From the NCBI GenBank assembly GCA_037974965.1, contig JBBPFI010000012.1, positions 930,001 through 994,000 on the forward strand: 64,000 bases of DNA, in the 5' to 3' direction. This stretch comes from Dacryopinax spathularia (Eukaryota; Basidiomycota; Dacrymycetes; Dacrymycetales; Dacrymycetaceae). A program made the position numbers and the translations under genes. Position 1 is the stretch's first letter. Each line of letters opens with the position of its first letter. Positions 1 to 64,000 of this stretch are shown piece after piece. The notes below the pieces were generated by a model. That model was not told where the DNA came from and did not search any database. It saw only the letters and a program-made list of their open reading frames with translations.

Positions 1-348
1 CCTCACTCGTACTCCATTCCTCCCTACTTCGCCTGGTCTAACCGGCTTCTCGTTCACGTCTTCTTCCGTCTCCTCTTCGTCGTCGTCCGACTCAGCAAGA
101 AAGATGCCTCGTTGGGCGTTGGACATCTTCCGGAGTATGGTTCGTAGTCCGCGTTTCGGCAGCCATACTACCGCTAGGAAGACCACAAGGAGCAAAATGC
201 CAGCACCGACCATTGGTGCTGTCCGGCTGTATGGTGATGGCTGCGGGGGCGGTAGTGGTGGGACGAACGCGACGCCTGTCAGGTCGGACACGTCTTCAGC
301 GAAGGAAGGGGTATCTTCTGCCAGGCAGGCGGCGGTGTGGCATGACAT
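1..348 (-). CDS. Partial single-pass membrane protein, function unknown
   Basis: The frame is open from an ATG at 348 to the window edge (116 codons, no stop), so the 3' part of the gene is missing. The product has a short N-terminal segment with several Cys and acidic residues, a Pro-rich stretch (PPLPPPQPSP) and then one strong hydrophobic helix (about residues 46-62, with LLLVVFLAVVWL). A basic patch (KRGLRTILRK) follows, and then a run of Asp/Glu (SDDDEEETEED). This order suggests one membrane span with a basic-then-acidic cytoplasmic tail. No cleavable signal peptide is visible at this start, so an upstream exon is possible. I do not recognise the family. Confidence 0.45.
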   Translation of the reverse strand, partial: MSCHTAACLAEDTPSFAEDVSDLTGVAFVPPLPPPQPSPYSRTAPMVGAGILLLVVFLAVVWLPKRGLRTILRKMSNAQRGIFLAESDDDEEETEEDVNEKPVRPGEVGRNGVRVR

Positions 349-2606
349 GTCTTTTCTTCATTTCCATGTTAACTCCGAGACAATAGCGAGGAACGTGCGA
401 CGTACTGCATACCGCGGCGGACTGCGGGGCTCATGATTTCTCCAATCCGTGTATGGTGGAAATGAGCGCAATGAAAATTACAGAAGGGCGAGATTTGCAG
501 AAAGAGGAGAATCCGTGCACACCTTCCCCTAGTGTGCGTACTTATCTTATCCGCAGCCAGTGTTGATTTCAGACATCGTACCCTGTCCAGGAGCAAGGAC
601 GCCAACTCCGAGTCAAGTCTGACGGAGGCCCGGGGCGCGAGAAAGCTCCCGCTCGCGCTCCGCGCAACTCTGTCGGCCAAGTGTCCAAAAATAGGGTGAC
701 ACACGTCCACCGCAGACCATGGTCTTGCCTAGCCTGCTGATGGAAAGGAATTCGAGAACGTGTCGCTTGCGTGCTATTCATCCATCCAGGTGCCAGAGAG
801 CGGTAGGGTGATAGGGCAGGATAGGTTGCGGGTATGGATGGCCCGTGCTGGCGGGTCCTTTGCGTTCCGAGGAAGGCACGTTTCGCGGGAATGACTGGTA
901 TGCTAGGGTCCTTCAGGGCCGGGCTAGTCCGTAATCTTTTCCCGTGAATTCCGATGCGTTGATGCGGATGCTTTTGTGAATCCCTTGTCTTTTGCCATCA
1001 TGTCTTTGCCCACTCGTGAAGATGTCTGGGGTGTCCCATAACTCCGACTCCTTGAGGTGGAGTCTTGATTCAGATCGTTATCATATCTCTCCCAGCCAGC
1101 CTGGGGATAAGGCGCGTCAAGGTCTTGCGGTTGTCGCCATAGCTCAAGACCGGTCTGGGGCAGATCTGCGACACAGCCAAAATGCCCTATACGGGGCCGT
1201 CAGTCAGACAAGGACAGCCACCCGACAGCCCCGCTGGCAGATGTTCGCTGATAGCCCTTAGACCTCGCGCTCACCGCAGGCCATCAAGGGTAGGCCGGTG
1301 CATGGCCAAGCACCGCTGCCACTTGCTGCTCTGTGGATGGTCAACGTGCTGTTAGGGCTTGGGCGGAAATGCCCGGGTTTCGTCATTGATGATCATGCTC
1401 GGTGAAGGGTCTAGAGCCGGGCCAAGCTTATCATCAAAGATGACAAGACGACGAGATGACAAGTTGGTTGACAGTGGAAAGACACGGTGTCTATGTCTTC
1501 GGGTCCGGCGCTTTGCTTTTGACAGCTCCGGACTGCAAGGCTGGGAACCGCGATAAACCATAGAGTCGCAGGAAGGCGTCATCACCCTGCTGGGTCTGGA
1601 TTCAGCGTTCGAACGGTACTCCAGCTGAGAGCTTCTCAGGCAGTTCAACACGTTCATCTTTCCACGGAAAGGGTGCGTAACGGGCGTTGGTGGAGCACGC
1701 ATACAAATGGTCAGCAAGTGGACTTGACAGTTGTCAGAGCGGCGTGCTTACTTAAGGACAGTCAAACTGAACAGTATTTTAGGGCCTCATCCAACCCAAA
1801 GCAGGCGAACTCCCTGCCAAGGCATCCATCAACTAGCCAAGTCGGTGGACGAGGGCGGAACCGCACGACTTGAGGATCCTGACTCATTGATAATGTCCGT
1901 TCCTGCTGATGGGACGGTCCCTCCTTAGCGCTGTCAGCCTTCTTAGCATGCTCTCCTGTCGAGGGGCCGGGTGGAGGGAGGTTCTAAGGGAGCTCATGGT
2001 GTGTCGGCATTGTGGTCAGGCACTTGGAACATGGGGGGGACTCTACTCTGACCGCATTATAGCGGACAGTCTTCTATTCCGCACAGAGCAGGTCGCTGCC
2101 TGCCAAAAACTGAGCTGGAAAACTATCAGCATGGCTCGTCCTACAGTACGGGGACTAGCTTGGCTGGTCGGTACTCGCCTGCGTTCTCTCGTCTCCGACC
2201 CGGATACCCCGTCTCGCCTCCGAATATCCCCACCAGCTCCATCGCGATCCCCAAGCAACGTGAAACTTCCGCGCGAACATTCAGTAGTCACCTTTCCGCA
2301 CATTGGGTACGGGCGTATTCCGCACCTCCGAGTTATGTGGCGACGCCGGCGTATCTCCTCCTCCGTTGCTCTTTGGTGACCGATAACGAAGTGAGAATTG
2401 GGGTTGCAGCAGACATGTCTATTTATGACGTTGCTGACCCGCTATCGTACTGTACTGTAGTGACTTTAGGTCTACAATAATTGCCCTTGTTATACATGCT
2501 TGCGATATTATCCGTACGCTCTAGAGACCAAAACACACTGAACAATCACAACAGAAATGAAATTACAGCTCATTCGCCCACCAGGAGCGACAGAGCTGTC
2601 AGTGGC
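349..2606. other. Stretch with no recognised gene
   Basis: Only short overlapping open frames of unbiased composition are present on both strands. I see no splice-consistent exons, tRNA, recognisable transposon or notable repeat. It probably holds the upstream region of the minus-strand gene at the window start and the downstream region of the next minus-strand gene. Confidence 0.4.
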
Positions 2607-3101
2607 TCATATCGGCCTCTCCGCCATCTGCTGCTTCTCATTTACCGGCCAGCCCTTCCCTTGTGCAGGGGTAGACGACATAGGCCCCGCAACCGCATAC
2701 CCTCCGTCTGGCAGGTCTGTCCGCAGAAGTGTGCGCATCCCGCGTTGTCGTGCGCGCCAGACGTTGACGAACAGGAGGAGGATGGCGATGGCTGCGTAGA
2801 GGAGACGGGTGCTGCCCGGGTGGATGGCGTATTCTGCTGCTGCGCCTGCTGCCATGAGGAGGGAGGCACCGCCGAGGGTGTTGTTGAGCCTGTGAGCTGC
2901 GTTAGCTGCTATGTAGGTGCGGGCACAGAAAACGGCAAGGCTCACGTAGGTGGTACTGGGCTCATTTTGGGTTGAGTGGTCTAGAAGACGAGCTGTAGGT
3001 TGGTATCGTCTTAGAACGCGGGTATGCGTAGTATATGCGCAGCAAAGGAGGTGCTGGAGCTGACGAGCACAGATAGTTGAGGAGTTCGTCCTTTCCGTCA
3101 T
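2607..3101 (-). CDS. Small multi-pass membrane protein, function unknown
   Basis: The clear coding part runs from about 2975 to the stop at 2607. It carries two to three hydrophobic helices: one around VSLAVFCARTYIAANAAH, one around LGGASLLMAAGAAAEYAI and one around LLYAAIAILLLFVNVW. A basic loop (RARQRGMRTLLR) and a polar tail follow. The N-terminal 40 residues of the frame are of low complexity and may be untranslated, or may be replaced by an upstream exon, so the start is uncertain. No family was recognised. The 490 bases downstream of its start (3102-3589) show nothing I can identify. Confidence 0.45.
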   Translation of the reverse strand: MTERTNSSTICARQLQHLLCCAYTTHTRVLRRYQPTARLLDHSTQNEPSTTYVSLAVFCARTYIAANAAHRLNNTLGGASLLMAAGAAAEYAIHPGSTRLLYAAIAILLLFVNVWRARQRGMRTLLRTDLPDGGYAVAGPMSSTPAQGKGWPVNEKQQMAERPI

Positions 3102-3589
3102 AGCTCCAGCTTATAAGGCTGAGCCCAGGACTCAATTTCTCCGCGTGTATCGCTTCAATCAAGAGAACGCTCCCTCCTTCTTGCGATACGCACACGATCT
3201 ATCTCTCCTCCGACCAAGGCAGCTACAGGCAGCAGGATATGCCCGGTGCGCGCATGTCCGCAGAGGGCGACGATCAACCGACGGGCGGGAGAAGTCGTGA
3301 GCGTCGCGGATCGCTGGGCGCTAAATTATACGCGCGTCGCGGCTTGAGAAGCAGCACGGGCCCTCGGCGGAAGCGAAGCGACGCGAATGTTGGAGCGACG
3401 ATCATCTCATCTTTGCCTTCGGATTTCATAACTCTCCTTCATTCGACCACTCTGTTGATCTTCGCATTGAGCTTGCCTAACAATATTGTATTCAAACCAA
3501 GCTTCTGCCTTTCTGGTCTGGAGGAGCCACCGAATTCACAGGCTTGCGAAAGCAGCCGCATGACATCAATCGCCTTCGCGCTATTGAAC

Positions 3590-5900
3590 GCACCCGCATG
3601 GGGGCGGCCCTTGCGCTCGCGTCTTTCCTCGCTACTTATACGTTGGCTCGCCCACACTACTGTTGCCTGGCCGCCTGGCCAAGGACTCCAACATCTTGAT
3701 CCTCCGCTGGTATGGCGATACTCTGCATGATATGCTGTGATGTGCACACGAACCGGCCGCTTCTTGGCATTGGGCACCGATTTCTGGAGCGAGGCGATCA
3801 GGAAAAGAAGGCAGGGGACGGTCGTCTCGTTCCTGGAGTTCTCACTCCACTATCGACCATCAGGAGAAGTACAAACGACAGACGTGTCCAGCACACAAAT
3901 AACGCTAATAAAGACAAAGACGAGATTGTCCAATCAAGATCGCAGACTCGCTGTCCTGGGCCTCGTGTCACCTCCTCCGAGACTCCGAGACTTACCTCCA
4001 TATGTCAATGTAGCGTACCCGACTCGTTCCTATATGGGGTACTTTGTCCGTATTGCGCCGCTTGAGCTGTTCCTTGCTGGCTACTAGTAGCTTGAGGTTG
4101 GGGATACAGCGGATACTCGAACGCCGTTGCGCGGAAAGCCGGTGGGATACTGTACCGATACGACTCCGGTACTGCGTTCCCCGCCCCACTCGCGGTATTC
4201 CTCGGCCGGAGCTGACCAGCCGGCGAAACGGGCGTAGAGAGCGTCCCGACCTCCGAGACCTCCGGACCGACCTCCTCCCATCCTCTCGGGAGCGTGGCAG
4301 CCTCGTCCAGCGCTTCCCTCATCCGTTGGTTCATGAACGCCTTCCTGATCTGGAGGAAGATGACGACGAGCAGGACGAGCCCTGCTAGTCCGCCAAGCGT
4401 TCCGCCGACTACGGCACCGACGTTTACTCCGCTCGAGGAGGTCGGGCTCGCTCCTCCTTCTGCGTTTCCTATGGGCGTCCCGGCGGGGTTCTGATTCCTG
4501 GACTGGGTGAGCTGGGAAGATGCGTGCCCAGAAGGGGAACTAACAGAGTGCTTGTGTAGGTGATGATGGTCACTGTTGGGCTCGTGGTTGGTGTACTGCC
4601 AGGCGGTCAGGGAAGACCCAAACGAGTGAATGACATACTGACGAGGACGTGACAGGAGGCGCATATGGTCTATCAAACAATCAGCTATCGAGCATATTGG
4701 AACAACAGCACGCGCACGAGCTTGATGTCGCTGAAGAAGTCGGGCTGGTTCTACATCACGACATTGTCACTCGTCATATCACCATCCAGTAACCACTTAC
4801 GAAGTGCTCGAGCTAGTCGGGGTCGTGGAGCTCCTATCAACGTCAGCCCCCGATACACCCACATATGGAGCAATATGCGAATTTCTCTCACGTGATCAAG
4901 GAAGGCGAAGACGTGGGCCTATACTTCCATCAGCAACGCCCAAGCGAGAGAAAGACCGCCATACGAGCGACTAGACGGCGAGGACAACGAACTTGACCTA
5001 GTTCAGCTTGAGATACGATATTCCACCCATCACCCAACGGCTCGGACGTACCCAGAGAGCGTCGCAGTGGACAAGCTGCTCGTCAACCCGCTACAGCCTG
5101 TCAGCAGAGACCGACTACTCCCAACCCATTTACGAACCCGGACATTGTGCTGGGACTCGTCATACCGCTGGCGGTCGAATCTGTCGATCTAGCTCTCTTT
5201 CTCAGCTCCAGCTCGGAACGCGTGTCAGTGGACTTGCGTTCCCGTAGCCGTCCCGGTCGCACCCATGGTCGTCGATTGGCTACTCCCGCTCATTAATCAG
5301 ACGTTCCGCACGCCGAGGAATGCACGGTGCATACCTCATGCTACCTGATGAGGTCAACGGGCCAGGAAATGGGGGAACAGGCGTAGGACCAAAGCCGCTA
5401 CCTCCCCGATGAGCCATCCTACCTCCAGCAATATACAATCGTGCACGAACAACGGGTTGGTAGTTGTCATCCTCGCAGCTCAAGACTCAAGTACACCGTT
5501 CGAGTTGATGGTCGCTAGTCGTACAGCGTACAGCGTACACTGGCAGCGTACAGCGAGGAGCCATCGTTCGCTGATAGACATGCTACGTTCCCAACTTCCT
5601 TCTGCGCCCTGGTCTGCTGTTCGAAATCAGCGAGCAACCCCTTTGCCCGTGCATCTGCAGGCTGAACATGCGAAGCGGCCAGCAACCGTTTTCCAGCAAC
5701 GGGAGTCGCGTGACAGCTATGCTAAGCTGGCAACGACAGCGTCGTGAGAAGCAAGAAGAAGACGCGAGAAGAGTGTCCCCTAATTCTCAAGAGAAGGGGA
5801 AGGCTGTGCGCCTTCTTCAGACTTCTGAGTGTCCCGTTTTGGTCGGCACAGGTGAGAGACTCCTTACTATTCTGGCCCACCGAATTTGACTGTCTTTAAA
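3590..5900. repeat. Tandem direct duplication, unit 1
   Basis: This unit matches the next one (about 5925-7960) in order and orientation over its length. Matching blocks include the sequence around 3710-3760 with that around 6055-6110 (tatggcgatact..), and the coding body at 4010-4500 with 6350-6790. The blocks at 4510 and 6838 (gctgggaagatgc), at 4800 and 7130 (acgaagYgctcgag) and at 5910 and 7935 (atcRcacagcaYtcgtac) also match. The copies differ by many substitutions and small indels, so the duplication is not recent. Boundaries are approximate. Confidence 0.7.
4005..5790 (-). pseudogene. Tandem membrane-protein paralogue, copy 1 (5' end probably broken)
   Basis: The C-terminal coding body is open (about 4676 down to 4005). 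It has a Ser/Thr-rich stalk, a glycine-rich transmembrane helix (VGAVVGGTLGGLAGLVLLVV) with basic residues after it (QIRKAF), and a cytoplasmic tail with PESYRY, EYPLYP and SQQGTAQ motifs shared with copy 2. The family type (signal peptide, N-terminal ectodomain, Ser-rich stalk, one membrane span, disordered tail) is common in Agaricomycetes and has no assigned function. At the place equivalent to the copy 2 signal peptide (about 5720-5790) the hydrophobic frame GHSSRVFFLLLTTLSLPA is still readable. Both ATG codons of copy 2 have been lost there and a stop follows. Either the gene is dead or it starts elsewhere. Confidence 0.5.
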
Positions 5901-5924
5901 AGAAGGTACCATCGCACAGCATTC

Positions 5925-7960
5925 GTACACGCCGCCTAGCAGCCATTCCGCATCCTGGTCTCTGTCGCGCACGTCTTTCAGCACTATTTATAGCTTGGCT
6001 TGCCAGACGGGAGGGCGGTTTTGCAGCTTCTGGACTCAAACGTCTGGATTGTCCGCCACTATGGCGATACTGCGATGACTGGTTGTGATGCAGATACCCA
6101 CCGGCCATATCTCGCGTCGTTTGCCGGAACGAACAGGAGAAGGCTGAGCTTGTGGAGTTCTCATCTACAATATCGGCTCTACAAACAGGTACAACTAACG
6201 TGTCCGGCAATACATCAATCTAATGGAGACAGAGCCAAGACTTTCCGGCCATGATCGCAGTCGTGCCCTCCGCGCCGCCTCCCAACTCCGAGACTTGCTC
6301 CTTGTGCCACGGGCTGGAACCGCTTGTATACCCATACGGCATGTTCTGGCCGAGCGCGCCAACTTGAGCTGTTCCCTGCTGGCTAGGATGCGCTTCTGGG
6401 TACATCGGATACTCGAAAAATGCCGGCATGCTATTGCAGCGATAGGACTCCGGCCCATTCCCATCTTCTGCAGCGGTGTTCGTCGCCTGGAGCTCAACAG
6501 GGGAATTCGAAGGCGGCGGACGAATTGCGCCAACCTCCGCGACCTCGCGGCTGTCACGGCGTGGTCTAGGCGGCGCTACACCCTCCCGGTCCGCCCCTTC
6601 CCTCATCAGCTGGTACTTGAAGGTCTTCCGGACCTGTAAGACGATCAGGACTAGCAAGACTAGAACCAGACCTCCAAGAGTGCCGCCGACTAAGGCACCA
6701 ACGTTTACTCCGCCTGAGGAGGTCGTGCTGGCTCCTTGTGCGTTCCCGTCTGGAGTCCCGACGCCGAGGGTTGTCCCGCTCAAGGACGCTGTGCTGGTTG
6801 CTCCTGGGTTTCCCACTGGTGCCGTCCTGAACAAGGTAAGCTGGGAAGATGCTTACCGCAAGAGGAACTTGCAGAATCTGTGTTATCGTGTCTACACTCG
6901 GCCGTGGATTCGCTGGTGTACTGCAAAGAAATCAGGTACGGGCAGTCGATGCTGTAGGATATTGACACTGACGCAACAGGTTGCGCATACGCTCTAACCG
7001 AAATCAATCTCAGCTATCGAACACTCCGGAGTAGGATGGATGCTCACGACAGAGATGTGATGGAAGAGGTGAAAGGAGCACTACGCCACAGCATCTCAGC
7101 ACCTATCATCACCCGAGACTGGCAAAACTACGTACGAAGCGCTCGAGTAAAGGATCAACGTCATGCGAGCTACCAGAGTGGTTCGAGAATGAGTTTGTCC
7201 TGTCTACCCTCTCAATCGTTATCCTCCGCGTGCAAGTACGAGAAGATACACGCTGTGGAGAAACTGCTCGGCCGCCGATCGGTCCTTGTCAACACATGCC
7301 GACTGCCCGTAGCCCTTCTACTTACCTGGATCTCGCACTTGGACTCGACGCAGGACTGGAAGTGAAGCCTGGCGACCTGTCTGTCCCACACATCTTTCAA
7401 ATATCGAGTTGTCAGATCCGCGTTACAAGCGCCGCAGTCACGCTCATTCCCATCGACTAGGGACGATGCTTACATCAGTCTCCAGCGATACGTGCTCGGA
7501 AAGGATGGCATACCGTATTTCGCCCGGGCAATCCACTCCATCTGTCAGCTAGGCGACCGCACGAGAATTGATGGCCACCAGTGTACATCAAGGATACTGT
7601 GATGCGAAGCGGTTTGCTGCGATACATGTTCCACTCCCCTGACCACCGAATACCGGGTTTCCAAGAGTCCAGCCTGAACATGGCCAGCCGTGCATCGCCA
7701 GCTACCATACATGGGAAGATGATGAAAGTCAGGTGACAGCAATGCATCCCCCAACAACAGGCAAGACAGAGTAGCGAGAAGGAAGAGGAAGACGCAAGAA
7801 CTTTGTCCCATACTCCATGCACGAGAGGGTAGAAGAAACACCCTTTCATGTAAGGGAGTTCCATTTTGGCACGTACGGGTAAGAACACGTCAATATTCCC
7901 TCCTACCATTTTGGTCGTCTACAAAAATAGATATCATCACACAGCACTCGTACAACCCAA
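5925..7960. repeat. Tandem direct duplication, unit 2
   Basis: Second unit of the tandem pair, directly abutting the first. It holds the better preserved copy of the membrane-protein gene plus its flanks. Its left flank (about 5930-6130) matches the region 3600-3790 that precedes unit 1's gene body, and its right flank resembles 5830-5940. The duplicated segment therefore contained a whole gene with promoter and terminator regions. Confidence 0.7.
6220..7811 (-). CDS. Tandem membrane-protein paralogue, copy 2
   Basis: An ATG at 7811 opens a typical signal peptide (MGQSSCVFLFLLATLSCLLL, then GDA). The ectodomain exons between about 7740 and 6850 need several short introns, which I could only partly resolve; a good donor (gtaagc) ends one exon near 7475 and another (gtaagt) lies near 7326. 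The last exon (about 6834-6220) encodes a Ser/Thr/Gly stalk and a membrane helix (VGALVGGTLGGLVLVLLVLI). A basic stop-transfer segment (QVRKTFKYQ) and a tail with PESYRC, FEYPMYPE and SQQGTAQ follow. Expected topology is type I in the plasma membrane. Function unknown. Exon joins in the ectodomain are uncertain and a frame disruption there cannot be excluded. Confidence 0.5.
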
Positions 7961-8012
7961 ACCCCGTTCAACCAGCCCACACAACCGCCCCGTCTCCCAG
8001 TCTCCCAGGCAA

Positions 8013-10160
8013 TCAAGCGGCAGCGCGCAGTTCTTTCTCCTCCGTATACTCCCACCCCTTCCCATCCAAGACCGTCCCATCAACACAAACGACCTCTTCC
8101 CTCCCCACCTCCTCCCACCCGAGCCCCTTCTCCCGAATGGCGCGCTGCACGCCCGTCGGCCAGACCTTACATATCAGCCAATACACCACAAAACTCGTAC
8201 AGAAGCTCAATAGCCAGCCGAGTTGGCCCATTTCTGTTGCTGGCCGGGAGACGGTTGCGCCTAGTGAACCGACGAACCCTGCGAAGGGGAGCGCTACCCC
8301 GGCGAGGTAGGCGATGAGCGCTTGGACGTTCCACCCGCGGTGGTAGTAGTAGTATGGGTTCTGGCGCGAGCCGTCGTACAGGTTGGCGATGAAGATGTTC
8401 CCTTTCGTCAGGAGCCAGTCTGGGCGTCCAAGCGTCAGCCCTTCAATACAGCACCACTGAGCGGAGAGGAAGGAAAGAAGAGACGTACAGTCGCAGATCA
8501 TGATCGCCACCACACTGGCCATGAACAGCCCGTACCCCGCCAAGAACGTCGTGAACACGCCTGCGCTCTTAAGGATCTTCCACGGACAAATCGCAAACGC
8601 CAAGAACTCGACCACGAACTGTCCTCTCGGGATAGTCACATACCTCGGAAAAAGCATCGCGCTATCGCTCCCAAACGGAATCATATTCGCCGCTATGTTC
8701 GTGCCCAGTATACTGAGCAGCCAGGTGGAGGCGCAGAGGAAGACTGCGAATCGTGCGCCTGATGTCCAGTAGCGGTCCATTATGGCTGTTAGGAGGTCCC
8801 ATTGGTTCCAGAGGGCTAGGCCCCAGGAGGCGTTTATCGCTGCTGTGGATAGGATCCCGAGGCTCGCGGAGAGTGTGACGGCCAGTGGGTTGGTGAGGAG
8901 TTGGGACCACATCGCCCCTGTTTTTGTCCTGCTCCAGCGGGCGATGTCGGGCTGGTTCGTTATGAGCGTCGCTGTATTCCCCATCCCGGAATTGATAGCG
9001 CTGACGAAGAACCAGCCCCATGCGCCTCCCGCCCCTGCGCCCGTAGGGGAAAGCGCGGTGAGGGAAAGGTTGGCGCGAGTGTTGACCATACAGAATATGA
9101 ACAGGCCCCAACAAGCAGGGACGATGACGATCGACTTGAACCAGAAGAAGGCGCGGAGCTGGTAGGGCCTGAAGGCGCAGAACCCGAGGTGGAGGAGCCA
9201 GAAGAGGAAGAAGGCGAGCATGCCTGCGGAGGTTATCCCCACGCTGGAGGGGATCGTGTTGGGGATGTTGGTGTAGCCGTGGCCGAAGACGGCTTGGAGG
9301 ATGTTGCCCATCAGGGAGGCGCCGGAGTACACTATATGCGTCCTTATCAGCCCTCACTCCAAATTACCGAAGTTGGAGAGGGGCAGGAACCCGAACTCAC
9401 ACTGCACCCCATACCAAATAATCGCCAGCGCCGCCCTCGCCCCCACAAAATAATAGCTCCCCCACATCCCAAACACGCTCCTGGCCACACACGGATATCC
9501 CAAATGATACACGCTCGCCGCGCGCGAGTTGAAGAACATTGCGATGCTGGAGATGAGCTGGGAGAGGAAGATGACGAGGATGGCTTGCCACCAGTTGAGC
9601 CCGATGCCGATCATTGAGGAGCCGAGTGTCCAGTTGCCGAACGAGAGACCCCAGTAGAAGGTTACGTAGTTGTACCATGCCCAGGCTGGCGCGTACTATC
9701 AGCATCTCTCTCCTCATCATTCACGAAAAAGGGCACGCACTTCGCTTATGCGCCGGGGTTGGGTCCAGATCTGCCATCTTGTCAGTCTAGTTCGACGTGT
9801 TAGAGCGCATACTGTATATGCACACGCACCCTCGTTACTCCACGTATTCTTCCTCGGCCCCACATGCCCATGCCTATCCAGCTCCGTATCCGGCACCCTC
9901 ACCCACCGCTCAAACGCCTCCCAGCTCGTCCAAGCACGCTTGAAGTTGTCCCATTTCTGTCTCGCAGACACCTGGATAGACGAACGAGCGGGGGAGTGCA
10001 CACGTTGGGCGTGGGCAGAGGCGGGGGGGTGTTTGAGGTCGATTTTCTCGAGGGGGACGTCTTCTGCTGAGGAGGTGTCTAGTACCGCCTGAGGTTGTGT
10101 GGGGGGAGGAGTGGGCCGGGCGAGCGCAGCTAGTGAGGTGTTGTCGATGGTCGCTGCCAT
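8013..10160 (-). CDS. NCS1-family nucleobase/nucleoside/allantoin permease
   Basis: Five exons (10160-9830, 9770-9741, 9685-9401, 9331-8489, 8419-8013) give a 631-residue protein, close to the usual fungal length. The N-terminal 100 residues are hydrophilic and cytoplasmic. The NCS1 hallmark NEDLDPTPAHKRTWAWYNY then leads into about 12 membrane helices. Family blocks include SYYFVGARAALAIIWYGVQ, the substrate-site region NQPDIARWSR, and SILGTNIAANMIPFGSD followed by FPRYVTIPRGQ. ICDYWLLTKGN is restored only by splicing the 69-base intron at 8420-8488. The protein is a proton-coupled importer in the plasma membrane, of the FUR4/DAL4/FUI1 group. Uracil, uridine and allantoin cannot be told apart by eye. 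Confidence 0.9.
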
Positions 10161-10860
10161 GTCGCCTCACCACTGTAGTCGCAGGGACGATGGTGGCTGA
10201 GGCTCGTCGTGGTGGTCGACAAGTATCTCACGACAGGAACACCAAGCGGGTAGATAAAGACCACCCCACACTCCAAGGCCCGAGGCACAGCGAGCAGATC
10301 TTCTCCCCGCTTCTGACTGTCCTTATCCACCAGCGCCTCCCCAACTCAGCACCGGTTATCAGCCCTTCCCCCACCTGCTTCCCGTCCTGCTCCACGCGGT
10401 TGTCATCCTCCAATAATCAGTCTCGCCCGAAAGAGGACGTATCATTGATTCCATTTTTGGCACACAATTCATGCTGGCTTTGTGTGCTGTGGTATCGTAT
10501 GCCCCGGCGTGTCGTGTGCTCTTTTTTCTCGGTTAGGCGAGGGAGAGATAGGGTTAGGGACCATGCGGAACGGCCTCGGGAGGGCGCTGATGTCATCCGG
10601 TCGGTGGTTGTTTTTGGAGCCGTAGCTCCGGCCGGGTAATTGAGGAAGGGGGGAAAGGGGCTGGGCCAGATGGGAATCCAGAGGGCACGTGACAGCTTCT
10701 TCCATCACTGATGATCCAAGATGTCTTTAACTTACTCGTATGCTTTTCTTTGAGTACGGGCTTGGACATGTCCCGAAGGGCATCCTTCTGAATGGGTGAT
10801 CAAGGACGAGGAAGCTCAGCTCCTCGAAAGCACGGAGCTATCAAGCCTTTAAATGCAGCC

Positions 10861-11916
10861 CTAAACATCAAACGGCTTCCGAGCTACAACATCATATATC
10901 CAAACCCACGCCTCATTCTCCTCATACTCCCTCTCCAAGTCCCGGAGGAACGTCTCCCACTCCTCGTCCGAATACCCCAGGTCGTTTCCTACGCGCGCGT
11001 ATCAATCACCAAACATCGTACTCGTGAGTCGTAAAAAGCAGAGGCACATAACTCACCCGCCTTCAATGCCCCGAGCCTCAGCGCCCTCCAAGCGCCGCGC
11101 ATCACTTCCCTCCACGGCGCGTTCTCCTCCCCAGGGCCGAGCATCCACCTCCGCCTAACAATCCTCACATCCCCAAACCCTGCCTCCCGTAACCAAACCT
11201 CCAGGTTCTCCACAGCGCCAAAATCGATCCCCCTGATCCCCTCAATAGTCGCCGCGAAACCAGCGATCTTGCTCGAATTTGGCAGTGAGTCCGACTGGGG
11301 CTGGATGTATTTGCCTTGGAGCTCTTCGAGCTTTATCCATCCCCCCGGTCTGAGGGCGGCGTAGGTGTTGGAGAGGCAGACCTGCCAGTCCAGGGGAGAG
11401 AAAGCGGCGGCGAGGAATCGTTGATGCACCAGTGCGTATTTCGCACGATACGACTCCGAGGGGAGGGAGAGGATGTCTTGCGTGTGGAAGCTGACTGTCC
11501 TCGCTGGGCTGCTGGTCGGGAAGAGGGAGGGTGTTATGTCGATTGCCTCGATCTCTGCTCCGGGTGGGAGGTGAGCGGCGAGGTCTAGAGCCCATATCCC
11601 TGTTTTGCCACTTCGTTAGCGATCAATTTTAACCCTGCAGGCCAAGGAGAGAGGGAGAGAGGGAGAGAGGAAGATCGACCTGTGCCAGTACCCGAATCAA
11701 GTACCCGGTCGCCTGCTCGCAGCTCGATATCGTCCGGCAAGAGCTTTCCCTCCATCAAGATCCTCATCAGCGCATGTTGTTTGTTAAGCCTGACATATCC
11801 TTATGAGTTAGAGGGCAGAGACAGTGAGAGGGCAAGTGGGAGACAGACCGGACTGCTTCGGGTTGGTCGGAGACCAGGGCGTACTTCTTCAGGTCGGACT
11901 CAGAGTAGAGGGTCAT
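10861..11916 (-). CDS. LaeA/UMTA-type SAM-dependent methyltransferase, paralogue 1
   Basis: Four exons (11916-11849, 11789-11680, 11599-11057, 10988-10861) give 282 residues. The SAM-binding motif I, DRVLDSGTGTGIWALDLA, is split by an intron inside the glycine loop. It is followed by the acidic loop EIEAIDITP and the HQRFLAAAF block, and then by LRPGGWIKLEEL, the post-motif strand typical of class I methyltransferases. The C-terminus has GYSDEEWETFLRDLE. This fold includes the fungal regulator LaeA and many secondary-metabolite methyltransferases; the substrate is not predictable. Exons 2 and 4 have exactly the same lengths (110 and 128 bases) as in the neighbour at 12265-13289, so the two are tandem duplicates. 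Confidence 0.85.
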
Positions 11917-12264
11917 ACTCAGGTCGGTCAGGATGCTGGCACTGCAGCAGCGGGAGGCGGAGGGCGAGCAAGTACCTTGCAAGGTCGGATTGCACGGGTC
12001 GGGCTATATACCGCGCCTTGATTATCCTTAGATTACGTTTAGCGCGCTAGTGAATCGGACGGACGTCGTCCGCATGTCCTGAGCACCGTATTGGGTAGAT
12101 GCTCGTGATCCTTCCTATTCTGACCAGGAAAGGCGGCACTTATCGGCATGCCCAGGTCCAAGAACTGCAACATGAGTATTAGTCCATATTCAAGGGACAG
12201 CAGTGATTGATTGAAGGAACGGAAGGAAGAGGGCTTCTGATTGGTATGATGGTATCTGAACAGG

Positions 12265-13289
12265 TTAGGCAGAAACAGGCTTCCGAGCTATAAAGTCAAA
12301 TATCGGGATCCAGGCTTCATTCTGCTCGTACTCGTTCTCAAGGTCTTTCAAATACCGCTCCCACTCCTCGTCCGAGTAGCCAAAGTTGCTCCCTACCGGC
12401 TCGGTAAGCTATATGCCGATAAAAGAAAGACAACGCAGGATACGCACCAGATTTGAGCATACCGAGTCTCATGGCCCTCCACGCTCCTCGAATGACCTCG
12501 CGATCCTCCTTGTGCTCTTCCCCCGGCCCGAGGACCCAGCGTTTGTGGTTGACCTTCACGTCCTCGAACCCCACTTCCTTTAACCACCGCTCGATATTCT
12601 CCACAGCGGTAAAATCGATCCCTCTCTTCCTCTCAATCTCCCTCGCCAGCTCCGTCATCTTCTTCGAGTGGGGCAACCCATCGCTCTCGGGCATGATCCG
12701 TCCCTCCAGCTCTTCAAGCTTGACCCACCCTCCCGGCCTGAGCGCAGCGAAGATATTCCGGAGACAAGTGAGCCAGTCTTCGTCCCCGAATGCGGCGGTG
12801 AGAAAGCGTTGATGCACGAGGGAGTAGGTGTTGTGTGATGTGGGGGGGAGGGCGAGGATGTTGCCGGTGGTGAAATGGAGGTTTGGGGGAGGGGAGCGGG
12901 GGAAGAGCGTGGGGGTTATGTCGATGCAGTCTATCTCTACTGAGGGCGGTAGGGTGGGGGCGACGTCGAGAGCCCAGATGCCTGATCGCTTTCCGTCAGC
13001 TGGGTTGCTCTTTCAGGCTCTAGTGGGTGAGAGGCGTACCGGTTCCGGTACCAGAATCGAGCACCCGGTCACCCTCCCTCAACTTCACCTCATCAGGCAG
13101 CAGTTTCCCGTCAAACAACCTCTTCAACCTCTCATGTTGCTTGTTGAGTCTGCCCGAAGCCAGTCAACAACGGCCCCGCCCTCCAGGCAAAGAGAAAGGA
13201 AAAGCGCACCTCAACGCCTCAGGCTCATCAGAGATCAACGCATACTTCGTCCCGTTTGTCCCGTTCGTTCCGTTCGGATGAGCAGTCAT
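12265..13289 (-). CDS. LaeA/UMTA-type SAM-dependent methyltransferase, paralogue 2
   Basis: Four exons (13289-13210, 13149-13040, 12981-12448, 12392-12265) give 283 residues. Motif I is DRVLDSGTGTGIWALDVA, motif II is EIDCIDITP, then come HQRFLTAAFGDEDW, ALRPGGWVKLEELEG and a C-terminal GYSDEEWERYLKDLE. The N-terminus carries a short NGTNGTNGT repeat. It is co-oriented with paralogue 1, 348 bases upstream of it, and shares its intron positions, so it arose by tandem duplication. A general class I methyltransferase is certain; a regulatory role (LaeA-like) versus a tailoring role is not resolved. Confidence 0.85.
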
Positions 13290-14118
13290 CTCTTGCATTC
13301 AAACACGTAGATTCTTGCTGTCCAACACATCATCTGCAAGCTCCTTATATGTCCACCAACCACTGCTGGCCATAGCACCCATTCCAGATGATTCTCGGCC
13401 AAACAGCAGCGCCAAGGGATAATCCGAATCCCCGCTCCTCTCCCCTCCGAAGGGCGGTTTCGTGAGCAGCACATGGAGACGGGCGCTTGTGACCATCACC
13501 ATTCCGACCAAGCCATCCCGTCACCTGTGAGGAGGAGAGTTGAGCGCCGGGAGGAACTGTATTGCCGAGTGAGCGCGTGGGAGCGTGTGGGGAAGGTGGT
13601 TGATGCTGTGGGGAAGTTTCTAGGGCTGAGGAGGGGGACGACGTCATCGACCCTGACTTACTCCGGACTCCGGATCTCCGACAATGAGTTTGAGGTTGAG
13701 CCTTAGAGAGGCATGGATGATTAGGTTTATGGGTATACAACATCGACTCCCGGGTTGGCAGACGTACGTAAGACAAGGAACAGATGAGACTGACTGAACG
13801 GCACCGGTACAGTACAGCTACTACGAAGCGGAAGCGCGCGAGTCAGTATGCTACAGCACAGAAGCTCATCTTCGGTCGGTCGGTCGGGTATACACAGTCG
13901 CCCGGCAGCAAGGCCAGCCAGGAAGTAGCTGCACCGAGCCGCTGCTGTAGGACGCGAAGCAAGAAAGCAAAAGAGAAAGAAGAGAGACCGCTATATCACA
14001 CCAGTGTTTGTCCCCTCCCGCTGCTTGAGGAGCTCAAACGATCCCAAATCCCTCCCCTCTAAGCGTCATCACCCTCAAACGTCCATGCGATGTGAGGTAG
14101 CCAGGCGAGGCGAGGCGT
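13290..14118. other. Intergenic stretch upstream of methyltransferase 2
   Basis: About 830 bases between the methyltransferase start and the stop of the transcription factor gene. A minus-strand open frame (13345-13776) and a shorter plus-strand one overlap here, but neither has recognisable motifs. A (cggt)n run near 13874 is the only simple repeat. It probably contains the promoter of the methyltransferase and the 3' end of the regulator. Confidence 0.4.
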
Positions 14119-17064
14119 TCATCCCCTCCCCGGCCAAACATTCCCCGGACTAACGCCCCTCGTCACCCCCGGCTCAGGTACGATCGTCTTCTGCCCAAAC
14201 CTGTCCCTAAACTCCTGCGCTCCTTGCTCGTCCATCTGTCCCTGCATCCCAAACCCAGCACCAACGGTATTATCCATCGCGTAATCCTCCGGTTCTTGGT
14301 GATACACCGGCATGTAGGGATTATGGCCTTCCTGCTGCTGCTGCTGTTGTTGCTGTTGTTGAACCCAGTCGGGGACAAAGCCGCTCGTCATCCCCACGTT
14401 GTTCAGCGCAATTGTGGGTGCTTCAGCCCCCGGCTGAGAAGGGTCGTCCGGGCTGATAGACGGCGCATGCAAATTGGCAGTCATGTATTCGCTCATATAG
14501 TCCACCATCTCCATATTCGGCCCTGCCCAGCCCAGTTGGGCAGCAGTAGCGGGGAAAAGCGGTGCGTTCCCCGTAAGCGGCGTGTGGACTCCGCTCCCTA
14601 TAGGACTTGAAGAGATGGGCGAGTACTGAGGAGGGGAGAGGAGGTCGGGCGGGAAGGCGGTGAGCGTGCCCATGGCTAGGTTGAGGTTCGTGTTACCCGG
14701 CTCGAAGGTGGCCGGTTCTTGGGAAAAGATCGGTTGGCCGCCGTCCCCGTCTGCAGGGGGGGACATCTGGAACTGCGGTAGCACTGGCACCGCTATCCCC
14801 CCCGGGGGTATATGCGCTCCCCCAGCCGCACCAGGAGCAGGACCAACACCGGTGTTGGCAGAAGCGGCGTTTATCCCCAGACCCGTCATCCCCGCATTCA
14901 GGTTCCTCAACATCCCAGCCTCGGCAATCTCCACCGACGTAAAATACTTCCTCATCAACCGCCTCAACATGCCCGAAAACTGCCGCTGACCCTGCTCGTG
15001 CAGCAAGCGGAGGCACGTCCGGGCCTTCTCGACCCCTTCGTCCTTGCGCTTCTTGCTGAATTTGTGGAAGGCGACGGCGGAGTGGAGCCAGGTTATGCCG
15101 GTGGTTAGGACGATTTGGGAGAGTTGGGGCGTTAGGGGTAGGGGGGCGGGTACGAGCGGCTGGCCGGCGATAGGTCGAGCGAGGTGCGAGTCCCACGGTC
15201 CGAGGAGGTTCATTATCGCCCTTAAACTTGCGTCCGTGCGCGTGACCCCGGTCTCTTGAGCGAGCTGCTGCGTTATTTGCCTGTAGAATGGCCTATCGAG
15301 CAAGATCCGCAGCCAGTGATAGACCATATGTAGATGCCGGAGGGAAAGGGAAGCAGTCTCCATCGCCTTCGGCGTAGGCTTGAGCAAGTCCGGCTGATCG
15401 TTCAACCAGGAATCGAGCGCCAGCCGATGGGCATCAATAACCCCCATATCCTCGCACCTCTCCTGTCCATACACATCCGGCATAATGCGTGCCGCTATCC
15501 GCATCAGCTGGCACAGCGCGCGGAAGATGAGCGAAGGTTCGTGTGTCTCGTCCTCTGCCGGGGGGAGGGCGACCTCCGGGTTATCTTGGACAGCGGTGGT
15601 CCGCCCGACCCAGAGGTACCACAGTTTGTCCTGGATGTAGACTATCCAGTAGACCGTCGCGCGCAGCTGTTTTTCCTGTGGGGACATGCTCGCCCAAGCC
15701 ATATCCCTCTCCCCGCGCGCAAAGTCCAAATGGAGACCAAGAGACTGCATCATCCGCGCGGACATGCCGGCGTACTGCCATCCAATGTCGAATTCGCCCG
15801 CGTGGGCACAGTACTGCGCTAGCAGCCCAAGGCCGAGCACGTTGCCAATGCCCTGATGGGCGAAGATGGGCCCGATGTCCTGGGCCTGAGCGGCAAAGTT
15901 CTGGATGTTTGACCGGAGGATGCCCGCTTGAGGGGGGAGGAAGGCCAGGGCGTTCGCCATGAGGGCGTTGTAGAATGCGGGAGTGTTGAGCGGTTGTTGG
16001 TGCGGCATTGCTGCGGGTGGGGAGGAGGGCGAGAGGCCCCATTCGAGTAGATGCAGGGCCGCGTCGGCTAGGGGGAGGAGCTCCGTGCCCGAGAGGTGGA
16101 AGAAGTTTTGCACGGCGTGGACTTGGAGTTCGACGGGGACGGTGATGGATGACCAGCCGAGCTTGGGCACTTGTGGGTCGGGGATAGGCGGGGAGGAGGG
16201 CAATACGGGGGGAGGGGAGGTAGCCAAGTGGGCGAGCGGGGACGGGCCCGCGTAGGCGGTCAGAGAGCCCGACCGATCACGAACGAGCTTCTCGCCCATC
16301 CCTAGTAGCTCGGCGGCCTCTCCGTCCCCCGAGCCCTGCCGCTTCGCTTGGGGGATAACAATGCTCAGCCCCTTTGCCTCTCCCTGCCCACCAGCCGCCC
16401 CAGCCCCAGCCCCAGCAGTCCCCCCACTGCTCCCGCTCCCCCCGACAGAAGCAGCCACACCCTCCCCATAAAGACCCGCATTCTTCAGCCTCTCCTCAAG
16501 CGCCGCCACCTTCTGCTTCATACTCGCCAACTGCCGCGCCTCGACCTCGGCCCTCTTCTTCCAGTTCGCCGCGTCCCTCTCGAGGCTAGCGACGTACGCC
16601 TTGTTAGGCGTCTTGCGGTTGTCTTTGCTCGTCGTGGTGCATTTTAGCCCGGCGCGCTCGCACACGTTGCACGGCTGGTTGCCGTCACATTTCGTCTTCT
16701 TGGATTTACAGCTGTCGCACGCTTGCGAGACATGCTTGCCCCTTCGCCCATTAGCCGACGTGGCGGACGAAGCAGAGACACTCCGTCTCAGTGAGGCGCC
16801 TCCATCTCCCACTCCAAGCGAGTAAGACTGATCAGGCGAGATATCGCCCCCCGGAGAGTCTCCAGCACTGGAATGAGCATAGTACGACCCAGCATCGGAG
16901 GTGTTGGCACCCCAGCCGGAGCCGGAGCCCGTGGGGTGGTACGGAGATTGACCGGGGACGGTGAGCAGGTTCTCGTCGTATTGCGAGTTGGAGTTGAACG
17001 AGGAGGCGGTGGTGATCGAGGCTTGGGAGACGTGTCGGCTGTGGCCGGGGGAGGGGGAAGTCAT
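14119..17064 (-). CDS. Zn2Cys6 (Gal4-type) transcription factor with fungal-specific TF domain
   Basis: An uninterrupted 981-codon frame from ATG 17064. A Ser/Gly-rich N-terminus precedes the binuclear zinc cluster with cysteines at residues 116, 119, 126, 132, 135 and 142 (spacing C-2-C-6-C-5-C-2-C-6-C). A linker and a coiled coil of about residues 160-195 (EARQLASMKQKVAALEERL) follow, as in dimerising members. The central part (about residues 300-620) is the helical fungal transcription-factor regulatory domain, with PPQAGIL, AQYCAHAGEFDIGWQYAGMS and VYWIVYIQDKLWYLWVGR. The C-terminus is Pro/Gly/Asn-rich with a ten-residue polyglutamine tract. It is a nuclear DNA-binding regulator with unknown targets. 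Its position between methyltransferase paralogues makes it a candidate local regulator. Absence of introns is unusual for this region. Confidence 0.9.
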   Translation of the reverse strand: MTSPSPGHSRHVSQASITTASSFNSNSQYDENLLTVPGQSPYHPTGSGSGWGANTSDAGSYYAHSSAGDSPGGDISPDQSYSLGVGDGGASLRRSVSASSATSANGRRGKHVSQACDSCKSKKTKCDGNQPCNVCERAGLKCTTTSKDNRKTPNKAYVASLERDAANWKKRAEVEARQLASMKQKVAALEERLKNAGLYGEGVAASVGGSGSSGGTAGAGAGAAGGQGEAKGLSIVIPQAKRQGSGDGEAAELLGMGEKLVRDRSGSLTAYAGPSPLAHLATSPPPVLPSSPPIPDPQVPKLGWSSITVPVELQVHAVQNFFHLSGTELLPLADAALHLLEWGLSPSSPPAAMPHQQPLNTPAFYNALMANALAFLPPQAGILRSNIQNFAAQAQDIGPIFAHQGIGNVLGLGLLAQYCAHAGEFDIGWQYAGMSARMMQSLGLHLDFARGERDMAWASMSPQEKQLRATVYWIVYIQDKLWYLWVGRTTAVQDNPEVALPPAEDETHEPSLIFRALCQLMRIAARIMPDVYGQERCEDMGVIDAHRLALDSWLNDQPDLLKPTPKAMETASLSLRHLHMVYHWLRILLDRPFYRQITQQLAQETGVTRTDASLRAIMNLLGPWDSHLARPIAGQPLVPAPLPLTPQLSQIVLTTGITWLHSAVAFHKFSKKRKDEGVEKARTCLRLLHEQGQRQFSGMLRRLMRKYFTSVEIAEAGMLRNLNAGMTGLGINAASANTGVGPAPGAAGGAHIPPGGIAVPVLPQFQMSPPADGDGGQPIFSQEPATFEPGNTNLNLAMGTLTAFPPDLLSPPQYSPISSSPIGSGVHTPLTGNAPLFPATAAQLGWAGPNMEMVDYMSEYMTANLHAPSISPDDPSQPGAEAPTIALNNVGMTSGFVPDWVQQQQQQQQQQEGHNPYMPVYHQEPEDYAMDNTVGAGFGMQGQMDEQGAQEFRDRFGQKTIVPEPGVTRGVSPGNVWPGRG
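14332..14361. repeat. Polyglutamine-encoding trinucleotide repeat
   Basis: Thirty bases of mixed ctg/ttg triplets encode ten consecutive glutamines on the minus strand near the C-terminus of the Zn2Cys6 factor. The mixed CAG/CAA codons suggest an older, partly stabilised repeat. Confidence 0.85.
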
Positions 17065-19094
17065 CGTTGTTTTTCTTGCCTTGGTGTTGTTGTATGTGGC
17101 TATTGAGGTCGATGGAGTGGTGGTGGGGTGGGTGGGTGGCGAGGGTGGGAGTCAGTTGGTGGACTCAATGCCTTGGGCTCAGCGAGGTAAGCCGGCGTCT
17201 GAGATTGATATAGCTGGCTAGTAGATGGTCGTAGATGATCCCGAGTTGTTGTAACGAGCGCAGACAGAGACAAGGAGAGGAGTCAGGTCGGATGTGGGCG
17301 ATGTCTCGTCCCTTCAGAACAGGGCTGGAATGTATAGCCCCCGACTCACGCCCCTCTCCTCAAGATGAGCGTGAGGTGAGACGACGAGGTGACTCGAGCT
17401 GACGCGGGGCGTAAAGTAACAGCTCAGCCCGCTCGCTCCTGTCCCGTCGTCTTATATGCGCCTCCAAAGGCCCGGGAAAGCGAGTTAAGGAAGATGACGT
17501 CCTAAAGGCGCTGCTCTTTCCTACCTCTTTTGAGATATGGGTGGTAGCAGGAATGTGGGAGGAGGGGACAGCGAGCGTGTGTGGTTGTGTGGTGAGCCAG
17601 GGACGAGGGTCGGTGGCGCAGGGCGGTGTGACCGTCCATTTCCGGGAACAGGGGAGGCGGTGCAGTGGCGGTGAAGAAGGGGCGAAGGAGGCGGAAGGGG
17701 GTGCGGTATGCCCGGCATGTGGGCCGGTCAGGCCGGAGGTTGGTCTCTGCTACTAACAACTACCTACAGTGCCTACTAACTGCTACAACAATGGGAAGCG
17801 AGATGAGCAGCAATGAGAACAAAGCTGTGTCAACGACACCCAGCCCAAACGCGGCCGCAAAAGCCAACACAATAATGATGCGTCACCTCACCCAGGCCTT
17901 ACCTTTTCTTGCCCTGCAGCCAGTAGTGCCTCAAAGGCCAAAAATAGGCGCCTCTCCGGGAATGTGCAAACCCGAGCCCCTCCTTCCTCGTGCCACCACC
18001 TCCCCGGGTCAATCACAACATCATCCCACAGAGAGGAAAAGGTAGGTCCGCGTACCGCCAGTAGTCCTCGGCCGACGGACTTATGACTCGTATAAAGCCG
18101 CTTCCTTGCCTCGCTTGAAGAATGGGCCTAAACAGGATACGTGCGGCGAGCCTGGTTATATACCCCCCAACCCACAGGAAGGGAACCGTACAGCCTTATG
18201 AACCTCTGTTTTTTTCCCGGGGACTGGGCGCGCAGTATCGGGAGTGCACGCTCGCTTCTGCTGTTTTGGGGCATGCTGCACGCAGCTGTGGGTTGTGAGG
18301 CGAAGCGGTGCGCCCGTGGTTAGTGCTCGCTGGGTGTTTGTTTGGGCTGGGGATGATAAGATGGCCGGGAGTGCACTTCGCTTCCCTTGCTTGGCCAGCT
18401 CTGAGCTGTAGCCGTTCTTGCCTTCCCGGCTCGGACTCGCTCAGAAGACCGGCCCATCCTGGCCCATGCATGCTCTTTCCCCGAACTGAAGTAGGCAGCT
18501 GTGGAAAGCCAGTTTCCGAAGCCTGAGGTGTCACGCTTCGAGGTCAGGTCGACAGAGTCGATTTCCCGTCCCGAGCTCGGCGGCTTATCACATTTCCGTC
18601 TCCGTCTCGTACGATACCGGCTTGTCATTTTCGAGTTCGGCAGAGGGTAGACAAGTTCCTCTCGAGTCTCACAAAAACCGTGATGTCACCCCCGGGACAA
18701 ACGCCCAAACGGGACACGTGTGAGAGTAGATGTAGGTCTTATTTTCCCGCGGCTGGCTTTCGGTATCCTGTATGCTGCTCCGCGTCGCTCATCATCCTTC
18801 GGTGACATCGCCGCTCGAACCAACTTAGGCTCGTGACGGCTACGTCGGAATAGGAAATATGCAAACACGGAGATTCTGCATATTTTGCTCGGGAAACAGT
18901 CATACTGCCGCCTGGGCGCAAGGACGAGCCGGGCTCTCCGGACGTGAGTAGAGCGATCTGTCCGGCAAGTAGAGGCGTTATGCAAGCACCGGCTGGCGAC
19001 CGATGATTGGAGCTCTCGTGTAAACCGACTTTTTGTGCTGTACTTCGCCTATCCCATACGAGCGTGCTACAGCTCTGCAAACCTGTTGTCCAGC
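17065..19094. other. Intergenic stretch of about 2 kb
   Basis: Lies between the start of the Zn2Cys6 gene and the stop of methyltransferase 3. Short open frames overlap on both strands but none shows a known motif or a plausible exon chain. The first 400 bases upstream of 17064 should hold the regulator's promoter. No RNA gene or repeat recognised. Confidence 0.4.
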
Positions 19095-20077
19095 TCATGG
19101 CTTGCGAGCCAGGACGATGCGCATCTCCCACCCTACTTCGTTCGCCTCCGACTCCTTCCGTGCGTCACTTAACATCCGCTCGAACGCTTCATCGGACATC
19201 TCCAGTTGCGTCCCTACCAAACATATCAGCCCCTCATCCTCCAAATCTTCCATAGAGGGGAAATGGGTAACCCGGGGTGGGCGCACCTTTAACAGCCCCT
19301 CGGGAATGCCTCCAAAACGCCTCAAAATTCACCCTCATCCCCTCCGCTCCCACCCCCGGCCCAAGCGGAAGTACCCGTCTCTCCTCTCTCACTTCCTTCC
19401 ACCCTCTTTCGCGCAGCATGGAAGCAAGTCTCTCAGCGACGTTCAAGTCCACTCCTCTTTGTTTAGCGAACGCCAGTGCGTACCGCAGGATCCGATAATT
19501 TGCCGGAAGCGTTTCGGGTGAAGCGCTAGGTGGGTGGAGGGTGGCGCTAAACTCCTCTAGAACGACCCACCCTCCAGGCTTCGACACTCTCCACAGCTCC
19601 GTCAGTACCGCAGCCCAGTCCGGGAGGGAGAGAGCGCTGGTGATGTATCGCTGGTGGATCGCTTTGAACAGGCCTGCCCAGCTTGGGGGAAGGGAGAGGA
19701 CGGATTGTTGCTCGAAAGTTATATTCTGAGGAGGGTTGGGGGGGAAGAACCGGGGGTTGATGTCGATCCCCGTTAATCTCACATCAGGCCGATCAGCAGC
19801 GAGCGCGAGTGCCCAGGCGCCTGAATCCGTATGAATATCATCCTCCCTCGGAGTACCCTTCACCAGCGAGAGGGGAAGACGCACCTGTCCCGGTTGCGGA
19901 GTCGAGCACTTCGTCCCCTTCCTGTAGCGCGATCGGAGCCGGCAGGAGGGGACCGATGATGGCTTGCATCATCTCCTGCTGTCTGTCAAGCCTGCGCTGC
20001 TCTCGGGTGCCTTCGTGCAGGAGCGCATATTTTGGTTGCTGCGGGTTCGACTCACTGGGCGGGGTCGAATCAGACAT
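19095..20077 (-). CDS. LaeA/UMTA-type SAM-dependent methyltransferase, paralogue 3
   Basis: Three exons (20077-19885, 19820-19287, 19213-19095) give 281 residues. Motif I is DEVLDSATGTGAWALALA (intron in the glycine loop as in the two paralogues at 10.9-13.3 kb), then RLTGIDINPRFF, the HQRYITSALSLPDW block and SKPGGWVVLEEF. The second exon is 534 bases, the same as the matching exon of paralogue 2, and the last intron sits at the equivalent place, so common ancestry is clear. It lacks the first intron of the other two. An in-frame ATG further upstream exists, but I chose 20077 because MSDSTPP leads straight into the conserved KYALL segment. Confidence 0.85.
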
Positions 20078-23000
20078 CGTTGTGAGCTTTCCTAGGTAGC
20101 CGAGAGCAGGAAGCAAGGGCAGAATGCAGAGATTAGAATACCGCAAGTCGATCAATACAGCCCGCAAAGAAGGCCGGACGAGCACAAAGAAGAAGTCGCC
20201 ATACGCATTAATCCAGATCCAAATAGGATAATCGCTGATCAGATAACGCCGCACTAGCTGCTGGGAGAAGCTTCGCCGCGCTAAACCAGACCAGTATCGT
20301 GATGCTATTGCATCCGATGTTTGACAATGATATCTCTGTGAGACATCGATAGTCTAACAATGGGTCGCGCGGCTGGGGAAGCCGGGCGGTTGCAAATTGC
20401 GACATGGGTCGGCGTTAGCTGATGATGGAGCTGTGGTGTCTCCTAGCGAGACAGCCAGATCAAAGCACATATAGTATCAAAAGGTGATATATCTCGTAAG
20501 TTGATCCAGATGGGGTGATTGAAATTGAAAGCACGCAGGTTTCGCTGCTTCCACGCCGTGCAGCCGGCGATCCAGGACGAATCTTGCAGAGGTGCAGGGC
20601 AACGTATCGTCCGCATTGACCGAGCAGTCCCGAAGGGTGAAACTATCTGAGCTGGTCACGATCTACAGATATCAGAACAACAGTGATGAGAGTTGAGAGC
20701 AAGCTGCGAATCGTTACGATTTGTCTCTTCCAGCCCAACACTATCAGAAAATATGCTTCCGTCAGAAAGCCTTTTTGGGGGATTTTCGTCGGCCAGCTGC
20801 AGACCAATTTCCCTCTCTCTGAACCTCGGACCAAGTGCAATTTTCGACCAACCCGTTATTGAGGTATCCCATAACTGCTTATCTTCCACAGTCTCTAGCT
20901 TGAGGCTCACTGTTGCAACGTGTAGACGGGCACTTCCGGGCTCCGGCGAAGAAGTTCAGGTCGAAATTTGCACTACGACACGATTACGGCTCAACGGCGG
21001 GGGCCATACTTTCTCCCCCGATTTTCTGTCACATCCTTGAGGCAACATTCCTTTCTAGTGCTTCTGGGAGGAACCGAGTACCTATCTCTGGTCCGTTACC
21101 GACACCTGGCGACCGATTCGTCTTCTCTTTTCCTTGTCAACACGCCGCGCAGGAACTGCCGCTGACGCGAGTTCCCGTACTTCGAGCGGCGGATCAACGC
21201 GGGACGTCACGGCTTCCGGATGAAGTCTCTGGTCTTCTTGCACTTCAACATCTCTCGGTGGACGCTTGCCGCATTCTTGCATGCGTAGGCAAGCAGGAGA
21301 AAGCGCGCTTTGCCGACGATCTGTAAAGGACACACCTCTCAGCCATGAACACCATCAATATTCCCTTCGATGCAATGCACGGCGTATAATCATTCGCTGC
21401 TCCCAGGCCCGCAATATGCTTTCGACACCACGTTTCTGCAGCTCAACTGGTGCGAGGTGGGCTAGCTGCAGGAAATCCAGTCTCGTGTCGGTCGACATGT
21501 TGACATTCCATGCGATCGGGAGATGACTTCAGCATCAGGAACCATCGGCGGAATCCACGCCGCAGCGGCGGTTTTTGAGATAGAAGCTGTTGGAAGAGAA
21601 GCTGCTGTCTGAAGCCGAGTCTCCGAAACGCTTCTCAAGGGTTCAGAGAATCGGCACGTCCTGAAACGGCAGTTATCGCGATTTCAGTGACATGCAACCA
21701 TTGTTTCCGTGCTACGCTGCTTCACTCGAGTATTCAGGAATCTTCCAACATGTTTGCATCGTCTACCGCTGAAGACCACTTCTTCCTGCAACGCGACCTC
21801 GCGACCCTAGCTACCCTGCGAGCGGTATCTTAACTTCGTCACTACTTGCCGCATTCCGATCGTTTCGGGCTACGTGCACCTTGCTCGCCTGCGATGTCTG
21901 CTCCGTTGAAGGCGGGCGCCGTTCCGATTCTGGAGCACCTACCTCAAGGATGTCGATCGATGCTATCCGCTATACGAAAACCGTTCTTGAGGCTCACTAA
22001 CTGCAACGTCGGATATCATATCGACACCACCCAGCATTTGGTTGTCCCATGGGAAAGGGAATCTAGCCTGATGGGGCCCTTGTGTCCGAAAACGGACGGA
22101 TGGATGCATGCCTCGCCTCTGCCTTGGAAGTTGTCGACAAGGGGTCCTGCTCCTTGCGCCTCGTTGCCTACCACGAGGCGTCCTTGTATGGCTACACTGT
22201 TATTCATTTCCTCTTATCCGGGCGTCCGGCCGCATCGCGATCCATGGGAAGACTGGAAGACCTCCACACGCACTTCGAGAAGGTATCCTCGCCACGATAT
22301 CCGAATTTGGGTCAAAGTGGACACGCCGGAAATGGCTGCCTACTGCCTTGAGCGTTATCGATAACCGGCCTCAAGGTGCAAGCAATCCACCAGAGGTATT
22401 GGCCAAGTCTTCCAAGTGCATATTTGATGTCGATAGACTGGATACCGCTACCCAGTGCCTCATGGAGCATTCGCTTCCTTCGCGCTATCGAGGTTATCGA
22501 TGGTGGAGACTAACGCATGAAAGCGGCGGAGCGACATTCCAGCTTACGAAAATCACCCGGACCGTTCACCTCGGGACGCCCGTCATTTTCGCTTAAGTAT
22601 GCCTTCTGGCTCCTGCCTTTCTCACCATCCACCATGCTTACGTGGTTTCCGATAACGACCTTTGATTGGCTACCCTACTTCACAAGTGCCCGGCGCTGTT
22701 GTACCGGGATAACACACTTGCATGCGGCGCAGGGACGGAAGTTCTCCCAAGTCGGCAGAGCTGGTGATCGCTGTACCCTGGAGCCTGCCTTGCGCCCCAG
22801 CAGTGCTCCAGATTGCGCAAGCCGCAGTGTCGATCAATCTAAGCCCATACCACCTTCTTAGCCCAATTGTCGGCCTTTCTACCGTAACTTCCTAATTCGT
22901 ACAGGTCATCAGGACATCGGATAGGTCATCCCAGCGAAACACTCCTCCCTTCGGGCGGTAAACGCGAGTCCTGGCGGTCACAGAGCGGGGCGGAGTTTGA

Positions 23001-23779
23001 ACGATGCTCGGCCCGCTCGCCGCTGCCATCCCTTCATACGGCCGAAGGGCGGGCCCATTGTTCTTAACCTAGCGTGCTTATTGCCGCCGCTTTGAGCGCC
23101 ATTGTCCAAGGGGCTAAGCTTATCCTCCCTCGGCCGCCATTGGTCCAGGACCTGCTCCGTGGGTGGGCCGGAGTAGTTTCCACTCTAAAGCCGTTGAATT
23201 ACTTACAAACGACCGCCTCCAATCTCGGCAGGTACGCCTCCCACAAATTTTCACAGTATCGCGACTATCAGAATCTCGAATATCTGACTGCACCGCCCAT
23301 CGCGCTTCTTTTGTAGGGCCCCGAACCGCCGGCTAACCGGCATTGATTAATTCCAGAACCTCGGCCGTCACCTTACAATCGTGCGCACACCGCATGCATG
23401 CATTCCCCTTCTGTGCTCCCGGATTGTGTCAGGTTTGCCATGCCTCGGCACCATACAACAACTTCTCAACAACCCCTCCTTCGCTCTTGGAACCGACCTG
23501 TACGTGAATCCGACACCGTTGGATGACAGCCGTCCGGCACGTCAGCATATTCGCTCTTTGATGTACGCACCGATACCGCCCGCCCGCCCGGACAACGCTT
23601 GGGTACAAAAGCGGACAGAATCCCCCATTCCTTTCCCAGGCACTGCTCGATTCGTCTCATTTCCCCCTTGGTCTGGTCGCAGTAACCCTGCACTCTGTTG
23701 TACTCTCACCGTCGCCGCAGCCTTGTAGCCTTCATAACCCCCCTGCAGTGCTCCTCGCTATACCCACATAAGACTCAAG
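20078..23779. other. 3.7-kb stretch with no recognised gene
   Basis: Open frames of 80-170 codons occur on both strands (for example 20913-21326, 21846-22364 and 22108-22596 plus; 20656-20910 minus), but they overlap each other and contain no motif I know. None links into a splice-consistent chain. Codon composition looks unlike the neighbouring genes. It could be diverged mobile-element or pseudogene sequence, but I see no terminal repeats or protein remnants to prove it. The last 80 bases should contain the promoter of the UbiA gene. Confidence 0.4.
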
Positions 23780-24889
23780 ATGTCCGGCTCGACGCACATG
23801 TGGGCCACCCACATGATCTCCAGCAAAGTACCCCTTACGTTACCCTCGATACCCCTTCGCCCTACCCTTAATAGGGTCAAGTACCACCTATACACCGGAT
23901 GGCTCTTTACCTACTCCGACTTCAAGACTATATTCTTTCCAATTGTGAGCCCATCGCTCCATGCAGGCGGCAGAGAGGAACAGCACCACTGACCATACCT
24001 CTGTAGACGATTTTCGCCGCCGTCGCCGCTCCCCTTCAGTCGATACCCCACCTTCTTCGGGCAATGTTATGGATCTGGCTCCATTTGCTTCAGTGCAACG
24101 TGTCGAACCAATACAAGACGCGCGAGGAAGACAAGATCAACAAGCCCTGGCGACCGCTGCCTTCCGACCGCGTGACATTCCAGCAGGCTCAGCGGCTCCG
24201 GTGGGCCCTCGTCGGGTTGTGTCTGCTATATTCCCTCTGCTTCGGCATCGATGTCGCCCTCGTCAGCTTTGTGTTGACGTTGACCATGATCGTGTACGAT
24301 GAGATGGGGCTTGCTGGGCACTGGGCGGGCAAGAACATCTGCGCCGTGTACGGTTATGGGACGTTCGAGATCGGGGCGACCAAGATAATGGGTGAGTGGC
24401 AGCGTCGGTCCGAGATAAACCGCGGCGAGTGTCCTGATTTGGCAATTCGCAGGCGCAACATCGGATCTCGATGCCACCGCACAGCTGTCGGTTGTTTTGT
24501 CAGCAATGATCGTTCTTACCACTATGCACGTCCAGGACTTTCCTGATGTGGAAGGCGACGCCGCTCTGGGCCGCAGGACGATTCCGATCGTCTTTCCTGA
24601 TTCCTCCAGGATCTTGACGCCGTTGCTCATGTTAGCCTGGACGGCGGTTATCAACAATGCTTGGAACCTCGGTCCCATCTCGTCGACGATCATGTATCTC
24701 TTAGGCGGACTGGTCGCCGTGAGGATCTGGGCGGACCGCAGCGTGGGCGGAGACCGGAAGACGTATCTGTTCTACAATGTAAGCCCTCTCCGTTGGCGGG
24801 CTCAATCAATCGCTTACTCTTCGCAGATCTGGCTCTTCTGTGCTCACCTTCTTCCTGCTAATGCTCGCTTCGGTGTTCTTTCGTGGTGA
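23780..24889 (+). CDS. UbiA-superfamily membrane prenyltransferase or UbiA-type terpene cyclase
   Basis: Four exons (23780-23944, 24007-24391, 24453-24778, 24827-24889) give 312 residues. The first Asp-rich motif of the UbiA fold is present in its fungal variant, NVSNQYKTREEDKINKPWRP. The second is QDFPDVEGDAALGRRTIPI. Between and around them are hydrophobic helices (for example LLRAMLWIWLHLL and WALVGLCLLYSLCFGIDVAL), fitting about 7-9 membrane spans. These enzymes bind Mg2+ diphosphates in the membrane and transfer or cyclise isoprenoid chains. Some basidiomycete members of this variant (EriG of Hericium) are diterpene cyclases, so cyclase activity is possible here. The C-terminus after the second motif is fairly short. 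It is followed on the same strand by VMA3 after 690 bases. Confidence 0.85.
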
Positions 24890-25580
24890 GAGTGTCCAGT
24901 CACATAACGTGAATCTCCCATCGGGTTGCCGCGGCGCCTGCGGCTGCTCCTACGCCTGCGGCCGTGAGCCTACAAAGTCTTCCTCCTTTCATCTTGTGGA
25001 TATGTGATGTATGATAGCCGAATCAATGAAATTAGTAGGGAATCAAATGGAATGATGGTTTGCTGACTTGTTGGCAGGGCGAGGGCAGCAGCTCAAGTTG
25101 AGGCGGTTCACCGAAAAGCGGGATACGAGACGCGCGCTTCTTTCGGGCCGTGATCGATACCGAGCTTCTGGAAGCGCCCGATGTGCTTTTCGAGATTAGC
25201 TCCTCAGCATGATGATCCGCTATATTCAGCTGCAAACTGAATCAAGGAATCTGACCCAGTCCAATGACTCGGATTCCCCCCGCAATCTTGTCTTTCAGAC
25301 TCAGGGACGAGACCGCAAACCGCAGTCTCAGTCCATGCCCGAACCCCGGGATCTATTGGCCCGGGGTTTCCTCTTACGGACCGCAGCATCTGATTGAACA
25401 ACCCTGTCAACGTTTATGGTTTCCCTTAGCCAATGCTGCGGGCTGCGGACTCAGGGAGGATGGCGTGCAGGATGGCGTTGACGAGTATACGGTCGTGCCA
25501 TAGAGGACCGCCTCTTGCCCTTGCTCCTTTGCCAGTCTAAGCCAATCTATTTCGATACTGCTCTAGACGACCCTTGAGCC
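24890..25580. other. Intergenic stretch upstream of VMA3
   Basis: About 690 bases between the UbiA gene and VMA3. Only unbiased short frames are visible. It should hold the terminator of the first gene and the promoter of the second. No repeat or RNA gene recognised. Confidence 0.4.
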
Positions 25581-26468
25581 ATGTCCTTCGGATTAACTGA
25601 ATACTGCCCGGTCTATGCGCCGTTCTTTGGAGCTGTCGTGAGTAAACCCGCTTCCCTCTACGGCGTGATGGGGTGACGTGCCGACAAGGGGGTTACCGCT
25701 GCAATCAGCCTGTGTGGTACGTAAGAAACCACCTCGTCCGCTCAAAATGCGCTGACCAGCTTCTAGCTCTAGGCGCTAGGTGCGGCTTCTGCCTTTGTGT
25801 CACTCCCCCATCACTGATTGGGTGTGGGCATTCGGAGTAGCTATGGGACTGCCAAAGCCGGTGTGGGAATCGCCTCAATGGGTGTCCTGCGGCCGGAGCT
25901 GATGATACGGGCCTCCGTACCGGTCGTGATGGCCGGTATTATCGGTGTACGCTCTACCTCCTCACGACACTTCACACGACGCGCTAATGAGCGATCCAGA
26001 TCTACGGACTAGTCGTATCAGTCGTTATCATCCAGAGCCGTCCGCCTTCTCCCCTCGGCCCTGCACACTTCCGATGCTGACGCGAGGTTGATAGTGGTAT
26101 ACACGATGCCTTTGTATACCGGGTTCGTACAGCTCGCAGCGGGATTCTCGGTCGGTATTTCCGGCTTGGCGGCGGGCTTCGCTATTGGGATTGTTGGGGA
26201 TGCGGGTGCGAGAGGGTTTGGACAGCAGCCGAAGATCTTTGTTGGGATGATCCTGATTCTTATCTTTGCTGAGGTGGTTTGCGGTCCTTCATGACGCCTA
26301 GAAGCGAAGTGCTGACATGCATCTAGGTGCTGGCCATCTATGGGCTGATCGTAGGGCTGTTACTCACTACGGCCGCATCTGCTGGTGATGTTGCCAATGC
26401 GGTGAGTAGCCTGCTCATAACCGGAAATGTCGACGCTGACTATCATTATGTAGTGTCTTCTCAGCTGA
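25581..26468 (+). CDS. VMA3: V-type ATPase proteolipid subunit c
   Basis: Eight exons can be joined (25581-25637, 25689-25716, 25767-25779, 25841-25946, 26000-26039, 26095-26273, 26327-26401, 26454-26468), giving 170 residues. The product begins [13 protein letters not shown] and has four membrane helices. It contains the family blocks [46 protein letters not shown] and [16 protein letters not shown]. The Glu of FAEV in helix 4 is the proton-carrying carboxylate of the rotor ring. It matches Vma3 better than Vma11 in helices 1 and 3. The third exon is only 13 bases long and is required to restore ALGASYG. The donor of intron 5 (gtccgc) is weak and the last six residues are unusual, so those joins are less certain. 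Confidence 0.88.
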
Positions 26469-26625
26469 TGTGATGTCGATCGCGAAACCTTCCCTTTCAA
26501 CGGCTGCCACGCAGCAGCCCAATTTAGGCAGAACTAGTTGGTCATAAATGAATATATCACTTACTATCCCACCCCAAAGATCATGACAACAACAACAGCA
26601 GCACAACCTCAGACTATGTTACCCA

Positions 26626-28964
26626 CTAAACCGCATTGGCCCTCTTCCTAAACCTCAGCCTCACCTCCTTAGCAGTCAACGCGACCCTAATATCCCACCC
26701 AAACAGCCTCTTTCTCTTTTCTTCCTCGCTTGCGTTCTCCAGGTCGGACGGGAGGAGGATATCGTATTGCCTCGCGATGTGGGCTAGGACGCAGATACCT
26801 TCGAGCTGGGCGAAGCGTTGGCCCATGCAGGATCTGGGGCCTATCATGAATGGCAGGTCTGCGCGCGTGTTAGAGTATGAGAAAGGGACTGCAGGGGGAG
26901 AGAGGGAGAGGGGAAGGGGGAAAGGCGTACAGGCATCCCGGGGCCACTTATAGTCATCCGTGTCGAAGAACCGTTCAGGCTTGAACTCACTCACATCTTC
27001 GCCCCAGTACATAGCTGCCCCAAACCGCCTCAGTCCTTCCTCGTCCGGAGAGAAGAAATAAGAAAAGCGTACGACTCATATGCGTCGCCCATATATCCAA
27101 CCACGCCGTCCCCCCACTCGGCACAACAACCTCATACCTCTCCACCTCCTTCCCCCGCTCGTCCCATCTCCTCGCCTTGAGCCTCGCATCCTGGACGACC
27201 ATCTTGCTCAACCTCGGCTCAGCCGGAAAAAGGCGCGTGACCTCGCGGAAGACCGCTTCGGCATAGTGGAGCCGGTGGACGTCTTCCCGGTAGGACTCGA
27301 CGGGGTCGGTGGGGAGGGAATGGGGCCAGAGGGCGTCGACTTCTGCTTGGAGCTTTTTCTGGACGTGGGGATGGGTGGCGAGGAGGGCGCAGGCGAAGGA
27401 GAGCGCGTTGGCTGTTGTTTCGTGGCCTGCTAGGAGGAAGGTCTGTACGCGGGCCTTGTATCAGCCTTACACCCAAGAGGAAGAAGAACGAGGAGAATGA
27501 AGAGGCGGAGAGGGAGAGGGAGAGGCCGTACATAGGTGTTGGAAAGAAGCTCGCCATCGCTCAGTTTCGCCTTCCCCTCCTCCTCACCCTCATTAGCCTC
27601 AATCAACCGCTTAAACAAATCCGCCTTCCCTCCCTCCTTTCCCCCCTCCCCATCCTCTCCGCCCAGTTTCTCCCTAACCAACTCCCCTCTAGTCCTTTCG
27701 ATCATCTCCTCCAAATGTCGCTCCAACTCCCTATACGCCAAGTCCGTCTCTTTCAGTATCGGGATAGGGAGGAGATATGCCCATGAGGGGGCGACGACCT
27801 TTAGGGCCATGTTGTGCACTGCTGTTAGGAGCGCGGGGCGGAAGGCCATTTTGTACCCTGGCGGAGGGGTGGGGCGGGAGTCGGCGGAGAAGGAGACGTG
27901 TCTGCCGAAACCGGCGGCGGAGATGATGAGGAGGGCGATCTGTTGCGCATGTGCTTGGTCAGTTCCTACACCTTAGCAGCAAAGAAGAAGGGAGAAAAGC
28001 AGGAAGAGTAGGAGGGGAAAGAAGGGGGGAGAGGGGAGCGGGGGACATACGCGAGTCATCACCTCGTGCACCTCTGCACCCACAGCTCCATCCTCGTCCT
28101 TAGGACCAGAATCAAGCACCTCAAACCACTCCTTCACAGTCCTCATACTCTCAGCCCACACCAGTTGGTTATTACTCTACGCTCTTTCGTTAGCTACCAG
28201 CCCTTTCCGAAAAAAAGGGAGGAAGGGACGAAGAGAGGAAGGGGAGAAGGAGGGATGGACGCACTTCGCCGAATGCGGCTTTGGCTGCGTCTCTGTGACG
28301 CCGCCAGTCTTGGCCTTCGGCGGAGACGACGTTCGGGCCGTAAAACATGATCGCTTGATACTATCCCCCCGTCAACCTTATAGCTCTTCATATCCCCGAG
28401 ACAGGAAATAGGGGACGTACAGTCTCAGGCCTCTTGGGAAAAGTGTGTCGGTCGTTGGCAACTTGTTTCAGTGCTTGCGGGTCGGCGATCCAGACCATCG
28501 GCACGGGCCGCCAGAATGGGATCGAAACGATTATGCTCGTCCGGGTCTTGGCGTATGCTGTATGTCAAGTTAGCCTTGCTTGGCCAGAGGGGAAGAGACA
28601 AGTGGACCAGACGGAGAGACGAAGAGAGGCAGGGTAGGAGAAGGACGGGGAGGATGAGGAAAGAGAGGGAAAGACGTACGAGCCCACTTAGCATGATAGT
28701 CCCCCACTCCGCCCTTAGGGATATGAGGCAGCTGACCGCCGAACTGGGACTCGGGATCGAGGAAGTGCCAGTGCACTCCGCCGGGTACGTTCCTACCCAC
28801 GCACAGTTCGTCAGCCCTTTACTAAGAAGATGGTAGCACGGGAGAGGTAGGGCGTACTTGACTAGTTGGTAGGCTTTGTACCATGCCCAGAGCCTTATGA
28901 GTATGAACCGAGCTATGAAGACTAGGAGGAGGGGGATGATGAGGTCGGACATTCGGAGTGCCAT
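26626..28964 (-). CDS. Cytochrome P450 monooxygenase (microsomal)
   Basis: About ten exons on the minus strand. The N-terminus from ATG 28964 has a membrane anchor (DLIIPLLLVFIARFILI). Later blocks are WRRHRDAAKAAF (helix C), LLAGHETTANAL (helix I oxygen-binding A/G-x-D/E-T-T), FREVTRLFP (helix K ExxR), KPERFF, and the haem loop FMIGPRSCMGQRFA with its cysteine ligand. Clear introns include 26859-26940, 27015-27075 and 27443-27531. All catalytic motifs are intact, so the enzyme is probably active in the endoplasmic reticulum. The substrate is unknown. It is convergent with VMA3 (157 bases apart) and lies between a UbiA enzyme and a HAD-terpene cyclase, which makes terpenoid oxidation a reasonable guess. 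The helix F-G region contains a long low-complexity GEDGEGGKEGG insert. Confidence 0.9.
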
Positions 28965-29614
28965 GTTGCCAGCCTTAGAGCGGTACGACAAGCAAACAGC
29001 AAAGTACAGTCACTATTCACAATTCACCGCCAGGTTACAGCAAGCAAGCTAGCAGTTAGGATGTCGGGGTCGTCTCATCTTGACATCCACGCTTATATCC
29101 TCGACGGCGAGCAGCAGAACGTCCATGGCCGCCGTCCCTCCCGGCCGCCGAGGTCCACAGGTTCAGACGTCCAGAAACGCACGGCCGCGGCGACGGCGGC
29201 ACCTCAGCTTGCCTCTTTTGGCCAGGGAGGGGGCATGTGAATATGGGGAAGTGACGTTCGGCCTCCGGGTGGCTATGCCAGGCACGCCCAGCGAATCGGC
29301 GCCATGATCCTACTTTCGAAATCTGACCCAAGTACCGCTGAGTTGGAAGAAAGAGAAGAGTGCTGAGTTGGGCGAATGGAAGACGTTATAAAGAGGTTAG
29401 TATATACCACACGCTCTACCCCGCTCTGCACATGTAAATGCAAGGGAAAGGGAAAGCGCAAGAGATGAACATTAATGGGCTAAGTTTTTTTTTCGCTGCA
29501 CTGAGCGCGACGGTCTAGCTCCCCCCCTCTGCCACTTCCTCCGAATCCCGAACAAGCTCATCATCATCCACGCTCTGCCCAAAGCCTCGGTAGCTAACGC
29601 CACCTCGGCCAAGC
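28965..29614. other. Intergenic stretch
   Basis: About 650 bases between the P450 start and the stop of the pyruvate dehydrogenase E2 gene, both on the minus strand. Contains the P450 promoter and the E2 3' region. No gene, repeat or RNA recognised. Confidence 0.4.
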
Positions 29615-31303
29615 TCAGAGCATGAACGTGAGCGGGTTCTCGAGGTACCGTTTCAGCGCTGCCAAGTACCTCGCCCCCACGGCCCCATCGACAGTCCTAT
29701 GATCCGCACTCAACGTCGCCTGCATCAACTGCACCGTCTTCCACCCTTTCTCCTCCTCCGGCGCGGGCACGATCGTCGGCGTCGTGCTCCCTACAGCGAG
29801 GATGCAGGATTGGGGAGGGTTGATAATGGCGCTAAAGACCTGGATGTCGTACATCCCCAGGTTGGAGATCGTGAATGTGCCTCCCTGGTACTCTTGGGGT
29901 TGGAGTTTCCCGTCGCGGGCCTTTTTGGCGAGGGACTTCGTCTCGGCCGAGATGGTGGCGAGGCCTTTGGAGCCGACGTCTTTGATTATGGGCGTTATGA
30001 GCCCGTTCGGGGTGGCGACCGCTACGGAGATATCGGCTTTCTTGTACCTACCGGGCGCATATTATCAGCAAACGTGTCCCTTCTGCCAAGCAGGAGAGAG
30101 CGGGTGAGAGAAGGAGGAAACGGTACGCACTGCCTAATGCTCTCCCCCATCCAAGCGCTATTGGCCTCCGGCACCTCCGCAAGCGCGAGCGCAACAGCCT
30201 TAACGATAAAGTCATTCACGCTAATCTTCGTCACCGGCGCCCCATCCTTCCCATCCTTCGCACCGGCGACAGCAGCGCTATTGAACACCTCGCGCAGCTT
30301 GAGCACTTTGCCCATGTCGATCGACACGGTCAGGTAGTAGTGCGGCACTTGGGTCTTGGCTTCGAGCAGCCGCTTGCCGATCGTGCGCCGCATGTTAGAG
30401 AGAGGGATATCGATGTATTCGCCTTCTGGCGCTGCTGGCGCGGGAGCGGCAGCGGGGGTGGGTGCGGGCGTACCGGCAGAGGAAGGAGCGGCGGAAGGCT
30501 TGTAGGATTCGACGTCGGCTTTGACGATCCTGCCGTTAGGCCCGGAGCCCTTTATTTGAGCGAGGGGGATACCCTTCTCCAGAGCGATCCGCTTCGCAAT
30601 AGGGCTAGCAAAGATCTGGCCAGACGGAAACTCGGTGACCTCCTTCTTCGGCGTCTCCTTCGGCTGTTCTTCCTGCTTGGGTGCCGGAGCGGGAGGCGCG
30701 CTCTCCTGCGGACTAGCAGGCTTCTCCCCCCCTTCATCTGCCTTGCCCTGCGGTGCCTCGGAGGCCGCTTCGGCAGCGAGCTTGTCGGCGCCGGAGAGGT
30801 CGTCCCCGGGCTCGGCGAGGACTGCGATTGGTGTACCGACTTTGACGGATTTGGAGCCGTCGGAGGCGATGATCTTCGCTAGGACACCGTCGTCTTGCGC
30901 TTCGACGTCCATTGTCGCTTTGTCCGTTTCCTGCGCGCGAGCAAATTAGCATGCACGTTCTCCTCTCGAGCCTCCTCCTCTTGCAGAAGTCCTCAAGAGA
31001 CAGAGAGGGGTGAAGATAGGGAGAAAGAGAGGGACGCACGATCTCCAACAGGACGTCACCAGCCGTAAACTCCTCCCCTTCCTTCTTCTTCCAGCTCGCG
31101 ATCCCACCCTCGGTCATAGTAGGGCTCATGGCCGGCATAAGGAACTTGGACAGGGCCAGGCGAGCGCGAGAGGTATGGAGGAGGGCATGTTGGGCGGATG
31201 TTGGTGGGCGCCGGGGGAGGCCTGCAGCGGGACGTCAGCTTGTGCGTGGAATAATATGCGTGTGTGGAGGGTGCGTACGGGATGCGACGAGTCGGGAGAG
31301 CAT
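29615..31303 (-). CDS. LAT1: Dihydrolipoamide acetyltransferase, E2 of mitochondrial pyruvate dehydrogenase
   Basis: Four exons (31303-31279, 31221-31040, 30930-30131, 30047-29615) give 479 residues. The start [15 protein letters not shown] followed by [11 protein letters not shown] is a mitochondrial targeting sequence. Next comes one lipoyl domain ([15 protein letters not shown] to ETDKATMDV, lipoylated Lys about residue 73). A Pro/Ala/Glu-rich linker leads to the E3-binding domain (about residues 176-212, [22 protein letters not shown]) and a second Ala/Pro linker. The catalytic acyltransferase domain follows from about residue 238, ending with the active site DHRTVDG (His about 452). It transfers acetyl groups to CoA in the matrix complex. 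Order and length are as expected for fungal E2. The second intron (30931-31039) is the longest I joined with confidence, at 109 bases. Confidence 0.95.
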
Positions 31304-31728
31304 GGCTGTCTATTCGGATTGGTGGATTGTCAGATACCAGACAACAGTTATCCGATCCAATGAATGACCAGCCAAGCAGTAGAGTACTGTATTACAGTCA
31401 AGCCAGCAATGAACGACAGCGACGACGAGCACAACGCTTTTGCGCAATAACTTGACCGCTGAGAACGCTGGGGAGAGCCGACCCGCTCTCACCGTCATTT
31501 TTGCCCCCGTTTTGGTTGGCCGGGAACGGTCCCGATAAACGCCGACGCACCAATCCCGCGGATCGCCACTCTCACGCTCGGAATTTTGGGCGCATACATC
31601 GTCCTGAGTGCCCTGCACGACCACCAGCTGAACACCAGCAGTGTTCAGCCTATACCCTTCACTCGTACTTAGAGAAGACGACAGCAAAAAGCAAGAAACA
31701 AACGAAAGCAGGAAGGAAGAAAGGAAGC
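31304..31728. promoter_or_regulatory. Divergent promoter region between E2 and CSL4
   Basis: A 425-base gap separates the start codons of the minus-strand E2 gene and the plus-strand CSL4 gene, so both promoters must lie here. The bases just upstream of CSL4 are A-rich (gaaagcaggaaggaagaaag), a usual fungal leader composition. I see no defined operator. Confidence 0.5.
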
Positions 31729-32350
31729 ATGTCCGAAATCCTTCTGCCTGGCCAACCGCTCCCCCTCCCACCACGCACGCCTCTGCCCCAACCAGGAGCA
31801 GGCACATACCTCCGATCCTCAACCCTCCGGTCCTCCATCCTCGGCACGCTCTCCCTGTCCGGTCCTGTCGCTTCTATCAAGCCCGTCAACCCTCCTTCTC
31901 CTGTGCCTCAGCCTGGGAGTGTCGTATTGGGGAAGATCACCCACCTCTCACCTCAGTCCGCTACTTTGTCTATTTTGGCTGTAGATGGCCAGTCAACGTC
32001 AGATGAGTTCATCGGCCTCATCAGAACCCAGGACATCCGAGCTACCGAAAGAGACAAAGTCCGCATCGGCGAATGTTTCAGAGGCGGGGATATAGTGCGA
32101 GCGCTGGTACTGAGTCTGGGAGACGCGAGGAACTATTATCTTTCTACGGCGAGGAACGATCTGGGCGTGGTGTTCGCTACTAGTGAGGCTGGTGCGTCCT
32201 TCTCTTGTCCTCTGGTCTGAGAGTGTGGGTGTGGAACATTGACAATGTGGGATAGGGGCGACGATGCAGCCTGTTAGTTGGCAGGAGATGCGATGCCCGA
32301 GAACGGGGTTGATCGAGAAACGGAAATGCGCCAAGCCCGAGGGCCTATAA
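31729..32350 (+). CDS. CSL4: Exosome complex component CSL4
   Basis: Two exons (31729-32191, 32256-32350) give 185 residues. The N-terminal part contains [10 protein letters not shown] near the start. A central S1-type RNA-binding domain follows ([20 protein letters not shown], then [52 protein letters not shown]). The C-terminal segment added by the second exon has [20 protein letters not shown], the remains of the zinc-ribbon region of Csl4. The protein belongs to the cap of the RNA exosome, which degrades and processes RNA in nucleus and cytoplasm. Its stop lies 71 bases from the convergent hydrolase stop. Confidence 0.92.
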
Positions 32351-32421
32351 CCACCCACACCACACCATCCCAGCATTACGCGACCAATACAGCAATCTCG
32401 ATTACCCATTCAGGCATACTC

Positions 32422-33513
32422 TCAAGCCGCCGAGCCCTCAGCATCTGCACTCGCCTGCGCGCGCTTGATAACCTCCACAAGAAGCGCATACACCTCATCC
32501 CTCCGCCTACTCTCCTCCGTGCCCTCCTTACAAAACACATCAAACCCATGCCCCATCCCCTTCTCCCACCTCACCACCGGGTTCCTCCCCTCCCTCTCAA
32601 GCATCGCCGCAAACTCCCTACATTCCGCATCGAGCCAGTCGTATTCCACGGACAAGATCATCGTCCTCCCCCCATCAGGGAACTTGGACGCATCGCAGAA
32701 GAGAGCGGAGAGGCGAGGGTCGCGCGTGTTTTCCCAGGGGTAGGAACCGAGGTATGCTTGCCGCATGAGCTCGAGGTCGCCCATCGGTATAGACCCTCCA
32801 GGCCCAGCGGGAGGAGCGGGTTTCTTGGAGAATGGGACACTGCAGTCCGTTGGAGGGTAGAACGCCGTCACACCCTTCACGCTTCCCTCCATCTCCCCCT
32901 CAAGACACCCTACCAAGGCCAAAGCCAGCGCGCCCCCAGCTGAGAACCCGCTGACCGTTATCCTCTTGACGTCAAACCTCCCCTCCTCGTCACGCAAGAC
33001 CCATTCGAGCGCAGCACGGGCATCCTCATACGCAGCAGGGAAGTGCCACCTCGGAGCTTTCCGGTAATCGCAGTCCAGCACTATCGCCCCCGTCTGCCTA
33101 GCGAGCAACGTGCAAGCGAGGTGGTTCGATCCCAGTGAGGGAAACAGGAAGCCAGAGCCATGAAAGTTCAAGTGGACCGGTTTTCTTTTCCTCTTTTCTC
33201 CTTCTCTCAGCTCGGGCAACCCACTCGGAGCCGGGCGAGGACTGTTATGAGGCCTAGCAAGGAGCTCCTGCACTAAGTCGCTGGCGGTCTTCCCCTCCGC
33301 TTCCCTCTCCTCCCGCTCGCTCGCTTCGTACCACAAAACCTTCACCCGCTCCCCACTCCCGTCTATACACGGAACCCAGAGCTCGCGTTGATGAGGAAAA
33401 CGGGGCGTCCGGTCGGCCCAGGTGAAGAGCTTGAATAGGAAGAGGAGGAAATGCGTGCGGAGGGTGAGGTAGATACGGGTGCGGAGGGGGAGGGTGGGGT
33501 TCCATTGGGGCAT
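32422..33513 (-). CDS. Alpha/beta hydrolase of the hormone-sensitive lipase (HSL) type
   Basis: A single 363-codon exon from ATG 33513. A longer in-frame extension upstream is Ser/Arg/Pro-rich and looks untranslated. An N-terminal hydrophobic segment (LRTHFLLFLFKLFTW) may be a membrane anchor. The oxyanion block is HLNFHGSGFLFPS (HGSG in place of the usual HGGG). The nucleophile elbow is VSGFSAGGALAL (Ser of GFSAG), the acid is likely the Asp in SVEYDWLDAE and the catalytic His is in MGHGFDVF. The triad is complete. It should hydrolyse a carboxylic ester, with no clear substrate. Members are sometimes found in secondary-metabolite loci. Confidence 0.88.
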   Translation of the reverse strand: MPQWNPTLPLRTRIYLTLRTHFLLFLFKLFTWADRTPRFPHQRELWVPCIDGSGERVKVLWYEASEREEREAEGKTASDLVQELLARPHNSPRPAPSGLPELREGEKRKRKPVHLNFHGSGFLFPSLGSNHLACTLLARQTGAIVLDCDYRKAPRWHFPAAYEDARAALEWVLRDEEGRFDVKRITVSGFSAGGALALALVGCLEGEMEGSVKGVTAFYPPTDCSVPFSKKPAPPAGPGGSIPMGDLELMRQAYLGSYPWENTRDPRLSALFCDASKFPDGGRTMILSVEYDWLDAECREFAAMLEREGRNPVVRWEKGMGHGFDVFCKEGTEESRRRDEVYALLVEVIKRAQASADAEGSAA

Positions 33514-36500
33514 CTTGGTTGGCGTGTCCTTGCTCTGCTGGGGATGGGATGGGTTGTCGTTGGATCGTTGGATCAGGGGGTCGAAGGAGGTGGGGTAGGG
33601 TGGTCGAGGAGGCGAGGATGGGACGAATAGTAGGAGATTAGGACGCGTAGATCCCCTCGGATGGTGGTGTCGTAGTCGTCGTTTATTCGATCGTATCGTA
33701 TCGTCCTTTCGTTTGCACCTCGTCCGCAGAACAGAATGCAGAATTGTGTTCCTCGGTCCCGCCTTCCAAACTCCAAATATATACGTCCCCCTCTTTCCCC
33801 GCACTCCCACTCTGGACTAGATCTGCCCAATGCTTGTGACTCGTGAGCAGCCGTGTTCACCCGTGAGTCCCTCGTCCTCTCGTGTCCGACCCGTGCCTGA
33901 CGCAGCTCGATCCGGCAAAGCGTGCAAGCTCCGATACGGGGATGACGAGCGATGGTAGGACGTCGTCTGGGGAGAGTTTGGGGGAGGGGGAGTAAGGCCG
34001 AGAGAGGCGCCTTGAGGCGAGCCTAGGGAAGTTGTGCTGAGAGGAGTAAGGGAGGCTCGGGGGGATACTCGGCGTTATTCTTCCAACCTGAACCAACTAA
34101 GTTGGCGGTCGTCCCTGAACGTACAGTAGTTCTTCCAGTCCGGTTCATGGCGGTAATTTACGGTACGAACAAGTCTTGTGCAAGGTCTTCACTGTACCCA
34201 ACAGGTATTTGCGGTGGTCTTATGGCACGGTACGGAGTAGTGGGTGGCCTGTTGGACTTGGTGGGGTGGAGTTGGATAGGCATGAAGGGAAGAGGGTTCA
34301 GTTCGTAGCGACGCGTCTGACACGACGCTCCAGACGATCATCATCTTGCACTGGCAAGTCTTGTGCATCGCTGTCGACTCAACAACCGTACACACCTCTT
34401 AGTGCGTTCTTGCCTCAAGGTATGGCTGTAAATGAGCGTGCATTATGGTGTCTACCACCGCTAGAGTTGCAAGACATCGCTGATTTGTTGGGATAAGAGG
34501 CGAGGAACCACCAGCATATTTTGGGGAAAAGAGGCGAGATTTCATAAGAGGGGCTGATTGGCAAAACCACGATGAAATCCATACGAGCGCTCGCAGCCCG
34601 AATGTGAGCCTCTCTACGAAGCAGCTATCGGATAAACAATGGAGCGTTCACCCCTCCTCGTCTTCCAGGCTTAGTACCAACCAGGTAGAGCCCCTCATCG
34701 ATATGTAAAGCGTCCCTACGTTGTCTCACTCTCATCCAACACGGCAGGAGACGAGCCCTACAAGCCAGATAACAATCACCATCCCAAGGATAAGCAAAGA
34801 CATGGACGACCGAGAGGAACGGATGTGTGACGATGTTCAAGTCCGCAGCGGAGGTTTCGGATGTCCATCGCCCGGAACCGAAGCGCCGCTTTCCATTCCA
34901 ATCGCACGTCAACGCACATTCCAACCGACGCTCTCCCTCATAACATCCCGCTCCCACACCCTTTTCCCCCTCCTTTACCTCCCGAACATGCCTCCACAAC
35001 CACATTCTTGACGAGTCGCAATGTACAGTCCCGTTGTGGATAGCCCGGGTTTCGACAATGCGTCACACTGATGGGCTTGGATTGCTTCCATCCCCGAGTC
35101 GCACCCGCACCCACTCACGTCACTATCAATATTGGTATCGTCGATATCGTACAGCCCATCATTACGCGACTCCGACCGATGTCAAAACAAACTTGACTGA
35201 TCAGGGACGTAAACAGCTGGCTGTCAGCTTGCGAAAGAAGCTTTGACAGGTTGACAAGCAACGAGGATGAGGGTGCGCGTGCCGAGCTGTTTGTAGAAAG
35301 GCTTGCCATTCTAGGCGGAGGGACACACCCATTCAGGATGAACAGAGGGGGATCGAAGGGCATGCACTCGTGCAGGACTGTCTGTGGATCCGATTACACT
35401 GCCATATCCGGATCCACGATCAAGCAGACGGTCGATCGGGGTCACTTGATCCGTCGTCTGTGGTCTGCCGGCCCGCTGGACCCACGCAAACAAATCATCA
35501 GACCAACCGCGATCAACTCACTCCTTGTCCAAATCGGAACAGACGACATTGTGCTCCTGCGCGGGAGGATAGCCTGAATGGTCGACAAGCCAGCTCAGAG
35601 CCGGACTCGAGCTTGAGAAGCCTTTGTACGACCTCTGCTGGCAGAGTCCGCGCCTTTCATCCTGTCAGATACGCTCGAGGTTGCCGCCATCAGCCCCTAA
35701 AGTATGTCCGTCTGGATCAAGAAACACAAGAGAAGCAACGGATAGGAGCTCGTCATTCAGCTTTTTCGGGCAGGTCTCGCTGACGTGCGCTCGGCTCCGG
35801 AAAGCCGCGCATGTCCCGAACACGTTGCAGGCGCGTGCCTCCGCGGGTATGGCGCAAACATCCATCTTCCTCCGTGCCTAGCCTGATATGCTTCTTGCTT
35901 CCTTCCTTACCACAAAAGGACGAAGCCCGACCTTCTGTGGATATGTGGGTCCGCTGCAATGCCACATTGTCATTAATCACTCACCCGTCTATTCAGTTGC
36001 TCTGCGTCTTTCCCGACAATAAGGGTCTTACCAGATCCTGGAACGTCAGCGAGATCTCCAAGCTGCAGGAGCCGTAGTCAGCCAAGGCACCACCACCCAA
36101 TGGACGGGTGATTCTCGAGACAACATCGCATTTACCGCATACGTCAACGGATTGTATCGTGTGTTGGCAGCTCCTACGCCTGGCAGCCAATACCGATCTC
36201 GAAAGTGTGGACGAACCCCTTCAATCTGGCTATTGTAATGGCCGCATTCACTTCCCACTGGCCTTGTGACCATTTCGGCTCGCCTGCTCCCCGCGGTATG
36301 AATTCGTCATGCTCATTCTGGGATATCACACGGCCGTCGGCAGTGGGCTATCGCATGCAAAAGGGTGACTTCTTGAATTGTCCCGCGGGGCGACGTCCAC
36401 CGAGCGGAGACTTTCTTGCACCGCTCTTCCCGGCCAAGCGTACAACACACATCGCATTCTTGGCCCCGCCATCCACCCGGGAAGACAGGCGCAAGTCTGC

Positions 36501-36921
36501 GCGCTTATCAGTTCTTCGCCCGATCTAGACGACTTGTTGATAGAGTTGTGCCGGACACATGTGCACAAAAGCGCCCGGGAAGATCACGGATCTTTCGTTT
36601 CCTATTTACGGCTCCATACGCTCCAAATATGGTCGCGAACTTTCACGTTCTTCGGGCATCTCGAGCATCATCATGGGCTATGCTGCGCTGGGTTGGTCCC
36701 TCTCAGTCTCCCCTAGCCCCTCATGGATGTATGATGACATGTCCTTTAGGTCGGTCCAGGAACCGCTCCGGGTCTCCTCCAAGCGCTCCACCCATGCACA
36801 TCATAAATAGTATCCATGGCATGTCTCCACATCTCGATCTTCCTGGGGGGCTATATACGTCGTCGTCGTACAAGCTCGATCTGCCCCTATCCTTCTCTCG
36901 TAATCGCTCCCAGAACGAACC
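33514..36921. other. 3.4-kb stretch with no recognised gene
   Basis: Overlapping open frames up to 189 codons on both strands (for example 36416-36985 plus, 34625-35005 minus) have Arg/Ser-biased random composition and no known motif. A short plus-frame segment near 36060-36200 (TTTQWTGDSRDNIAFTAYVN) looks more protein-like but cannot be extended. The end of this stretch contains the promoter of the terpene-cyclase gene. Confidence 0.35.
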
Positions 36922-38821
36922 ATGTCAACGACATCAGCACCGAAATCGGCTATGCCGAAGTCACCTTCTCTGGCTCGCTTTCTAGAGAAGTTCCTTCCAA
37001 AGTCGCATTCCTCGCAAAGCTTGAACAAGAAAGATAGAAAGACACCGTTAGCGGCAGACAAGGACGTGAAGGACGTGAAGAAGCTCAAAGAGCATCGGCG
37101 GCAAACGATAACTCTCGTCCTGAACGACCGTACTTCCTCTGATGGGTCGTCGGAGCACCACAATGCTGCCGCGGATGCCAAGGGGCTTCGGCGAAGCGGC
37201 AGTGTAACTGCAACTGATGGTGCGTACCTGAGATGACCAAACGGGACCTTTCAAATGAGACGATCTGCCAGCAACGGCCGTTGCCACAGTACCGCCTACT
37301 ACCGCTCCAACACCGCCACCAAGCTACACCCAACCATATGATACGATCATCTTCGACATCGGAGATGTGCTCTTCACATGGGAACCGGTCCCGAATCATG
37401 CCATCCCGGCCGCGACCTTCAAGCTCATCCTCCGCTCTCATGCCTTCTACGAATACGAATGCGGAAAGCTCACGGAAGACGAGTTCTATCGAGTCACCGC
37501 CGAGCGGTTGAATGTCCCATTTGAGGACGTACAATCTGCATTCCACGGAGCTCGAGAAAGTCTAGCGCCCAACCCCTTAATGCCGCCTCTTATTCGGAAG
37601 CTGAAGGAGAATCATAAAATCCTCGCTGGGAGCAACATCTCCAAACCTGATTTTGAGTGGCTGCGGAATAGGCCGGGCTTCGACTGGGAAGTGTTCGATC
37701 ATATTCACACTTCCTTCGCCATTGGTGCGAGGAAGCCAGATTTGGCGTTCTTCCGCGCAGTATTGGAGGCCAAGAAACTCGATCCTTCCCGGACGATTTT
37801 CATCGACGACAAGGTCGAGAATGTTTTAACGGCCAAATCGCTTGGTGTGGCTGGCTTCGTTTTCCGAGATCAGGAAAGCGCTGTCCGGACATTATGGGCT
37901 ATGTGCGCTGATCCGATAGAGCGTGGGTGGCAGTGGATCGAGTCGAATAAAGGCAAGATGCATGCATTCACTGGTGCAGGGAAGGATGTCGAGGAGAACT
38001 TTACGCAGATGCTCATTCTTGAGCTGACGGGCCGAGAGTGAGTATATTGACTCTCTGGGAGTCATGTTTTTAACCTTCCGAGCAGGGACATCGTCGATTA
38101 CGTCAAGTACGACAGGCTGTTCCACTTCTATCAAGGGGATAAGCAGCCCACCATCAAGGAATTCCCGTATGACATGGACACGACCTCTGTCGGGCTTTCA
38201 GTCTGCCCACATATCAAGCCAGAAACGCGCCACGACGTTATGAACGAGATCTTGACCTACCTAAACCAAGACGGGATTGTGCAGACCTACTTCGATCGGA
38301 AACGGCCGCGTATCGACCCGATTGTCTGCTGCAATGTTCTCACCTTATTCTACTCCAATGGACGAGGTGCAGAGCCACAACTGCAGAAGACCAAAGCTTG
38401 GGTGGTGGACGTCCTGAATACACGGGCGTATCTGGGTGGCACGACGTACTACCACTGCCCCGAAGCTTTCCTCTACTTCTTCGCAAGACTTCTATCGCAC
38501 AGCCCCGAATTCCATGCCCAGCACTCCGAGACACTCGTGAAACGCATCCGAGAGCGGGTCGGCACACCTTCTGAAGCGTGCGGGCTTGCCCTGCGGCTGC
38601 TTCTCTGTACACAGTACGATATCGACCCCGCGCAGGACTTCAAGCTGCTTTTGCTTGCTCAAGAAGCCGACGGGGGATGGCCTGCTGGAGGATTTTACCG
38701 ATATCCGGGGAACGGAATCATGATCGGGCACCGTGGTTGGGTGACCTGTGTGGCACTTGAGGCCATCAAGCGGGCACGAGAACGAGGTTGGAGTGCGGAC
38801 TTGAAGGAGGTAATCTGCTAG
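36922..38821 (+). CDS. HAD-like / class II terpene cyclase fusion (drimane-synthase type)
   Basis: Three exons (36922-37219, 37272-38037, 38086-38821) give 599 residues. A basic, Ser-rich extension of about 100 residues with no known domain precedes a HAD-like domain. That domain has YDTIIFDIGDVLFTW with the candidate nucleophile Asp128, LAGSNIS, GARKPDLAFF and FIDDKVENVLTAKSLG (Asp278-Asp279). The C-terminal half resembles the beta domain of terpene cyclases. It has the protonating DxDTT motif (DMDTT, residues 384-388) and late repeats such as EADGGWPAGGFYRYPG. Fungal proteins with this architecture (AstC, DrtB, AncC) cyclise farnesyl diphosphate to drimane sesquiterpenes and remove the diphosphate with the HAD domain. 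Here the residue two after the HAD nucleophile is Gly, not Asp, so phosphatase activity is uncertain. Confidence 0.88.
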
Positions 38822-39368
38822 AACGTTAGACCGAGGATGAGCGTAGCGATGTTGTCTCATGTCCCTCCCACTGGACTTTCTATACTTTTCTCCTGTTGTC
38901 GTGTACTATTTGTGCTTTCAAGTGGATCTTCTAACGTTATGCAAGGTTTCGCTTGCCCTAGAGCTTGCCGGAGTAATTCTAGTATGTACGGCTCTGTTCG
39001 TCTTTTCCAGGTCACAACGTCTGCGGGTCGACCAGAATTCAACCACATTCCTGCTACTGGGATCCCAATGATGAGCCATGAGCAGACGCGGCGGCACTCG
39101 TCAGAAGTTCTCATGGAATAAGTGCCCTACGATTACTGTTACAACTGGAGCGCATACAGATAACACATACAACAGCAGACATGACAGGTCATGCGAATAA
39201 TGTGGAGGAATACGGATATCGTTCATCTTTCCCTCCCCATCCCATATCATTCCGATCCAGCCAAAAAATAATCCAAAGAAACCCCCAAAAAAAAGAGGAG
39301 AAAGCAAGCCACCACCTTGTGGCGAAGCATACATCCATGAAAGCAAAAGATATGTAGTAGAACGTGTG
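38822..39368. other. Convergent intergenic stretch
   Basis: About 550 bases between two converging stops (terpene cyclase plus strand, DUF6533 gene minus strand). It is A/C-rich around 39260-39300 with a short poly-A run. Nothing coding recognised. Confidence 0.45.
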
Positions 39369-41113
39369 TTATCGCGCAGCCGGCGCAGGTCGCTCAATAT
39401 CGATCAGCTCGACCGTCGTAGCCCACGTGGTCATCATCTCTTGTTTTCGTCTTGAAGTCCAGCGCGTACGCCAGGGAGGAGGCGTGATGAGCTCGGCGGT
39501 ATGATCCATTGGGGTGGGTTGCGTCGGGATGGCCGTGACTTGACCCATGGACTTCAGATTGAGGTATAGCCGGCAAGCCTGCAAAACGGGATCAGCCTGG
39601 TATACACGCTTGCCCCGCAGGCAATAACATACCGCTATAGGGCTGATGACGACACACCACCTAGAAGTCACAGTGTGAGACATTACTCAGGAGAAGTAGC
39701 ACGGGACTCACGGCAACGCGGCCAGCTGCAGACCGGGTCTTGATGTAAGTGAAAACACCATAATCACAAGTATGGCGGACGATGCTACACAGGCCATTAG
39801 TCCTCGCGCTCTAGGCTCCGTATAGCAGAACATACTGAACACCCTATCATTGTTGTTAGCCATGAGCAGTGACGAGGAAGGCAAAGTACTGACAAGCCAA
39901 AATAGATCGCCCCATCTCGGATGAGAAGCGAGCTCAGCGTTTCCATCGTCATCCGCTGTGCTTTCCTCCAGCCAGGGAAGAGTTTGGCGAGTGTAAGGGT
40001 GAACATGAGCACTGTCAATACTTTCTCAGTTCTCCCTTCCCCTGCACAAGTGCCAGCACGTACTGTTAAACACCAGAATAGCAACACTACAAGGCGTTCG
40101 TAAGAGTCAGATAGGGAAGGAAGAAGGATGAGAAGACGCACGCAACAATGCTGTAATTCCAATCCGGCACCCCAGTTGCCCCCAAGCAACCGAAATTGTC
40201 CGCGTCCTCCGGCTGGTTATTGTGTATCGAGATCTGGAACTCCCAGATGAAGAGTGCCACTTCGAGCTGGTTTGCGTGTCAGCCAACATGCGTCGTATCA
40301 GATCTCTTAGGGCGTACCATTATCAGTACTGCGCAGATGGCTGTGAGCAACTGTGATATGAGGAGAGATGGGCAAGGACGTACGGACGAAACAGCTTAAC
40401 AGGCCGCGTTTGAGTATTATGTCCCTAAACCAAAGGGTGGTGCCCGCGGTGCTGTATATCGCGCATACACGGACGAGGAGGAGGCTGTCGGCCGAGAGGG
40501 AGGAGAGGATGAAGAAGCTGTCGATCGACGGCACGTCAGCTTACACGAACGAAAGGTTGGGTTCTGGAGCATACCAGTATTCGACGGCGTTGAATACTCG
40601 ACAACTGAGACGCATGAGGACATGTATGCGGCGGGCGATTTGTGGACTTACAACTAGAAGGGATCAGGAATCGTTATATGCATAAAGGCTGAATGCACGC
40701 ACTCCATTATCCTCATTCGTGGATGAAACGATCGTCACCAGCCTACCCAACCTCCGCATCAGCATCTCCCCACACCTCAACCCATAACGACAGCCAGGGA
40801 AAACACAAGAAAGGGAGACTCACAACGACAGCCCGAACCCTCCATACCGCGAGATAAGGTACAACGCCTTCGGCACCGTCCATTTCTTCGTCCATACGAG
40901 CTGGGACTCGGAGTCGAGCGTAATTACGATTTCGTAGAGGAACATGGCGCTTGCTGCCCCTGAGTTTTGGTTAGTATCAGCCTGATCCCGAATGTGTCCA
41001 GGGAGTGGGAGGAGGAGGGAGAGGAAGGGAAGGGGGTGGGACGTACATCGTCCTTGGAGGTTGGCGGTGATATCTGCATCTGCCCAAAGGGATGGATCGG
41101 TATCGTTCGGCAT
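39369..41113 (-). CDS. DUF6533-domain multi-pass membrane protein
   Basis: Many short exons on the minus strand, beginning 41113-41047 and 40959-40824 and ending with the long exon at 39576-39369. The second exon carries the DUF6533 signature, AMFLYEIVITLDSESQLVW followed by KKWTVPKALYLISRYG. Further helices are readable in later exons: LLILSSLSADSLLLVRVCAIY, then VALFIWEFQ, then MACVASSAILVIMVFSL. A conserved cytoplasmic loop KLFPGWRKAQRMTMETLSSL precedes LIRDGAIYFG. The C-terminal tail is hydrophilic. This seven-helix family is abundant in Agaricomycetes and has no assigned function; a receptor-like role has been guessed from topology only. A truncated paralogue lies about 3 kb upstream at 43950-44870. 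Confidence 0.8.
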
Positions 41114-43949
41114 CTCGCCGACTCGTAGATCTTGGGAGCCAGACGCCGCGCCGGTTCAAGGCGAGTTGCAAATAGGGAGCGTGAGGTGAGCAGTGCTGGG
41201 ATAGGTAGACGGGTACAGGGATGGGTGGCTGGTGGGCGAAGAGTTGGGCGGTCGTCTTCCCTCAAGGCTCGCGGAGGCTAAGGCTGGTGTTATGCAGCCC
41301 ACAAGCCTGGGAGTCTGATATCAACGACGCTTCTCGAAATATCTCTCCTCCTCGCTCGCGTGGCAATCGCTGAGCCGCTAATCCCACACCTCCAGAAGAT
41401 CGCTCCTACAGGTAAGCGCGGTGAGACCACTTCTTTCGAACTACCGATCCTGGTTGTGGCTGAGTGGACCGCGTGGGTGGAGTGGTGATACGCCTCTTTT
41501 GATGGGTTGATAAGGTTGTTGCCTGTCCGGTACTGGCCGGGATGATCCGTTGTTGCAGGGCGATGAGGCGGGCAGGAGGGGTAGGATCTTGGTCTGGCGG
41601 GTTGTGGGCCAAAGAACGCAGGTAGTTATGATGGAGTTGATGGTGGTTGTATGCGGGCAAGTATGGGGAGGTCGTGTGCGGCGTCTGCTCCTATGTCTCC
41701 AGCTACGGGTATCCCCGGCGGTCTATCCGTCCCGTCGGTTCGGGATTGCTGAAGATGGGAGGAGGGTCGACGTCACGCACCGCCCTGCAGATCACCACGG
41801 AAGAGACGGATATATGCCTCTTCGACGCGGTGCAGCGACTCGAGCAATCCCGGCGGCGTGAAAGAACAATTCGACGTTTGCAGGTCGAGGTCAAGAAGAG
41901 AGGACGTCCACAAACTCGTCTCTCGATACTCGCACGAGCAAGCGAGCGAGCGAGCGAGAGCCAAGAATAAAAGGAAAGGATAAAAGGCCGCCGCTCGTAC
42001 CCGCCGCTAGCCGCGCCTGATAGTAGAGTGATATTCCGATATTCCAGATGTCGAGCGGCAAGGGAAGGGAAGCGCGGTTAGATAAGGTCCCAGGCACGCG
42101 CCTGCACCCGTATACCCTTCACCCTGACACGCGGGCGCGAGGGAAGCACGGGCACGGGCACCAGTCCACGAGGACGCGAGGCAGGAGGAAAGGGTTCCGA
42201 ATGCGGGGAGTGGGAGTGGGAGTGGGATTTGGCGCTGGCGATGATGGGGGAGTGGGGAGTGGGCGTCTACCGGATGCTGGGGTTGGTGTTGATGCTGATA
42301 CTGGGGTGTTGATGATGAGACTGCTTGGATCGGGATGACTTGGGGGAGACTTGTGAAAGGGTGGATTGACTTGTAGGTCGCAGAAAGCGGGCGAGAGTAT
42401 GTTACGCCTCGGGGACGGGACTTCAGATTCGACCCCAACCGCAGAGTATCCGACCTTCTCGCAGTACCCGACTGATTCTAGCTCGCCGTACCGTAGGTAA
42501 GGGTAGCCGCACAGGAAAGGGTAGTGTCCGTCTTCTCGGACCCGAGTTCTCCGGGTTTGCACAACCTCCGGAATGCGGGATTTGCGGGAATGTGACAACG
42601 TGACGTCCTCCTATCAGGTTGTTCAGCAAAAGGGTGTGCTCTTGCTGGCGGATTGGCGTACCCTGGCTCGATGATGCTCCAACCCAACCGACCCAAGCCC
42701 AGTCCCGAATCCTCCTCAAACAGCAACCCAAGGCGGCCGACCAGTCGAACGAGCGACCAAGCGTACGGAGGGGAGGACGATAAGCTGCCACTTTCCGCAC
42801 GGTTACTTTCCCGGTAAGATCGTCTGATGCCGTCTGATGGGGAACTGATAGCGGTTGATGGAGCGTGCACGCGACCCTAGCAAGCGGGAGTGGTTGACGT
42901 CGACCGCCAACTAGGCAAGAGGGGCGGAAAAGAAGCTCAACAGCTCCTGCTTGCTTGAGGGAGGATAGCAGCAGCGCCTTGCCAATGTCGGCAGACTCGT
43001 CGTCGTCGTAGCTTATCAGCCCTCCGCCCGCTTCAGACGCTCATGTATCCGATGGACCCGTCCTTCAGCGCTAATGGGCGTTTCTTGCCCTGCCTCTCGG
43101 ATTTAGGAGCCAGAAAACGGGCGGGAAGCCAGAAACGGCTGAGCGATGCCATCGGATTGCGGCTTGAACTGCGGAGGGCTGGGCTGGGCGGCGGGCTTGT
43201 CATAATCAGAGTGGGCGAGCTGTCAGGGCGCTGCAGCTGATTGATGTGCTTGGCGGGAAAGCGGAGGCGGAGGCTGAGGCGGCGAGTAGGGGACCGAAAG
43301 CTAACGTAACAATGATGATGGAGGCGCCACACTGAGCATAAGCATATGCGCGAGTTTTGGAGGGTATCTTGCTCGGATGGCCATGCCGCTCAAAATCAGA
43401 CAATGGGGACGATGAACCGTCCTAAATCAGACAGTGGGATTTTCGTTAGAAGCTGCCAGGAACGGAGGGGCGATTATCGGCTCGAGCCGCCGGCAGCGCA
43501 CGTGATTATCTTGCTTCTCCCAAGGAAGGGAGAGAAGCGCGCGTGGAGCGTGGGACTCGGAGTTCGTTCAACATGCACACTTTGATTTCAACTCGCTGGG
43601 AAGACAACATCACTGCAATGCCTACACCGTTGTGATCGCCTGGGATAGCCACTGCTCAGCGCTGACACTGCGCTTCATGCCTGACCGGTGCGCTTTTGAG
43701 AGGAACAGATACATCGTCTGCAGAAGCCGTCGAAATCCGAGTCAGCCCAATTGCGCACATGAAGCACACTATCCTGCATATCTCTTCACGCTTTGGAAAG
43801 CCTTGCTGGTCGGACGATATCAGATAACCAATCGACTCAAAGGCTGGACAGTGGATACCTAGAACTCCATTTTGCGATGTGTTTCCCGAGCCAGCTGTCC
43901 ACCCTACTTAGCCTGGTCTGATGTCCCCTCCAGCTCGATGCTTGTCTTA
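41114..43949. other. 2.8-kb stretch with no confident gene
   Basis: Short overlapping frames on both strands. A plus-strand frame ending at 41970 (with TEETDICLFDAVQRLEQSRR) and a short minus-strand frame ending at 43033 (with KKRPLALKDGSIGYMSV) look slightly protein-like but have no known motif or exon partners. Simple repeats occur at 41940-41960 (agcg)n and 42205-42230 (gtggga)n. Confidence 0.35.
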
Positions 43950-44870
43950 CGGGTCAGTCTCGAATCCCCAGCTAAGCTGGATCAAAGTCACTCCTCACGC
44001 CCCGCCTCAGTTCGGCGCAGATCAACCAGCTCGACCGAACCACCCCACATACTCCTCTCCTCCTTCTCACCCCTATGCCACCTCCCTCGTGTTCCCGGCC
44101 ATGCCGTAGGCGTATGCGGCCCCGTACTGCCACTGTTGCCTTCCGTCACTTGGGTCACGGTCCGCCCTCCTTGCCCTAGTTACAGACTTGAGGTTCAAAT
44201 ACAGCCTGCATGCCTACACATGTTCATTAGCAATCATTTTGATATCCATATGAGCGGATGAGGGGAAACCGACGGCTACGGGGCTTATGACGCCACACCA
44301 CCTGAAACCAGCTCTGAATCAGCTTGTGCGCTACATAGTGGGAAGGAGGAGGTCGGCGCACGGTAAGGCCGCTAGCTGGAGTCCCGGACGGGCAGTGAGG
44401 GAGAAGACTATGATGACCATGATGGCCGAGGACGCTAATACGCAGCGCAAAGTCCGAAACCTATCAGCGTAGGTCGTCATCTGCATGGAAGGAGGGACGT
44501 ACTGCACACCCTGTTCGCTTCGATGAGTCAGTAGTAAAGGGAAGAAAGGGAAAAGGGAAAGGAACGGACATCGCGAAGTAGATCATCGCCCCGTCACGGA
44601 TGAGCAGCGCGCTCAGCGTCTCTAATGATCGTCGCGCGCTGCGCTTCCCTCCAGCCCGGAAAGAGCTTGACAAGGGTGAGGCCAAACATGATCACACTGC
44701 GATATTTCTTTTTCTTCAAAGACTCCTTTCGGTTGAGGAGCGGGGCGTACGAATCGACGAGCTGAGTGAAATGATTGGACTAGCATTTAGAGCGACCAGC
44801 ATGAGAGCACCATTTCGTAAGGAGCGACAAATTGGGTTGGTCATGGAATGGTCGTCAAGCTGCTCTACAG
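43950..44870 (-). pseudogene. Truncated DUF6533-family paralogue
   Basis: Minus-strand blocks match the C-terminal half of the gene at 39369-41113 in the same order. LTLVKLFPGWREAQR matches LTLAKLFPGWRKAQR, ETLSALLIRDGAMIYFA matches ETLSSLLIRDGAIYFG, and LASSAIMVIIVFSLTARPGLQLAALP matches VASSAILVIMVFSLTSRPGLQLAALP. ACRLYLNLKS is identical. Splice sites between these blocks are mostly kept. The reading frame shifts near 44630 between REAQR and ETLSALL, and the N-terminal half with the DUF6533 signature is missing because PEX11 begins right after. It is therefore a broken duplicate, still fairly close to the intact gene. Confidence 0.75.
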
Positions 44871-45074
44871 AGCTCTTTTTAGGAAGGATGGGAAAGGTTT
44901 GTAAGGAGCTGTACACGCGACGAAAGAACCGGGAGGTTGTAGGAACGACATCACATTAGAAAGACACGCATATATCCAGCATATACTCTTCCCGTTAGGC
45001 TCTCCACCCCTTTCCCACCCTCAACTGGGATAGCAGCCACACAGTGGTGCCTACATGCACGACGAGTCCGCCGC

Positions 45075-46074
45075 TCATTTGCCCGCACTCGCCTTCTGCC
45101 AAGCCTGCCAGAACCCAATCGCCGAAGTGATCGTCCTACACCCCAACACATCAGTCATCCATCCCCCTCAAACATCATCAGCAGCAGCAGCAAAATACAC
45201 TCACCCGCACGCCCCAGCAAACCCATCACTAACACTAACGATCCCCAGATTGCTCGCCGGCAGCCAGAAGTCCAAGCTGTCCATCACGAGTTGGACTTTC
45301 AACCCCTGCCATTCGGCCGCGAGCGCTTGCGCGCGCAGCTTGCGTTCTGCTTCGGGGGTGTTCTTTTCGTAGATGTAGGAATTGAGTTTCTTGCGTTCGG
45401 CGGTGATTTGGGACCACTGCCATATCGTCAATCAAATATGTTCATCAAACGCATGCGGGCGAGGTGTATGAGTACGAGGGAAGAGCAGCACGCACCCTCT
45501 GGAAGAAATGGACCAAACTCAGTCCAATCCCCGCCAACCAGAACCTCTGACTAAGCCTGTTAAACCCGTCCTGCCTCTCCTTGCTCAGCCCGATAAGGCG
45601 GACGCTGCCAGACCAGGAAACATGGTCGAAGAAGAGGAAGCCGGCGTAACCGACCTGCCGCGCGATCTGGGTGATTTGGGCGTAGTTGCCTGGTTGGGCG
45701 GAGGCGGCGAGCTTGAGGGCGGATTGGAGGTGTTCGAGGAATTTGAACATGCGGAGCACTGTTCGTTGTCAGCATCTATCCCATTGCTAACCTCTCCCAC
45801 ATCGCCCGAAGTGAAGGGAGATACAGGGTGGGTCGGGAGAAGGGCAAGACGCACCCTTTCTGGCATTACTAAACACCCCCTTAATCCCATTCCACCTCTT
45901 ACTCTCCTCCACCAACCCCCTCTGCGCATACACATACGCTAGCAAGCGAGCATAATACTGCACAAGACGCTGGAGCTTGTCACGCCCCGTGGTGGTGGAG
46001 AGAACCTTGAGGAACGTGTTGAGCGTTGGGTGGAGGAGGATGTGCGCGAAGGGGTCGAGGACTAGTTTGGACAT
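45075..46074 (-). CDS. PEX11: Peroxisomal membrane protein PEX11
   Basis: Four exons (46074-45855, 45758-45496, 45416-45205, 45135-45075) give 251 residues, the usual length. The start MSKLVLDPFAHILLHPTLN leads into the PEX11 N-terminal amphipathic region STTTGRDKLQRLVQYYARLL. Later features are GYAGFLFFDHVSWSGSVRLIGL, AGIGLSLVHFF, the VQLVMDSLDFWLPASNLG segment and a C-terminal helix ending SAIGFWQAWQKASAGK. The protein inserts into and remodels the peroxisome membrane, driving elongation before fission. Its stop is about 200 bases from the truncated DUF6533 copy, and 391 unremarkable bases separate its start from the fumarase stop. Confidence 0.94.
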
Positions 46075-46466
46075 GTTGGGCAGCGGGGCTTGTGTTGTCC
46101 GACTTTGGCCTTTCGAAGGGAGAGTTGATGGGAGGGTGAAGAGAGAGAAGGAAGAGAGAGGTGAGCGGACGAGGAGGGTTAGGTCCCTCCGCCCTCTGAC
46201 GCCAACGCCGGTATTCCCCGTGGAGAAGGCGGGCGGGGAATCACATGCTCGCGCCCAAAACCCCTCAGGGCAATAACCGGGCTCTCCTCCACACGTCATC
46301 GCTCATTCACGGTCATCTCCGAGCTTCTGTCTCTTCACAATGCGCGAGTGACAGAAGATTCATGGCGATCTCCCGATACCAATTCCCAAATTCGATTCGA
46401 GTTTGATATGTATCTACATTCTCGCTATTTTGGCATGACCCACCCCTTACTGCAGCGTACATGCGC

Positions 46467-48276
46467 CTACTCATCAGGATGCAGCATCAACTCCGGCCTG
46501 ACCTTCTCGTCAAACTCCTCCGGCGTCAAGAACCCAAGCGCGACCGTAGCCTCCTTCAACGTCGTTCCCTCCTTATGTGCCTTCTTCGCGCACTTGGCCA
46601 CGTCTACACACATTATCAGCATCCCGCTTTCTTCGAGCGTAGACAGGAGAAGGCAAGAGCGAGGACGTACTATCATAGCCCAAGTGACTGTTCAGAATTG
46701 TGGCGAGCATGAGCGACTCGTGCAGGAGCTGGTTGATCCGTTTTTCGTTCGCTTGGATTCCGACAACGCAGTTCTTCGTGAAGCTCCTGCAGCCGTCCGC
46801 GAGCAGGCGGATGGACTGGAGGACGTTCTTGATGATTACCGGCTTGAAGACGTTCAACTGGTGGTGTACAAATGCTCCTCGTCAGCGAAAGTGGGGGAGA
46901 AGGTGTGTGGGAAGCTGGCGCACCTCGAATTGGCCCCAGGAGCCAGCGACGGAGACGGTGGTCTGGTTGCCCATCACCTGCGCGCAAAGCATCGTCATCG
47001 CCTCGCACTGCGTCGGGTTCACCTTGCCAGGCATGATACTGCTCCCCGGCTCGTTCTCCGGCAGCTGCAGTTCCCCCAGTCCACAGCGCGGGCCAGATCC
47101 AAGGTACCGGATATCATTCGCGATCTTCATCAGGCTGCACGCGACCGTGTTGAGTGCTCCGTGAGCCTCGACGAGCGCGTCGTGTGATGCGAGAGCCTCG
47201 AACTTGTTTGGCGCGGTGTGGAACTCGAACCCCGTGATGTTGGAGATCTGCTCGGCGACCTTGACGTCGAAGCCCTTCTTGGTGTTCAGACCGGTGCCGA
47301 CGGCCGTCCCGCCCTGAGCGAGCAAGCTGAGTCGGGGAAGGACGTCCGTAACGCGGTCAATGCCGTTGCTGAGCTGCTGGACGTAGCCGGAGAACTCCTG
47401 CCCAAGGGTGAGAGGAGTCGCGTCCTGCAAGTGCGTTCGGCCGATCTTGATGATCCCCTCGAAAGCGGCCTGCTTGGCCTGCATGGCATCACGGAGCTCC
47501 GTGAGTGCAGGGATCAGCTGGGAGCGGATCTCGGTCACAGCGGCAACGTGCATCGCAGTAGGGAAAGTGTCGTTGGAAGATTGCGACATGTTGACGTGGT
47601 CGTTGGGGTGAACGGGCTTCTTGGACCCCAGCTCGCCGCCGAGGATCTCGATAGCCCGGTTGGAGATGACCTGCCTAGGCTCAGCACTTCTATCCCGGCC
47701 ATCAAGCTTGAAAATCGACACGCACCTCGTTCACGTTCATGTTCGTCTGCGTCCCCGAGCCCGTCTGGAACACCACAAGCGGGAAATGATCCATCAGCTT
47801 GCCGCTGATCACCTCGTCTGCTGCTTGGCCGATAGCATTGCCGATCTTGGGGTCAAGGCCATAGGTCATGTTGACGATGCTGGCAGCCTTCTTGAGTACG
47901 CCGAAAGCCTTGATGAGCGGAGGGGGCATGCGCTCGGTCGGCCCGCCGATATCGAAGTTCTGCAAGGACCTGCGAACAAGCAGTTTAGAAGGGTAGCAGG
48001 GGCGGGAGGGAGATAGTGCGCACCGCTGTGTTTGTGCACCCCAGTACCGGTCGGCAGGTACCTTGAGCTCGCCAAACGTGTCCCGCTCAATCCTATACTT
48101 GTCCGTCATCGCGCGTGAAGAAGTTGAGAACGTCCGCCAGGCTGCTGCCCGTGTTGCCTATATACCAGTAAGAGAGATGAGCAAGTGTTGAGACAATGAA
48201 ACGAGGGCGAGGGATAAAAGCGGGAGCGGGGAAGAGGCGTGTGACGTACGGGTCTTGAAGCTTGTGCGAGGAACAT
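46467..48276 (-). CDS. FUM1: Class II fumarate hydratase with mitochondrial leader exon
   Basis: Six exons (48276-48250, 48157-48024, 47969-47726, 47670-46924, 46857-46671, 46603-46467) give 491 residues. It converts fumarate to malate. Family motifs are [78 protein letters not shown] and the flexible active-site loop [15 protein letters not shown]. The first exon and the start of the second encode [20 protein letters not shown] plus TSSRAM, an Arg/Ala/Ser-rich amphipathic mitochondrial targeting sequence. A second in-frame ATG (48109, MTDKYRIER) could give a cytosolic form. The 437 bases upstream hold nothing else recognised. Confidence 0.95.
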
Positions 48277-48714
48277 TATTGCCGGTGTGAGATCCCGGAT
48301 GTATGCGCCCTTTTATAAACGCCCGTAGGAGGCAACCGTCTCACGGGCGTGCGACAGCGACAATCAGACAAAAGGACAAGAATGAAAAGCAAGAAGAGGG
48401 GGAGAAGGGTGTCGCACGCCGACGAGGAGAGAGCTGGAGGACGTCGCCGGAGAAAAGATATGGAATGAAGGGACGCCGAGGATGGGCTGCTCAACGCTGT
48501 ACCGATGACGCCGCGGGCGGTCCCGGGTTCCCGGGGTCTGTCCAAAGAATGATGGGGAACTTGAACATACCGGGTGAACGCGGAAGGGTCTGTCATTGTC
48601 GCAAACTCAAATGACTCTCACTCTGTCTCTCCGTGCGCGCTGGAAAGGAGACTTCCTCTACAAGTACCATATCATCTCCAGCATCTTGCTTGACTACAAG
48701 TACATGCTGCATCC

Positions 48715-49366
48715 TTAGGCTGTCGCGCTCTGCTGTTTGGCAGCCATGAGAGCCTCGGCCAGCATCACCTCCCGGTGGACGTCCTCTCCGAAGACGACCC
48801 CTTTCACAAACCACTTCTCCATCTCTTTCACAACTTCTTTCATCGCTTGCATTCTCCCGTCGACCGTCATTTCATACACCAGAACTACGAAAGCCGTCCT
48901 ATTCTCGTCTGTCGGCTTATCATCACTTGCCCTCCGTGCAGCCAGAAGTGGCTGGACGACCTCCAGAACCGTCGGTCGGAGCGCCCTCCACTGCTCGACG
49001 AGCGACTCCTTCCGCTTCGTGTATAGATCCATGCGCTTCACGGCTTCAGGAGCGTTGCGGTTCTCATAGGCGCGCCTTTGAAGCATTGTCAGCGAGGCAG
49101 TTTACTGGGCGGCTGGAACTCACTGCAATTTCAGGAAGTCATCCTGTATCCCATCCTCGCAGTCAACCCCATACATGGGCTGCAGCATCCAACTCCAGTT
49201 CAGAGCATCCACCAATTCTATCATCCGGACTGCGTCAATACTTTACTTTACACTACCAATAAACAAAGGACTCACGCCTGAGGAAGTCAAACGCCTCCGT
49301 GTTCAATTTCGCCTCAGGCGGACAGCACTGAATGAACGTGGTAAAGGAGACTGGGTTCATCTTCAT
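48715..49366 (-). CDS. Two-intron small helical protein family, member A
   Basis: Three exons (49366-49276, 49229-49124, 49075-48715) give 185 residues with a phase 1 then a phase 2 intron. The product is mostly helical: RMIELVDALNWSWML, then LVEQWRALRPTVLEVVQPLL, and a family block VYEMTVDGRMQAMKEVV followed by EMEKWFVKG. No signal peptide or membrane helix. I recognise no known domain. Members B, C, E and F downstream share length, intron number, intron phases and strand, and B and C also share sequence pattern, which argues for a tandemly expanded gene family. The start could also be the second ATG at 49360. Confidence 0.75.
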
Positions 49367-49831
49367 GCGACGCGGGTGACACTGGCTCGACGCGATTCCT
49401 TGCGCACTAGTGGGGACTATTGGTGGATCTTGGGTTCGTTCGGACATACCGGACTGTCCCTCACACACCTTATATTCGCCATTTGGCCTGAGGCCCAGCA
49501 GGCCTGACCCTACTTGGCTCAGATTCTACGTAATAGTCAACACGAACAAATGGGCTTGAAGTGGCGTTTGAAGGGCCAACTATGGCCTCTTGCTTCCACC
49601 TATACGACTGGGTCAGGGGTTGGCCCAGTCGACAGATGGAATCATTCAATGTGCGTTATTTTCACTTGATATTCAAAGTTCGGCGGACCATCACTGACTT
49701 AGTTGATGTTCTCTCATCTGCAGTGCTGCAATTCTCGAGAAAAGCGCGGCTCAACGTCATATTCAGATAACTCAGAGTGGAATAGGGATAGTTCATGTGC
49801 AGCGTCCCGCGCTGTTCTGACACGCCTGCCA

Positions 49832-50593
49832 TTACAGGAACACCTTCTCATCAACCGATGGCAGCAAGAAGAGGGGCACACCACGACGTCCACCAACCCC
49901 CAGCCGTACAAGCTCCATAACCAGACGGAGCTTGGCCCTAATCGCTGCCCTCTTCAACGCCTTCTGCAGTACTTTTCCAGCCGCTCGCCTCGCGTCCCAC
50001 CACCTCGTCGCCTCTCTGTCAAGCTCAACCTCCCATACCTCGGCTTTGTCCTTCCATTCCCTCTGTTCTTCGAGCACCCCCTCCAAGACATTCATCGTCC
50101 CATCCCTCTCCATCGTCTCATACAGCTCAAAAAAGGCTTGCATGCTCGGTCCGCATCTCATGTTAACCCCAAAAAGGAAAAACAGAAGCCCTTGAGAATC
50201 CATCGCCTCGTCGTACGCATCATTGATGGGTTGTAGAAGCGCCGAGATTTCGGCATCCAACCGCTCGCCTTCCGCTCGGAGCAGAGCCCACTCCTGCCTG
50301 CAGCGGTCAAGCTGTTCCTGCACACCGGATTCGCCCTCTTCAGCCATTGGGAGCAGATAGCCCCTTGTAAATGCATGTCAACTTCTGTCGGGTCGCAGGA
50401 TACTCGAAGGTAGGACTCACTCAATGCTGTGGAACCGGAAAAAAGTAAGTAGCAAGGTTGCTGAAAGGACGCCTTTCCGTACAGTCCAGTCGACCACCCA
50501 CTTCTGTCCTGGTTCGCTCAACTTGTCAGCTTATACGTGCCCACCAGTTCAAGGAGAAGGCTCACTCTCTCTGAATTTGGTGGTCGTATGCAT
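49832..50593 (-). CDS. Two-intron small helical protein family, member B
   Basis: Three exons (50593-50566, 50508-50421, 50363-49832) give 215 residues, intron phases 1 and 2. It starts MHTTTKFRERQ, similar to MHHTTKLHVQ of member C, and its second exon has the same length as in C (88 bases). After a hydrophobic stretch (GVLSATLLLTFFRF) it has a long coiled-coil-like segment (QEQLDRCRQEWALLRAEGER, then LDAEISALLQPI). The family block LYETMERDGTMNVLEGVL follows, and then a basic C-terminal helix (GKVLQKALKRAAIRAKLRL). No known domain recognised. It lies 465 bases upstream of member A with no other gene between. Confidence 0.72.
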
Positions 50594-51571
50594 TCTTTCG
50601 TAATGAGAAGGTTCGTTTTGGCTGGTAGTTAGCAAGCGGAGCGATATACGCTCATGGGACCTTCTCAGCCTGCGGTTTATATAAGGCGCAGATAGAGCGG
50701 AAATAGTACAGCCCAGCGCCGCTAGGAGGGCATGGCCTTTCCCGCATGGTGACAATGAAAGCATACACGCGGCGGATGTAGCCTGGTCTCCGGCCGCTAG
50801 AATGTCAGCACCTGAAAACGCCCAGCCGACTTAACCTTTATGACGCTGGTCTTACGGGGAGAAAGGGCAAGTGCGATCTCAGTGAGTCACACGATGTGTA
50901 TACTACAGAATTAGCTCATGCCTTTCCTGCCTCGTCGCCCGAGTGCTGCATTTCAAAATATGAGGACTTCGCAATAGAAATTGGGTAACTAGTGACTTGC
51001 TCGGCGATTTGAATTTGGGTAATGCCAAGCGCATACAAAGGGGATTTGCCAGTCTCAAGGTCACTCAGTGAGACTCAACCGGAACACGACAACAGAACGC
51101 CAGCCAGCCGCTATCTCCGCTTGCAAGGTCCATTGGTCTAACTGCGGTTAACTAAAGGTAGACGCTGTCGAGGTGAAGATTGATGGCATTGATTGGCTCG
51201 TCTTTGCAAAGCGTCCGATAGATCAGACGAGCCCCGAAGTGGGACCCATCGCCGAAGGACAGCCTGACAGGCCGGCAAGAAAGTTGGGGCGGTGTTCAAT
51301 GTTGTGCACAGTCGCAACATTCCGAGCTCATTGACGGTATCAAAGATGAGTAGAGGAGAAACGTCGGGCAGAACCGCTTGTCAAAACGTCGCTCTTTCGT
51401 GAGTCATATGCGGTTGCCAAGCCCAGCTCGACAACATCGTCCGGGAGAATTACATATAACCACTACTACCGGGCATTAAGCGAGGATCTGAAAGAGGTTA
51501 CGGTACATGACAAAAGAGAATAGAGTCATCACGGGAAGTACATGGCTCTATCCCCGACTCAACGGGGCATA
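50594..51571. other. Intergenic stretch inside the small-protein array
   Basis: About 980 bases between members B and C. No exon chain with the two-intron pattern could be built here, and no other gene or RNA is visible. The first part should be the promoter of member B. Confidence 0.45.
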
Positions 51572-52296
51572 TTATTCGGACGGAGCCAGCTCGTGCCTGC
51601 CCTCATCAATGTTTCCAGGCGCCTCGCGACCCGCCTCACCCAACAATCTTGCATGAGCAGCTTCTCCCTGCAGCTGATCGATGAAATCGTTTGCACTCTC
51701 CATCCATGCCTTCCCTTCATCCAGAAGTTGCTTCACAGCCGTCATCTCCCCACCCAACTCCATCGCGTCGAAAAGATCGAGGAAGGCCTGCGCCTTTGTT
51801 TCGGAGATCAATTCAAAACGGACGGACCCAGACTCGTCGTAGTGCGTCTCGGGGGCCTCTTTCGCTGCCTCCGAGAGCGGGCCCAGGATTTCCCACAGGG
51901 TGGCCTGGAGAAGGTCGAACTTGTTCTTGAGTTTGTCGTGCGTCTCGGTGTGGCCTTTCAGGCGATCAATGGCCCCGATTTCTTTGCTGTTTGCGGCCAG
52001 CTGACGGGACTGAAACCTTTCACCGTTCGGCCCAATTAGCATGTCAATGGACGGCTAGGGAACCCATTGTAACTCACTTGAACATCTCAAACCGAATCCC
52101 CACAAAAGCGTCCTTCAGGACGAGGCAGTGATACTGGGCAAGAAGGTCTTCGACCCGGTCTTGCTCTGAAAGCAAAAAAAGTCAGCTTGAGGACACATCC
52201 CGAGAGAAAATCGATAATCCCACTCTTTACGAACTCGCGTATGATGTCCATTGTGAGCTGAGAGTTCTGTACGTGGAGTTTCGTTGTGTGGTGCAC
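51572..52296 (-). CDS. Two-intron small helical protein family, member C
   Basis: Three exons (52296-52224, 52165-52078, 52016-51572) give 201 residues. The first intron is phase 1 with a weak donor (gtggga) but a very good branch site and acceptor (gctgac, T-tract, ag). The second is phase 2. Helical segments are QDRVEDLLAQYHCLVLKDAF, DKLKNKFDLLQATLWEILGPL and the family block LFDAMELGGEMTAVKQLL followed by DEGKAWMESANDFIDQLQGE. The tail is hydrophilic. No known domain. Sequence similarity to A is visible around the second intron (GIRFEMFKFQSRQ against GIQDDFLKLQRAY). Confidence 0.72.
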
Positions 52297-52818
52297 ACCA
52301 GCTCGCCGACTCGTTCTGTTTATATAGGGAACTTCGAGCGAAGATAAAGCGGAGATAACGTACCGGTCCAGCGCAACGACCTGGCCTTGCCCCGGACAAT
52401 AACCTCTAGGTACGCGGACGACCGGCCTTCAGTGGGTCCCACTCGGAGACGGCTGGAAGCCGAAAGCGTTCGCCGCACCCGTTTCCTTTACCTGTTCGCG
52501 ACTATCGTCTCCAGGCGATTGTCGTTACCTGTCTCGCTCGTTGACCGAGACATTGCGGGTTGCATCCCAGTGCAGCCATGCCCTGCTCACAGCATCCCAC
52601 GCTCCCTCAGCTGCCTGCATTTCTGTCAAAGACAGGTATTTTACGTTGATTGGATTGAATTGGCGCACCGTTACAGGTGATTCTTAATTGCATGTGCTAC
52701 ACAAACCCAGAAATTGAAAAGAAACCTCAGCCGCTTCCTTCAAACAAGCGCATCTTGCGGGCTTTGGCTTCCTCAAGCCTCGAGAGGGTATCGAGCCCGC
52801 TTGCCTCTGGCGCATCAT

Positions 52819-54166
52819 CTACGGGGTCACCTCGTCGGGCAACTCGACGATCTTCTCTTCCCATCCATTCTGCTCTAGCTCGAACAGCTTCTTCGCGATG
52901 ACTTTGTTGCCCTCTACGCTCGGATGCAGCCCGTCCGGGACAAGGTTGTCGTCCAGCCAGCCTTGTATGGGTATATGATGTATGCGCGGCTTGTTCTCGT
53001 CCCCTTCCCACGCATGTCGCAGCTCTTGCACTAGTGTGGCCATCGCATCCTGGTAGCGGGAATAACCGACAGACACGGAGTAAAATGGTCCCTGGAGCAT
53101 ATATGAGGCATGCGGTGGACAGGATAGAGAATTAGCATACCAGGATGACGATTTCTTTCAGAGTCTCGGAGAAGGTATCTGCAAGGCGCTCCACGAATTT
53201 ACACATATTGTCGACGAAGTGAGGTACCGAAACGCCGAAACCCTGATCGTTCGCCCCTGCACACGGATGTCAGCAGGTGCGGCGTTAGAGGCGCATACAA
53301 CGACGAACCAAGCGCAATAATGATCATGGTAGGCGGATGGTACAACGGACTCCGTTTGGGGTCCCAGCGGGCTTGAGACCACCATGACTTCTGGAGATCC
53401 AGTCAATCTCATAAAACAATGCATATTGTCGAAAGGAGTTGATTCACCTGCCAGAACCTGCTCACCATCCCGTCTTCCCAGACACCATCTCGCCGATCCA
53501 CCAATAGGATCCCAGGATAAGCCACACTCTCAACAGCAATCTTCCTTCCCTCAGCTTTGAGAAGTCGACCGAGCAGGAGTGGATAGCCGTCCCAGGCGTT
53601 GTGTGGTGGGATACCGTACACAGCTCCTATGGTGAATGCACAGGAGATCGAGTCACCGATGACGAGGAGTCTTTCGTTAGGCTCTTCTTCCTTAGGTACA
53701 GGTAGCAAGCAGTCCTTCTGATCTGGAGTTAGTCACGCACGCGCGCTATCATCTACAAAAGACGTACTGAGTCACAGAGGAATGCGGCGACCTCGATGAC
53801 CGATCCCCAGTCCGCCATGTACAGGGTGCATACACGCTCCTCGTCCCCCTCGGCGGGATTATGATACAACACCACGATCTCCCCCGATCTGAAATTCCTG
53901 ACTGTACGCATATGCGCCGCCGTCTCGAGCTCCCCGGGCTTGGTGACGCAGAAGACGAGCATCGGTTCCTCCCCATCCGGCCTGGTGAGACGCGCGCTGT
54001 TCGGTCCTCCTTCAACGGCGAGGAAACCACCGGTAAAGTGAAAGGTGAAGGATGACGCCGGCCAGGTCGCAAGTAAACCTTGAGACGGCGTGGTTTCCCA
54101 TCGACCGCTGAAGGAGATCGGTGCTTGTGCGGCGAGCACTCGTGTACGAGAGGCGGTCGTGGACAT
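52819..54166 (-). CDS. SGNH/GDSL esterase with N-terminal beta domain (CE2-like)
   Basis: Five exons (54166-53768, 53717-53448, 53390-53309, 53256-53141, 53091-52819) give 379 residues. The first 150 residues are beta-rich (for example SSFTFHFTGGFLAVEGG) and resemble the jelly-roll module in front of CE2-type acetyl esterases. The SGNH blocks follow: LLVIGDSISCAF (nucleophile Ser), the Gly of AVESVAYPGI, ALGANDQGFG (Asn) and DGLHPSVEGN (Asp and His). No signal peptide is evident, so it may act inside the cell on acetylated sugars or another ester. It sits in the middle of the small-protein array on the same strand, with about 450-520 blank bases on each side. Confidence 0.87.
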
Positions 54167-54623
54167 GACGCGTCGACTGCGGGGTGGGTGAGGATGCTTG
54201 TGGGGTATATCTCTATCAGAGGGCTGCCCACGATGGTCGTCGAGGTCAACCTGATGATCAGAACCGGATGGTCGTCAAGGGCTAAGGAAGAAGCGGTCGA
54301 GTCGGATGCCAACGACGACTGCCGCAGTCCATGTTGTCGGTTCCCCGCCGTCTGAGAAGCCGTCCCTTGAAGCTGTACGCAAAAGGCAGAAGCGTCGGTC
54401 CACGCCATTTACGGGTTCTCACCTATTCCCGGACTACACAGCCGCACGGAGGAAAGTAGCCCAATGAAGACCCAGGTTCATGGTTAACTACTGTCTCTTA
54501 TCTCCGTCTGATAAAGAATCCCGGTGAGATACGCTACAAGCCATAATACATGTGGACATCGCCGCGCAGTGCTCCAACCAGCAAAGCTACTACTCGGCAT
54601 ACCGCTTCGGTCCAGTTCAGACG

Positions 54624-55268
54624 TTACGGAGTAGCTATCCGAAGCACCAGGGAATCTCCTACGGTAACTTGCAGCGCCGTACGTCGCGTCAAGTTGTCAA
54701 CTCTCTCAGATATCTCCTCCGAAACTGCTGTGTACTCGTTCAAACATGCTTGGAACTTCTCGATGCCGCCGAGGGAGTCCGCGCGCAAGAGGTGTATGAT
54801 CGTGGCAGGTGTCCGATGTCTTGTGAAGAATGCAAGCCGCTTGCATTCTCGGTTGAGGCGCCTTAGAGCGCGGCCGAGCGCTTGCCTTCGTTCCAACCAC
54901 CGTATGAGTAAGCGGAGCCATTCTTCAAGACATACCAAGAGAGCGTGGTACGCATCCAGATCGGAAGAACGGATACTTCGTAAGTCTCATCAGCATGACT
55001 TCCTGCCCTCACCGGTTCTCCCAACTTACCTTCCGCTTAGTTGCTTGATCAGCTTGAATCCATCCTTTATTCTCACTCCATCCCTATCCACCAACTCTTC
55101 TACAGACGCCCGATAGGCCCTGATACGAGCAACTCTCTCGTCAAGCCTTTCGTCTGACGGAAGAAATCAGAAGCTGCAATCCTCCAGGTGTCGGCGTTAC
55201 TTACACAGATCGTCCTTCGCGCGAGGCATCGTTTTCTTGTCCTGGGTGTTTGTGGCCGACGAACTCAT
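54624..55268 (-). CDS. Two-intron small helical protein family, member E
   Basis: Three exons (55268-55205, 55153-55030, 54975-54624) give 179 residues with phase 1 and phase 2 introns. The start MSSSATNTQDKKTMPRAKDD is polar. Helices follow: YERLDERVARIRAYRASVEE, then a strongly basic Leu-rich helix EEWLRLLIRWLERRQALGRA, and the family-like block HLLRADSLGGIEKFQACLNE followed by YTAVSEEISERVDNL. No recognised domain. Similarity to A-C is mostly in layout and in the GG(E/M/I) block, so membership rests largely on gene structure. Confidence 0.65.
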
Positions 55269-56358
55269 AATGCAGAAGTGGTCGTTTGGGGGACAGGTGA
55301 GTAGGAGACCTTCGTTGCGGGAATGAAGGACCTGCTCGGCAGTGCTTGCACCGCTTTTATAGGGAATCCCAGAATTCTTAGGAAGACAGAAGCTCGTATC
55401 AGCCGGGCGGAGTTTGAGAAGCGTTGCCAATCGTCCGAACAATAGGCGACGAACGAGTAGACGACGTCGATTCACAAAAGGAACAGACAAGCCCTCTCTA
55501 TTTATTCGGCAAAGGCCGCACACCCTTGGAACCACCAAGGCCACGTGTATGCGGCGAGGCAACCAGCACTAGTAGACACGAGTCACAACGCAACAAGCGC
55601 AGTCAAAGGGGTAACGGGTAGTGCCAGGCACCTCGGCAGCAGCGGCGACAAAGCAAACGTATGACTGCAACACGCAGTGCGGAATTAGTGGTAATATCCC
55701 CGCACCTCGGAATCCAGCTGCTCTTCCTTCTTGACGAGACCTGGGAGTCTTCATGCGCAATTCGGATTTCGGAATGAAGAATGTATCCGTTTCTTCATAT
55801 TGTGGTTCAACAGGTTGAGGGAAGAATTTGCTCTCTGAATTGTGTGTTGCTCAACGCTTAGACACTTGTAAAGGACGTCTTCCTCTACCTCACCGACTCA
55901 ACGTGTGGAGTTACGCGACGCTCTGATCGACATGACTCATCATGTTGGAGCGAGGCACTGAGGGGAGATGTTTCTAGGAAACAGTTTGCGAGATTACGCC
56001 GAGAGGGCAGGCGAGACCAGGAGAGGATCGACCAATGCGATTCTAAACTGCTCAGGAGGGAATAATCAAGACGTCTGTGAAGCACGCTGGCTCGCTATTG
56101 ACCGCTCCGCGATGTTCCTGTGAGGGGATCTTACTTATTCCGAGACCACCGTCTCGAATACCATGTAGTCTTGATCGCAGCTTTGCTCCTATCCATACTC
56201 ATGTCCTGCTCGTTCCGTACTCCCGTCGGCTGTCTCAGCCTGTCTGTCCGTGTGATCTCCGTTTACGGTTTAATGTGAGCCATGCATTGACACGTTGCAA
56301 AAGGTTGCCCTAACGTAAGCTAGTACGGCGATTGGAAAAGCAGCATTCTGCGGTTGAC
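55269..56358. other. Intergenic stretch inside the small-protein array
   Basis: About 1.1 kb between members E and F. Short random frames only; I could not build a further two-intron gene. No repeat or RNA gene recognised. Confidence 0.4.
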
Positions 56359-57035
56359 TCAACAACAAGTATGCGCCAGCTGCGAACTAGGCTGGGGAGC
56401 ACGACTAGCCAACCGCGCGGAATAGTCAGAGGCAAGAGTGGCGAATCGAGTACCAATCTCTTGGTGCTCATGGTTGCCCGCGCTCTCCTGCACCTCAGCG
56501 AAAAGCCTCGACAGTATCCCGGTCTTTTCTTCGTGCTTGCGCCACGAGTCCAGCAGAACGAGAACGGTGGACTCAATCGTTGGCCGCCGCACAGGGAACG
56601 ATGGAACGCTTTGTTCGCCATGTGGACTCGGGCGAAGGTTCTTCATCCAGATGTCAACGTACCGCATCATCGTCGTAGAGAAGCCAACGACGTCTTCAAT
56701 ATGGGCGAGCGCAGAGTCGTTCACGTAACCTTCGACGAACATCCACCGCATCTCGAAGTGGTCCCACATAGGTAAGGGCCTATATGGCAGGATCAGACAA
56801 ATCATTCGCAGACAATGGGTTTTTACTCACGTTTCCGCGATGAGCCGTATGGTCTCCTCCAGCATCAGCGTTTCCTGCTTAAAGACCTTGTAGAACTGGG
56901 CCGCGGTTTCCGTCAACCAGTCCATAAACTCCTCTAGCGGTTGTACTGGGACACACGTCAGCCATGGCAGTACGTCACCGTGCAGGTTTACGTACGAGCC
57001 AAGATCCGAGGGTCTTGTTCCAGTTGAGTAGGCAT
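56359..57035 (-). CDS. Two-intron small helical protein family, member F (divergent)
   Basis: Three exons (57035-56996, 56945-56831, 56779-56359) give 191 residues, again phase 1 then phase 2. The first intron has perfect signals (gtacgt, gctgac, cag). The product is helical: LEEFMDWLTETAAQFYKVFK, then ETLMLEETIRLIAE, HIEDVVGFSTTMMRYVDIWM and STVLVLLDSWRKHEEKTGIL followed by SRLFAEVQESAGNHEHQEI. No known domain. Sequence similarity to the other members is weak, so I group it by size, strand, neighbourhood and intron plan. Confidence 0.6.
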
Positions 57036-58868
57036 GGAGCCCTGTAATGCCAAAGGGCAACGGGCTTGGGAGAGCGAGCGAGCGGCGGAGAGATAGAAAC
57101 AAGATGAAGTCGTATAGACTCCAAGGCGCGGTATTCGCACTCCTTTAATACCCAAATGGGTCCCATGTGTTTGCCTGCCTGGGGCTTTTTCGGGTGACTC
57201 TTTATGATTGGGCTTACGAGGGCATAGGCCATACGCGCCCGGCCTCCTGAGCGGCGATGGAAAGGGATGAGACCGAGAACACATGGACCGCCGACACGTA
57301 ATAGCACAACCTCATGCATGGCATCCTCTAAGCCCATCCAGATCCACGATCCCGCTATCGCCGCAAGACGTCACGGTATGTCGGAATAAACAGTGCTATA
57401 ACCGCACCTTAGAGCCAGGTTTTCCTTCCTCCTCTGCATCATCGGTAAAACCCAAGTGCTACGCATAGTGGGGTCCTCAAAACCCTCTATACGGGGTCCA
57501 TAGTGGCGGTGTCCCCTATGCTGGTCCCTTGCTTCTATGGAGTTCTGGGCTCTACTATGGGAGTGCTATGGCGAGACCGGATTGCGCCTCCATTCTGGGT
57601 TATGGCCTCGGATTAGACAGAGGCACTTCAACAGAGGTTCCCCTGGCCTGCCAGACCCAGGAGCTGCACTTTGTTAACCCATCTCGTATCATTTTCTCAG
57701 TTGAACGCGTTCGAAGATGAGCATCAGCTGCATTTGCGCGCTTCCGCTGTCTCGTTTCCACGCGCGCTCCTGCCGAGCGCTGCCGGTCGGTGGCTGAGCT
57801 CTTGCCTCCGCGCGACCGCGCGCGCTAGTGTCTGGCAGACCTTCGACTGGACGGTCTGGCGAAGTCCTTACCAGTCCTGGTTCATCCCCTCTAGTCTGCT
57901 ACCTCTCCTGTTCATATCTATCTGTAGTGATCAGCGACTGCACGAGCCTTTATTCCTTCACGACATCGTATCTGTGTGACTGAAGTGTCATTGCTTATCT
58001 GGCTGAGGGGCGCCCCCCGTAACTAAACCGCAGGCGAGTGGGAGCCTACGCACGTGTGAGGCGACGCTAATCAGTATGGTGTAGTGCGTCGTTCCTGCAT
58101 ACTTGGAGGCGGCGTTGGTTTGCGCATCCCTCGATTGCAAAGCATCTCCGAATCCGCCGTTGACTATCGAGTTTGATCTCTCCATTCGCTGTCCTCGATG
58201 GATGGTCCCCTCTACAAGGTTAGCAACTGTTTGTGCATCTTGATCTAGGGCATATGACCGACCTTCCAGACCTTGCAAACGGAGCCCCCGCCGCCGCCCC
58301 TGGAATTCGGGGAAGAAATCGCGTATGATTGTGGGCGCCTCGATCCGTACGTGCTCATTTCGCCAACTGAAGATGGTCTTCCTTCAAACAAGACGAGGAA
58401 CGAGGTCCCCAATTCGCACCCTAGGGGTAACGATCATGGTATGGTCAGTTCTTGGTTCAAAATCAAGTTCTTCTTCTGATCTATATCAGGGTCGCCTGCT
58501 ATAAGCAGTTCTACAGTAAGCTGTCACCTGCAACCCGATTCATCTCAACTGAGTACGGGGAAAGGCTAGTACGCAGGACCGAGGCGAAAGTCCCATGGAC
58601 CGATCCTCCACTACGCGGAGTCCAGAACCACTACTGGGTAGACCTCGCTTTCTGAATAGAAGCGCACTGTCGTCTTTGGAGCCAGCACTCTATGCTAGTT
58701 ATGAGGCGGTCTCTCAATATAGCTCCAAGAGGAAGGAATATTCATCTCACACTAGTCATGCTCAACATGTCTACGAAAACGCTTACGTGACACGGGCTGA
58801 AGTATAGTAACCCCTCTCTCCTCAGTTCTCAGACTTACGCTCTCTCACAACAGAACGAGCACGAGGAA
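57036..58868. other. 1.8-kb stretch with no confident gene
   Basis: Contains a plus-strand frame from about 58273 (FGEEIAYDCGRLDPYVLISP) followed by a good donor near 58440, and a minus-strand frame at 58278-57988 with no ATG start. Either could be part of a small gene but I cannot complete one. The last bases hold the promoter of the first DUF6532 gene. Confidence 0.35.
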
Positions 58869-60266
58869 ATGTGGGAACAAACATTGCCACCCGAACCGAA
58901 ACGACGACGCCTGGCCTTACAAGATCCGGATCATCCCTCAACACCAAACGCGGTGCGATCTCCCGCGGTACCCGGCGCCTACAAGTACCGCCTGGTGCCC
59001 GTGGCAACCTTACCGGTGTATCATCAGGAAAGCTCGCCATCTCGGCCCCCTCTCCCCTCTTCCGAAGTCCCTCTTTCCCAAGAATCTCCGCCTGAACGCG
59101 CTGGTTCATGGCTTATCTGGCCGATTTCGCCGAACGACAAGAAGGCCAAAAATTTGGCAAGCTATCAGCCTGAAATGCGGAACGTACTCGAAATAGCGAT
59201 CAGACAAATTCGGATGTATCTCTTCGTCAAGCATCTATATCCCTGTGCCCCGGAGCTCTCGAAAGCTATTGAATACTGTAGGGTCGAAGCGAATCGGCAG
59301 GCCAAACTGGCAAATCACGATGCACCCGAAATCGACTTCGGCATATATCCTGGGCAGCAAGCTCTGGTGAGTGGCTTTGCCGACGGGCCAAGGTTGCTCC
59401 TAAACTTGATTAGATCAAGCGTACTGTGACTTCGGCGCGCGGTATGCTGAAAACCAAGGCTCTTCAAGTTATCCGTTCAGAATACCAAGATGCCGTCAAA
59501 CTGTCGGATGAGACGATTGCTCTGGAAAATGCTTGGTATACCGCAAGAACGAAGAAAGCGAAGGCAGAGCTCGCCGGGCAGCTGGACTACAGTAGGAACT
59601 TGTCGAAAGAGGCGTTTTCTAACTTGAGGGGCGATCTACACTTCATATATCGTGATTTTGACTATCTTAAGGTGCCCCCTAGTCCCCTTCAACCTCAGTT
59701 TCGATGCTGACGCTTTCAATATAGAAAGACTTCCCTGCGAAGGGACCGTTCCTGCATCCAGCGGTCGCTGAACTCTGTGCAAAGTTGGCGGCGTACATGC
59801 TACCTGGAGATTCCGATGACCCTACAAGGCATCCTGATCTATTCTCCTGTATATCGCCCCGCTTGATCGCTGCTGCCGTAACGGGGGTACTGTGAGCATT
59901 CAGGTCTCTATGGCAGTCCTAACCATGGTAACAGCTCTATCACGGATTCTCGTGTTACGAATCCGGCACTTTCATCATGAAGGACTTCAAGGAAGACGAT
60001 GACGATAATATCACAACTTACGCCGATGTCATTGCACAACTGGAGGATTATGAAGCTAAGAGGCCCGTCGAGTACGAGACAATGAGGCGATCTCTGACGA
60101 AAGAGTACACGTACGTGCTGCGTTGCGCGATGCTTGGGTGTGCTAAGTCGCTTGCAGTGCTCGACTCCTGCGATTGCGACGCCAGGCAACGCTGCCCTCG
60201 GAGACCACGACTGCCACGACTGGCCGCAAGTTTAAGTTGAAATTGGCGGATGATGATTGTAATTAG
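58869..60266 (+). CDS. DUF6532-domain protein, copy 1
   Basis: Five exons (58869-59366, 59414-59671, 59725-59886, 59935-60110, 60158-60266) give 400 residues. A Pro/Ser-rich N-terminus contains a basic cluster (PKRRRLAL) that could be a nuclear localisation signal. From about residue 115 the DUF6532 pattern begins: EIAIRQIRMYLFVKHLYP, then ARGMLKTKALQVI, LRGDLHFIYRDF, FLHPAVAELCAKL, IAAAVTGLYHGFSCYESG and TYADVIAQLEDYEA. The tail is basic (GRKFKLKLADDDCN). DUF6532 is largely confined to Agaricomycetes and its function is unknown. It is co-oriented with a second member starting 720 bases downstream. Confidence 0.78.
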
Positions 60267-60985
60267 AGTGTTTCATTCGTGGGGGCATCAGCGCATGCCA
60301 TGTGTTCGCATGGCCAACCTCCATACTATCTACACACCATCTACTCGGAATTCTTCCCTTTCCCGCTCTGGTATGTAGTAACAAGTAATGATCCTGTAGC
60401 TGGAATCAATAATGAACTTTGTCTACCTGTTCGAGGTTACATACCGTCCCACTTCGAAAACAGCTTGGTTTGTAACCTGGTCGAGCCCGACCTATCCGCT
60501 GCTGACATCGGGTCAAGCCGGTTGCTTGCATCATTGATCTTGATTGGGGCTGCTCCGTGAAGGATAAGTACATTGTCTCGGGATCACTGATGTATGAAAT
60601 TACTGAACTGGATTTTGTTGCAGACAAGTACAAAATCGCATACTGTGTATAAGCCTTACAGCGAGTGGCTGAAACGCTGTACAGCTGCAGACTGCGCCAG
60701 ATGCGGAGGTATTCCGCCAGACTAGCCCAGACTTTGACAGACCCCCACGCCGCTCAATACGGCTGGCTCTTCCGCAAAAGCATCATTCTTCCCGTGCCAG
60801 TGCTGCGTATATCTTGGGCAGACGTTTATAAAGGTACGTCCTCATCGTGCCGAGAATCCTTCCAGCTAATCGTGCTGCCAGCGGACTGTCTTCGCCCGGA
60901 GTATAAAGCACGGATTTCGAAGTGCATCTTTTCCGGCTCTCCGTCTCTCACACCCTCAGATTCTTGACGAAGAGATCGCTCTCAC
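60267..60985. other. Intergenic stretch between the two DUF6532 genes
   Basis: About 720 bases. A plus-strand frame at 60665-60967 is open but has no family feature. It may contain upstream exons of copy 2; otherwise nothing is recognised. Confidence 0.35.
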
Positions 60986-63900
60986 ATGGGGCGTTACAAG
61001 ACATCACGCCAGCAAGACAAGGTTCGGGAGAGGAAGCAGGCTGCAGTCGAGTATCGTGAAAGGAGTGATGAATGGCTGCGAACGGAAGACAACAGTGGTA
61101 TGTCTTCTCTACAGACGCATCCTAAGAGCTGCGCGCTCATTGCCCAAGGCGAAATTAACTCGCCGAACGAGTATGGCTCTGACGAGGAGAGCAGCCCCAC
61201 CGAGGTCGCGAGAGGTCCTGGTACGCATCTGCAGAAGTGCCCACCGACTAGACGGCTGAATTATTCCTAGACTTCTTCGTGTTTGGAGAGATGGATGAGT
61301 CGCCCATGAGACCACCAAGAAAGACGAATCGAGGGCGCCAAGCTTGTGAAGAGGACTGTGAAGAAGACCTGGATGACCAGGGACGCGCTTCGACGCCAAG
61401 GTCAGACGACCGACTGCAGGCACGAAGGAAGAGGCTGCCAAAGTCTCGAAAGGTGCACTGGGACCTGCATAGAGAGCATCATAGCGGATACAGGCAGGAG
61501 GAAAGGGCCGATGTGGGCAATACGAACAAGAACCGTGCGGATATGCGAAACATCTTCGGACGAGGACGACTCGGTCCGAGCAACGCCGAGGACAGCGAGG
61601 AGAGCGACTCGGACAATGACGTTTCTAATAAGGGTCCGCAGAAGTTCAACAGTAGGAACGCGTCGGAAAGGGCCGCATCGCACAACCGTGCTAGGGGGCA
61701 AGAAGACAAAGGTAGGGGTTCCCAGTTCTGCACATTGACGTTCCTCACGACACCGCGCTGTGCAGGAACCACCAAACGAGCAAATCAAGATGGAAGGGCT
61801 GGTCGCCAATGCCGGGGCGAGCGAGGCAGTGAAAACAGAGATGAGTTTGAGAAAATCCAGGTGCGCCGTCTTGCTGTGCGTTATAGTGGTCCTGGATAAC
61901 ACTGACTGCACCCATGACAGTTTGCTGTACGCACACCTGAAACTGTGAGGCACCAGCCCCGCATTAGAGGCCTGGAGAGGCGGAGAACACTTGCCCGAAA
62001 CCAAACGGTTTCGTCCCCCAGGACAGCCAATGGAAAATCTTCCGGGGAGCATCATCGGATGTGTGAACTCTCACCGACTTCCAAGTCTTTGGCCTTCCAC
62101 GCCAACAAGAAGTTTCGTGTCATGATAGCGAACTGCCACGGTTTTCCCAAACCTCTTGTCAGTACGCAATGGGCACGGAAGGCGACCAAGTCATCTAGCC
62201 GGGAGCTTGGTCTGGAAACAGAATACTACGTAAATCGCTTCAAGTCGGATCCGCCGTATGCACGACAACTCCAGGATATTGTAGGTTTATCTAGTAATAG
62301 AATCTCATCAGTATTCTAACATCTCCTTAGATATGCCAACGACAGGCGCAGCTCCGGGGTGAAGTGAAGACAGCTGCTTCCGACTTGCTACTGGAGCATT
62401 ATAAGCTACCCTTCTCGAGGGGAGCTGAAGCCATTGCAAGCGCAATCGAGGACCTAATCGATGAGTCCACGTTCGTATACTCAGATCTTTGGGTGAGTCT
62501 ATTTGCCTTGTATGAGACATAACCGACCCTCTCCAGAGTTCAGAGCCCGTCAAGATCTTCGAGCACCCCATGATCCAAGCCGTGTATACGAGCTCGTTCT
62601 TCAAAGACCGAAGAAGCGATGGAGTCGTCTTTAAAGAGGTTTTTTGCCAAGGCCGGCCGCCCCTCCTTGCCCTCATTGTTACCGCGGTGAGAACTGGTCA
62701 TGGAAATGTGTGGATAATGAGGCTGACCAATCATAGATACATTGTGCTCTCCAGCAGTGGGCAAGCGGAGAGAAGAAAAGCGGAACGGTGCACAAGTTTA
62801 CAGCACAAGTATGGGCACCGATATATGAAGATCATCTATCGAATATCACGGAGTTTTCGGAGGCTTTCCCGAAAAAGTACAAATGGATCATGGACCAACT
62901 GTTCGTGAACAGTCTGTGCGTATATGACGTTTCCATGGCTGCTTGCTCGGAAGCGAGTCGCTCATCGAATGATAGGAAAGCCAGCGGTGCCACCGTTGCC
63001 AAAAACAGAAAGCCTTCCCGCTATGTGGGATCCTTGATTCAAAGACTGAAAGCGCAAGGCGATGAAGCAGAGAGTGAAGACAGCGCTGTCTCACATGATA
63101 CATGCCAACACGCAGATGGAGGCGGCGTACACGGGCAGGATTTGAACCATATGGGAGATCCTCTCGATCGTCTCCATGATAAAGGCCCACTCGGTGAAGA
63201 TGGGTCCGCTGCTTCGGCCCATGCATCAGAAAGCGACAGCGACACCGGGTTACTGAGTGCAAGCAAAGTCCATCACGGCGGACTACATGGCTCGTCCAAT
63301 TCCGTTCTTGACGCAGAGGCGCGGAAGGAGGGCTGGGAAGCGTCGCCGACCTGGTCACCCTTCATCCTTCCAGTGGACACGCTAACCCAAACGAACGCTT
63401 CCGGTCGATCCACGTCGGGATTCGAACAGGCCAGTCTGTCTCCGCAGGCCTGGATTCACAGGATGCGTACTCTGCCTTCGCTCGACATCAACACATCCGC
63501 CGCGGACGTCCAGCATACTCCAGAGACCCCGAGTAGACTGGCACGACTTCCCCTTGCGAACGTGGAGTCTTGTAACACTGATGAAGTCACGGGGAACGAA
63601 CAACTGGCTCGGATGGACCAAGACGAGGGCCGCCGGCCTGATGCTGATGGACGTTTCCCAGGCGATGATCGGCCTGTAAATCCAAGCCTCGGTCAAGGGG
63701 CAAAGGTCATGGTGCAACCTGAAATCTCTCCATCCGTCAACTCCGCAGACCTTGGCGAGCGGCTTCGTAATAGCCTCTTGTCCGATCGGCAAAGCCCACG
63801 ACCGTCTGCCCAAGCGTCGATTCAACCCTCTGCAGAATTCATTCGTCTCAGGAAAATCGATTTTGAGGGTACAACTGCGCCGGATGGTACAATCGTGCGG

Positions 63901-64000
63901 AGCACGCGGCCAATTCAACCTCCGTCCTCTCGAAAGAAGGCAAGCAGACCCAAGCTCCCCAGAGCAACGGAGAACTTGGCAGCTTCGCCGGAACGCGACC
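60986..64000 (+). CDS. Long DUF6532-domain protein, copy 2 (3' end outside window)
   Basis: The first exon (60986-61220, MGRYKTSRQQDKVRERKQ) is joined over intron 61221-61270 to an exon rich in Arg, Glu and Asp (SNAEDSEESDSDNDV). Splicing between about 61700 and 61950 is ambiguous. From about 62060 the DUF6532 core is clear: FRVMIANCHGFPKPLVS, LRGEVKTAASDLLLEHY, IDESTFVYSDLW, KIFEHPMIQAVYTSSFFKD, RSDGVVFKEVF, LALIVTAIHCALQQWASGEK and VWAPIYEDHLSNITEF. Introns in this core are 62281-62330, 62493-62536 and 62687-62736. After the core a disordered Ser/Asp/Gln-rich region stays open to the window end. The long basic-acidic N-terminus and charged tail suggest a nuclear or chromatin-associated protein, which is inference only. 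Confidence 0.75.

Follow-up and report, generated by a model that had tools for sequence, protein, structure and literature searches.

Three Diverged Tandem Orphan Genes and a Probably Copied Neighbor in the Fungus Dacryopinax spathularia

Introduction

Five small genes lie in a row on the minus strand of a 64,000-nucleotide stretch of Dacryopinax spathularia DNA (contig JBBPFI010000012.1, positions 930,001 to 994,000; hereafter the window), and all five share one predicted exon plan. Do they descend from a single gene? An earlier note on this DNA had proposed a five-gene tandem expansion. That reading stood for three neighbors (A, B, and C) but was not supported for F, which is unrelated to them by sequence, while membership of E is possible and unproven. 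With a probability of roughly 0.6, we read the locus as a tandem A/B/C orphan family, with E possibly an older diverged copy and F a segment copied from a second locus, F'. Throughout, genes A, B, C, E, and F are numbered by window position, and coordinates beginning with C12 refer to the whole contig.

Results

Gene Models and Coding Signal

All five minus-strand genes look real. Gene A (48715..49366, 185 aa) has exons at 49366-49276, 49229-49124, and 49075-48715, and gene B (49832..50593, 215 aa) at 50593-50566 (28 nt), 50508-50421 (88 nt), and 50363-49832. With its start corrected, gene C (51572..52251, 186 aa) comprises 52251-52224 (28 nt), 52165-52078 (88 nt), and 52016-51572. Gene E (54624..55268, 179 aa), an unproven member of the family, has exons at 55268-55205, 55153-55030, and 54975-54624, and gene F (56359..57035, 191 aa), which forms a separate family with F', at 57035-56996, 56945-56831, and 56779-56359. 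The predicted splice junctions place a phase 1 and then a phase 2 intron in each gene. The ends and exon plan proposed earlier thus held for A, B, E, and F, with splicing predicted, but not for the start of C. Between C and E lies a probable GDSL/SGNH esterase gene (minus strand, approximately 52819..54274) that is outside the family; its last piece matched Pfam Lipase_GDSL (E = 4e-4, below the curated cut-off), and the piece 53756-54274 had no Pfam match.

The predicted frame outscored the other sense frames (best of three) in exons 2 and 3 of all six genes (A, B, C, E, F, and F'), although one antisense frame exceeded it in exon 3 of B (0.028 vs. 0.019). Whole-gene coding signal was weak in B and E (0.014 and 0.011 bits/nt), with both scores below the 10th percentile (0.020) of 53 training ORFs and between the 75th and 90th percentiles of 53 shadow ORFs. 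For B, a single open ATG model had a GTNNG donor, and all four open ATG models of E with such donors gave a phase-1 first intron.

The start first assigned to C, 52296, is a GTG. When C was spliced from ATGs, eight of nine open models had a phase-1 first intron and one had phase 0. Our choice fell on ATG 52251 and the GT donor at 52223, since they give a first exon of 28 nt, matching B; it was made with the B model in view and preserves the order of phase 1 and then phase 2. The N-terminal MH-x-TTK pattern that B and C had been said to share lies upstream of this ATG in C and is an artefact. Most comparisons below used earlier C models, which differ in the first residues; those of C with A, B, E, and F were redone with the final model.

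Could A, B, and C instead be single-exon genes starting at ATGs in intron 2 or exon 3 (49086, 50347, and 52042)? A crude gene finder preferred such models for all three, missed E at each of three settings, and gave F three exons at one of the three. The several legal forms of the first intron of C and the weak coding signal of B and E point the same way. However, exon 2 scored best in the predicted frame in every gene, and the match between B and C described below extends through exons 1 and 2. In F and F', albeit another family, the splice sites are kept and the first 32 codons are conserved (dN/dS 0.32, p = 0.025). We regard single-exon genes as improbable.

A, B, and C Form a Small Diverged Family

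Genes A, B, and C are approximately 25% identical to each other. Their alignments exceeded shuffled sequences by z 12.3 (A-C), 10.9 (B-C), and 5.1 (A-B) with the earlier C model, and the corrected C gave 12.4 and 11.1; in a control of six ORFs antisense to the genes, the maximum over 15 pairs was 3.4. At the predicted phase 2 intron, exon 3 begins within four alignment columns in the three genes. The second exon of B and C is 88 nt in both, as the earlier note had seen, and their first exons are equal too (28 nt). Within exons 1 and 2, only an ungapped B-C test was positive (first 38 residues, p = 0.001); local alignment with the earlier C model found no similarity in any of ten pairs, and a semi-global test found none in eight. 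B and C also share a promoter block, located on the minus strand at 50686..50719 in B and 52338..52374 in C (z 5.6, 0 of 200 shuffles). One of 400 random genomic windows matched the B block equally well, and none of 400 did so for C. Judged by these alignments, A, B, and C are homologous. They are a real but small orphan family rather than a five-gene expansion, and the proposal that gene structure is kept better than sequence holds for them. Tandem duplication would have produced A, B, and C, with later change reducing them to about one quarter matching residues.

A known origin was suggested by a match of A to the genome's locus for COG7, a Golgi tether subunit (E = 0.0115), from whose N-terminal part the three genes would derive. 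The local score reached z 10.2 for A, and C aligned in nearly equal register with z 2.2. This match was, however, selected as the best across the whole genome. Pfam COG7 was not matched by exon 3 of A, B, or C up to E = 10, whereas the piece from the COG7 locus matched it at E = 3.7e-24; the A/B/C profile gave that piece 5.1 bits, B aligned elsewhere, and the piece is one open frame with no intron at the corresponding place. Homology to COG7 is not supported at the family level, and we consider this origin highly improbable.

When the genome was searched with all five genes, F' was the one further member among the best candidates scored. An A-like match at C12:995386-995499 was rejected as a G-rich simple repeat. 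Weak genome matches to B were observed on contigs C2 (E = 0.041) and C1 (E = 0.28). No relatives were found in a protein database lacking close kin of the fungus, either among 7,993 candidates scored with the A/B/C profile or among 56 scored with F. A nearby HAD-type ORF, used as a control, retrieved 29 proteins at E ≤ 1e-20 from this database, none above 46% identity, and the matches with organism names came from Vararia, Armillaria, and Penicillium. Since the control shows that close relatives are missing from the database, these negative searches are weak evidence. The five exon-3 pieces matched no PHROGs family. A viral origin gained no support, as viral contigs yielded 50 and 93 pattern matches of which none was confirmed. 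Pfam matches of B were weak and below cut-offs (best TolA_bind_tri, E = 0.0072), and the A/B/C profile had a single weak match in PDB (6xor, E = 0.1). The F/F' profile matched an IgA Fc receptor (PDB 9mn2, E = 3.5e-4), but F alone matched nothing up to E = 1; the match is probably a chance helical likeness. None of the papers listed in literature searches named these genes in its title or the start of its abstract.

Gene E Is a Possible Member

The earlier note had placed a GG block in A, B, C, and E. Its significance holds for A, B, and C but not for E. The best window of E in the A/B/C profile scored -3.3, a value equalled by shuffles in 12% of cases and by 23 of 579 other ORFs. It lies one residue off the register first proposed, which scored -17.3, and this shift lowered both the odds of E membership, once put somewhat above even, and those of a common origin for all the genes. 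An hhalign comparison of E with A/B/C gave a probability of 0.2% (E = 0.31) and aligned another region. All seven pairs involving E or F reached z 2.72 at most; the best, B-E (p = 0.013 among 10 pairs), did not align the GG block. E retains the phase 1, phase 2 plan, and its predicted helix layout resembles that of C. We give even odds to E belonging to the A/B/C family, in which case it would be an older copy that diverged further.

A broader reading would unite A, B, C, E, and F/F' in one ancient superfamily, with the phase 1, phase 2 plan as a trace of common origin. The plan is predicted in all the genes. In a crude gene set, 36 of 100 introns are of phase 1 and 21 of phase 2, so that fewer than one in ten three-exon genes would be expected to carry it; in the same crude set, however, three of the 15 three-exon models, among them F, did so. 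Intron 2 ends in AAG in A, B, C, and E, and the modeled helices of E break at GG, as do those of C. Against this stand the low pairwise scores and the hhalign result above, a final strand pair in the E model that is absent from that of C, the TAG end of intron 2 in F, and the arrival of F with a SurE segment. We consider common origin quite unlikely. No better odds go to its full form, in which sequence was nearly erased while exon plan and helix-glycine-helix persisted, with local segmental copying and with conserved and fast-changing partner-binding parts.

Gene F Was Probably Copied with Its Surroundings

Gene F lies in a duplicated segment (56069..57438, minus strand) whose other copy is at C12:1035194-1036522 (blastn, 74.9% over 1,386 columns). 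F and F' match at 62%, with identical 40- and 115-nt exons and identical phases. F' adjoins a SurE gene, 49 kb from F. At the F locus, just the last codons and stop of that gene are present (approximately 57400..57438, minus strand), and at the F' locus the frame runs on into a SurE domain (Pfam SurE, E = 2.2e-9). Because only these last codons accompany F, F' looks like the source and F the copy, although the SurE end could also be left over from a longer copy, in which case copying would have run the other way. On the preferred reading, the gene row would have gained at its end a copy of about 1.4 kb of the F' locus, promoter included. F showed no similarity to the other four genes beyond chance (z -0.95 to 1.02 with A, B, and C); an exon 3 value of p = 0.03 for A-F was the best of its four pairs, with 10 pairs in all. 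F is a different orphan gene, separate from A/B/C.

The frame shared by F and F' is translated. Its last third, like the first 32 codons, is conserved (dN/dS 0.23, p = 9e-4), and in the middle dN/dS was 1.11 to 1.16, not significantly above 1 (p = 0.6 to 0.75). In codons 33-118, boundaries picked after a first scan, amino-acid-changing sites differed at 0.33, compared with 0.18 in non-coding columns (p = 8e-6), and silent sites also exceeded non-coding columns. Such change could mark fast-evolving conflict or recognition genes, an array diversifying as a partner, rival, or parasite exerts selection on it, and A, B, and C are adjacent yet only about 25% identical. Relaxed constraint, however, accounts for the F/F' middle equally well, the post hoc limits and elevated silent sites weaken the contrast, and F is outside the A/B/C family. 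The nearest hint of a conflict, recognition, or symbiosis role is this middle (dN/dS 1.16, not significantly above 1), and we consider a conflict or recognition role unlikely, if slightly less so than a common origin of all the genes.

Predicted Proteins

Fold models cover exon 3 only, and five models differ from one another, with mean pLDDT of 52-72. AF2 predicted a helical hairpin for exon 3 of C (pLDDT 72, pTM 0.51), and we place moderate confidence in a helical fold of A/B/C. Each protein would form a small antiparallel hairpin in which a long helix leads through a turn into a short helix, followed after a glycine break by another long helix. A hydropathy scan found no strongly hydrophobic 19-residue stretch in any of the five proteins (largest mean 1.11); the largest-hydropathy window of B is residues 14-32. 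The A/B/C products are probably cytosolic. Association with a like molecule or with a partner is common among helical hairpins, and A, B, and C therefore most likely act as a putative non-enzymatic binding module or adaptor. Duplication followed by fast change may have left copies able to bind different partners.

Discussion

Lineage-specific (orphan) tandem gene families are a known class in fungi. As in those families, the paralogues A, B, and C lie side by side on one strand, have diverged strongly, and carry no known domain; they differ in having three provable members only, and secretion status and taxonomic range limit the comparison. The helical-hairpin dimerisation domain of ING4 (PDB 4afl) is also among the closest known systems. 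Effector families whose gene structure outlasts sequence are close too, among them the Y/F/WxC candidates of powdery mildews (PMC2886064). Like the present gene products, these are small diverged proteins grouped as one. They are, however, effector candidates that carry an N-terminal motif; the present genes lack that motif, and the hydropathy scan gave none of their products a strongly hydrophobic N-terminus.

The A/B/C genes thus represent a small, clean orphan fungal family with relatedness still provable. Their neighbor F calls for caution, as it has an equal exon plan and yet proved to be a separate gene, probably brought in by copying. F and F' are a comparable pair in which one part is conserved and another loose. 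With sister genomes, A/B/C could show how fast sequence signal is lost in an orphan family.

Three diverged paralogues in the array

The five minus-strand, three-exon candidate genes A, B, C, E and F lie at 48715-57035 of the window, which corresponds to C12:930001-994000 in a genome of 29.2 Mb and 24 contigs (positions with the prefix C12 are those of the contig). For A, B, E and F, we recovered the models proposed in the earlier note, with three exons and introns in phase 1 and then phase 2. The start it gave for C (52296) is a GTG and not an ATG. A phase-1 first intron was found in eight of nine open spliced C models begun at ATGs, and we prefer ATG 52251 with the donor GTGGGA at 52223, which yields a 28-nt exon 1, a 58-nt intron and an 88-nt exon 2. 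Likewise, exons 1 and 2 of B measure 28 and 88 nt, and its first intron 57 nt. Compared without gaps, B and corrected C match at 8 positions in their first 38 residues (p = 0.001, 20,000 shuffles), a somewhat favourable value because B had guided the choice of the C model. When 53 long ORFs from the 264-kb neighbourhood (array left out) were used to train a codon model, the predicted frame had the best sense score in exons 2 and 3 of all six genes, F', the second copy of F, included. In exon 3 of B, one antisense frame scored 0.028 versus 0.019 for the predicted frame. B and E scored under the training set's 10th percentile, and a crude gene finder favoured single-exon A, B and C and missed E.

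The earlier note took all five genes as one tandem family. Local BLOSUM62 scores against 300 shuffles gave z values of 12.3 (A-C), 10.9 (B-C) and 5.1 (A-B), and at most 2.72 for the seven pairs involving E or F; six ORFs read from the strand opposite these genes reached 3.4 at most in 15 pairs. With 500 shuffles, corrected C scored 12.4 with A, 11.1 with B, 0.7 with E and -1.1 with F. The A/B/C signal resides in exon 3. Exons 1-2 alone were without signal in all ten pairs by local alignment (with the earlier C model) and in all eight by semi-global alignment. Intron 2 of A, B and C falls within four alignment columns. Among the 250-bp upstream regions (15 pairs), only B-C and F-F' beat all 200 shuffles. 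TATA-like boxes were found by pattern 75 to 115 bp 5' of the ATG in five of the six genes, the exception being A.

Affiliation of E

For the glycine-containing block that the earlier note saw as common to A, B, C and E, the best window of the A/B/C profile in E sits one residue off the note's register (p = 0.12, 1000 shuffles; 23 of 579 other ORFs equal or better). Both the best pairwise match of E, with B (z = 2.7), and an hhalign match (E = 0.31) lie outside the block region. Searched against its own genome, E found only itself among the best candidates, which were the ones scored. Intron 2 ends in AAG, the rarer form of intron end, in A, B, C and E, and in TAG in F and F'. A single-sequence AF2 model of E exon 3 (pLDDT 67, pTM 0.46) predicts helices 3-50, 56-66 and 70-98 followed by a strand pair, with the break between the last two helices adjoining the GG, as placed by manual count. 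We consider the odds that E belongs to the A/B/C family to be about even.

Duplication of F

A genome search with F retrieved one further copy, F' (C12:1035470-1036048; 62% identical), which shares with F its exons of 40 and 115 nt and its intron phases. Their common DNA spans 56069 to 57438 on the F side (75% identity). Its upstream edge holds the final codons and the stop of a SurE gene (near 57400-57438), whose frame runs on into the SurE domain at the F' locus, right of the window (C12:1036483-1037235). With only the end codons of SurE present at F, we infer that the segment was probably copied from F' to F. A second block (55912-56062) matches DNA at the F' locus roughly 1.6 kb beyond, adjoining an incomplete second copy of the SurE end (C12:1033334-1033423, likewise to the right of the window; 90% identical across 30 residues and some 3 kb away from the SurE gene).

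Also right of the window are ORFs for a Plavaka transposase (C12:1030323-1031762; Pfam E = 9.7e-63), about 3.7 kb from F', and an RNA-dependent RNA polymerase (C12:1040028-1040834; Pfam RdRP E = 3.2e-25), about 4 kb from it. A DUF6532 ORF (62737-63999; Pfam E = 2.5e-6) extends beyond the window's right end, and ORF 58791-59426 had no Pfam match. The DUF6532 and Plavaka families suggest that the DNA comes from a mushroom-type basidiomycete. Other features of the region were a dispersed repeat (44585-44695 and 39906-40012; 77% identity over 111 columns), a stretch (53559-53983) of the probable esterase between C and E that is related to DNA near C12:927555-927994, to the left of the window (pieces 69% identical), and a G-rich simple repeat right of the window (C12:995386-995850) with the unit form GGGAGGACGTC.

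Over 181 aligned codons, dN/dS between F and F' was 0.61. With segment limits set after a first scan, it was 0.23 in codons 119-181 (Fisher p = 9e-4) and 0.32 in codons 1-32 (p = 0.025), values that speak for a translated frame, and 1.16 in codons 53-118 (p = 0.61) or 1.11 in codons 33-118 (p = 0.75). Divergence at the amino-acid-changing sites of codons 33-118 was 0.33, and that of 727 non-coding columns was 0.18 (p = 8e-6). We do not claim positive selection, since silent sites (0.33 overall) likewise exceed the non-coding ones.

Relatives and predicted function

Full-length A, B, C, E and F and exon 3 of A, B and C had no Pfam match above the curated cut-off, PHROGs gave no family for any of five pieces, and viral contigs yielded no confirmed relatives. 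The A/B/C profile and F found nothing among 5.8 billion proteins, a collection shown by a control to be without close relatives of this fungus. In the genome itself, C retrieved B at E = 0.016 and A at E = 3.1; B retrieved C (E = 0.010) and A retrieved C (E = 1.2), alongside weak matches elsewhere. The A/B/C, F/F' and E profiles detected nothing new below E = 0.7 in 4230 neighbourhood ORFs.

With A and B in the input, the AF2 model of C exon 3 (pLDDT 72, pTM 0.51) comprises helix 2-53, a small strand pair and helices 72-87 and 90-131, which break at the GG (manual count). Fold searches with this model returned generic antiparallel helical hairpins only, and no strongly hydrophobic segment was found in the predicted proteins. 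A role in conflict seems unlikely. The predicted fold and the absence of a strongly hydrophobic segment suggest a cytosolic protein-binding module.
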